From a virus, in the IMG/VR virus record IMGVR_UViG_3300043466_000488, positions 1 to 30,263 of that record: a stretch of DNA of 30,263 nucleotides; one strand, written 5' to 3'. How positions within the stretch are numbered: position 1 is the first letter of the stretch; every line of letters starts with the position of its first letter. Shown here piece by piece: positions 1 to 30,263 of the stretch. The notes beneath the pieces are model-generated. The model was not told the DNA's origin and searched no databases. It saw nothing but the letters and a program-made list of their open reading frames with translations. The translations under genes were made by a program, and so were the position numbers.

Positions 1-52
1 CTACTGCCGTAACAACGACAGTCTGCTCAATAGCATTGACATCAATTCCCAT
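1..52 (-). CDS. Partial CDS, N-terminal 17 residues of an unknown structural-region protein
   Basis: An ATG at position 52 opens a reading frame that runs off the left edge. It starts MGIDVNAIEQTVVVTAV. It begins 3 nt after the stop codon of the preceding 115-aa gene, in the same operon. The short alternating valine/threonine stretch suggests a beta-rich protein, perhaps a fibre or tail-tip component, but 17 residues are too few to assign a family. Confidence 0.55.
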   Translation of the reverse strand, partial: MGIDVNAIEQTVVVTAV

Positions 53-55
53 CTT

Positions 56-403
56 TTAAGGTTTAGTTACATCATCATAAACAATAAAATCACCAGTCAA
101 GTAAGTCTTTACAACTCCACCGCTAAATGCTACATTCATATCCCACACATAATTACCTTTAGCAATATCAATCAACTTGCTAACTGTAACTTGGTTATTA
201 CCTACACCGCCAATCGTTATGCCACTTCCATTGGTCAAAGTCAAAGCAAGAGTACCTCCGCATCCTTTACGGATTTGGATAGTTATTGTGCTACCCGATA
301 GATTCACGGGTGATGAATTGGATGTTATAGTGAATGCCTGACCCCAAGTGTCATTCCTCCACATTTGTATATCTAAAGTCCCAGGTCTGAAATCTGATGC
401 CAT
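56..403 (-). CDS. Small beta-rich phage structural protein (BppU N-terminal-like)
   Basis: 115 aa. The start region (MASDFRPGTLDIQMWRNDTW) followed by a NLSGSTITIQIRK stretch resembles the small Ig-like or BppU N-terminal folds seen in phage baseplate and fibre proteins, where a weakly conserved 'rndtw...dLtg.ti..qir' pattern precedes a beta-sandwich. It has no signal peptide or membrane segment. It is the last complete gene of the head/tail-completion operon and is followed immediately by another gene. A role as an adaptor for a receptor-binding structure is inferred from fold and position only. Confidence 0.6.
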   Translation of the reverse strand: MASDFRPGTLDIQMWRNDTWGQAFTITSNSSPVNLSGSTITIQIRKGCGGTLALTLTNGSGITIGGVGNNQVTVSKLIDIAKGNYVWDMNVAFSGGVVKTYLTGDFIVYDDVTKP

Positions 404-424
404 TTTCTTTTTCTTTAAATAGAT

Positions 425-871
425 TTATGATGGATAAGTGTAGTCCGTTGGAACTTCACACCTATTCTGCAAGTATGGTAAATCAAGAGCAATAGTCGCA
501 CTAACCCCTGCCAAATACTCGGGAGTATCTTCCGTAAAGAAGTCAAGCGTTACCAAATCTTGAAGCACAAAATCAAAATCGTTGTAGTGCAATTGAGCAA
601 TTATGTCCTGTGCAGTGAGTAATTGGTCAGACAATACCTCTTGCTCATTTGATTGCTCGGGAAGTACCCTATCGCAAAAAAACAATGTGAAATTGATTGT
701 TGAACTCTTGCCATTGATAGATGCACCCGTGAGGTCAAAAAATAAAGCGGGGTAGGCATTATCCGTACCCTTACTCAAAAAATCAAAAGCGTTTCCGTAA
801 AACGTTGTCTTGATTTGTTGATGGGCATTTCCCAAGTCCTCTATTATTTCTATCAAATTGTTTAGGGTCAT
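425..871 (-). CDS. Putative tail terminator/completion protein
   Basis: 148 aa, starting MTLNNLIEIIEDLGN. The pattern of an N-terminal amphipathic helix, a 'YPALFFDL' strand, an 'FTLFFCDRV' strand and a 'QEVLSDQLLTAQDIIAQL' helix resembles small tail-terminator or head-closure proteins of Bacteroidota phages. It lies directly downstream of the connector gene, where such a protein would be expected. The ATG at 871 is preceded by an A-rich leader. The family assignment is from memory of similar phage proteins and is moderate; no catalytic motif is present. Confidence 0.6.
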   Translation of the reverse strand: MTLNNLIEIIEDLGNAHQQIKTTFYGNAFDFLSKGTDNAYPALFFDLTGASINGKSSTINFTLFFCDRVLPEQSNEQEVLSDQLLTAQDIIAQLHYNDFDFVLQDLVTLDFFTEDTPEYLAGVSATIALDLPYLQNRCEVPTDYTYPS

Positions 872-941
872 CCTTTTTTATTTTTTCAAGATAGACACGG
901 AGTTTCTCTTGGTTCTTTTTAGTATATGTCTTATTCGCCAC
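783..941 (-). CDS. Possible overlapping 52-aa ORF (GTG start)
   Basis: A GTG at 941, 10 nt inside the 3' end of the connector gene, opens a lysine-rich frame starting MANKTYTKKNQEKLRVYLEK. It covers the whole 59-nt gap before the tail-completion gene and then overlaps that gene out of frame for 89 nt. The first 24 codons look protein-like (basic, helical); the overlapping tail does not. It may be a real microprotein or a remnant of a longer gene. Evidence is only composition and position. Confidence 0.3.
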   Translation of the reverse strand: MANKTYTKKNQEKLRVYLEKIKKDDPKQFDRNNRGLGKCPSTNQDNVLRKRF

Positions 942-1524
942 AACAACGATTTACGTTACCTTGATATTTTTCCTCAAAAGTTTTATACCTATCGCAATCG
1001 TAATCCCCTAACCAAATAGTCGTAGTATAAGCATCATTGTCAGGAACAATAGTGTCAACTCCCGTTCCTGGGTTAATGTACTCGGGATATTTAGCACTTG
1101 CTTGGGATTCTTGCTTCAAGAATTTAATCAACCTTTGTTTGTAAAACTCTGCCCTTGCCGAATACCTATTCGCTACATCTGCCAAATCTGATGCACTCGG
1201 TTCTGTTTGATTATCTCCCGTTTTCCTAATAACTCCTTTGTTATAGAACTGGTATGACAATGCCATTGGTAGTTCACTCATAACATAGTAAACCAAACAA
1301 GGTGTTATGTATGTATTGAGCAAGGTTTCTTCATCACAATTCAAATCTCCGCACTCAATCCCATCTTGTAACCTTTCATACAATGCCGTTCCCAAAGCTG
1401 GGAGAATATAGGCATCCTGTGCATATAGGATATCGGGAAAGACCAATTTAGGGTCAACGTTTACGTGCAAACCTGTTCTGTCTTTTATCGTATCAACCGA
1501 GATAAATAATATATTTCTGCTCAT
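931..1524 (-). CDS. Head-tail connector/adaptor (DUF6712-like)
   Basis: 197 aa. The N-terminus (MSRNILFISVDTIKDRTGLH) and the following 'DPKLVFPDILYAQDAYILPALGTALYERL' region fit the mostly helical head-tail adaptor family annotated in Bacteroidota phages as DUF6712, functionally like HK97 gp6. The central part is helical and the C-terminus is cysteine-containing (NRCCGE). It follows the portal gene by 1 nt, the normal place for a first connector that docks under the portal. The role is inferred from family resemblance and position. Confidence 0.65.
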   Translation of the reverse strand: MSRNILFISVDTIKDRTGLHVNVDPKLVFPDILYAQDAYILPALGTALYERLQDGIECGDLNCDEETLLNTYITPCLVYYVMSELPMALSYQFYNKGVIRKTGDNQTEPSASDLADVANRYSARAEFYKQRLIKFLKQESQASAKYPEYINPGTGVDTIVPDNDAYTTTIWLGDYDCDRYKTFEEKYQGNVNRCCGE

Positions 1525-1525
1525 T

Positions 1526-3514
1526 TTATTTCTTCTTTTTTATGACCACGTTTCGCCTCCACTCGTGCCTACATGATGGAGAATCTCCCCACCAACCACC
1601 GCCTCGGTCAAATACGGAATACCCAAGTCTTGCACTTAGCATCTCAATTCCGCTTCTGCTCCAAAGTCTATCCTCGCTAATCAATTTCCTACAAAAAGTT
1701 CTTGATGGATGCGATGGTGAATCTCTCTGATAACTTGGTACAATTGGTTTCCACTCATAGGAATACTTAACCTCAAAGGTTGTAACATCCATATCATCAA
1801 CCAACTTGCTCAGTGGTTTGGTCAACTTCCTTTCTTCAATCTTTGGGTCATAACTTACCGCACCCGATTCCACCAAATAAGACAAGCGACCTTGTACCAC
1901 ATCCCTACTTTTGCCAACCGCCTTCGCAATGTCATCAATGCTTATCTTCCTGTCCTTATCAATCAAAGCAAGGATTTGCTTGTCCAGTGTCTTGTCTATT
2001 AATACATCCTCTGCAAACGCATCCTTGGCACTAAAAACTGCCTTTGAATGGATTATGTTATAATCTCCTTTCGGTTCGCCAACCTCCCTAAAAAGTCCTA
2101 TAACGGTGTCCTCATCAAGTGCTGAAAAACTAAAGTCCTCAGTCATTGGGTCATCATCTATGCCAAGCATTGCATTTACCTCATTGTCGGTCATTCCAAG
2201 ACCCGATTTAAGCATTGTAGTTGCAATCTCTTTGGATATCTTACCCTGTGAAAACTGCCTAATAACTCGCATCAATTGTTGGTATTGTCTACCGCTAAGA
2301 TTCTTTAAGTTATCGTTTACCTCAATTTGCTCTTGATTCAAACTTGGTTGAGTTGCTTCAGTTGGTGCATATTTTGCAACATCAATCCCTGCCTTCTCCA
2401 ATAACCACTCTTTAGGTGCAATCTGCAACAATGCTGCCTCGCTTAATTCAAATCCAATAGGTTCTACTGGGATGATGCTAATTTCAGAAGTCGCACCTTT
2501 TAGGACCGCTAATTCATTGAATATTGATTCAAGGAACTGTTGTTTATCGTTTACATAGGTGTTCTTAAATATCTCATAAGAATCCCTCATCTGCGTTCTG
2601 CTTCCCAACTGCCCAGGTTCAGCAATACCAAAAAGACTTGGTGATGTTATTTGATGACCTGCAAACAAATTGTTTTGTATAATCAAATCAACCCTTGTAA
2701 AGTCCTCTTTAGTGATATCACTTGCACCTAAGTCCTCAATGATTGGTTTCCGTGCAGGGTCAGTTGTAAATGACAAGATAAACTTCTTACCATCACTACC
2801 GCTAAATCTATCCGTAAACCTCCTTTCAATGTTACGCTTCTCATCGGGAGAAGGTTCACCATTGGGAAGGGTAATAAGTTTGGATGCAGAGAATCCAGTT
2901 TGGGCATTCCCCAAAACGTGTCGTGAGACTTCAATATCAGATTCAATATAGTTCAATGCACCCATATAACCTGGAAGAGCATAGGTGTCCAAACCTGGTC
3001 TATATTCCTTTATGTAAAGTATCTGCTTCCCTTGTCTGACCTTCGTGTTGAATGCCATCATAGGGATTAACTCATCTTTTCTTTCGTTCCAATCTTTCTT
3101 GTACCAAAACTGTGTGTTATCAGCATTGGACCTAATCTTGGTATAGTCAATATGCAAAACATCGGTCAACTGTCCACCAGTCAAAGACCAAATTACTTCC
3201 AAGTAAGCACCTCCGAAGATTTCAATATCAATAGAAACCTTCCTTGTCAAATCGTTCAAAGATTCAAACTGATTCGGTTGTGCAATGAATTGGTCTGCAA
3301 CTGGGTCTGCTTCATCACTCTTCCATCCGTTCCCGATAATGTAGTTAACCTTTCCTTTTACAATAGCATTGTGTTTTGCACTCTTATTGTAAAGTGCCAA
3401 AAGATAGTTAGGGTAATCGTTTTTTTCACCGAACTCAATATACCCCTTGCCCCTCTTTTCTCTATATTCGGGTTGCCTTGCCTCTTGGAAATTTAATATT
3501 ACTAAATCATTCAT
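1526..3514 (-). CDS. Portal protein with C-terminal winged-helix and Cys/His domains
   Basis: 662 aa. Residues ~1-450 read as a phage portal: N-terminal 'YPNYLLALYNKSAKHNAIVKG', a central strand-helix core, and an 'NNLFAGHQITSPSLFGI' segment typical of the wing/stem of Bacteroidota phage portals. The protein then carries ~200 extra residues. Residues ~509-560 look like a winged helix-turn-helix (KISIDDIAKAVGKSRDVV, then a recognition-helix-like stretch). Residues ~583-657 form a compact domain with H602, R605, C608, a GGGWWG loop, C648, H650 and W652, reminiscent of C-terminal modules of MuF-type minor head proteins. The ATG overlaps the preceding stop (ATGA). Portal is likely; the functions of the extra domains are unknown. 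Confidence 0.8.
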   Translation of the reverse strand: MNDLVILNFQEARQPEYREKRGKGYIEFGEKNDYPNYLLALYNKSAKHNAIVKGKVNYIIGNGWKSDEADPVADQFIAQPNQFESLNDLTRKVSIDIEIFGGAYLEVIWSLTGGQLTDVLHIDYTKIRSNADNTQFWYKKDWNERKDELIPMMAFNTKVRQGKQILYIKEYRPGLDTYALPGYMGALNYIESDIEVSRHVLGNAQTGFSASKLITLPNGEPSPDEKRNIERRFTDRFSGSDGKKFILSFTTDPARKPIIEDLGASDITKEDFTRVDLIIQNNLFAGHQITSPSLFGIAEPGQLGSRTQMRDSYEIFKNTYVNDKQQFLESIFNELAVLKGATSEISIIPVEPIGFELSEAALLQIAPKEWLLEKAGIDVAKYAPTEATQPSLNQEQIEVNDNLKNLSGRQYQQLMRVIRQFSQGKISKEIATTMLKSGLGMTDNEVNAMLGIDDDPMTEDFSFSALDEDTVIGLFREVGEPKGDYNIIHSKAVFSAKDAFAEDVLIDKTLDKQILALIDKDRKISIDDIAKAVGKSRDVVQGRLSYLVESGAVSYDPKIEERKLTKPLSKLVDDMDVTTFEVKYSYEWKPIVPSYQRDSPSHPSRTFCRKLISEDRLWSRSGIEMLSARLGYSVFDRGGGWWGDSPSCRHEWRRNVVIKKKK

Positions 3515-3888
3515 CGTGTTATGTATGTATTGTCAACCTCGTGTTGTGTGTACTCAAATGTGGTTGATGGTGACAGTTTCATAATGCCCTCTTCAAGCAA
3601 TCCAGTTGCTTTGGTATAATCTACATTGTAGGCACTTGCTTGTTCATAGACATAGTACAAATACTCGCCAATATGACCCAAACTAAAGTATTTCGGTACT
3701 TTAATACTAAACTTGTTATACCTATCCTTGTAAAGTGATACATCGGCAGCATTTAACAAAACAAAAGTTACCTCATCCCGTGTGGTTCTATTCACGAAAC
3801 GGAATAGATAATTCGGAGTAGTAAGCGTTTGCTTCTCCGTTAATGTTAGGTAAATGTACTCCGTTGCCCCTTGTGTCAGTTGTATCAT
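3511..3888 (-). CDS. Small beta-rich virion protein
   Basis: 125 aa, starting MIQLTQGATEYIYLTLTEKQ. I choose the ATG at 3888 because the longer alternative (start at 3942) would begin inside a terminator hairpin. The 'NYLFRFVNRTTRDEV', 'RYNKFSI' and 'GEYLYYVYEQ' segments form an alternating beta pattern found in small structural proteins of Bacteroidota phages, possibly Ig-like. It overlaps the portal start by 4 nt (ATGA), so the two are probably translationally coupled. The exact virion role is unknown. Confidence 0.6.
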   Translation of the reverse strand: MIQLTQGATEYIYLTLTEKQTLTTPNYLFRFVNRTTRDEVTFVLLNAADVSLYKDRYNKFSIKVPKYFSLGHIGEYLYYVYEQASAYNVDYTKATGLLEEGIMKLSPSTTFEYTQHEVDNTYITR

Positions 3889-3923
3889 TGTATCTAAATA
3901 GGTAATCTGCAAACTTTTACCCA

Positions 3924-3951
3924 AAAAGAAAGGCATCCACAATGGGATGCC
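3924..3951 (-). terminator. Rho-independent terminator after tube-like gene
   Basis: On the minus strand a 7-bp perfect stem (GGCATCC/GGATGCC, 3932-3938 with 3945-3951) and a 6-nt loop are followed by TTTCTTTTT. It lies in the 87-nt gap between the tube-like gene and the next gene. Confidence 0.7.
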
Positions 3952-3975
3952 CTACTCAATTCTAAACCTTCCTAT

Positions 3976-4488
3976 TTACGCAGTAAGACCTGCAATTATA
4001 GAACTTGTAACCTCGGGAGCAAGTGCAGGTTCATTGCCAGTGAAGGTCAATGTGTAACCATTCCTATCTCCGAAGGCAGTACCAGTTGCACCATTTCCAC
4101 CAGTCAAATCAGCACCATTTACCTTACCGAGCAACCAATATTTATCGTTACCATCCTGTACAACTGCAAGGAGATTGTTTTTTGCCAAAAGCAAAATCTC
4201 GTTTCTTGTAGATGCTTGAAGTTTATTCAAGATGATTGACAATTCTTGTGCGTAAAAAACAGTTCCGTTCTCAACAGAAGCGGTGATGTTTTCGGTAAGT
4301 GAAGAGGTTTGCTTAACAAGTTGGTACTTGTAGAAAACCTTTCCTGCTGACTTAGTGATGGCAGTAACTACACCTGATGCTTCGGTTATTGCAGTAACAT
4401 CACCAAACGGAATAAACCATACCGCTTTGATGCCACCTATGGATTCTTTACAATCCAATACATATCCTTGTGTTAATGCACACGCCAT
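3976..4488 (-). CDS. Probable major tail tube protein
   Basis: 170 aa, starting MACALTQGYVLDCKESIGGI. The pattern 'ALTQGY..DCK.S.GGI', a beta-rich core, 'NGTVFYAQELSIILNKL', 'LLAVVQDGNDKYWLLGKVNGADLTGG' and an 'NGYTLTFTGNE' strand are typical of a conserved Bacteroidota phage virion protein, most likely the tube. The gene is insulated by hairpins on both sides (4508-4537 and 3924-3951), as expected for an abundant product. It sits directly after the capsid gene, so a capsid decoration role is the main alternative. Confidence 0.6.
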   Translation of the reverse strand: MACALTQGYVLDCKESIGGIKAVWFIPFGDVTAITEASGVVTAITKSAGKVFYKYQLVKQTSSLTENITASVENGTVFYAQELSIILNKLQASTRNEILLLAKNNLLAVVQDGNDKYWLLGKVNGADLTGGNGATGTAFGDRNGYTLTFTGNEPALAPEVTSSIIAGLTA

Positions 4489-4507
4489 AGTAATTAATTT
4501 TATAATG

Positions 4508-4537
4508 AAGGCAAGGGATGGAAACCACCCCTCACCT
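4508..4537 (-). terminator. Intrinsic terminator/hairpin after major capsid gene
   Basis: Read on the minus strand, GGGGTGG and CCATCCC pair around a TTT loop, and the stem extends to about 13 bp with several G-T pairs. A modest T-run follows. It is similar in sequence to the hairpin at 6158-6187 (shared GGCAAGG...TGGAAAC on the plus strand). It probably attenuates read-through or protects the capsid mRNA 3' end. Confidence 0.6.
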
Positions 4538-4546
4538 CATTGTTAT

Positions 4547-5497
4547 TTAAACGAAGAACTTAACAATCTCATCAGGGAAGGCGAAGTTAACGCCCATCTT
4601 GAATTCTGCTACAAAGCGAACTTGGTCAGCTTCTTTAGCGTAGAAGATTTCAAACCTTTCCTCTTCATTCAGAAGGTCAGTTCCGATGAACAGGTTAGAG
4701 ATACGCATTGCAACAATCTTACCGCTTCCGTTAAGACCTTGAACTGCGATAACCTTTACGTTAGTACCTGGGAGGTAAAACTCACTGTTTGCTTTACCAT
4801 CAAACTGGTAGTGATAAAGGTTAGAAGACTTCAACTTTACAGTGTAAGTACGGAAAGTATCCATACCACAGAAGATTGCGATATCATCCTTGTCAACTAC
4901 TTGGGCAGGGATTGCTTTGTAGATATCATCAAAGATAGAAACAACGTTTGCATCAGTGATGGCAGTCTCAACAGAACCGTGATATGCTACGCTATTAGCG
5001 TTAACAACAGAACCACCAGCAGCAGTAATCAAAGTTGTGATACCATCAAACTTGTTGAGGTTTACATCAACGCTTGAAGTTGAACCAACCCAAAGGGTTT
5101 TCTCAAGTTGCTGAGAAATCTTCTCGGTTTTACGCTTAGAATACTCTTCAGAGTAAACCATTGAATCGTACATTGAACCAGCAGGAAGTGCTTTTTGCAA
5201 GTACTTTGCTTCAAGGTCCTTCAAGCACAATGCTTCGTTAACCTTAATCTTTCCAACTGTAACTGTACGCTGGGTGAAAGAAGTCAGACCTGATGCGTTG
5301 AATCCGCAAGATGAACCATCTTGGAAGATTGCATCGGTGTCCATAATGTTGATGGTCTCGGCAGATTTAACACCTACCATAACGTTACCCTGGTCCTTAA
5401 TCAAGGATGCGGTTTTGCTGCCAAGTACAGAAGAACTAACAAGCAGTTGCTCGTTTTCTTTTGTATATGCTGCCAATGTTCCTACTGAAAAACTCAT
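4547..5497 (-). CDS. Major capsid protein (HK97-fold type)
   Basis: 316 aa. The order and sequence features fit Bacteroidota phage capsid proteins: an N-terminal region without a long delta domain, 'FTQRTVTVGKIKVNEALCLKDLE' (E-loop/strand region), a central 'WVGSTSSVDVNLNKFDGI' segment, and a C-terminal 'VRFVAEFKMGVNFAFPDEIV' strand set. It follows the scaffold-like gene by 30 nt and the protease gene lies one further upstream, the classical protease-scaffold-capsid order. A hairpin follows the stop codon. No SD-like sequence is present; the leader is AT-rich. Confidence 0.85.
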   Translation of the reverse strand: MSFSVGTLAAYTKENEQLLVSSSVLGSKTASLIKDQGNVMVGVKSAETINIMDTDAIFQDGSSCGFNASGLTSFTQRTVTVGKIKVNEALCLKDLEAKYLQKALPAGSMYDSMVYSEEYSKRKTEKISQQLEKTLWVGSTSSVDVNLNKFDGITTLITAAGGSVVNANSVAYHGSVETAITDANVVSIFDDIYKAIPAQVVDKDDIAIFCGMDTFRTYTVKLKSSNLYHYQFDGKANSEFYLPGTNVKVIAVQGLNGSGKIVAMRISNLFIGTDLLNEEERFEIFYAKEADQVRFVAEFKMGVNFAFPDEIVKFFV

Positions 5498-5527
5498 TTT
5501 ATTTAATTTTTATTGTTTGAGAAATTT

Positions 5528-6109
5528 TTACTTAATTGATTTTGCGAAATCAAGGAATCTTTTAATTTTATCATCCTTGCCTTCAACGTGTACATTAAAC
5601 TTTTCTTTGGGTGCTTCGGTAGCATTTGCAGATGGTGTGCTTAAAAGTTGCACCAGCACATCTGAAATATCACTCATACCCTTGCTGAATTTTGCCTCTT
5701 GGGATGCAAGTTTGGCATCGTATGCCATTTTGATTTCATCCAGTTGCTTTTGCATCTCTTCAATCTTCTTCTTCATCAAATCTTCTTCAATAGGTGCAAT
5801 CTCAACTTCTACTTCCTCGGGCATTTCTACCTCGGGAACTTTGATTTCTACAATGGTAGATGCTTCATCCAAAACCATAACAGAACCATCAGCAAGTTCG
5901 TGTTCACCAGCAGGGGCAGGAACTTCGTTGCCACCCTCATCTACCAGTGTAACCTTACCACCGATTTCATACTTATCAATCATAACTTTTGCTCCGCTTT
6001 TGAGGACATATTCCGCAAAAGATTGGAGAGGTTCAGCAGATGCAACAGGCAATTCACCCGCTTCTGCGAACATTTGTTTAATCTTGTTAATTGCTTCCAA
6101 AGTTGTCAT
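5528..6109 (-). CDS. Probable scaffolding protein
   Basis: 193 aa from the ATG at 6109 (MTTLEAINKIKQMFAEAGEL). The longer possible start at 6181 would lie inside the terminator at 6158-6187. Residues ~40-90 form a small beta domain (GGKVTLVDEGG, GEHELADGSVMVLDE). Residues ~95-150 are an acidic then charged coiled coil (EVEVEIAPIEEDLMKKKIEE), and the C-terminus is basic (KIKRFLDFAKSIK). Acidic coiled coil plus basic tail, placed between protease and capsid, is the profile of a capsid scaffold that binds the shell through its C-terminus. The beta domain is shared with scaffold-like proteins of other Bacteroidota phages as I recall them. Confidence 0.7.
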   Translation of the reverse strand: MTTLEAINKIKQMFAEAGELPVASAEPLQSFAEYVLKSGAKVMIDKYEIGGKVTLVDEGGNEVPAPAGEHELADGSVMVLDEASTIVEIKVPEVEMPEEVEVEIAPIEEDLMKKKIEEMQKQLDEIKMAYDAKLASQEAKFSKGMSDISDVLVQLLSTPSANATEAPKEKFNVHVEGKDDKIKRFLDFAKSIK

Positions 6110-6157
6110 AATAACTTTTGGTAATAAATAGGAGGCATTTTCCAATGTACCATATAA

Positions 6158-6187
6158 GAAAAAGGCAAGGTGTGGAAACACCCTGCC
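6158..6187 (-). terminator. Intrinsic terminator between protease and scaffold genes
   Basis: On the minus strand a 10-bp stem (GGCAGGGTGT with ACACCTTGCC, one G-T pair) and a TTCC loop are followed by TTTTTC. Stem halves are 6164-6173 and 6178-6187. Confidence 0.75.
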
Positions 6188-6211
6188 TAACCAAACGCTA
6201 TGAAAAAAAGT

Positions 6212-7108
6212 CTATTTAACTTTAGATAGGACTTCAAGCACTTTTTCCCAAAGTTGCTCTATCTTTTTGTCGCCTGTTTTCCTGTAATTAAACTGCCCCT
6301 CTACCGAGAATCCCCTTACATTTCCTGCCTTAATCTCTGCCCATACTTCGGGATTGTCTACCTTGAACGAACCAAACCAAGAACCATCAGGTACATCCTC
6401 AAAACCTTTCATCGGTTGGATGCCCCTAACCTTGTCACTGATAAATGATTCAAACATTGTAACCCCTTCCACGGATTGCCCCGAATCGTGCATAAGGTTT
6501 ACGTTTGCTTGATACCCCTTTTTAAAGTAACGTTGTGCAATCTTTTTTATCGTTTCCTTTGTAAATACCACATAATATTCCCCGTTGTGGTCATTGCGGT
6601 AGATAGGAGTATCTGCCAACATAAGCGGTCCACTTATGATTTGTTGGTCCTCATCTTGGATGACAAACTTTTGTTTATCTATTTCTTTTAGTTTGTTACT
6701 TGCCCACTCAATCATGGAAGTACCGCCCCAAGCATCCCACATAAGACCTCCGCAACCTTCAGAATATGGTACATCTTTATTTTGCTGATGCCTTTTGAAT
6801 CCGCTAATACGTGCAATAGTTTCCCTTGTCAAAGGTTCACCCTTTGCGATTTGGTTAGCACGAATCTTGCCAGTTGCCTCACCGCAATCTCCCCATCCGT
6901 TTTTCTCTGCCCAATCCAATGCCCTTTGTGCGTTATTCTTTGCACTTTCGGGATAGTCGGTGTAAGATTCAGCAAATTCATCTTCTGTAAAAGCAAGGAA
7001 CTGTCTTTCAATCGCTGGTCTGTCTACCAAACTGACCACATCAACCTCAACATCATCTTCAAGGTCATTGGTTATTTCTAAGTTAAAAATCGGTATATTC
7101 TTTTCCAT
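6212..7108 (-). CDS. XkdF-like prohead protease with an inserted domain
   Basis: 298 aa. The N-terminal 'VDVVSLVDRPAIERQFLAF' and the C-terminal half (residues ~147-275: 'ISGPLMLADTPIYR', 'YYVVFTKETIKKIAQRYF', 'NLMHD', 'GFSVEG') match the XkdF-type putative phage serine protease. H207 and S268 are the likely catalytic histidine and serine. Between these parts, residues ~51-142 hold a separate domain: 'YPESAKNNAQRALDW', 'CGEATGKIRANQIAKGE', 'ISGFKRH', 'GCGGLMWDAWGG', 'WASNKL'. I know this block as a recurrent phage module that also occurs elsewhere; its function is not established to my knowledge. The gene lies directly upstream of scaffold and capsid, so it should mature the procapsid. Confidence 0.75.
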   Translation of the reverse strand: MEKNIPIFNLEITNDLEDDVEVDVVSLVDRPAIERQFLAFTEDEFAESYTDYPESAKNNAQRALDWAEKNGWGDCGEATGKIRANQIAKGEPLTRETIARISGFKRHQQNKDVPYSEGCGGLMWDAWGGTSMIEWASNKLKEIDKQKFVIQDEDQQIISGPLMLADTPIYRNDHNGEYYVVFTKETIKKIAQRYFKKGYQANVNLMHDSGQSVEGVTMFESFISDKVRGIQPMKGFEDVPDGSWFGSFKVDNPEVWAEIKAGNVRGFSVEGQFNYRKTGDKKIEQLWEKVLEVLSKVK

Positions 7109-7132
7109 TTTTGTATTTTTTATAAACTATTG

Positions 7133-8788
7133 TTATCCAAGTCGTGCTGCTCGGTTTATTCTTATTATTTTTTCCTGTTGGTTAGTAATATCGGATTCCA
7201 CAACGTATGCCCTACCAGTTGCAGAACCCATTTGATTGATTGATTGTTGACTTAACGAAGTTACTGTGTTTTGAATTGGTGCAGAAGGTGAGATTGGTGC
7301 AGATGCCATAGACATAGAAGGTGCTCCTGCCTCCGCAACATTTCCCGTACCTTTTGCAGATGGTACTTTGGTACTGATAATCTTTTTAACGTTTATCAAT
7401 CCTGCTGCAATAGTCGCTGCTGCTGCCACAGGTCCAAATATACCGCCTTGTGCAATTGCTTTAGAAGCACCTTGATAAGTGTTTATGATTGCTTGTGTAA
7501 CCGCTATTGCCTTACCTGCTACACTATTTTGGTCTACCAGTCCACCCACAATTGAAAGCGTTTGTTGAGCAAGACCTAATTGAGCATCAAACTTCTCTTG
7601 GTCCAACTTTTTTTCATAGTCGGTCAATGTTTTTTTAGCATCCGCTTGTTCTGTTGCACTTACAACAATTGCATTTGTTACACCTTTTGCAACAACCTGC
7701 GTTTGAATAAGTGCATCTTTACCTGCTGCCGTTACTCCTAAAATCTCTGTTTTTGTAAGGTTTGCAGCAAGTTCTTTTTCTCTACGAATTAATGCTTCGC
7801 CTTCTTCCCTTTCCTTTCTCGCCTTGTCTCTTTCCGCTTGTTTTGCTGCTGCATCTTTTGCTGCCTGTGCATTTCTATCTGCTATCCTTTTTTGCTCGGT
7901 AGCATCAAGGACCGCACTTTCAACCTTTAATTCTCTAAACCTTTTCGCCTCTTCTTCGGTAAGTTTGCCAGTTAGTTTTAACCTTTCACGCAATGCGTTG
8001 GTCTCATTGGCATTTGCTTCCTTTTGCAGTGCGTAAATCTCTTTCTCCTTACCACCTTGTGCGGTTAGTAATTTAACCCTTGCCTCAATGTTTTCATTTG
8101 CCTTTGCATTTGTCTTGCTTAACTTTTCAAGTACCCTATCCGCTTCCGATGTTATGCCAACAAAATCAGTAAACTTTGTAACAAGGTTGCCAACAAAGTC
8201 CGCAAGTTTTCCAAGACCTGGGATAAAATTAAGGACTACCTTTTTAACTGTCTCAAAGTTGGCAATCAATAAACCTACACCTACAACCAATGCACCTATG
8301 CCCGTTGATATAATGGCACTTCTAAGCGTTCCGAATGCCTTAGACACTCCGCTACCAATAACCGCACCCAATTGCTTGAATGAATCTATGCTTTCGCCTA
8401 CCGCTTGTAAACCTTGCGACAATGCCATTGCAGATTGAACCTTTAACAAGGTTTTCTCTACTGCCTCTGTTTGCTTTCCGAACAAACCTACTGCACCTTG
8501 CAATGCAGCGAATCCACCTGCCACACCCGACAAAGATGCGGTTAATGCTTTGAACTTTGCATCAGGATTGAAGGCATCCGTTAACGCTTTAGCATCCCCG
8601 ATGGCATCCTTTAATTGTGCTGCCCTTTTTGCTGCCTCAATTGCTTCCTTAGATGTCGCACCGAACTTGTCAGACAATGCCGTGACCTCATTTTGTGCCT
8701 CCCTTAATTGTTGTTTAAGTGAACCAACCGACTTACCTACATCCCCAGCATCAACTTTGACCTTGACACCAATTATTTCTTCTGCCAT
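7133..8788 (-). CDS. Tail tape measure protein
   Basis: 551 aa. It has an N-terminal coiled coil (GSLKQQLREAQNEVTALSDK), alanine/lysine-rich helices, a hydrophobic segment around residues 155-180 (IISTGIGALVVGVGLLIANF), a long charged coiled coil (~280-345) and a second hydrophobic glycine/alanine-rich segment (~430-470), then a low-complexity end. This is the normal build of a tape measure protein. With the usual scaling of about 0.15 nm per residue the tail would be roughly 80 nm. It comes last in the tail gene block, after the chaperone and two large tail genes, and is followed by the head genes. Confidence 0.85.
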   Translation of the reverse strand: MAEEIIGVKVKVDAGDVGKSVGSLKQQLREAQNEVTALSDKFGATSKEAIEAAKRAAQLKDAIGDAKALTDAFNPDAKFKALTASLSGVAGGFAALQGAVGLFGKQTEAVEKTLLKVQSAMALSQGLQAVGESIDSFKQLGAVIGSGVSKAFGTLRSAIISTGIGALVVGVGLLIANFETVKKVVLNFIPGLGKLADFVGNLVTKFTDFVGITSEADRVLEKLSKTNAKANENIEARVKLLTAQGGKEKEIYALQKEANANETNALRERLKLTGKLTEEEAKRFRELKVESAVLDATEQKRIADRNAQAAKDAAAKQAERDKARKEREEGEALIRREKELAANLTKTEILGVTAAGKDALIQTQVVAKGVTNAIVVSATEQADAKKTLTDYEKKLDQEKFDAQLGLAQQTLSIVGGLVDQNSVAGKAIAVTQAIINTYQGASKAIAQGGIFGPVAAAATIAAGLINVKKIISTKVPSAKGTGNVAEAGAPSMSMASAPISPSAPIQNTVTSLSQQSINQMGSATGRAYVVESDITNQQEKIIRINRAARLG

Positions 8789-8789
8789 A

Positions 8790-10817
8790 TTAAACGTATG
8801 TTAATTCAATTACTTTAAGTAGTTCCACCTTTGTAACGTTAAAGTCCATAGGGTTGTAATCCAAGACCTTATTCAATCTCCAAAGTGAACCATCAATAAA
8901 AATTAGTTTACTAAAATCAAGGTTATAAATGTCAATCTCATTCAACTTCACCGAGCAAGTAAGTAACTTACTATCCTTGTCGGTAATCTCTGCAATGTAC
9001 TCGGACCAATACCCATTAAACAAGTTTGCTGCCGTGTAGGATGAAGTAGTAAAAAACAATTCCTTTGGTGCTCCCCAACTAATATCATCCGTTGGATTTA
9101 TCGGGTCGTTAACGTGTCCAGCATACCCATAAGCGGTGTATGATGCCAAAGTGGTTGCTCCGTTCTTTATTGCCCAAGTAGTCATACCCGTTACCTTCTT
9201 TGCTTGGAGAATCCTTATAACCGAATCCATCTTATCTTCAGAAGCGTTGGCATTTGACTTTTTGTAAATGGTAGAATAAATCTTATCCGTTCCCGTGTAT
9301 TGCGTTAGCACTGTCGCTGCGAATATCAACTCGGTAGAATCTACTTCCTTTACAAACTCATTCTCGCTATCGTAGATAAAATCACCGTAACCCTCATTGT
9401 ACTTCTTGCGGTAGTTTTCCGCATAAAAGTCGTTATCTTGTTTGTATTTGTAATCGTAATAACGTGCAGTGAACTCGGACATGGGTTTCAACCTTAACAC
9501 GCTTCCCCTATCTACTTTGTTTGTCCAATCAATCTGACTGCCATCGTAAAAGTCAATGAAAGGTTTTATAATAAGTTTTTTCTCAACCAACTTGTCCTCA
9601 TAAACGTAAAGATTGAACATCTTTACAATGGATGCAAAAAAATCCTTTTGGAAGATTCCTTTTGGTATTGTGTCATTTATGACAATGCTTTCCCCGTAGT
9701 TTACAGTAGTTTGTGTTGGGTTATCCGATATGATATTAAAGTACCCTTGCTCAATATCTAAATCCGAAAAGTTGCCTATCAAGTCAACATCTAAAGTATC
9801 GGTGTTGACAAGAGTAATAGATGCAACATTTAGGATTGCATTGAAATTGTAACCGCTTCCAGGTAGTGTGTAGGTAACAATTGAAATAGGTGTTCCGTTC
9901 TTTCTTAATTGAACAGTAAAGTCGCTTGAAGGACTTATTGCGTTTAAAATACCCGAAACATTTAAAATGATACTACCTGCAAATGCAGTTCCCGAATTGT
10001 AAGTAAAATCACTACCGCTTCCCGTTACTGTAAAGTTTCCAGCGTTTGATACATCAAACTCAACGTTATCTGCTGCCGAGGTATAGTTTTTAGTTTTAGC
10101 GGTTGCGACTAATGCATCAGAAGTGTTTTTTGTAATACCTTTTTGATTGTTAGGTATTACCAATCTTTGCATCAATGCCGTACTCAATAACGGGAAATCC
10201 CAAGTGTAACCCGAATCACTTATAATATTTTCAAGGTATTCCTTGACATAAAGAGCAGGTCTAAATGCATCAAATGAAAAGTCAACCTTATTGGTTGATT
10301 CATTGCCGTAATCAATCAAAGGGTAGTAAACACCGCTTCCGCTGATGTTATCCCAACTATTTGCTATGTTAGTTACATTCCAAGTTTGGTCCGCTATCCC
10401 AAAGTCTATGTCTTCTAACTTCTTATTTCCAAGTGCATTGATAAAACCGCCTAACTCACCAAATACCGCAACCTCATATTCAATATGTTTGCCATCAATG
10501 ATGATTTCAAGCAATCGCAAAACACCTTTAAAGATTTGTATTTTATCTACCAAGATGATACAAGGAACTGACTTGGTAGCGTTGAAGTTGTAACCCACGT
10601 TTGGGATTGCGGGATTGTATAGATTGGAGTTTCCGAACTCGAATATATTACCGAATAACTTATTGTTATTATCATTCCCTGGAAGTATTATGGTTTTACT
10701 AAATGAGGTGTTCCTTGTCGCAAAGTCTTGGATTTCATCTATTGCATAGGTGAACTCCGCTGATATTTCCGCAGTTAAATCAAGTCTATTATTATCAATG
10801 TAAACCTCTGTCCTCAT
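8790..10817 (-). CDS. Large tail-tip/hub protein
   Basis: 675 aa. The N-terminal part resembles a tail protein family of Bacteroidota phages: 'VYIDNNRLDLTAEISAEFTY', then 'TSFSKTIILPGNDNNNKLFG' and 'GVLRLLEIIIDGKHIEYEVAVFGE'. The 'S.SK...PG..NN..F' pattern followed by a gp27-hub-like 'Y.V.VFG' strand suggests a distal tail or hub protein. The middle third is a beta-rich, threonine/glycine-rich region that may be an inserted carbohydrate-binding-like domain. It overlaps the upstream gene by 4 nt (ATGA) and precedes the tape measure by 1 nt. Hub is my best guess; a fibre-attachment protein is possible. Confidence 0.65.
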   Translation of the reverse strand: MRTEVYIDNNRLDLTAEISAEFTYAIDEIQDFATRNTSFSKTIILPGNDNNNKLFGNIFEFGNSNLYNPAIPNVGYNFNATKSVPCIILVDKIQIFKGVLRLLEIIIDGKHIEYEVAVFGELGGFINALGNKKLEDIDFGIADQTWNVTNIANSWDNISGSGVYYPLIDYGNESTNKVDFSFDAFRPALYVKEYLENIISDSGYTWDFPLLSTALMQRLVIPNNQKGITKNTSDALVATAKTKNYTSAADNVEFDVSNAGNFTVTGSGSDFTYNSGTAFAGSIILNVSGILNAISPSSDFTVQLRKNGTPISIVTYTLPGSGYNFNAILNVASITLVNTDTLDVDLIGNFSDLDIEQGYFNIISDNPTQTTVNYGESIVINDTIPKGIFQKDFFASIVKMFNLYVYEDKLVEKKLIIKPFIDFYDGSQIDWTNKVDRGSVLRLKPMSEFTARYYDYKYKQDNDFYAENYRKKYNEGYGDFIYDSENEFVKEVDSTELIFAATVLTQYTGTDKIYSTIYKKSNANASEDKMDSVIRILQAKKVTGMTTWAIKNGATTLASYTAYGYAGHVNDPINPTDDISWGAPKELFFTTSSYTAANLFNGYWSEYIAEITDKDSKLLTCSVKLNEIDIYNLDFSKLIFIDGSLWRLNKVLDYNPMDFNVTKVELLKVIELTYV

Positions 10818-12001
10818 CGGAATTGACTATATTTTTTGTTTGCTATCTGCACATCAAGTTCAAGGTTGAACATTTTGTCCGCAATCCTTTTCTTCTCTTC
10901 CCAGTTGCTTGTCATTGTAACCACGGGATAGTAGTAACCACCTTGCTCAAAATAGACTTCGGGTGATTGTACCAACTCCCTTAACCAATTGTAATCGGTT
11001 ACATTTAAGTAATTACTTCGCAGTTTGTACATTGTTGTATGCTCAACCACGAACTTAGTTGCCCCAGGGTTTATTCTGTTGTAGTCATCATAGGTCCGCA
11101 TAGCGGTTGCAGATGCATTATACCTATACTTATTCCCCTCGTATTGCTTTGATTCAACGTTCCTTGATTCTTTGTTCACCAACCTAAAATGCATCGTATC
11201 GTAACCGCCTAATTGATTTAGGAAGTGCAATGCTATTGGTGTGTAGTTAGGATTGCAAACTAATTTAACCCGTACCTCATCTCCGAATCCTACCCCATTG
11301 TGCAATTTTATGCCGTATGAGTATGCAGATTGTGGGATGACAGTTGATTCATACCAGTCATTTATTGCAGTTGGTGATATGTCAAGCAAACTGAATGTCT
11401 CTTGGTTATCCGTTGCCGTTGTTACCGCACTTCCACTCGGTGTGCCATTCTCGTTATACAACTGAACCGATGGGTAAATGTTTGTGCTTACCCCACTTGC
11501 GTTCATGTATCCGATATGCAACTTGTCCGTAAAAGCACATTCAACATTGCTCAAATCTCTATTGGTCAACCATTTACTAACGTATGACTTGAAGTAGGTC
11601 GGTGATTGTGCTGGGTTATAGAAATCGGGATAGTAGAAGTTAAACGCTACATAGGTCTGTTCCAATAGGTTGGTGTAGGTTGTTCCACCATACTCTTCAC
11701 CATATTTAATGGTATATTCCTTATAAATATTGTCATTTGTACCGCTAAACAAAGTAGTGGCAGTATTGGGAACGAAATAGGATTGAGCATAATTCCGCAT
11801 AATATTCCCTGCGTTGAATATCCCCTTCGTGCTTGTAACATCGGGGAACTGCTTTATCCTTGCCACTAAGGTTGCATCCACATAGACATCAAAGACATAT
11901 TTAAAATTGGTTGATGCCTTATTTGTGCTATCTACCACGAACCAAAGGTCATCGTGTAGGGATGCGTATTGTTCGGGTATACTATTAACTGTTATTGCCA
12001 T
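10814..12001 (-). CDS. Tail structural protein, beta-rich
   Basis: 395 aa, starting MAITVNSIPEQYASLHDDLW. The 'P..Y...H..LWFVVDSTN....NFKYVFDVYVD' start is shared by a group of Bacteroidota phage tail proteins with fibronectin-like folds. The rest is aromatic- and tyrosine-rich with alternating strands and no membrane segment. It lies between the HK97-gp10-like gene and the hub-like gene, so it is probably a distal-tail or peripheral tail-tip component, perhaps involved in host contact. Confidence 0.6.
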   Translation of the reverse strand: MAITVNSIPEQYASLHDDLWFVVDSTNKASTNFKYVFDVYVDATLVARIKQFPDVTSTKGIFNAGNIMRNYAQSYFVPNTATTLFSGTNDNIYKEYTIKYGEEYGGTTYTNLLEQTYVAFNFYYPDFYNPAQSPTYFKSYVSKWLTNRDLSNVECAFTDKLHIGYMNASGVSTNIYPSVQLYNENGTPSGSAVTTATDNQETFSLLDISPTAINDWYESTVIPQSAYSYGIKLHNGVGFGDEVRVKLVCNPNYTPIALHFLNQLGGYDTMHFRLVNKESRNVESKQYEGNKYRYNASATAMRTYDDYNRINPGATKFVVEHTTMYKLRSNYLNVTDYNWLRELVQSPEVYFEQGGYYYPVVTMTSNWEEKKRIADKMFNLELDVQIANKKYSQFR

Positions 12002-12004
12002 ATC

Positions 12005-12697
12005 TTACTTGTTCTCTTCATTAATTAGCGTATTCGCTTGTTTTATGTACACTATTAAGTCCGCACCGATTGCCTTACCCATTTTATCGTAAAACTGCTG
12101 ATTAAAGACCTCATCTACTGCATTGTCAAAGAACCCTGTCTTGGGTAATCCCCTTTGCTTAATCTTTCTTGCGATTAGGTAGGCAGTGGTCCTCCCCGTG
12201 TTTAATTGTGCAACTGATTTCCTCTTTTTCTGTAAACCGCTAAGATTAAACCTTTGGTCTTCTCTTCTTGAGGATAATGCGTTCCTCTTTACCCACTTCT
12301 GAATGGCATTAACCATCGGTCCATTCATAGAAGGATATGCAGACCTAAACCGATAAGGTGAGTTAGGTTGACCCGATTTAAACCCCTTTACACCCTTATT
12401 GACAAAGTCATAATACTTTGCACCTTCTGAACTCTTAGGGTAACCAATGTCAAGAGAATAAGATGAACCTTGCTTAATTAATTCGCCTTCAGTTATGTCT
12501 GTGCTTAGAGTTCCAGTATCTACCCTGTTTGCCTTGATTAAATTATCCTGAACCCTTTTAATGAATATTGAAGCAAATCTTATAATGGTCCTTTCAACGA
12601 ATGGCAACTGCCCTAACTTTTGGTAGTCCTCTTTGTTCGCTGCTTGGGAAGCAATTATTGCATCCGTTATAACTACCTCAGTATCAACCTTTCGCAT
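12005..12697 (-). CDS. HK97 gp10-like neck/tail-completion protein
   Basis: 230 aa. The 'VERTIIRFASIFIKRVQDNLIKANRVDTGTLS' helix ending in 'DTGTL' is the characteristic feature of HK97-gp10-like proteins (helix, then 'dTG.L..s'). It is followed by strand pairs (YSLDIGYP) and 'GAKYYDFVNKGVKGF', which matches the usual 'Ya.yve.Gt' position. The C-terminal 90 residues are basic and helical and extend beyond the normal family length of about 130-150 aa. It overlaps the end of the frameshifted chaperone by 14 nt. A role in the neck or tail completion is inferred. Confidence 0.6.
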   Translation of the reverse strand: MRKVDTEVVITDAIIASQAANKEDYQKLGQLPFVERTIIRFASIFIKRVQDNLIKANRVDTGTLSTDITEGELIKQGSSYSLDIGYPKSSEGAKYYDFVNKGVKGFKSGQPNSPYRFRSAYPSMNGPMVNAIQKWVKRNALSSRREDQRFNLSGLQKKRKSVAQLNTGRTTAYLIARKIKQRGLPKTGFFDNAVDEVFNQQFYDKMGKAIGADLIVYIKQANTLINEENK

Positions 12698-12965
12698 AAC
12701 TTTTCCGTATTAATTCGTTATCGTGTTCCATCTTCGCTTTCAAGTATGCAAGGTCATTCAAGAAATTTATTGTAGGTAGGTTAAATGCTTGGTCAAGTGT
12801 GATTCCTTCAAAGTCGGCAACCAGTTTGGTTTGGTAAATCCATCCATAATGTTGCATAAAACCTGATGCACTTCTTCCGCTTTCATCTTCTCCACTCCCT
12901 GCTCCATCATCTGTTGGACCATAAAGTCCTTTGAATTCTTTATCCAAAGTCTGAATACTTGATAA
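12684..12965 (-). CDS. -1 frame extension of tail assembly chaperone (gpT-like part)
   Basis: 93 codons in the -1 frame relative to the 225-aa chaperone gene, with no ATG of its own near the start (only a TTG). It begins LSSIQTLDKEFKGLYG, continues with a Gly/Asp/Ser-rich linker (GPTDDGAGSGEDESGRSASG) and ends in a helical domain (FMQHYGWIYQTKLVADFEG, TLDQAFNLPTINFLNDLAYL). This looks like the T domain of lambda G-GT type chaperones. It can be joined to the upstream frame at the T9 run at 12964-12972, giving a product of about 253 aa. Confidence 0.7.
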   Translation of the reverse strand, partial: LSSIQTLDKEFKGLYGPTDDGAGSGEDESGRSASGFMQHYGWIYQTKLVADFEGITLDQAFNLPTINFLNDLAYLKAKMEHDNELIRKSYAKG

Positions 12966-13444
12966 AAAAAAACAACCGAACCAAGAACGGATTGGATAGG
13001 TGCTTCAAGCATATCTTGGGCATAGTCGCTATGCTTACCTGCATCGTAAATGTCATCCTTCCATTCAAACCATCCCCTCTTTTGGGGTATGACCATACAT
13101 GCCATGATTTTGTGCAAGTTACCCATCACATCAGAACTAAAGTGTTTAGATTCAATATACCTGGATGCAGGGATATTCCGCACATCGTAAACGCACTTGT
13201 ACCGCCTTCCATTGATTGTTATAACCTTAACCGCTTCAGGCTTAATGTCCTCATTGATAAAAGCAATGGATTCAAGCAATGGTCCAAGTTCCTTAACGGG
13301 TAAACTATCAATCTGATTTTCCGTTTGGTTTGTAAGTATTGAGGCAACCTTTACGCTTATATCAAGGTCAGTCAAGTCCTTGCTATTCGCATACAATTCA
13401 TTAATCTGCTGGTATTGGAAGACTGTAACGTTTGACCAATTCAT
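12767..13444 (-). CDS. Tail assembly chaperone (gpG-like)
   Basis: 225 aa from the ATG at 13444 (MNWSNVTVFQYQQINELYA). A GTG at 13552 would add 36 residues but is less likely because the ATG has a typical A-rich leader and 'MNW..vTv.Qyqql' is the common start of this family. The 'TINGRRYKCVYDVRNIPASRYIE' and 'MGNLHKIMACMVIPQK' motifs fit Bacteroidota phage chaperones that coat the tape measure protein. In its own frame it continues for 65 residues after the T9 run, which is longer than usual and looks less conserved than the -1 frame. Confidence 0.65.
   Translation of the reverse strand: MNWSNVTVFQYQQINELYANSKDLTDLDISVKVASILTNQTENQIDSLPVKELGPLLESIAFINEDIKPEAVKVITINGRRYKCVYDVRNIPASRYIESKHFSSDVMGNLHKIMACMVIPQKRGWFEWKDDIYDAGKHSDYAQDMLEAPIQSVLGSVVFFYQVFRLWIKNSKDFMVQQMMEQGVEKMKAEEVHQVLCNIMDGFTKPNWLPTLKESHLTKHLTYLQ
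12964..12972 (-). promoter_or_regulatory. T9 slippery run, probable -1 frameshift site
   Basis: On the coding strand the sequence is G-TTTTTTTTT-ATC. The zero frame reads GTT TTT TTT TAT; slipping back one base at T-TTT-TTT gives TTA TCA and enters the open -1 frame. A run of nine T can also cause slippage of RNA polymerase. An assembly error in a homopolymer is the alternative. Confidence 0.6.
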
Positions 13445-13756
13445 ACCTTTAAATAGTTTATTCTTAGTTAAGTGTAATACAATGTCTATCCAAGGATACC
13501 CTTGATGTCTTGGGATTATTAAAGCACTCCCAATCATTGCCAAACTATGCACCCCTATCCAAGAAGGGAGAACGGGTTTTTTGGTTATCCTTGTCGGTAG
13601 TTATCATTGTAATTACTACCACTTTTATCCCGTTCTTATCATCTCCAGTCCGTTACCGAAGCGAACTGTTAAGCATAGATGACACGTTCATTCATTTACT
13701 TTTTGTGCTAAAGTTGGGGTGAACCCGTGTTAAGACCCAATCATCCAAAGGTAGGT
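13445..13756. other. Non-coding interval with several RNA-type hairpins
   Basis: No convincing gene on either strand in about 300 nt. Read on the minus strand it holds a nested hairpin at 13569-13636 (outer stem AGAACGGG/CCCGTTCT, inner stem GTAGT-type pairing at 13596-13601 with 13615-13620) and a second hairpin at 13646-13668 (CAGTTCG/CGGACTG with a 9-nt loop containing TTCG). Only very short frames are open on the minus strand. It lies between the promoter and terminator cluster at 13757-13869 and the chaperone start, so it may be a long structured 5' leader, a non-coding RNA, or a packaging-site region. Confidence 0.45.
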
Positions 13757-13792
13757 AAAAAAAAGAACCCACACTGATTGCAGCAGGTGGGT
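13757..13792 (-). terminator. Rho-independent terminator
   Basis: On the minus strand ACCCAC and GTGGGT (13787-13792 with 13767-13772) form a 6-bp stem with a 14-nt loop and are followed by TTCTTTTTTTT. It closes a short transcript that could start at the promoter at 13861-13869. Confidence 0.65.
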
Positions 13793-13854
13793 CTAATTGT
13801 AGCAGGTTTGCTATAATCAAACCCGAATAAATACTGCAATTATCTAATCGGATT
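13757..13854 (-). ncRNA. Candidate small RNA (~95 nt)
   Basis: The stretch lies between a Bacteroidota-type -7 box (13861-13869) and a T-rich terminator (13757-13792) and has no start codon with a sensible frame. It contains a perfect hairpin, GGTTTG with CAAACC around a 7-nt loop (13805-13823), and two copies of ATTGYAGCAGGT on the plus strand (13777-13788 and 13796-13807). The RNA end points are inferred. It could equally be a double terminator without separate function. Confidence 0.35.
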
Positions 13855-13860
13855 GACTCA

Positions 13861-13869
13861 GCAAAAATA
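13861..13869 (-). promoter_or_regulatory. Bacteroidota-type -7 box
   Basis: TATTTTTGC on the minus strand matches TAnnTTTGY. The upstream -33 region is weak (GTTAG instead of TTG at about the right distance). It lies directly downstream of the terminator at 13911-13933, where a new transcript would have to start. Confidence 0.4.
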
Positions 13870-13910
13870 CTAAATATTTTAGATAACTAACTTTTTTAGC
13901 AGAATATTTT

Positions 13911-13933
13911 AAAAAAAGGGAGGCGAACCTCCC
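13911..13933 (-). terminator. Strong rho-independent terminator with TTCG loop
   Basis: GGGAGG-TTCG-CCTCCC followed by seven T on the minus strand (stem 13928-13933 with 13918-13923, loop 13924-13927). It follows the 53-aa gene by 8 nt. This is the clearest terminator in the window. Confidence 0.9.
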
Positions 13934-13941
13934 TGATGAAA

Positions 13942-14103
13942 TTAAAAGTTATAGATAGTGCAATCATTAACCCTATAACCTGCACACTTTTTCTCCCTTA
14001 CTAACTCTAAGGCAAAAGAATAAGAAATTTCTATTTCTTGACCATTGCCCATTACCATCAGGTTAAGACCGTTTGAGAAGATTGCGATTTTAGAAATGTT
14101 CAT
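13942..14103 (-). CDS. 53-aa protein of unknown function
   Basis: Starts MNISKIAIFSNGLNLMVMGN and ends ...VNDCTIYNF. It is a single-gene transcription unit: a near-consensus promoter upstream (14132-14163), a leader of the type shared by several small genes here (AATCACAATTAAACC before the ATG), and the TTCG terminator 8 nt after the stop. Two cysteines (C40, C48) lie in the C-terminal half. It has no signal peptide or membrane helix. I do not recognise a family. A private promoter and terminator imply that it is needed at a different time or level from its terminase and tail neighbours. Confidence 0.7.
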   Translation of the reverse strand: MNISKIAIFSNGLNLMVMGNGQEIEISYSFALELVREKKCAGYRVNDCTIYNF

Positions 14104-14131
14104 TGTGTTTGGTTTAATTGTGATTTGTTAC

Positions 14132-14163
14132 ACAAAGATAATACATTATTTCAAACTACAAAA
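14132..14163 (-). promoter_or_regulatory. Bacteroidota-type promoter for the 53-aa gene
   Basis: On the minus strand TTTTG, 18 nt, then TATCTTTGT (-7 box 14132-14140), close to the TTG-N19-TAnnTTTG consensus. The start codon of the 53-aa gene is about 22 nt after the predicted transcription start. Confidence 0.65.
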
Positions 14164-14206
14164 CTTTTTCTCAATTATTTTAAAAAATATTTCTGTTTGG
14201 TAGTTT

Positions 14207-14242
14207 CCCCCCGACTTCCCCCCGTTTCCCCCTAATTCCCCC
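14207..14242 (-). repeat. Four phased G-tracts (possible G-quadruplex or protein-binding repeats)
   Basis: On the minus strand there are four runs of 5, 5, 6 and 6 G separated by 5, 4 and 5 nt, spaced 10-11 nt apart, in otherwise AT-rich DNA. The first G is the last base of the terL TAG stop codon. The pattern meets the usual G-quadruplex rule (four G-tracts, short loops). It also looks like direct repeats at one-helical-turn spacing. Confidence 0.8.
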
Positions 14243-15414
14243 TAAATAAAACTATACCTCCCACTCCCCACATTCTTTTGAAGGTGCTGCCAAGCAAGGG
14301 AAAGACTAACAACGCAGTCATCATGAAATCCCTGAGGTGCGGAATACTTTACCCCGAATGAGGTGTATTGATATTCAAAGATTTCAAGTTCATCCACAAT
14401 AGGACCTGGGGGGAAGGTAATCTTCCTTTGGTGGATAGCGGATGCAAGACCCTCCATTAGCATTTGCTTTGAAGTACTGCTGAACTTATACCCTTGTACA
14501 TCTAATCCCTCCCTTTGCATATCCTCAAAGATTGGGTCACCTACCCCTGTACTATCCATCAGGATTGGTGCTTTAGGTAAATTGACAATATACTCCTTAG
14601 TTTGCCTCCAATCCCTTTGGAAGCGTTCATAATGGCATACAGACCCATTCTTGTCAAGTCCTATCACCACAGTCCAGTCAACCGCTTTGGCAAGGTCTAT
14701 GCCGTAACAGGCAACAGGATTGGTGGACATCGGAAAGATGCACTGCCTTATGTAAGCAGACCCAAAAGGATTGGCAGCATTCTCGGCAGGGTTTGCCATA
14801 TATTCCTGCTCAAAGACTACTTCAGGAAGTTGCATCCTTGCAGAGTCAACCTCTGACTTATCAATATAGGGATTGTCATAAGTACTAAACTTAAACGATT
14901 GCCAATCTTCTTCACCTCCGTTCCCTTTCATAAAAAGTGAATAGAAGTAGTTCTTACCCTTTGGAGTAGACAAGAACAATGCCTTGCCCTTGTAATCTGT
15001 CAAGGTAGGTCTGATACTATTCAACCACCCATCCTCAAGATTAGGGATGAAAGATGCCTCATCTATGATGCAAAGGTGAAACTTGAGACCCCTAAGATTA
15101 TCCAACCTTTCACCCGTAAAGAATCGGATTGTGCCACCCGTGATGAAAGTAATCACCAAGTCTGCCTCATTCTTTTTGTAGATTTCAAGAGGTAGCATCT
15201 CTAACAACTCTTGAAAGAATATTTTACCGAGTTGATAGGTCGGTGTTATGTATGCCACCCTCTTGCCCTCAATACCGCTTTCTAAGGCGATTGTTTGACT
15301 GATTAAGGACTTGCCAAACCTTCGCCCTGCCATCATCACAATAAACCTTTTATCGCAATCTATGACCTTTCTTTGGGCATCATGTGGATTGTAAAGTTTT
15401 ACGTTAGCGGTCAC
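14242..15414 (-). CDS. terL: Terminase large subunit
   Basis: 390 aa. The ATPase domain has Walker A AGRRFGKS (residues 29-36), Walker B LCIIDEA (114-120, catalytic E119) and the coupling motif FLSTPKG (147-153). The nuclease domain starts at YGIDLAKAVDWT (D239) and includes MDSTGVGD and a final FHDDCVVSLSLA with paired aspartates. All motor and nuclease residues are present. At 390 aa it is on the short side for the family. The gene overlaps the terS end by 11 nt. It packages DNA into the prohead through the portal. The G-tract array begins at its stop codon. Confidence 0.95.
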   Translation of the reverse strand: MTANVKLYNPHDAQRKVIDCDKRFIVMMAGRRFGKSLISQTIALESGIEGKRVAYITPTYQLGKIFFQELLEMLPLEIYKKNEADLVITFITGGTIRFFTGERLDNLRGLKFHLCIIDEASFIPNLEDGWLNSIRPTLTDYKGKALFLSTPKGKNYFYSLFMKGNGGEEDWQSFKFSTYDNPYIDKSEVDSARMQLPEVVFEQEYMANPAENAANPFGSAYIRQCIFPMSTNPVACYGIDLAKAVDWTVVIGLDKNGSVCHYERFQRDWRQTKEYIVNLPKAPILMDSTGVGDPIFEDMQREGLDVQGYKFSSTSKQMLMEGLASAIHQRKITFPPGPIVDELEIFEYQYTSFGVKYSAPQGFHDDCVVSLSLAWQHLQKNVGSGRYSFI

Positions 15415-15832
15415 GGGTGATTTTTATTTCACTTACTTCATGTTTGTTCTCGGTCTTTTCTACAAGGTTGTTCAATCTTTGCGTAATGCTCGGGTTATAG
15501 ATACCTGCCATACCTCCACGAATTTGGTCTTGCCTGATTGTTTCCCTTATACGCGAACAGATAAGTGAAAATTCTTCGTATGCTCCATTCAAGTTCTTAA
15601 AATAGTCATGAATTGACCTTGCTATTCCGTTATTATAACACCATATTGAGAATCCTTCAAGTGTCAAAGGTGCTTCCTTTTCTCTTATAACTTGCTTTGC
15701 CATACCTCCTACCCAGTCTTTAACCTTGATAGGATTACTCTTTTCATATTCCACATATTGAAGGAATAATTCAAGCATTATTTCGGGAGTTTCTATGTTG
15801 CGAGGTCTTCCAACCTTGTTTGTCTTTGCCAT
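15404..15832 (-). CDS. terS: Terminase small subunit
   Basis: 142 aa. It starts with a GRPRNIETPEIMLELFLQYVEY DNA-binding-type segment and ends with IRETIRQDQIRGGMAGIYN followed by PSITQRLNNLVEKTE, a motif highly typical of the P22 gp3-like/Terminase_6-type small terminases that recognise the packaging start site. It follows the methyltransferase gene by 1 nt and overlaps terL by 11 nt. Confidence 0.88.
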   Translation of the reverse strand: MAKTNKVGRPRNIETPEIMLELFLQYVEYEKSNPIKVKDWVGGMAKQVIREKEAPLTLEGFSIWCYNNGIARSIHDYFKNLNGAYEEFSLICSRIRETIRQDQIRGGMAGIYNPSITQRLNNLVEKTENKHEVSEIKITRDR

Positions 15833-15833
15833 C

Positions 15834-16505
15834 TTATTTCAATTTTGTAAGTACCCTATTGTGTACTAAGTTAAGTTCGTGCTTCCAATGTTCGGTTTGT
15901 CCTTCCTTTGGTAGGAATTGGTCTACTGCGTTTGATACTGATTGAATCCCTGCGAAGTAACCCCACGGCATTTGGATAGCATTATTACAGTCATCAATGA
16001 CCAGTGTACCGCCTACCTTTAGAATTGGTAGATAGTTCTTTAGGTCAGATATTACCACCTCGTAAGTATGTCCTCCATCAATGTAAAGAACATCGGGAGG
16101 ATTTTGAGAGGCAAGTTTGACTGCATTTGGGTTGGTAGAATCTAATCGGATTAATTCGTAGTCTTCCACAATCTTGAATGTTTTATGCAGTTTAAGTATG
16201 TCTGCTTCGTAATCTGATTCCCAATGCCCATCAGACATATCAAGAGGTGTGATGCCTATTCGCCTAACCTTTTTGCCGTGTCGGTCCGCAAGTATCTTGA
16301 TAAGTCCAAGTATCTGCCCACGAAATACTCCTATCTCCATAAAGGTAAATTCTTTTGGCATCCTTGCGACAATATCATTCCACATCCAAAGAAAACACCT
16401 TTCACCGAACCCGAAAGCGTTTGCTTCTATCCAGTCCCGATACTCTTTCAGTTCTTGGTCAGCGTTGACCTTATCGGTGTACTCCTTAACTATCCATTCC
16501 ATCAT
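15834..16505 (-). CDS. Class I SAM-dependent methyltransferase
   Basis: 223 aa. Motif I is FMEIGVFRGQ (residues ~55-64), and the DVLYIDGGHTYEVVISDL block (~138-155) followed by LKVGGTLVIDD (~162-172) is typical of the Methyltransf_24/CmcI-like group acting on small molecules or sugars. It is not a DNA methyltransferase: no DPPY or PCQ motif is seen. It lies at the end of a run of glycosyltransferase genes and overlaps the previous one by 4 nt, so it probably methylates a glycan or saccharide made by the same set. Confidence 0.75.
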   Translation of the reverse strand: MMEWIVKEYTDKVNADQELKEYRDWIEANAFGFGERCFLWMWNDIVARMPKEFTFMEIGVFRGQILGLIKILADRHGKKVRRIGITPLDMSDGHWESDYEADILKLHKTFKIVEDYELIRLDSTNPNAVKLASQNPPDVLYIDGGHTYEVVISDLKNYLPILKVGGTLVIDDCNNAIQMPWGYFAGIQSVSNAVDQFLPKEGQTEHWKHELNLVHNRVLTKLK

Positions 16506-17125
16506 AGTTGGTAAAATTTAGTCATATCGGTTTTCCCGTTCCCGTGAATGAACATAGGGAAGGTATGTGTTTTATTATTGTACAATCTATTGTACGTTAG
16601 AGTAAAGTCTCCTTCCACCTCAAACGCAACGGATTGAAAGATGTTACAATAATCCAGTCCAATCTTGTTGGGCATTGCAAGGAAGCGGTCCGTGTACCAA
16701 CGTTGGTCATCATCTTCATACTTTGGGGGATTGCTATGGTAGATATCAAGGAAGTCCTTTTTGTTTCCGTAAATCTGCCCACTGTTTAAGAACTTCCATT
16801 CGTGATTAACCACTGGAAACTTGCCCATGTTATGTACATCGGGATAACATCCTTTCTCGGAACTTATAATCAAACCGCTTTGTCCTCTGTGTTTATAATT
16901 AAACTCATCGGGATTAGATATGCAATAATTATCGTAAGCATCAAGGTAGATGAATTCATCCGTGTCGGTTGAGCATAGGTACTCATAAAGTCCTATTATC
17001 TTAGTTCCAAATCCTTTCCACTCCTTTACGATTGAATGATATGCCCACCCGTGTTGTTTTAGGGATTGTTCCAACTTCAACCACCCTGGGTGATTTATAT
17101 TATCAAGTGATACGATTACTTTCAT
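16502..17125 (-). CDS. Glycosyltransferase, PLOD-type GT domain
   Basis: 207 aa. The 'FIYLDAYDNY' segment (D62-D65) and 'KFLNSGQIYG' (LNSG 113-116), 'DDDQ' (138-141) and the C-terminal 'HGNGK' (194-198) are the defining motifs of the procollagen lysyl hydroxylase/glycosyltransferase GT domain, also common in phage and giant virus genomes. The acidic DxxD should bind the metal and nucleotide sugar. It overlaps its neighbours on both sides by 4 nt (ATGA), so it is coupled to the GT2 gene and the methyltransferase. The acceptor is unknown. Confidence 0.75.
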   Translation of the reverse strand: MKVIVSLDNINHPGWLKLEQSLKQHGWAYHSIVKEWKGFGTKIIGLYEYLCSTDTDEFIYLDAYDNYCISNPDEFNYKHRGQSGLIISSEKGCYPDVHNMGKFPVVNHEWKFLNSGQIYGNKKDFLDIYHSNPPKYEDDDQRWYTDRFLAMPNKIGLDYCNIFQSVAFEVEGDFTLTYNRLYNNKTHTFPMFIHGNGKTDMTKFYQL

Positions 17126-17904
17126 TGAAAAGGATTGTAGTATATTGGTCTTGTGCCGTGATAGTATTCATGGGTCATTTTAATAACCTGTTGGGTTACC
17201 TCTGAACTGTGTTTCTCCTTCCACGTTTGGTATTCCGTTTCCCCTTTGTCAATGTGTTCAATCTCAATATGCGGAAGAAACACGTTCCACATTCCTGCAA
17301 CTGTTGACCTATGAGATGCAAGGACATCATCGTAACCATAGAGGTTAGGTTGGCAAAGATACCCTATTTTATCAAGCAAAGCGGATGAATACATTTGACA
17401 AGTTCCGATTATGTGATGGCACTTCTCAACTATAATCCAACGCTGACCTGCAAAGTGTGGTAGCATTATTAATTCGCTTCTCCAATCAGGCAAGGCATGG
17501 TTTGGTTCTTCCCAACAATCTTTACGCTTTAGACCTACAATTCCTATCCTTGCTTCTCTTTGTATTGCATCTGCCATCTCCTTTACCCAATCATTGTAGT
17601 TTATGGTAACATCGTTATCCATCTTGATACAATGCTGACCAATCTTTCTATGCTTCCAAGCGAGGTTAATTGCTTCTGCCGTTCCAATGTTTTGCTCGTT
17701 TGTGATTAGGTTTATGTACCCATCCTCTGCCCATAACTTTAGCACATCCTTTGTCTGTTGGCAAGAGTTATTATCTATAACCCAAAACTCATGGTCGGTA
17801 AAGATATCTTGATTGTATAAGGCATTCAATACCCTTTCGGTTAGTTCTGACCTTTTGTTTTCTATGGTGTCATGCACCGCCATTGCGATTAGTACCTTAT
17901 CCAT
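17122..17904 (-). CDS. Family 2-type glycosyltransferase
   Basis: 260 aa with a GT-A fold pattern: N-terminal 'LIAMAVHDT' strand, 'HEFWVIDNNS' (39-47), 'NIGTAEAINLAW' (72-83) and the DxD motif KMDNDV (D96, D98). The later 'GTCQMYSSALLDKIGYL' and 'GYDDVLASHR' are the usual acceptor-side motifs (ED/DD residue). It probably transfers a sugar to a glycan or to a phage or host surface component. It is separated by 5 nt from the small gene upstream. Confidence 0.8.
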   Translation of the reverse strand: MDKVLIAMAVHDTIENKRSELTERVLNALYNQDIFTDHEFWVIDNNSCQQTKDVLKLWAEDGYINLITNEQNIGTAEAINLAWKHRKIGQHCIKMDNDVTINYNDWVKEMADAIQREARIGIVGLKRKDCWEEPNHALPDWRSELIMLPHFAGQRWIIVEKCHHIIGTCQMYSSALLDKIGYLCQPNLYGYDDVLASHRSTVAGMWNVFLPHIEIEHIDKGETEYQTWKEKHSSEVTQQVIKMTHEYYHGTRPIYYNPFQ

Positions 17905-17909
17905 TGTGT

Positions 17910-18152
17910 TTAGTTAATTAGTTCTGATATGATAATGTTATGGTCGCTCATCAATAGTTCAAATTCATCAAAGACCAACTCAACTGCTTCATATTCACTT
18001 AGTCCTTTCTCCTCTACCAAGTTCATTAACCTTTTTTTAGTATTATAATGAAAGGTGTGGATTGCAGACATCAGTGCTTCAGACTTTACACACCTTAAAT
18101 GTGCAGTCCTTTCATCAATGTCATCAAGGTCAAAGGTTAATGTTGCTTTCAT
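17910..18152 (-). CDS. Small conserved phage protein, unknown function
   Basis: 80 aa, starting MKATLTFDLDDIDERTAHLR. The start 'MKATLtFDLdd.DE..aHlR.VKs' is a recurrent small phage protein whose role I do not know. It is acidic and helical with no membrane segment. It sits between two glycosyltransferase genes, overlapping the upstream one by 4 nt, and in other phages it occurs outside such clusters, so a direct link to glycosylation is doubtful. Confidence 0.65.
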   Translation of the reverse strand: MKATLTFDLDDIDERTAHLRCVKSEALMSAIHTFHYNTKKRLMNLVEEKGLSEYEAVELVFDEFELLMSDHNIIISELIN

Positions 18153-19150
18153 AATGCGTTGAATATTTGTGTTCTTAATTGATTTACCTTGACCAAGTTA
18201 AAGTTTTCTCTGCACCACTCACCATTCGCAATTCCCATCTCTTGCCTATAAATAGCATCTTTGACAACTTTTTTAATATTTGTGAACCAATCGGATTGAT
18301 TGTTTACAGGTATGATATGCTTACAATCAGAATAAGGTTTTACGTTTGATGCTATAACTGGTGCATTCTTAGTCGCTGCCTCTAATACTTTTAGATTGCT
18401 TTTCATTGAGTTGAACTTGGATGCAACCAAAGGAACAAGACAAGCATCTGCTTCATTGTAAAAATTCATGTATTGGTCAACTGGCAACGCTGCACGTATG
18501 TAACCATCAACCTTAAACCCGTGTAGGTAATCGTTAATCATTCTACCCCATACGTTTGCAACATTCTTGTCTTCACTATAACCGCAAAGGATAAATGTTG
18601 ACTTGCTTTTTACCATTGCATCACCTGCCACCCTTTTCATCGGGTTTCTAAGGATTGCAATGTCCTTCTCGTGAGTTACTGAACCAGCGTAAACAAACCT
18701 TACCCTATCGGATTCAGTCTTTACATCAGTGAACTGGTCCTCGCCATAAGGCAAAGCGTTTGGAACTACCACACAGTTTTTATTTAAATAGTACATCTCC
18801 CATGCCAAAAGTTCATTTGAAGATATTACCATATCTGCTGCTCTTATGTGGTCTCTTACCTTTTGAGTTGGATATTTACCATATAGAATATGCCAAGGGT
18901 CAAGATACCAATAGTCATCTATATCAACTACTAACTTGAATCCGTACTTCTCACGCAATCTTAATACCTCATCAACCTCCATACCTGCTATGTACCGATT
19001 GATAAAAAGTATGTCATATCCTTTTTCAAGTTCTTCCTCGGTAAGTACATCGGTCATCATTGCGTAATCCTTTGGCAAGTAGATTAAAGGATTGAATAAC
19101 CTATGGAAAGAGACCCCCGAATTACGCTGACCGACTGTTATGATTTTCAT
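18149..19150 (-). CDS. GT-B type glycosyltransferase (GT1/GT4-like)
   Basis: 333 aa. N-terminal domain with 'GVSFHRLFNPLIYLP' (donor/acceptor loop) and 'LVVDIDDYWYLDPWHILY', then an Rossmann-type C-domain: 'FVYAGSVTHEKDIAIL' (165-185), 'ADACLVPLVASKFNSMKSNLKVLEAA' and 'APVIASN' near residues 245-285, the region that binds the nucleotide sugar in GT-B enzymes. It lacks the classic EX7E but keeps 'K..KvlEA', as many phage members do. First of three glycosyltransferases before the methyltransferase. Confidence 0.75.
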   Translation of the reverse strand: MKIITVGQRNSGVSFHRLFNPLIYLPKDYAMMTDVLTEEELEKGYDILFINRYIAGMEVDEVLRLREKYGFKLVVDIDDYWYLDPWHILYGKYPTQKVRDHIRAADMVISSNELLAWEMYYLNKNCVVVPNALPYGEDQFTDVKTESDRVRFVYAGSVTHEKDIAILRNPMKRVAGDAMVKSKSTFILCGYSEDKNVANVWGRMINDYLHGFKVDGYIRAALPVDQYMNFYNEADACLVPLVASKFNSMKSNLKVLEAATKNAPVIASNVKPYSDCKHIIPVNNQSDWFTNIKKVVKDAIYRQEMGIANGEWCRENFNLVKVNQLRTQIFNAL

Positions 19151-19449
19151 TGCTTATTTTTAAATGGTCTACCTTTTTTCTTTGGCACTTGTACAGGTTC
19201 TTGTACAACTTCCGCATCAAGCAACTTGGATGCTTGGTATGAATCCCAATAGTTGCTCAATCGCTTCATCATGTCGGCAACACAACTGCTGCACCAACTT
19301 GTAAGGATAAACCCAGGGTCAAGATACCTTCTATAAATCTGCTCATAACCTACAAGGATGTGCAAAGGAAGGTTCTTCATAAACCCAATCTTTACGCATT
19401 CAAAGTTGTAGATGTTGTCTTGAATAAACTTTTCATCTTCTTGTGTCAT
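19147..19449 (-). CDS. Small protein with paired cysteines, unknown
   Basis: 100 aa. The 'EQIYRRYLDPGFILTSWCSSCVADMMKRL' segment contains a CxxC pair within a helical region, and the C-terminus is basic (KKKGRPFKN). It resembles small Bacteroidota phage proteins with the pattern 'yr.yldp.y....WC..C'. The basic tail suggests nucleic-acid contact, but nothing more can be said. It overlaps the GT-B gene by 4 nt. Confidence 0.6.
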   Translation of the reverse strand: MTQEDEKFIQDNIYNFECVKIGFMKNLPLHILVGYEQIYRRYLDPGFILTSWCSSCVADMMKRLSNYWDSYQASKLLDAEVVQEPVQVPKKKGRPFKNKQ

Positions 19450-19454
19450 TTTGA

Positions 19455-19706
19455 TTATTTTTTAAAAAATATGTTATTCATTAGGTTTCTAAATAGCGGA
19501 GCAGATACCCCTGCGACAAATGCCACCAAAACGCAATTTAAGACCCATAGAGGCAGGAAGTACAAAGCAATGGCAACATATACGGAAAGGCACATATTGC
19601 AGGAAAATGGTTTAAAGTTAATCTTCCACCTTTCGGGTAGTCTTGCCATATCAATAAAGTAGAAAACGGAGAAAAGGGATGCAATAACAATTTTAAGGAG
19701 TAACAT
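19455..19706 (-). CDS. Small integral membrane protein
   Basis: 83 aa with an N-terminal hydrophobic segment (residues ~2-18) and a second (~45-70). Between them the segment 'ARLPERWKINFKPFSCNMCLS' carries a CxxC pair. The pattern 'P..wk..fkPfsC..CLs' recurs in phage membrane proteins of unknown role. Its start overlaps the sigma-like gene end by 14 nt. Confidence 0.6.
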   Translation of the reverse strand: MLLLKIVIASLFSVFYFIDMARLPERWKINFKPFSCNMCLSVYVAIALYFLPLWVLNCVLVAFVAGVSAPLFRNLMNNIFFKK

Positions 19707-20208
19707 GGTTTTTGATTTTATATTTTAAAAGTGTTTTAGTTTTTTTAATCGTTTTCATCAGTGAACGGTATGGGATTCCAGTATCCCTTGAAAGGGACAT
19801 TATGTTCTGCCCATTCTCGGAATAAAGTCTAAGTATTTCAAGTTCGTACCAATGTAAAATCTTTAAAGAATTATTTAATTTGACAGTTATCTCATCGGTT
19901 TGTATGGTATCGCTTACATCGGGTGCATCGTGTTTCTCGGTCCATTCCGTGAATACCTTGCGGAACTTATTGAAGAAAGTTGACCTATCCGATTTTATCA
20001 TTGATAGCATTGTGCGAACCAAGTAGAACTTTAAAAACCCTCCGTTGTGCATTGACATAAACTTCACCTCATCCATCTCACAAAGTACCATAAACATCTC
20101 TTGCCTCAAATCATCTTGCAACTCAAAAGGTTGCATCTTTTTGATGGCATTGTCTATATCCTTGTCGGTGTATAGACCTGCTATGATATCGTTCTTTGTC
20201 AGACCCAT
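19693..20208 (-). CDS. Sigma-70-like transcription factor
   Basis: 171 aa. Residues ~30-75 ('DDLRQEMFMVLCEMDEVKF', 'LKFYLVRTMLSMIKSD') resemble sigma region 2. Residues ~115-165 ('LHWYELEILRLYSENGQNIMSLSRDTGIPYRSLMKTIK') resemble the region 4 helix-turn-helix of ECF-like sigma factors (bulky hydrophobic 'E..IL.LY', then 'ls..tgip...l...ik'). The gene lies just before the late (glycosylation, packaging and structural) genes and could direct their transcription. It overlaps the nuclease gene by 10 nt. Divergence is high, so a DNA-binding regulator is an alternative. Confidence 0.6.
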   Translation of the reverse strand: MGLTKNDIIAGLYTDKDIDNAIKKMQPFELQDDLRQEMFMVLCEMDEVKFMSMHNGGFLKFYLVRTMLSMIKSDRSTFFNKFRKVFTEWTEKHDAPDVSDTIQTDEITVKLNNSLKILHWYELEILRLYSENGQNIMSLSRDTGIPYRSLMKTIKKTKTLLKYKIKNHVTP

Positions 20209-20504
20209 TCGCTTAGTTCGGGGATGCCTTTGTTATCTGTTGCAAGGTAACACAATGCCCCAGCATTTTTTGCTCTATTGAGAAAAACTATTTGATAATC
20301 ACTAAGTTTATCCGCAATTGTCTTTACCTCGCAATATACCGCCTTACCAGTTGTTTTGCAGAATCCAGTAATATCTGCCACACCACGTTCGCCAATAAAC
20401 TTCCTTCCAGGTACGCTTAAATTATTGTTTCGCCACACATAGTAACCTTTGGATTCCAACTTCATTAATGCAAACTTTGTTATCATTCCTGCGGTTAAGT
20501 GCAT
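20199..20504 (-). CDS. VRR-NUC-type PD-(D/E)XK nuclease
   Basis: 101 aa. The active-site block is 'GERGVADITGF' (D44) followed by 'GKAVYCEVKT' (E59-x-K61) and a Q in the following helix (SDYQIVFLNRAKNAG), the VRR-NUC order. Such stand-alone phage proteins act as structure-specific nucleases, for example Holliday-junction resolvases or flap processors. The first methionine (MHLTAGM) was used; M7 is also possible. Confidence 0.75.
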   Translation of the reverse strand: MHLTAGMITKFALMKLESKGYYVWRNNNLSVPGRKFIGERGVADITGFCKTTGKAVYCEVKTIADKLSDYQIVFLNRAKNAGALCYLATDNKGIPELSEWV

Positions 20505-21328
20505 TATTTTTTATATTGATTTGATAAAATCATTGGAGTAGTATTAACCCATTTTATTGAATGGTGAATCCTTTTATTGTTAGAATTCATCATTGATGCT
20601 TTAACACTTGAAGGTTGCATCATAACCGAATGAAAAGATTTTACATAAGTACCCGTTAAAGCATATTCATCAGTCATTCCTCCATTGTTACTTTGAGTAT
20701 CTTTTTGGTCTAATTGAATATTAGTAAAAGTAAAAAAAACATCACCCCTACTTCCTAAAGTTGTGTAAGTATTTACATCCTCATTGATTGACCCTATGAA
20801 TTGAAATGGTCTATCCGTTGAGCAAAAAAAACTATTCATACACTTCCTTTTTAATTTTATACCACTAAATCCCCCGATATGGTCTCCGCCTTGCGAAAAT
20901 GCAATACTTTTAATATCAACCGATTTATAGAAGTCAAGCATTATATTAAAAACCTTGTCTAAATTTTTAATGATTTTAGCACCAGTTTCATATCTATAAC
21001 CAAAATAATAATAGTCATCATCCATTTGTACAAAGTATTTTATTCCTATTTCTTGTGCAATCTTAAACGATGCGTTCCTTGCGTGTATAATAACCTTTCT
21101 ATTATCAAAGTTGTTTCCCTCATCAATCTCATCCGCCATCAATTTTTTATCAAATATTTTAACATTGTCTATTCCATAGTTTTTTTGATATTTATTGATA
21201 TGTTTATCTTCATTATCTACTATAAAATAAATTGGACCAGTATAACCACATTTCTTCAATGTAGTATAGGTTTTGACATTGTCAGGTCTTCCATGCGTAA
21301 GTATAAATACCGCAAAATTATTCTCCAT
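20504..21328 (-). CDS. Glycosyltransferase, TET-associated (TAGT)-like
   Basis: 274 aa from the ATG at 21328, which overlaps the stop codon of the upstream gene (TATGGAGAATAA). A longer frame up to 21403 is less likely. Motifs are 'FILTHGRPDNVKTYTTLKKCGYTG', 'FIVDNEDK', 'HARNASF' (82-88), a triple acidic QMDDDYYYFGY (D103-D105, metal/sugar binding), 'INEDVNTYTTLGS' and a C-terminal 'IHHSIKWVNTTPMIL'. This is the pattern annotated in phages as TET-associated glycosyltransferase, thought to glucosylate modified cytosines or thymines in DNA. No TET/JBP, hydroxymethylase or thymidylate-synthase homologue is in the window. The family call is from memory of the motif order. Confidence 0.65.
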   Translation of the reverse strand: MENNFAVFILTHGRPDNVKTYTTLKKCGYTGPIYFIVDNEDKHINKYQKNYGIDNVKIFDKKLMADEIDEGNNFDNRKVIIHARNASFKIAQEIGIKYFVQMDDDYYYFGYRYETGAKIIKNLDKVFNIMLDFYKSVDIKSIAFSQGGDHIGGFSGIKLKRKCMNSFFCSTDRPFQFIGSINEDVNTYTTLGSRGDVFFTFTNIQLDQKDTQSNNGGMTDEYALTGTYVKSFHSVMMQPSSVKASMMNSNNKRIHHSIKWVNTTPMILSNQYKK

Positions 21329-21716
21329 ATTCTTCCAAGTATTGTTTTTTAATATCATCGCAAAGTTTAATATATCCATAATCAATAGCATCTTCAAAAT
21401 CAATTATCACAAGACCACTTCGTTCCATTAAATGTTGCATTTCTTTACTACTATGTGCATAATAGTCAGCAATTTTTTCATAGTTAAAAACGTTATGTCT
21501 TCTTGCTGCATCAATCAAAAATATTTTTTCATCATAAGATAAAGAAGATTCATCTATTTCCTTTATTAACCTATGTGTTTTTGATTTATCGCATAGTTCA
21601 ATAATATGAGGTTTTGCATTTTTAGGTTCATAAATTGGAGATTCAATTTTTACAGAATATTTTTGCTCATCTTTTTTTGGTGCAAATTCTTGACCAAACA
21701 TATTGATTTGTTTCAT
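21318..21716 (-). CDS. Conserved phage protein next to the TAGT-like gene
   Basis: 132 aa. The block 'KTHRLIKEIDESSLSYDEKIFLIDAARRHNVFNYEKIADYYAHSSKEMQHLMERSGLVIIDFEDAI' is a strongly conserved helical domain seen in many unrelated phages near DNA-processing or modification genes. Its function is not known to me. It overlaps the TAGT-like start (11 nt), which suggests coupled expression. Confidence 0.65.
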   Translation of the reverse strand: MKQINMFGQEFAPKKDEQKYSVKIESPIYEPKNAKPHIIELCDKSKTHRLIKEIDESSLSYDEKIFLIDAARRHNVFNYEKIADYYAHSSKEMQHLMERSGLVIIDFEDAIDYGYIKLCDDIKKQYLEEYGE

Positions 21717-22480
21717 TATTTTGATTTTAAAAGTTTATCAAAGTAATCGGCAACCGCCATCCGATAGCACTGATGCTCCATGTAGTCATCATCCTTTAAC
21801 TTGTTTTTTATGTCAATCTTGTCCTGCCTTGAACCTTCAAACATTTTATCGTTCATTGCCTTTAGGACCTTATCGTAGGTGTCCTCAACCTCTACAATAA
21901 TTTTACCTCGCTTGTGCAGGATATGAAAGACATCAATTCCAAAAACAATGCTATCCCAAATGCGAAACTTAGAGTAACAATCAAACGCAGTTTCTATCTT
22001 TTCATCATCGGTAACAAATCTTGGTTGCCACTTGGAATCTTGCTCAACTGGTTTAATCTCATTTAGTTTCTGCATCCCATACCTTGCAAAAGACCTAAGT
22101 AACCTATGCAAGTACAGGACTGAAAAGTTCTGATAGGTTTCCGATTCCATATCAAGTTTTCCCTTACTTGCTAAGTCAAAAGCAAGGGTTAATTCACCGA
22201 CCTTGATGTTTGGGTATTCATCAACGATTGACTTATACATAACCGATAGTTCCTCTTTATTGGGTATCTTATCTCCCTTGATGCCAAGTTTGTGCATACC
22301 CCTTATAAGTTCATCAACGACAAGAGCAATGCTTACTGTGTTTAACTTTTCCGATGTCCTTGCAAGTTTAAAGCGTTCCAAATCCACCGCTTCGGATTCT
22401 GTCAATCTCGGAGAAGTAGTCATGGAGTTCGTTCCGTTTCTCATTATAGATGTCAAAGTTTGACTTAGTGCTTGTTCCAT
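21716..22480 (-). CDS. Protein of unknown function in the replication module
   Basis: 254 aa, starting MEQALSQTLTSIMRNGTNSM; M20 is an alternative start. Its first 37 codons overlap the end of the replication-initiator-like gene. It is mostly helical ('VALVVDELIRGMHKLGIKGDKIPNKEELSVMYKSIVDEYP', 'LYLHRLLRSFARYG') with no P-loop, so it is not a DnaC-type ATPase. The position after the initiator suggests a helicase-loading or replication accessory role, but this is only context. Confidence 0.6.
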   Translation of the reverse strand: MEQALSQTLTSIMRNGTNSMTTSPRLTESEAVDLERFKLARTSEKLNTVSIALVVDELIRGMHKLGIKGDKIPNKEELSVMYKSIVDEYPNIKVGELTLAFDLASKGKLDMESETYQNFSVLYLHRLLRSFARYGMQKLNEIKPVEQDSKWQPRFVTDDEKIETAFDCYSKFRIWDSIVFGIDVFHILHKRGKIIVEVEDTYDKVLKAMNDKMFEGSRQDKIDIKNKLKDDDYMEHQCYRMAVADYFDKLLKSK

Positions 22481-23126
22481 TTTTAGTTTCTTTAAGTTTA
22501 AATAATCCTTTGTAATTGTTTGATATGCTTTGATTTATAACTTTTTTAGCAGTTTCTAAATCACCTCCCGAAAGTTCAACCAAGTTGTTTATGGCAGTTT
22601 GTTCAGTCTTAGCAGACTTAAACTTGTTTCCATGCTCAACCTTTTTATATTCCATCCAACCTTTCCAAACATTTTCCCAATCATCAGAAATAAACTCTAA
22701 TTCTTTTATTTGTATTAAATCTTTCTTTTGTATGGAATTAGTCTTTTGTATAATGGCACTTTCACCGAAGTCGGTAATTTCCGAAGTCGGGTTTTCCCGA
22801 ACTCGGATAGGTTCACTTTCGGCAGGGATGTCATAGACAATATGATTCCAACCTACAAATCTTCCAGTGGTTTGGTCATGCATCTTAATTGACAAGATAT
22901 AACCTTTAGACTGCAACCCCTTAAATGCCCTGTCTATACTCCCAGGTTTATCAGGAAGGTTGTTGTACAGATTCTTTTTGTAAATGACCCAATCCGTTGG
23001 AAGTGATAATAAATAACTCAAAAGACCTTTTTCATCAAGAGACAGAGACTTGGACTTTATCAACTCATTTGGTAAAGTCGTAAACCTTTCGGTTGATTTG
23101 CTCTTTACAATTTGTCCAGTATTCAT
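22368..23126 (-). CDS. Replication-initiator-like protein (winged helix plus DnaD-like C-terminus)
   Basis: 252 aa. The N-terminus 'FTTLPNELIKSKSLSLDEKGLLSYLLSLPTDWVIYKKNL' followed by 'SIDRAFKGLQSKGYILSI' is the RepA/DnaD-type winged-helix domain of plasmid- and phage-type initiators. After a linker, residues ~150-215 ('WENVWKGWMEYKKVEHGNKFKSAKTEQTAI', 'VINQSISNNYKGLF') form the C-terminal 'W..W..yk...' module that ends in 'QSI.NNykGlf', as in DnaD-like C-domains. It is preceded by a consensus promoter (23241-23270) and a structured ~108-nt leader. Confidence 0.7.
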   Translation of the reverse strand: MNTGQIVKSKSTERFTTLPNELIKSKSLSLDEKGLLSYLLSLPTDWVIYKKNLYNNLPDKPGSIDRAFKGLQSKGYILSIKMHDQTTGRFVGWNHIVYDIPAESEPIRVRENPTSEITDFGESAIIQKTNSIQKKDLIQIKELEFISDDWENVWKGWMEYKKVEHGNKFKSAKTEQTAINNLVELSGGDLETAKKVINQSISNNYKGLFKLKETKNGTSTKSNFDIYNEKRNELHDYFSEIDRIRSGGFGTL

Positions 23127-23236
23127 AAAAAAAATACCTTAAAAAGGTTCGGGGGAAACAGGTCAGCTTTCGCAAACCTCCAAACCTTTCTAAGGCATTA
23201 ATAAGTTTATCTTGCACTTGGGTTTCCCTACCAAGT
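23127..23236 (-). promoter_or_regulatory. Structured 5' leader with alternative pairings (candidate attenuator)
   Basis: Read on the minus strand, hairpins are: ACTTGG/CCAAGT (23231-23236 with 23216-23221); a GNRA hairpin closed by GC-GAAA-GC with AGGT/ACCT (23160-23179); and ACCTT-TTT-AAGGT (23136-23148) followed by eight T that run into the ATG. The upstream AAAGGTT (23183-23189) can instead pair with AACCTTT (23143-23149), breaking the last hairpin, and GGGAAAC (23222-23228) can pair with GTTTCCC (23153-23159). Such exclusive pairings are typical of attenuators. The ligand or trigger, if any, is unknown. Confidence 0.5.
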
Positions 23237-23240
23237 ACTC

Positions 23241-23270
23241 CAAATATAACATTTTATTTAACATCTTCAA
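23241..23270 (-). promoter_or_regulatory. Consensus Bacteroidota promoter for the replication gene
   Basis: On the minus strand TTG (23268-23270), exactly 19 nt, then TATATTTG (23241-23248). This is the best match to TTG-N19-TAnnTTTG in the window. The predicted start is near 23234. Confidence 0.7.
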
Positions 23271-23502
23271 CTTTTTTCTTAACTCGGACCGCATATGTTT
23301 TGCCATCAAGTCTGCTGATAACCTTGCGACCTACCTGCCGTAAATCGCTAATCTTATTTGGCGGATATCCCATAAAGTTGCAAACGCACTTACCCGACCG
23401 ATATGTAACCGCTTTCTTTCTGCGTTCTTCAATGTCATCAATGCTAAGGTCGTAGACTAAATACTCAACTGCATTCTCTAAATGATATGTTATGTCCTTC
23501 AA
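23254..23502 (-). CDS. 82-aa protein of unknown function (TTG start)
   Basis: I start it at the TTG at 23502, which overlaps the TGA of the preceding microgene (TTGA); the upstream GTG at 23589 would read through that microgene in another frame. Sequence: helical N-half (KDITYHLENAVEYLVYDLSI), then 'CVCNFMGYPPNKISDLRQVGRKVISRL' and a lysine-rich end. The 'IDDIEERRKKAVTYRSGKCVC' part may bind nucleic acid. The promoter of the next gene lies across its 3' end. Confidence 0.55.
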   Translation of the reverse strand: MKDITYHLENAVEYLVYDLSIDDIEERRKKAVTYRSGKCVCNFMGYPPNKISDLRQVGRKVISRLDGKTYAVRVKKKVEDVK

Positions 23503-23606
23503 AACTTTAATTTTATTAATGAGATAATACTTGCTCCAATATAGAAAAAGATTGCCAATGGGATTGCTACTAAAATGAAATAAACCCACTCAAAGATTCT
23601 TTTCAT
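23499..23606 (-). CDS. 35-aa single-helix membrane microprotein
   Basis: ATG at 23606; starts MKRIFEWVYFILVAIPLAIF and ends GASIISLIKLKF. One hydrophobic helix (about residues 7-24) after a basic N-terminus. It starts 1 nt after the stop of the nuclease-like gene and its TGA overlaps the TTG start of the following gene, so it fills the operon without gaps. Function unknown. Confidence 0.6.
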   Translation of the reverse strand: MKRIFEWVYFILVAIPLAIFFYIGASIISLIKLKF

Positions 23607-23607
23607 A

Positions 23608-23973
23608 TTATTTTATTAATTTGGTTAACGGAATCAATATCATTTCTGACCTATTGTTATCTCCACCATTTTTAATTTTGCCTTCTTTGTAGCATTCCCT
23701 TGCAATTGCTTTTAGTTCATTTATCTCAATTAAAATTATCCGTAAATGATTAAACAAAACAAATGCCCAATAGTCTGCTTCTGTTGTACTGATTCCTGAT
23801 GGATAACCTTTGTATCTAAATTCTACTGCAATGTTTCCTGTAAGATGTGCAAGTCTATCTGTTTTGACTTCTATTTTCTGACCTCCATTTAGAAGTGATA
23901 ATACAACACCTTCTCCATCGTTACCAAAGCGTAAATCTATATCAAAGTTCTTTTGTAGGTGTCCAACTAACAT
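23608..23973 (-). CDS. PD-(D/E)XK-like nuclease-type protein
   Basis: 121 aa. 'DIDLRFGNDGEG', 'QKIEVKTDRLAHLTGNIAVEFRYKG' (E35-x-K37) and 'PSGISTTEADYWAFVL' resemble a restriction-endonuclease fold with an E-x-K active-site strand and a downstream 'SGI.tt.AdyW' region. Similar proteins accompany phage recombination genes. It has no terminase-like or exonuclease-specific motif, so specificity is unknown. Placed downstream of the SSB-like gene and a hairpin. Confidence 0.6.
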   Translation of the reverse strand: MLVGHLQKNFDIDLRFGNDGEGVVLSLLNGGQKIEVKTDRLAHLTGNIAVEFRYKGYPSGISTTEADYWAFVLFNHLRIILIEINELKAIARECYKEGKIKNGGDNNRSEMILIPLTKLIK

Positions 23974-23985
23974 AGGTAGAAATTA

Positions 23986-24009
23986 GGGTGAGGTTGATAA
24001 ACCCCACCC
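23986..24009 (-). terminator. Intergenic hairpin after the SSB-like gene
   Basis: 10-bp stem on the minus strand (GGGTGGGGTT with AACCTCACCC, one G-T pair) and a 4-nt loop TATC, followed by TAATTTC. T-tract is weak, so it may be a partial terminator or an RNA-stabilising hairpin. Confidence 0.5.
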
Positions 24010-24016
24010 GTTGAAA

Positions 24017-24286
24017 TTAAAATGGGGCATCTTCAAAGTCCATAGTGTTAGATTGTTTACTACCACCCGTTACCATAAACTTAGCATTCCCAATGATTGT
24101 GCCTTTCTGTCCTTTTTCCCTTTCTTCTTTGGTGATGGATTCTACGATAAAACCATTGTTTCCGTACTGGTCCACCTCTTCCTTAAGGAATAAGGTTGCG
24201 GACAAATATTGTCCTTTTTTACCCTTGTACAATCTTTTAGGGTCAATTTTACTTACATCAATGTTGAGACTGATTAATTTTTGCAT
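24017..24286 (-). CDS. Single-stranded DNA-binding protein-like
   Basis: 89 aa. 'LNIDVSKIDPKRLYKGKKGQYLSATLFLKEEVDQYGNNGFIVESITKEEREKG' suggests an OB-like beta barrel with basic and aromatic residues, and the C-terminus is acidic with a terminal phenylalanine (MDFEDAPF), the hallmark of SSB tails that recruit partner proteins. It is short compared with bacterial SSB (about 170 aa) but in the range of phage SSB-like proteins. Located in the recombination block. Confidence 0.65.
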   Translation of the reverse strand: MQKLISLNIDVSKIDPKRLYKGKKGQYLSATLFLKEEVDQYGNNGFIVESITKEEREKGQKGTIIGNAKFMVTGGSKQSNTMDFEDAPF

Positions 24287-24293
24287 ATTTGTT

Positions 24294-24725
24294 TTATTTA
24301 CTTAGTTGAATTTTGAAGGTTGAAGTTACTGACTTAATTGGTAGGTCTCCCTTATGGTAGGTCTTTTCTTTGTCCTCTATTTCCTTTTGCTTTTCCTTTA
24401 AAGTGCTGATTTGCTCTTCAAGTTCCGACCAACCAGGGAGGTCTGAAAAGTCATACTTTATGCTATCCATTTGAGAAACGGATGCCCCAAGTACCTCTGC
24501 TTTACCTTTTGGGTGCTTCATAAGTTCTGAAAGAACATTCTCGGTAATTCGGGATTTTACCGATTTAATCAATTGCTCTAAACTATTGAACTTGATTGCC
24601 AGTTCCAATGGGTCAAGCAATCCATCGTTGACTTGTTCTTGGATAGCATCTGCCATAAGTTCTATTCCAAATTTAGTGGGGGCAATATCCCCCACTTTGA
24701 TTTCATTAACCTTTAAGGAGTTCAT
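24294..24725 (-). CDS. Coiled-coil protein of unknown function, recombination block
   Basis: 143 aa, mostly helical with a coiled coil near residues 95-125 (WSELEEQISTLKEKQKEIEDKEKTY). I do not recognise a family. It overlaps the annealing-protein gene by 20 nt and precedes the SSB-like gene, an arrangement that recurs in Bacteroidota phages as I recall, so a role in recombination or replication is likely. Confidence 0.6.
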   Translation of the reverse strand: MNSLKVNEIKVGDIAPTKFGIELMADAIQEQVNDGLLDPLELAIKFNSLEQLIKSVKSRITENVLSELMKHPKGKAEVLGASVSQMDSIKYDFSDLPGWSELEEQISTLKEKQKEIEDKEKTYHKGDLPIKSVTSTFKIQLSK

Positions 24726-25425
24726 TTTTTCTTTCTTTTAGTTGGTCCTTGATAAATTTGTTAGTTTCAATCTTGTGCTTATTGGCATCGTAGACCTTTT
24801 TAAGTTCTACAATGTTACTCGCATTCTTAATCGCAATTGCAAGTTTTCCAATGGTCAACTCGGCATCTTCCTCAATAACCTCTACTGATTCTACTTCCAT
24901 TTGGGGTAGTGCTTCAACCATTGTCTGCAATGCCACTGTGGTTGCATTAGGGATTGATTCTGCCTCTGATTCATCAAGTACACCCAATCCTAACAAGTCA
25001 AGCGTTGCTCTCCGTTTTGCCTTGGTTTCTGCCTTCATAATGGCATTGGCATACATCTCACCTTTAAGACCTGCAATGTTTACCGCACCGATTGATTCGG
25101 TACACCGACCATCGGGAAGGGATGCTTTAGAAGTTACAATGTAAACCCCTGCTTCAGCATTGGTGTCTCTACTGGTAATTAGGTGAGAAACTTTGTGTAG
25201 TTTGTTAAGTTGTTGAGTTCCCGACCTTGTGCAATAAAGTACCTCCTTGCCATTAAGTCTGAGAATATCAAATGGTTTGGTAAATGGGTCTAATCCCATA
25301 CGTTCACAATACCCATTATAATACCTCACCTTGTCTCCTGCCGACAGTTTGGACAAATCCCCCTGTAAAATTAATTGGTTCGCAATAGAGGTTTGCTGGT
25401 TTTGATTCTGATTCTGTTGTGTCAT
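24706..25425 (-). CDS. Single-strand annealing recombinase (RecT/Rad52-superfamily-like)
   Basis: 239 aa. The core 'YNGYCERMGLDPFTKPFDILRLNGKEVLYCTRSGTQQLNKLHKVSH' and 'GLKGEMYANAIMKAETKAKRRATLDLLGLGVLDE' are the typical signature of phage annealing proteins that load on SSB-coated DNA ('TKAKRR.TL...GLG.LDE'). The N-terminus is glutamine-rich and the C-terminus carries a helical extension. The genes next to it (SSB-like, PD-(D/E)XK-like) are the usual partners. I cannot decide between RecT and Rad52-type without a profile search. Its ATG follows the common 'ATCACAACAAA' leader. Confidence 0.7.
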   Translation of the reverse strand: MTQQNQNQNQQTSIANQLILQGDLSKLSAGDKVRYYNGYCERMGLDPFTKPFDILRLNGKEVLYCTRSGTQQLNKLHKVSHLITSRDTNAEAGVYIVTSKASLPDGRCTESIGAVNIAGLKGEMYANAIMKAETKAKRRATLDLLGLGVLDESEAESIPNATTVALQTMVEALPQMEVESVEVIEEDAELTIGKLAIAIKNASNIVELKKVYDANKHKIETNKFIKDQLKERKNELLKG

Positions 25426-25660
25426 TTTGTTGTGATTTGATGTGATAAGGAAAAGGTCGTTCTATTTTAAATGGTGTGTTTTCTTTCATTGGGGAAATAT
25501 GCGATATGTAAATTTCCCAATCTTTGATACTTTTAAGTCCATAAAAGTAATACCACTGCCTTCTTTGGTTTGATATTCCCTCGTAGGTTCTTTGTGGGAA
25601 TGCAGTTGCACGGACTTCACCATTGACCGCAAGAGTCATTTCAATTCGTTCAGATGGCAT
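25316..25660 (-). CDS. Unknown 114-aa protein overlapping the recombinase start
   Basis: ATG at 25660 overlaps the end of the upstream gene. The first ~75 residues are protein-like ('VNGEVRATAFPQRTYEGISNQRRQ', 'YFYGLKSIKDWEIYISHISPM'). The last ~36 residues (from HIKSQQ) lie over the leader and start of the recombinase gene, out of frame for 110 nt. Either this long overlap is real or the gene was extended by loss of a stop. Function unknown. Confidence 0.5.
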   Translation of the reverse strand: MPSERIEMTLAVNGEVRATAFPQRTYEGISNQRRQWYYFYGLKSIKDWEIYISHISPMKENTPFKIERPFPYHIKSQQNDTTESESKPANLYCEPINFTGGFVQTVGRRQGEVL

Positions 25661-25907
25661 AATCTTCCTGCTTTAATTTATCCTCTGCATATTTTTGGAT
25701 GCACTTTTCTTCTACCAATGCATAAAGGTCTCTTTTGAATTCGGGTTTTAGATTAAATACATACCACCCAGGAAAGTTAATGTACCTAACATTTATTTCC
25801 CATTCTCCATCTTTGGCAGTAACAAAAGCACCAGCAGTTGCAGGTAGGTCAACATTTGCGTTGAACCATTCTTTAGGCATTGTAACATTTGCGGTAACGT
25901 AGTTCAT
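25650..25907 (-). CDS. 85-aa early protein, unknown
   Basis: Starts MNYVTANVTMPKEWFNANVD with a short beta-strand pattern ('FPGWYVFNLKPEFKRDLY') and ends helical. Its leader reads ...AATAAATCACATG, a variant of the leader found in front of several early genes here. No membrane segment. Part of the run of small genes between the regulator and the recombinase. Confidence 0.55.
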   Translation of the reverse strand: MNYVTANVTMPKEWFNANVDLPATAGAFVTAKDGEWEINVRYINFPGWYVFNLKPEFKRDLYALVEEKCIQKYAEDKLKQEDYAI

Positions 25908-25928
25908 GTGATTTATTTTGTGTTAAAG

Positions 25929-26099
25929 TTAATTAATTTCTTCTAATATCTGAAATAATTTTTGCATTGTACTCAATCTAACTTTGCCAGTTTTTTCAGC
26001 ACGATTGACTGTGGCAAGTGAGATTCCTGATAATTCTGCTAACTTTTCTTGCGTTACTTCCTTGCTTCTTCTTAGTCTTCTAAGTTCTTTGTTTGTCAT
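25929..26099 (-). CDS. Cro/XRE-type HTH regulator (56 aa)
   Basis: Starts MTNKELRRLRRSKEVTQEKL and continues AELSGISLATVNRAEKTGKV. This is a complete minimal Cro/C1-type helix-turn-helix: helix 2 'TQEKLAEL', helix 3 'SLATVNRAEK'. There is no dimerisation or peptidase domain, so it is Cro-like. Placed among the early genes, it is the best candidate for an early transcription regulator. ATG at 26099. Confidence 0.75.
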   Translation of the reverse strand: MTNKELRRLRRSKEVTQEKLAELSGISLATVNRAEKTGKVRLSTMQKLFQILEEIN

Positions 26100-26116
26100 T
26101 GTCTTGTTTTTGATTA

Positions 26117-26275
26117 TTAAATATAAATGTATAAATCCGAATAAATATCTTTCTTATTGTCCTTGATTAATTTCTCACACGCTTTGCATCTACTTGCGTG
26201 TTTATCTTTTGAGGATGCATTTTTATTGAACTTATCCAATGGTTTCTCTTGCTTACATTTAGTACATTGTTTCAT
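26117..26275 (-). CDS. 52-aa zinc-ribbon-like microprotein
   Basis: Starts MKQCTKCKQEKPLDKFNKNA with two CxxC pairs (C4-C7, C30-C33). The pattern 'CtkC....pl..F......(K/R)CKaC' matches the small zinc-binding module also found at the N-terminus of phage HNH enzymes. The ATG at 26275 lies inside the last codons of the upstream gene. It may bind DNA or act in a protein complex; the HNH part is absent. Confidence 0.65.
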   Translation of the reverse strand: MKQCTKCKQEKPLDKFNKNASSKDKHASRCKACEKLIKDNKKDIYSDLYIYI

Positions 26276-26459
26276 TATCTTCATTTTGAGGTAAAATAAT
26301 TGACTTAACGTAACCCATTAATCTGAACTGCTCAACAGTTTCTTTAAGATGCTGAACCGCTTCTCCGCTATAAATCATGGCATCAATAAGTTCACCGAGT
26401 AACTTGTGTCGTTCAAAGGTGTTTAGGTCGCCCCATTTAGGCAGTGGCATTTCGGACAT
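26259..26459 (-). CDS. 66-aa early protein, unknown
   Basis: Starts MSEMPLPKWGDLNTFERHKL and is helical and acidic. No known motif. The leader contains the AATCACAATTAAAACACA motif, and the 41-aa zinc-like ORF runs through that leader. Overlaps the zinc-ribbon gene by 17 nt. Confidence 0.55.
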   Translation of the reverse strand: MSEMPLPKWGDLNTFERHKLLGELIDAMIYSGEAVQHLKETVEQFRLMGYVKSIILPQNEDNETMY

Positions 26460-26548
26460 TTTGATTGTGTTTTAATTGTGATTGTGTAAAGTGATTTGCA
26501 ACATCTGCATTTAACCCAAATAGGTTGCAGTATTTTCTTGGTATTCAT
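26423..26548 (-). CDS. 41-aa cysteine-rich microprotein
   Basis: Starts MNTKKILQPIWVKCRCCKSL and contains C14, C16, C17, C31, C34, C36 (CxCC and CPKCHC), a zinc-ribbon-like layout. ATG is joined to the previous stop (TAATG), a normal coupling. It overlaps the following gene by 37 nt. Confidence 0.5.
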   Translation of the reverse strand: MNTKKILQPIWVKCRCCKSLYTITIKTQSKCPKCHCLNGAT

Positions 26549-26634
26549 TACCTACAAAATTGGTCTTGCAGTTGTCCGACTACCCAAAGCATTGCGATAA
26601 TTGTTGCCCAAGTGATGATTGTTTTTGGTTTCAT
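26548..26634 (-). CDS. 28-aa membrane microprotein
   Basis: MKPKTIITWATIIAMLWVVG then ...QLQDQFCR. One transmembrane helix (residues ~5-20). The leader AACCAAACACA before the ATG matches the common early leader, and its stop overlaps the next ATG (TAATG), which supports translation despite the small size. Confidence 0.55.
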   Translation of the reverse strand: MKPKTIITWATIIAMLWVVGQLQDQFCR

Positions 26635-26653
26635 TGTGTTTGGTTTTATGTGA

Positions 26654-26809
26654 TTAATTAAATATTTCTACTTGAGAAGGAAGAAAAGTTACAGTAATAA
26701 AATCATCTAAAAATGGAATATTTATATAATAAAAACCATCTTCAACTTTTACAACTTTATGCATTGTTCCTTTAAGATTCATAAAATTGATTTTAATAAT
26801 TGCTTTCAT
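26654..26809 (-). CDS. 51-aa early protein, unknown
   Basis: Starts MKAIIKINFMNLKGTMHKVV and looks like a small beta-barrel (alternating hydrophobic residues). ATG at 26809 is preceded by the leader AATCACAATTAAAAAACACA; a longer frame from 26857 would not be. Function unknown. Confidence 0.6.
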   Translation of the reverse strand: MKAIIKINFMNLKGTMHKVVKVEDGFYYINIPFLDDFITVTFLPSQVEIFN

Positions 26810-26866
26810 AATTGTGTTTTTTAATTGTGATTTGTTGCAGTTGGGAGGATACTGCACCCCTTGTTA

Positions 26867-27208
26867 TTAATTATTTAAAGGGTTAAATGTTAAGGATATA
26901 CAAAGATTGCCATTTTTCCCTTTTTTATACCCTACTTGAAATATTCCGTATTTTCTCGCAATTTCCTTTTGGTAATAACCTCCACCCTTATACCAATCTT
27001 GATATAACTTTGGTAAAATAAAATTTGCATCACTATTTGATACCCATGCACAATATAAAAAACCATCCTTTTCACTACCCCAATTTAAAGGTGTATTCAT
27101 TTTCTCCAATTTATTCGCAACCCAATAAAATCCGTATTCTTCTTTTTGTGAAGTAATTAGTTTAAAAACCTCTTGAATTGAAGGGGATATTTTTTCTTGC
27201 TTTGTCAT
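26867..27208 (-). CDS. 113-aa protein, first gene of the early operon
   Basis: Contains 'EEYGFYWVANKLEKM', 'LNWGSEKDGFLYCAWVSNSD', 'KYGIFQVGYKKGKNGNLCISLTF'. It is aromatic-rich and soluble; no recognised domain. As the first gene after the promoter at 27236-27244 it is likely expressed immediately after infection, where host-takeover proteins are usual. That role is inference. Confidence 0.6.
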   Translation of the reverse strand: MTKQEKISPSIQEVFKLITSQKEEYGFYWVANKLEKMNTPLNWGSEKDGFLYCAWVSNSDANFILPKLYQDWYKGGGYYQKEIARKYGIFQVGYKKGKNGNLCISLTFNPLNN

Positions 27209-27235
27209 AATGTGTGGTTTAAGTGTGATTGTTTA

Positions 27236-27244
27236 GCAAATGTA
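27236..27244 (-). promoter_or_regulatory. Early promoter, -7 box
   Basis: TACATTTGC on the minus strand matches TAnnTTTGY exactly. The ATG of the first gene is about 21 nt beyond the predicted start. No clear TTG at -33. It follows a terminator and about 65 nt of AT-rich DNA. Confidence 0.6.
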
Positions 27245-27310
27245 ATTCTTTGTTTCATATAAATAATACTTTTTTTATTTTTTTTAAAATATTTTTTGTC
27301 GTTTACCCAT

Positions 27311-27342
27311 AAAAAAGACCCCCAATGTAGAAACATCAGGGG
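27311..27342 (-). terminator. Rho-independent terminator between lysis and early regions
   Basis: 10-bp stem on the minus strand (CCCCTGATGT with ACATTGGGGG, two G-T pairs; 27319-27342), TTCT loop, then GTCTTTTTT. Confidence 0.85.
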
Positions 27343-27373
27343 CAAATCACATTAATAAACACAATTAAAACAG

Positions 27374-27613
27374 TCAAATGTCATTGATAAATAGCATTTT
27401 ATGCATGGATTTTACAGAAAATTCAAGCATTTCCAAACAAAGTTTTTTTAGTTCCTGCATCTTTTCAACCTCTTCACGGGTCATTGGATTGGCAGTTTCA
27501 AGCATAGTTAGGACCTCAACCGATGAAGATATGTACTCGGGATAGGTGTATCCTATCTCTTCTTCAACTTCTTCAACCTCTTCTTCTTCGCCTAAAATGA
27601 GGTCCTCTTCCAT
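27374..27613 (-). CDS. Acidic 79-aa protein, unknown
   Basis: Starts MEEDLILGEEEEVEEVEEEI; the first 20 residues are mostly acidic, the rest helical ('TREEVEKMQELKKLCLEMLEF'). Last gene before the terminator. A DNA-mimic role is possible for such acidity but cannot be shown. Confidence 0.6.
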   Translation of the reverse strand: MEEDLILGEEEEVEEVEEEIGYTYPEYISSSVEVLTMLETANPMTREEVEKMQELKKLCLEMLEFSVKSMHKMLFINDI

Positions 27614-27615
27614 AA

Positions 27616-28581
27616 TTAAAGGACTTTACCTTTGAAGATTCTTTTGTTTCTTACCTCAAAATTCTGACCATCAATATCTATAATTCCGAAACCCCAATTC
27701 CATTTGTTGATGGGGAGGTATGCTGGGTGCAATTCGGAAAGGCAACCAAGCGACCAAGTTGTAGTTATCTCACCATTCATATTGCTTTCCGTATGTTCAC
27801 TGGTCTGATGGTTATGACCTTGCATTGCGGAAACCTTACCCCTAAGAAACAATCCCCTTGCTATGTTTACAGGACTGAAAACTGAACCCCCGAATTCGTG
27901 CCCGTGGATTATGTTTAAGTCACCTGCTTTCATTATACGCTTGTCCTTGATTATCTCTATACCTTCTGCCCTTGACTTGATTATGTTTTCAAGTTCAAAC
28001 TCCTCCACTCCGACTATCTCGTGTGCTTTCATCCAAAGGAAATGGAAATACCTTTCCTCATGGTTACCTACCTTAAAATAAATCTTGGCATTAAAGGTCT
28101 TTTTAAGGATGTCCATGAACTCCTTAAATGTCTTTAGTTCATGTGCAAATGACCTCGCCTTTGGGTCTTTGGCAAATCTGCTCAATCCAAAGAAATCAAG
28201 CGTATCACCATTCAAAAGAATAGCATCGGGTTTCTCACCTTTTGCATAATCAAACGCACAGGTGATAGCATCAATGCTATGATAAGGTATGTGGATATCG
28301 GAAAGAACCAACAACCTCTTTGCATCAATGATATAAGGTTCGTAAACCGCCTCATCTGACTCGGGTAAGTTGTAAGGGTTTCTTGGTCTTTCAGGCATTT
28401 GTTTTCTTACTTTTATTCGGTTGTTTGCTTTGCCTTCTATTGCTCTTAGCGTTCTTCTCACAGATTCTACATTGCTAAAAAGCAATTTATTTTCACTATA
28501 AACAATTCTCGCAAGTTTTAGTGATGGCATCTCCCATCCATATTTCTCACGATATTTCGCACAAAGTTCTGATTTGTTCAT
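27616..28581 (-). CDS. Calcineurin-like metallophosphoesterase with N-terminal helical domain
   Basis: 321 aa from the ATG at 28581, which avoids overlapping the lysozyme gene. Metal-binding motifs are all present: 'VLSDIHIPYH' (D95, H97), 'LLNGDTLDFF' (D126), 'GNHEERY' (N173, H174), 'IIHGHEFGG' and 'QGHNHQTSEH' (H256, H258). The first ~50 residues form a helix-turn-helix-like unit ('ELCAKYREKYGWEMPSLKLARIVYSEN'). Phage members of this group act as phosphatases or nucleases on DNA or nucleotides. It lies between lysozyme and the acidic protein gene. Confidence 0.85.
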   Translation of the reverse strand: MNKSELCAKYREKYGWEMPSLKLARIVYSENKLLFSNVESVRRTLRAIEGKANNRIKVRKQMPERPRNPYNLPESDEAVYEPYIIDAKRLLVLSDIHIPYHSIDAITCAFDYAKGEKPDAILLNGDTLDFFGLSRFAKDPKARSFAHELKTFKEFMDILKKTFNAKIYFKVGNHEERYFHFLWMKAHEIVGVEEFELENIIKSRAEGIEIIKDKRIMKAGDLNIIHGHEFGGSVFSPVNIARGLFLRGKVSAMQGHNHQTSEHTESNMNGEITTTWSLGCLSELHPAYLPINKWNWGFGIIDIDGQNFEVRNKRIFKGKVL

Positions 28582-28585
28582 AGAT

Positions 28586-29029
28586 TTATTTGAAATATAG
28601 ATTTGCTTCTGCTTCCCTTCTGCGTGTAAGACCTGCAAGAACCTTTGAGTTCGCCTTATTCCATTTCATGAACTCTGCCCTTATGCTTGGGTCATTATGG
28701 TTTGCATTAACCTTTTTTAGCAAGGTTGACTTTTGTAAGTTGACTATCCCACAATTATATGCAAATGATACCAATGCTCCGAATTGGTTAGGAGTTATAT
28801 GCGATGGTACTAATTTTGCCACCTTACTTGCAAACTCATCAGCAATGAGTTCAAACAATTTATTTGCCTTGTCTTGTGTGATTGCATGACCTGGCAATAC
28901 TGGTGAACCATCTTCATAGAAGGTGTTGCCGAATCCAATTGTCCACTTTTTAGCAGAGCATTGGTAGGCTTTTAGTTTACATCCCTCAAACTCTTTAATA
29001 AGGTCTGCACCTTCTTTGTTAAGTTTCAT
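28586..29029 (-). CDS. Endolysin, T4-type lysozyme (GH24)
   Basis: 147 aa. Catalytic triad in the E-8aa-(D/C)-5aa-T form: E15, C24 and T30 in 'FEGCKLKAYQCSAKKWTIGFGN'; cysteine replaces the aspartate, as in many phage lysozymes. The 'PNQFGALVSFAYNCG' and terminal 'GLTRRREAEANLY' motifs are diagnostic. No signal peptide or anchor helix, so export depends on a holin. It overlaps the spanin-like gene end by 4 nt. Confidence 0.92.
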   Translation of the reverse strand: MKLNKEGADLIKEFEGCKLKAYQCSAKKWTIGFGNTFYEDGSPVLPGHAITQDKANKLFELIADEFASKVAKLVPSHITPNQFGALVSFAYNCGIVNLQKSTLLKKVNANHNDPSIRAEFMKWNKANSKVLAGLTRRREAEANLYFK

Positions 29030-29475
29030 AACTTGGATTTAATATACAAAGAACCTGCAATTACTGCAAGGATAAAAAACAACCATAATTGCCTTCTTTT
29101 TGCCTTTCCTTTCCATTCTATCACCTCGTTATTTAAACGTGCTGAATCGGTCTGTAATAACCTCACACGTGCATTATCTACAATGAATGACTTGATGGTA
29201 TCGTGAATGGTTAAAGTCTTTGTTATTGTGTTTGTTTTCCACTTTGTAACGTAAACAAATTCGTTTACTTTTTGGGTATCAATTTGAATATCTACGTTTA
29301 TTACCGTATCTATCTCAACCAAAGTATCTGACTTGGTGATGAAGGTAGTATCATTCGCACACCAACCATTTCTCACCACAACCTCTGCCACTTGTGATAA
29401 TTTTTCCTTATCTCGTAAAACCTGCTTAACTGGGTTACAAGACATGAACAATAAGATTAAAAGTAAGTACCTCAT
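29026..29475 (-). CDS. Lipoprotein with C-terminal membrane helix, candidate u-spanin
   Basis: 149 aa. N-terminus MRYLLLILLFMSCN is a short lipoprotein signal with a lipobox-like LFMSC (C13 lipidated). Residues ~20-110 are periplasmic with many threonine/aspartate pairs (TLVEIDTVINVDIQIDT) and probably a beta/coil rod. Residues ~128-145 (QLWLFFILAVIAGSLYI) form a C-terminal inner-membrane helix. Outer-membrane lipid anchor plus inner-membrane anchor in one chain is the build of unimolecular spanins such as T1 gp11. It lies between lysozyme and holin-like genes. Confidence 0.65.
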   Translation of the reverse strand: MRYLLLILLFMSCNPVKQVLRDKEKLSQVAEVVVRNGWCANDTTFITKSDTLVEIDTVINVDIQIDTQKVNEFVYVTKWKTNTITKTLTIHDTIKSFIVDNARVRLLQTDSARLNNEVIEWKGKAKRRQLWLFFILAVIAGSLYIKSKL

Positions 29476-29657
29476 TTCTTAAATATTTTTTCAGCAGATG
29501 AGAACCCAAGTGCGGATGATACGATGAACGTAACTGCAAATATTGATGCATCATTTGGTTTGGCAATGACAGTAGCACAAAGAGATAAAGTACCGATGAA
29601 GGCACAAAATCTTTTCATACTTAAACGATTTGATTCTTCTGTGAAGAACTGCCTCAT
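29472..29657 (-). CDS. Putative holin, two membrane helices
   Basis: 61 aa. Hydrophobic segments near residues 17-31 (FCAFIGTLSLCATVIA) and 39-52 (IFAVTFIVSSALGF) with charged ends (KIFKK). Small size, two helices and position beside lysozyme and spanin support a holin. Overlaps the next gene by 4 nt. Confidence 0.6.
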   Translation of the reverse strand: MRQFFTEESNRLSMKRFCAFIGTLSLCATVIAKPNDASIFAVTFIVSSALGFSSAEKIFKK

Positions 29658-29812
29658 CCTTTGATTTCTTTATACATACGATAAACGTTGTAGATTATCG
29701 TTGACAATCCTGCTAAAATAGCAACGACTACACCAATCTCGGAGAGAGCAATATCTGCCCACACCTTGATTAGTATAGTCGCTACGCACATTCCAATAGA
29801 CTTGCTATCCAT
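29654..29812 (-). CDS. Small membrane protein, second holin or antiholin candidate
   Basis: 52 aa from the ATG at 29812 (MDSKSIGMCVATILIKVWAD). The frame extended to 29926 is a shadow of the 43-aa gene. Two hydrophobic stretches (IGMCVATILIKVWADIA, IGVVVAILAGLSTIIY) then a basic tail. It overlaps the 43-aa gene by 8 nt and the holin-like gene by 4 nt. Confidence 0.6.
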   Translation of the reverse strand: MDSKSIGMCVATILIKVWADIALSEIGVVVAILAGLSTIIYNVYRMYKEIKG

Positions 29813-29936
29813 TCTCGTTTTTCTCTTTTTGGAGTTCTTCTGCAATCTTAGCGTTAGTCTCTTGTAGTTGCTTTTGGAAGTACTCAATCTGTCCGATGAT
29901 GTCGTAAGCAGCTGCTTTGAGTTCAATAAGTGTCAT
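29805..29936 (-). CDS. 43-aa coiled-coil microprotein
   Basis: Starts MTLIELKAAAYDIIGQIEYF and continues as one amphipathic helix with coiled-coil spacing. Similar microproteins occur next to lysis or tail genes in Bacteroidota phages including crAss-like ones, as I recall. Function unknown. Short leader after a possible promoter (29951-29959). Confidence 0.6.
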   Translation of the reverse strand: MTLIELKAAAYDIIGQIEYFQKQLQETNAKIAEELQKEKNENG

Positions 29937-29950
29937 AGTATTTAATTTAT

Positions 29951-29959
29951 ACAAATTTA
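29951..29959 (-). promoter_or_regulatory. Possible promoter for the lysis cassette
   Basis: TAAATTTGT on the minus strand matches TAnnTTTG, and TTG lies 17 nt upstream, inside the end of the preceding gene. AT-rich surroundings make chance matches likely. Confidence 0.35.
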
Positions 29960-29960
29960 A

Positions 29961-30263
29961 TTAATTATTGCTAACCCAAGGCAAAGGAAGGCTTACTTCT
30001 TTTGGGTTCTTTTGGTTCTCAATTTGCTTGTCAAGTGATGCATCAATTACCGCCACATCCATTGCACTTTCCAACCATCCCTCTACAATTGCCTGTGTCA
30101 AGTCAGCATATGGGGTGAAGTTGTCGGGTGATGGGGAAGGGATGCTTTGAGCACCATAGGTCTCAGCGAACCAAATCTTGTCACCATCAATCTGCTCTGC
30201 TTGTCTCCTCCAATGTACTGTGAACACCACATCAGTTAAGTTGTCAGCAGTTGTAGGGTATTC
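29961..30263 (-). CDS. Partial CDS, conserved phage protein (DUF7936-like)
   Basis: The frame is open to the right edge, so the N-terminus is missing; about 100 residues are visible. 'DVVFTVHWRRQAEQIDGDKIWFAETYG', 'FTPYADLTQAIVEGWLESAM' and the C-terminal 'QIENQKNPKEVSLPLPW' fit a small conserved phage protein family whose pattern is 'v..vhW.....dg......yG......f.py.dlt...v..W......' and whose function is unknown to me (annotated DUF7936 in recent databases). It is the gene before the lysis cassette. Confidence 0.6.
   Translation of the reverse strand, partial: EYPTTADNLTDVVFTVHWRRQAEQIDGDKIWFAETYGAQSIPSPSPDNFTPYADLTQAIVEGWLESAMDVAVIDASLDKQIENQKNPKEVSLPLPWVSNN

What the first reader, a model, noticed from the sequence alone, without database searches (positions are those of the whole stretch)
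15834..21328. Four glycosyltransferases and a methyltransferase between replication and packaging genes
TAGT-like, GT-B, GT2-like and PLOD-type glycosyltransferases plus a CmcI-like methyltransferase fill much of a 5.5-kb region, with most of the genes coupled by 4-nt overlaps. Four different folds imply a multi-step product: a methylated glycan on DNA, virion protein or host surface. This is the strongest candidate for an undescribed system in the window.
Basis: partly seen in the sequence, partly recalled or inferred. Interest (0 to 1): 0.6.

Follow-up and report, generated by a model that had tools for sequence, protein, structure and literature searches.

The report
Phage sugar-chain gene cassette beside terminase
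A small freshwater phage carries a set of three sugar-attaching enzymes and a methylating enzyme that also travels as a unit in an unrelated phage group, so it probably builds a capped sugar chain on a phage-made molecule, while a fourth sugar enzyme nearby is a separate, inserted two-gene module.

Summary
The genes are real, but the finding merges two things. (1) Block: GT-B (18149-19150), GT2 (17122-17904), PLOD-type glucosyltransferase (16502-17125) and a sugar-type O-methyltransferase (15834-16505). They recur together in most of 18 PLOD clusters, usually just before terminase. In four near-complete phages with an unrelated terminase and portal, these four proteins are nearly all that is shared with the window. 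GT-B, GT2 and PLOD distances correlate with each other, not with TerL; the methyltransferase does not covary. PLOD keeps 8 of 9 published active-site residues of mimivirus R699, which glucosylates an already attached hexose. (2) Insert: TAGT plus a ParB C-terminal domain, 1.22 kb, AT-rich, absent from 21 of 21 relatives that hold both flanking genes. No hydroxymethylase or nucleotide-sugar epimerase was found in the window. Best reading: the block builds a short O-methylated glycan from host UDP-sugars on a phage-made acceptor, most likely a virion protein (0.45). DNA and host surface stay open: no shared virion substrate was found, and DNA-modification cassettes neighbour the block. New variant of a known kind.

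The parts
15834..16505 (-). Class I SAM-dependent methyltransferase (PF13578), predicted metal-dependent sugar O-methyltransferase; capping step
   Evidence: Pfam 1.2e-11; AF2 pLDDT 89, best PDB matches MeT1 6g80 1.3e-11, then SpnH, CalS11 and other O-methyltransferases; invariant D143-G144-H146 and D171-D172 in 11 of 11 sequences; 4-nt overlap with next gene
16502..17125 (-). PLOD-type (collagen glucosyltransferase family) glycosyltransferase, predicted UDP-glucose transfer onto an already attached hexose
   Evidence: PF25342 2.5e-24; profile matches R699 1.9e-31 and human LH3 about 1e-24; K42,E90,N114,D139,D140,Q141,H194,N196 match R699 active-site residues, W118 is Y94
17122..17904 (-). GT2-family GT-A glycosyltransferase, soluble
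   Evidence: PF00535 2e-13; AF2 pLDDT 92, matches PcManGT, polypeptide GalNAc-transferases, TarS/TarP; D96 and D98 invariant in 14 of 14
17910..18152 (-). Small acidic protein p20 (80 aa), variable, unknown
   Evidence: identity 33-100% or absent in close relatives; pI 4.8
18149..19150 (-). GT-B glycosyltransferase of phrog_7162; constant member of the locus
   Evidence: phrog_7162 3.3e-58; kept in relatives that lack GT2-PLOD-MT (L067, L069)
20504..21328 (-). TAGT glycosyltransferase; separate inserted module, not part of the block
   Evidence: PF20691 2e-35, phrog_842 3.1e-66; absent in 21 of 21 relatives with both flanks
21318..21716 (-). Short ParB-like protein (C-terminal domain only), fixed partner of TAGT
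   Evidence: phrog_620 positions 148-215 of 217; directly upstream of TAGT in 76 of 76 loci with room
20490..21713 (.). Extent of the TAGT-ParB insert (about 1.22 kb) relative to close relatives; L046 has 12 nt here
   Evidence: blastn against L046; homology to the distant phage L166 covers 20504-21717
14242..15832 (-). Terminase large and small subunits, directly downstream of the block (context)
   Evidence: phrog_2 8e-42; phrog_606 6e-16

Best explanation
GT-B + GT2 + PLOD-GT + O-MT form a glycan-assembly cassette. One of GT-B/GT2 starts a sugar on an acceptor and the other extends it, the PLOD-type enzyme adds a glucose (expected alpha-1,2) to an attached hexose, and the methyltransferase O-methylates the sugar. 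Donors come from the host. The acceptor is most likely one or more virion proteins, modified in the cytoplasm around assembly. TAGT + ParB-C is an independent cassette. Shown by computation: gene identities, intact motifs, cluster conservation, covariation of three GTs, independence of TAGT. Inferred: order of steps, sugar identity, acceptor.
For: Cluster: GT2 next to PLOD in 16 of 18 PLOD clusters, MT in 14 of 18 and GT-B within 8 kb in 15 of 18 representatives; terminase downstream in 13 of 18 (three faint TerL calls confirmed as terminase). Of 46 window-gene profiles searched against four near-whole phages with another TerL/portal, only the four block proteins and one weak p33 hit match. 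Distance correlations GT2-GTB 0.85, PLOD-GTB 0.82, PLOD-GT2 0.66, P<=4e-4; each of the four against TerL 0.11-0.31, not significant. R699 adds glucose to galactosylhydroxylysine or glucose (PMC9546862 abstract; PMC11838735 passages). Cyanophage PLOD homologues lie beside a tail fibre gene and 2OG-Fe oxygenases. No T4-type hydroxymethylase in 20 of 21 PLOD-bearing records (T4 gp42 is found by the same search). GT2, PLOD and MT are acidic (family median pI 4.8-5.3), unlike TAGT (79 of 79 with pI above 8). No membrane segment in the five enzymes. Absent near terL in 7 of 7 bacterial-genome relatives, against lysogenic conversion.
Against: No virion protein is shared between the two phage groups that carry the block, and L069, which lacks GT2-PLOD-MT, keeps homologues of p7-p14 (coverage 83-100%), so no substrate could be named. 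DNA-modification cassettes sit between MT and TerS in many relatives. The MT does not covary with the GTs. Charge is a weak guide: T4 alpha-GT has pI 6.1. No biochemical or MS data.
Confidence: 0.45

Rival explanations
1. The block builds the methylated glycan on phage DNA; the base acceptor is made by chemistry not recognised here.
For: DNA is an acceptor that unrelated phages share, whereas no virion protein is shared. The slot next to the block holds a ParB_N-N6/N4 DNA methylase or a 7-deazaguanine set (FolE, PTPS/QueD, QueE, TGT-like) in close relatives.
Against: No thymidylate-synthase-type hydroxymethylase in 20 of 21 block records, C5-methylase in 3 of 41 block and TAGT records, no TET-like hit in 21 of 21 though its control was silent. 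Enzymes are acidic. PLOD homologue R699 acts on protein-linked sugar.
Confidence: 0.23
2. The block alters host surface polysaccharide precursors on the cytoplasmic side, blocking superinfection.
For: GT-B, GT2, O-MT and, in other clades at this locus, hexapeptide acyltransferases are the usual make-up of O-antigen-type loci (recalled). A host molecule would also be a shared acceptor.
Against: No membrane segments in the enzymes, so no GtrB-type enzyme; none of the 7 bacterial-genome relatives has the genes within 9 kb of terL. Position just before terminase suggests late expression (inference).
Confidence: 0.18
3. All four glycosyltransferases and the methyltransferase form one five-gene system.
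For: Same strand, 5.5 kb, partly coupled genes.
Against: TAGT in 1 of 21 block records; clean two-gene insert; GC 0.286 against 0.386; TAGT with ParB-C in 76 of 76 loci.
Confidence: 0.04
4. The genes are unrelated accessory genes gathered in a hot spot, each acting alone.
For: MT does not covary with the GTs; p20 and the MT-TerS slot are variable.
Against: GT2 and PLOD adjacent in 16 of 18 clusters and correlated distances of three GTs.
Confidence: 0.1

Closest known systems
Mimivirus R699 / human LH3 GT domain (collagen galactosylhydroxylysyl glucosyltransferase)
   Same: Same Pfam family, 8 of 9 R699 active-site residues kept
   Different: No 2OG oxygenase (0 of 21 records for PF13640), no collagen-like repeats in window structural proteins; sits with GT-B, GT2 and O-MT
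Mycobacteriophage virion glycosylation (Che8, Corndog, Myrna)
   Same: Phage-encoded GTs modifying capsid/tail proteins (passages of PMC12363180; the primary paper is not held)
   Different: Homology of these GTs to Che8 gp110 or Corndog gp38 was not tested; no MS evidence here
T2/T6 TAGT (beta-glucosyl-HMC-alpha-glucosyltransferase)
   Same: The separate TAGT at 20504-21328 is in PF20691/phrog_842
   Different: No alpha/beta-GT match among the window genes scanned and no hydroxymethylase; paired with a ParB C-domain. PMC13216743 (passages) reports 288 of 753 phages with solitary TAGTs
MeT1 and SpnH/CalS11 sugar O-methyltransferases
   Same: Fold and conserved DG-H and DD motifs of the block methyltransferase
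   Different: 20% identity or less; substrate unknown
Gtr-type serotype conversion
   Same: Phage GTs that could act on host glycans
   Different: No membrane GT or flippase seen; absent near terL in bacterial-genome relatives

Membership tests
GT_PLOD (PF25342) | Profile match over curated cut-off | tested here: met
   86.3 against 27 bits
GT_PLOD (PF25342) | Active-site residues of R699 | tested here: met
   8 of 9 identical; W118 is Y94 in the window. K222, named for UDP interaction, is not conserved at the aligned place
Collagen glucosylation system | Collagen or hydroxylysine substrate and hydroxylase partner | tested here: not met
   No run of more than 3 GXY units in p1-p14; PF13640 0 of 21. 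So the enzyme may work like R699, but this is not a collagen-modifying system
RMNT_CmcI (PF04989) | Profile match over curated cut-off | tested here: not met
   17.1 against 23.2 bits
Methyltransf_24 (PF13578) | Profile match and conserved acidic motif | tested here: met
   45.8 against 26.3 bits; D143, H146, D171, D172 invariant; their role as metal site is recalled
TAGT DNA glucosylation system | PF20691 enzyme | tested here: met
   123 against 27.5 bits
TAGT DNA glucosylation system | Hydroxymethylpyrimidine supply (dCMP hydroxymethylase) | tested here: not met
   PF00303 in 0 of 20 TAGT records and not in G000; T4 control rings. Records may be fragments
TAGT DNA glucosylation system | TET/JBP dioxygenase partner | tested here: inconclusive
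   0 of 25 TAGT records and 0 of 21 block records, but no control rang
Phage virion glycosylation | Glycan on a virion protein | not testable with these tools
   Needs mass spectrometry
Gtr serotype conversion | Membrane GT and flippase | tested here: not met
   Highest 19-residue hydropathy 1.38 among the five enzymes; no GtrA or flippase family in the window genes scanned

The most novel reading that the evidence does not exclude
The four-gene block is a DNA hypermodification system of Bacteroidota phages in which a collagen-type glucosyltransferase and an O-methyltransferase extend and cap a sugar on a base whose acceptor group is made by a reaction not yet known; DNA would explain why phages that share almost no other recognisable proteins share this block and why it neighbours DNA-modification cassettes.
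Probability: 0.18. Interest if true: 0.8.

Novelty: new variant of a known kind. Interest (0 to 1): 0.5.

Why it matters
A collagen-type glucosyltransferase as a conserved part of a phage glycan cassette is unusual. The cassette is nearly the only thing shared between two phage groups with unrelated packaging genes, so it should give a benefit that does not depend on the rest of the genome. It is a defined four-enzyme pathway that can be rebuilt in vitro. The TAGT-ParB pair defines solitary TAGTs with a fixed protein partner and no known base acceptor, a question left open in a 2026 paper (PMC13216743, passages).

Tried and rejected
Swap argument: I first took the FolE/QueE and ParB-methylase genes in L067 and L069 as replacements for GT2-PLOD-MT (note). 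One search showed that they coexist with the block in 11 contigs (8 groups) for the methylase and 1 contig for the deazaguanine set, so I dropped mutual exclusion as evidence. Search for a substrate: profiles of all 46 window genes against five fetched records and comparison of p5-p16 in L069 with relatives gave none. Collagen-like repeats: none. Bacterial homologues of PLOD: a scan of genome contigs found none (one narrow pattern set, so not proof of absence). Reference phages: no match for the window GT2, for GT2 of L156 or PLOD of L164. phrog_7162 relatives in Phapecoctavirus sit in a four-GT cluster of unknown role; a paper search for it found nothing. Third terminase lineage (L285, L286, L302): G020 shares the window's structural genes, so it is a terminase swap and not an independent phage group; I count two unrelated groups, not three. 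Papers: three look-ups (recalled as Iyer 2013, Pyle 2024, Freeman 2023) are not held; what I say of that work rests on other papers' passages or recall. Nothing in print on this cluster was found in searches, which cover only the open library.
Full report
What is there. The window is an entire IMG/VR record of 30,263 bases; close relatives reach about 36 kb, so it may be incomplete. Nearly all likely genes run on the minus strand. From upstream to downstream: lysis and replication-type genes, ParB-like (21318-21716), TAGT (20504-21328), a VRR-NUC/Holliday-type nuclease (20199-20504), three small genes, GT-B (18149-19150), a small acidic gene, GT2 (17122-17904), PLOD-GT (16502-17125), methyltransferase (15834-16505), terminase small and large subunits, and structural genes.

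Two units, not one. Window genes were mapped by tblastn on 243 loci in 150 groups. In 21 of 21 groups of close relatives (TerL 80% or more, or the block at 77% or more where TerL is off the locus) that hold both flanking genes p25 and p28, TAGT and the ParB-like gene are missing. At DNA level the window has 1,224 nt (20490-21713) where L046 has 12 nt, and the only DNA match to the distant phage L166 (TerL 75%) in the compared stretch runs from 21717 to 20504, which is the gene pair. The insert has GC 0.286 against 0.386 for the rest; 1 of 581 windows of that size is as low. TAGT was found in 1 of 21 block-bearing records, the window itself. So the pair came in on its own.

The block. A profile from 14 PLOD proteins and the earlier scans gave 174 PLOD ORFs in 174 loci (many are overlapping slices of the same contigs), forming 18 clusters at 60% identity. 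GT2 is next to PLOD in 16 of 18 (L314 is cut, L315 lacks it). MT is present in 14 of 18 representatives (absent in L152, L150 and L315; the L155 contig ends there; L153, also 40% to the window PLOD and very like L150, has it). GT-B lies within 8 kb in 15 of 18 (L056 and L155 are cut, L315 lacks it; in L152 it is on the other strand). Terminase lies downstream in 13 of 18. Three of these have a TerL that scored only 17-19 bits with my profile; PHROGs confirms them as terminase. Several members outside the window group also have a second Methyltransf_24 gene.

Unrelated carriers. Records G009, G011, G012 and G013 (72-75 kb) belong to a group with a phrog_6681-type terminase and P22-like portal, the terminase type of Cellulophaga and Flavobacterium phages. 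Profiles of all 46 window genes against all their ORFs gave only p17, p18, p19 and p21, that is MT, PLOD, GT2 and GT-B, plus p33 in G011 at 1.4e-7. G020, with the third terminase type, shares the whole structural module with the window, so it is not an independent group. In phi38:1, which has no annotated GT gene there, the place just before TerL holds spike, tail and GroES-like genes.

Covariation. Distance matrices over 7-13 shared taxa: GT2-GTB r 0.85, PLOD-GTB 0.82, PLOD-GT2 0.66 (P 2e-4 to 4e-4); MT with any of them -0.04 to 0.22, not significant; any of the four with TerL 0.11 to 0.31, not significant. The three GTs look co-inherited; the MT looks exchanged, as a tailoring enzyme might be. 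The sample is small and the taxa are related.

What the enzymes do. R699 of mimivirus transfers glucose from UDP-glucose to galactosylhydroxylysine (abstract of PMC9546862) and to glucose, giving kojibiose (passages of PMC11838735). Residues K62, E114, N138, D162, D163, Q164, H216 and N218 named there map, through the alignment (chain numbers run 3 higher), to K42, E90, N114, D139, D140, Q141, H194 and N196, all invariant in the 14 sequences; W118 is Y94 in the window. Hence the prediction of a second-sugar step. The GT2 model (pLDDT 92) matches PcManGT, polypeptide GalNAc-transferases and TarS/TarP, which fits several acceptors. The MT model (pLDDT 89) matches MeT1, SpnH and CalS11, sugar O-methyltransferases (role of MeT1 recalled), among other O-methyltransferases. 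No epimerase-type nucleotide-sugar gene in 21 of 21 records (control 14 of 14), so donors are presumably from the host.

Acceptor. For protein: PLOD chemistry, cyanophage homologues next to a tail fibre and 2OG-Fe oxygenases, lack of a T4-type hydroxymethylase (a match in 1 of 21 records, G007, with one stop inside; T4 gp42 is found by the same search), acidic enzymes in contrast to TAGT, basic in 79 of 79 (but the HHTV-2 TAGT is acidic, and T4 alpha-GT has pI 6.1). Against protein: no shared virion protein, and L069, which lacks GT2-PLOD-MT, keeps homologues of p7-p14. For DNA: ParB_N-N6/N4 methylase between MT and TerS in 11 contigs (8 groups) with the block and deazaguanine genes in 1. For host surface: acyltransferase and GT2 in the same locus in other clades. 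Against lysogenic conversion: seven bacterial-genome relatives (L390-L395, L398) lack the genes within 9 kb of terL. A 32.9-kb Chitinophagaceae MAG contig (L389) has GT2 and GT-B plus its own ParB/TAGT-like pair.

Host. TerL relatives at 63-64% lie in a Chitinophagaceae MAG, at 59-61% in Pollutibacter soli and at 49-50% in Mucilaginibacter: Bacteroidota, by inference.

TAGT-ParB. In 76 of 76 loci with room upstream (80 loci examined, the best 80 of 179 matches), a ParB C-terminal domain ends within 60 nt of TAGT. There it is mostly 131-133 aa, whereas in jlb1, HHTV-2 and Escherichia phage 683R6 the ParB has its N-terminal domain. So the C-terminal part is the fixed partner. No thymidylate-synthase-type gene in 20 of 20 TAGT records. 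Its acceptor is unknown; PMC13216743 (passages) notes many solitary TAGTs.

Verdict. A real, conserved glycan cassette, to be split from a separate TAGT module; virion protein is the leading acceptor at 0.45, DNA 0.23, host surface 0.18.

Noticed in passing
L067:6472-9612; L011 from 5638: 7-deazaguanine gene set (FolE, PTPS/QueD, QueE, TGT-like protein) just before terminase in close relatives.
   Followed up: partly
window:14242-15832 and relatives: Close relatives fall into two terminase classes: TerL 93-98% with a p16-type small subunit, and TerL 80-86% without a p16 hit; the second class is the one in which the ParB-methylase or deazaguanine cassette was found, as if terminase and DNA modification were exchanged together.
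   Followed up: partly
window:21318-21716: Phage ParB-like protein reduced to its C-terminal domain and always paired with TAGT.
   Followed up: yes
G007 22863-23363 (L379): Thymidylate-synthase-type match with one TAG inside in one block-bearing record.
   Followed up: no
window:6212-7108; L166:8048-8470: A segment of the head protease gene p9 recurs as a separate 140-aa ORF downstream of GT-B in the distant clade (up to 78% identity).
   Followed up: no
NC_052659.1 88806-91950: Cluster of four glycosyltransferase genes in a Phapecoctavirus, including a phrog_7162-type relative of the window GT-B.
   Followed up: no
window:7133-8788: p10 is far more variable among close relatives (34-94% identity) than its neighbours.
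   Followed up: no

Follow-up and report, generated by a model that had tools for sequence, protein, structure and literature searches.

Which kind of control, if any, is exerted by the untranslated RNA ahead of a phage replication gene is the question raised by positions 23127-23270 of the window, the whole 30,263-nt stretch of DNA analyzed (IMG/VR record IMGVR_UViG_3300043466_000488). We consider the leader at 23127-23238 (minus strand) to be probably a promoter-proximal transcription attenuator with a cis kissing-hairpin pair, and a conserved, newly recognized phage element (probability about 0.6). Its helices, the kissing pair (the kiss), the U tract, the linkage to the operon and the recurrence of the element at a second locus are established. 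The features of the leader, in 5' to 3' order and followed by the first gene, are listed below.

23241-23270 (-): promoter, TTG (-33), N19 and TATATTTG (-7); overlaps the 3' end of the ORF at 23254-23589
23214-23238 (-): HP1, the 5'-terminal hairpin GUACUUGG-UA-GGGAAAC-CCAAGUGC; 98.4% of alignment cells paired, one two-sided pair
23222-23228 (-): kissing strand K, GGGAAAC, in the HP1 loop; partner at 23159-23153
23133-23199 (-): T, terminator-like hairpin with a 19-bp stem, AAUGCCUUAGAAAGGUUUG / CGAACCUUUUUAAGGUAUU; identified by covariation
23161-23179 (-): P3, hairpin AGGUUUGC-GAAA-GCUGACCU inside T; 100% paired, one two-sided pair
23153-23159 (-): kissing strand K', GUUUCCC, in a bulge within T; identified by complementarity to K
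23127-23134 (-): U tract (U8), abutting the start codon; an RNA of ~105 nt is predicted to end here
22368-23126 (-): first gene of the operon, encoding a replication-initiation-like protein with an HTH_36-like N-terminus (PHROG, Pfam)

The sequence-only reading of this locus had claimed a TTG-N19-TATATTTG promoter, ~108 nt of untranslated RNA and eight T before the ATG, and each was found. The promoter lies at 23270-23241 on the minus strand and is a good match to the Bacteroidetes -33/-7 consensus, TTTG/TANNTTTG, so that by sequence it belongs with the sigma-ABfr promoters. In Bacteroidetes, transcription begins 4-5 nt past the -7 element (PMC6847099); by this spacing rule, the start would fall at about 23236-23235. 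About 107-110 nt precede the ATG at 23126, and the U8 at 23134-23127 directly adjoins it. TAnnTT[TC]G is present in 52 of 58 leaders, and the U tract is kept throughout, with a median of 8 U per 10 nt after the T stem (58 leaders). Solely from the promoter type, the host group would be Bacteroidota. In leaders L030-L071, the promoter spacer harbors an inverted repeat, ACAACC-N6-GGTTGT (TTGACAACCTCGCGTGGTTGTTTTATGTTTG), a possible repressor operator.

The leader RNA up to the ATG has a minimum free energy of -39 kcal/mol, compared with -22.9 ± 3.6 for shuffled sequences (z = -4.5). It is laid out as HP1, then the long hairpin T, which encloses a smaller hairpin and has a bulge of 7-8 nt, then U8 and the ATG. 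Three local hairpins had been described previously. The 5' hairpin and the GCGAAAGC mini-hairpin are present, but the third is only a part of the longer T, and the proposed local terminator ACCUU-UUU-AAGGU is simply the bottom of the 19-bp hairpin AAUGCCUUAGAAAGGUUUG : CGAACCUUUUUAAGGUAUU. In relatives, 100% of the T-stem cells are paired, with a compensatory pair at columns 63/102. Two longer-range pairings had also been put forward as alternatives to the local structure. The complementarity of AAAGGTT:AACCTTT exists, but it belongs to the middle of the T stem and is not its alternative; GGGAAAC:GTTTCCC likewise exists, as a kissing helix from the HP1 loop to the T bulge that leaves HP1 and the T stem free to form as well. 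Mutually exclusive folds are thus unsupported, because covariation shows both pairings to be compatible with the rest. The mini-hairpin of the window does carry a GNRA loop (GAAA), but this is not conserved, relatives having GCAAGAGC, GCAAAAGC and GCGUAGGC. In view of the relatives' loops and the covariation of the long T, the three-local-hairpin model and the significance of the GNRA loop were dropped.

The kiss was assessed in 78 distinct leaders upstream of related replication genes, a set drawn from IMG/VR with two scans by protein similarity and one by DNA pattern. A leader was scored as having a kiss when an early hairpin loop could form 7 or more Watson-Crick pairs with a loop of the U-tract hairpin. 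Kisses of at least 7 nt were present in 58 of the 78 leaders versus 23 of 1560 dinucleotide shuffles (1.5%), and in nine further leaders a kiss is visible by eye but lies under the script thresholds. Six relatives among the 78 (L019-L021, L038, L064 and L121) are leaderless, with coding sequence reaching the ATG; since L019, L020 and L021 are close relatives of the gene, the leader is not essential. When hairpins were picked blind to complementarity, own loops matched over at least 6 nt in 72% of cases and swapped loops in 7.8%. The independent kisses include GUGGAAC:GUUCCAC, GUAGUAUG:CAUACUAC, GAGUCAG:CUGACUC, GUGGCUU:AAGCCAC, GAACCAC:GUGGUUC, GAGCAAC:GUUGCUC, AUGCAG:CUGCAU and GUAGAGG:CCUCUAC, and the otherwise near-identical leaders L136 and L138 carry UGCGACC:GGUCGCA and UCUCACC:GGUGAGA, respectively.

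Within the window clade, 99.7% of cells are paired and two-sided changes occur in all four helices, the kiss included; the K/K' helix itself is 100% paired, with two-sided changes in 2 of 7 pairs. Sliding the partners by 1-3 columns reduced pairing to 32-53%. A second clade has 96.0% of cells paired and a two-sided change in 10 of 26 pairs. All covariation counts were accompanied by slide and shuffle controls. Compensatory changes in related phages, which had been proposed as a check on the earlier reading, were therefore found, and on that point it withstood refutation. Summed over three alignments, in which cells are not independent events, the kiss cells show 65 two-sided changes, 0 one-sided changes and 0 G-U, and the stem cells 77 two-sided and 62 one-sided changes. 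As the kiss never changes to G-U, strict Watson-Crick pairing appears to be demanded; the stems do tolerate G-U, which points to the RNA of the minus strand as the molecule under selection.

The product of the first gene matches PHROG replication initiation families (E 6e-15 to 1e-5), and its Pfam HTH_36 match falls below the cut-off of that family. The leader is not tied to this gene. In L027 it precedes an unrelated 186-aa ORF, with the replication gene coming second, in L103 it sits ahead of an 85-aa ORF, and in L072 and L073 it lies ahead of replication genes with unrelated N-termini. Because it is kept before unrelated first genes, the leader belongs to the start of the operon rather than to one gene. 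The distance from the end of T to the ATG is 6-21 nt in replication leaders. In 26 of 57 cases, the gene upstream of the leader is transcribed divergently, which rules out T as a mere terminator of the upstream gene. As a separate observation on the replication protein (window 22368-23126 (-); L027, L072 and L073), unrelated N-terminal domains are swapped on a common C-terminus, with the leader keeping its place.

An architecture scan of 1.9 Mb of sequence revealed a second, independent kissing-hairpin/terminator element (element 2) in the window, at 13868-13757 (-), flanked by the structural genes and by a 53-aa ORF that follows the terminase gene.

13862-13869 (-): -7 box of element 2, TATTTTTG, from sequence
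13823-13851 (-): HP1 of element 2, CCGAUUAGAUA-[AUUGCAG]-UAUUUAUUCGG, from the architecture scan and alignment
13834-13840 (-): K of element 2, AUUGCAG, pairing with CUGCAAU
13767-13792 (-): terminator hairpin of element 2, ACCCAC-CUG-[CUGCAAU]-CAG-U-GUGGGU; 98.6% of cells paired
13777-13783 (-): K' of element 2, CUGCAAU, the apical loop, pairing with K
13757-13764 (-): U8 tract of element 2, then about 200 nt of non-coding sequence before the next ORF

The -33 box of element 2 is weak in the window and reads TTGG in relatives. In the alignment of 23 relatives, 96.9% of cells are paired overall, and the kiss is 100% paired with two-sided changes in 7 of 7 pairs. Each kiss strand has a diversity of 0.32, against 0.155 for the stems, and the kiss changes are perfectly compensated. 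Among 46 distinct copies there are 18 kiss sequences on a more constant framework, and all 34 distinct loop pairs match themselves (34/34), whereas swapped combinations match in 18%. On the framework tree, K changes 28 times, which is near random (shuffles: mean 35, minimum 30); L375 and L376 are 3 framework bases apart, yet have K = GTTGCGT and GTAGGAG, respectively. A covariance model of element 2 found one strong copy per record in 15 of 40 virus records, together with weak matches exactly on the replication leaders L045 and L046 (E 0.03-0.05), a hint that the two elements are related. An extra match of the model in G009 was discarded as chance, since it lacks the kissing pair and the stretch looks coding. 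We also excluded a cross-pairing circuit between the two elements of the window, as their K strands are unrelated (GGGAAAC versus AUUGCAG). No ORF directly follows element 2; on its 3' side come about 200-300 nt that are non-coding and fall into several unrelated types, and this distance from any ORF would also fit a small-RNA gene.

Searches for known counterparts gave little. No Rfam 15 family reached its gathering score for the window and 27 related loci, and scans at relaxed E-values returned only far sub-threshold matches. At the nucleotide level, no relative turned up among cultured phages and plasmids, protein searches with the replication gene and the terminase brought up only distant cultured relatives, and two scans of 84,980 GTDB genomes found no relatives. 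The distant gut phages L161-L163 have overlapping genes at this position and the leader is absent. No description of such an element was found in the literature available as open-licence full text.

The locus comprises a promoter, a structured leader, and a hairpin with a U tract ahead of the first gene, which is the build of an attenuator leader. The earlier proposal of an attenuator or riboswitch-like switch thus fits in its first half, which is also backed by covariation, but not in riboswitch-like switching. The HP1 loop forms a strictly Watson-Crick kissing helix of 6-9 bp with a loop in T. In the mechanism we propose, RNA polymerase would stop at T in a fraction of transcripts, releasing an RNA of ~105 nt closed by the kiss; the kiss would set the frequency of this stop, and readthrough past T would lead to expression of the replication genes. 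Our guess is that the kiss stabilizes T, making the default state off; because the kiss is compatible with T and not mutually exclusive with it, the sequence does not tell in which direction it would act. Transcription control is favored over translation control by the varied first genes, the divergent upstream genes and the U tract after T. Our best reading is that the element is a new variant of the attenuator leaders, and it looks like an RNA control switch of a new kind, with a matching code under unusual evolutionary pressure.

The put sites of phage HK022 are antiterminator RNAs, hairpin pairs with which RNA polymerase reads through terminators; like the present elements, they are phage RNA hairpins found close to the promoter at the beginning of two operons. 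Unlike the present elements, put is not known to have a terminator with a U tract or a hypervariable kiss. The CI RNA of satellite phage P4 terminates its own replication transcript (PMC4825925). The P4 system (CI RNA/seqA-seqC) has, like ours, an untranslated leader ahead of phage replication genes, and its premature termination yields a small RNA (PMC4825925), as is predicted here. As to internal complementarity, CI RNA pairs with two target sites in P4, seqA and seqC, whereas one complementary pair of short hairpin loops was found here; the present element is duplicated at a second locus, has no sequence relation to P4 and is known from sequence alone. Plasmid pT181 likewise has a terminator in the leader of its replication initiator gene, repC, along with hairpins that kiss (PMC4878617). 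In that system, the partner in the kiss is a separate antisense RNA, and their pairing toggles between anti-terminator and terminator, whereas the two loops described here belong to a single transcript and their kiss can form alongside the terminator; an anti-terminator pairing of the pT181 type, exclusive with the terminator, was rejected on covariation. A consensus scan, which could miss weaker promoters, found no promoter-like site opposite the leader. Finally, the repZ leader of IncI-complex plasmids also has loop pairing inside a replication leader, with the loop sequence setting incompatibility (PMC10724649), but it employs a translational pseudoknot and a counter-transcribed RNAI and, unlike here, has no terminator before the gene.

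The strict and hypervariable kiss resembles plasmid antisense loops and phage immunity RNAs, which makes a trans role of the released RNA the main rival to the attenuator, though in our judgment an unlikely one. The terminated RNA of ~105 nt would kiss nascent leaders of the same type, from the phage's own copies or a superinfecting phage, and force termination; the hypervariable K would then be a specificity for immunity or incompatibility, as in P4 CI RNA or plasmid RNAI. The excess diversity of K/K' over the stems, the 18 K types in 46 copies, the near-random K changes on the framework tree, the differing kisses of L375/L376 and of L136/L138, and the lack of G-U in the kiss all speak for it, as does the finding that in IncK plasmids loop changes by themselves switch compatibility (PMC10724649). 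However, cis pairing at a distance of 70-80 nt should outcompete trans pairing, the lack of relatives in GTDB genomes leaves no sign of a resident, immune state, and the K variation could also stem from recombination or drift. Carrying this a step further, to phage self-recognition, lowers the odds again: through the K/K' code of the released RNA, a phage would recognize genomes of identical code as its own kind and stop transcription of their replication operon and of the second unit. If so, kiss codes would diversify like incompatibility or immunity groups.

Translation control, in which T and the kiss mask the ribosome-binding region of the first gene, would suit the 6-21 nt between T and the ATG in replication leaders and the finding that in Flavobacterium structure near the start lowers translation (PMC6847099). 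We think it quite improbable, as the ATG distance and the identity of the first gene vary, element 2 shares the architecture yet has no ORF for about 200-300 nt, and the U tract would not be needed. The concerted two-sided changes without intermediates, and the location at a replication gene, could instead reflect DNA-level or mutational effects, the K/K' inverted repeat serving replication or recombination or being kept perfect by template switching. But in the stems G-U pairing, as read on this strand, is kept (62 cells with a one-sided change), the promoter and U tract are positioned as for a transcript, and the complementarity is limited to hairpin loops, which leaves such an artefact with very little likelihood. 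Scarcely credible is the stronger form of the sequence-only reading, a ligand-binding riboswitch with alternative pairings. A structured leader and terminator ahead of a gene would accord with it, but neither a mutually exclusive conserved pairing nor a conserved unpaired core was seen, the loops are hypervariable with the kissing loop as the most variable part, and no Rfam match emerged even at relaxed E-values. We therefore rejected the riboswitch class, all pairings being compatible and no aptamer core seen.

The leader is a covariation-backed RNA element without a described family. It marks the replication operon in a large group of phages not yet cultured, and many of them have another copy at a second locus. 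Should it act as a transcription attenuator, replication in these phages would be gated by RNA and nothing else. The likeness of the hypervariable kiss to plasmid-incompatibility or phage-immunity RNAs, drawn by analogy, is to us the most interesting point. With its strict complementarity and fast change, the kiss lends itself to direct tests of how RNA specificity evolves under diversifying pressure, and the leaders make up a natural collection of orthogonal kissing pairs, each with its terminator attached.

Some further observations concern the surroundings of element 2. In the close relative L297 (4600-4800), the terminase gene runs straight into the structural genes; as the 53-aa ORF and element 2 are both missing there, the two together look like an insertable cassette. 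The ~200-300 nt after element 2 (window 13756-13553 (-)) are structured-looking and non-coding, with at least four unrelated types across phages. Such stretches were noted in L299, L375, L384, L390, L392, L402, L404 and L406, and the one in L374 includes a tRNA-like segment. Those scanned had no match in Rfam, and they are possibly phage non-coding RNAs not known so far. Just past the terminase gene, at 14245-14200 (-) of the window, four runs of five to six G could form a G-quadruplex.
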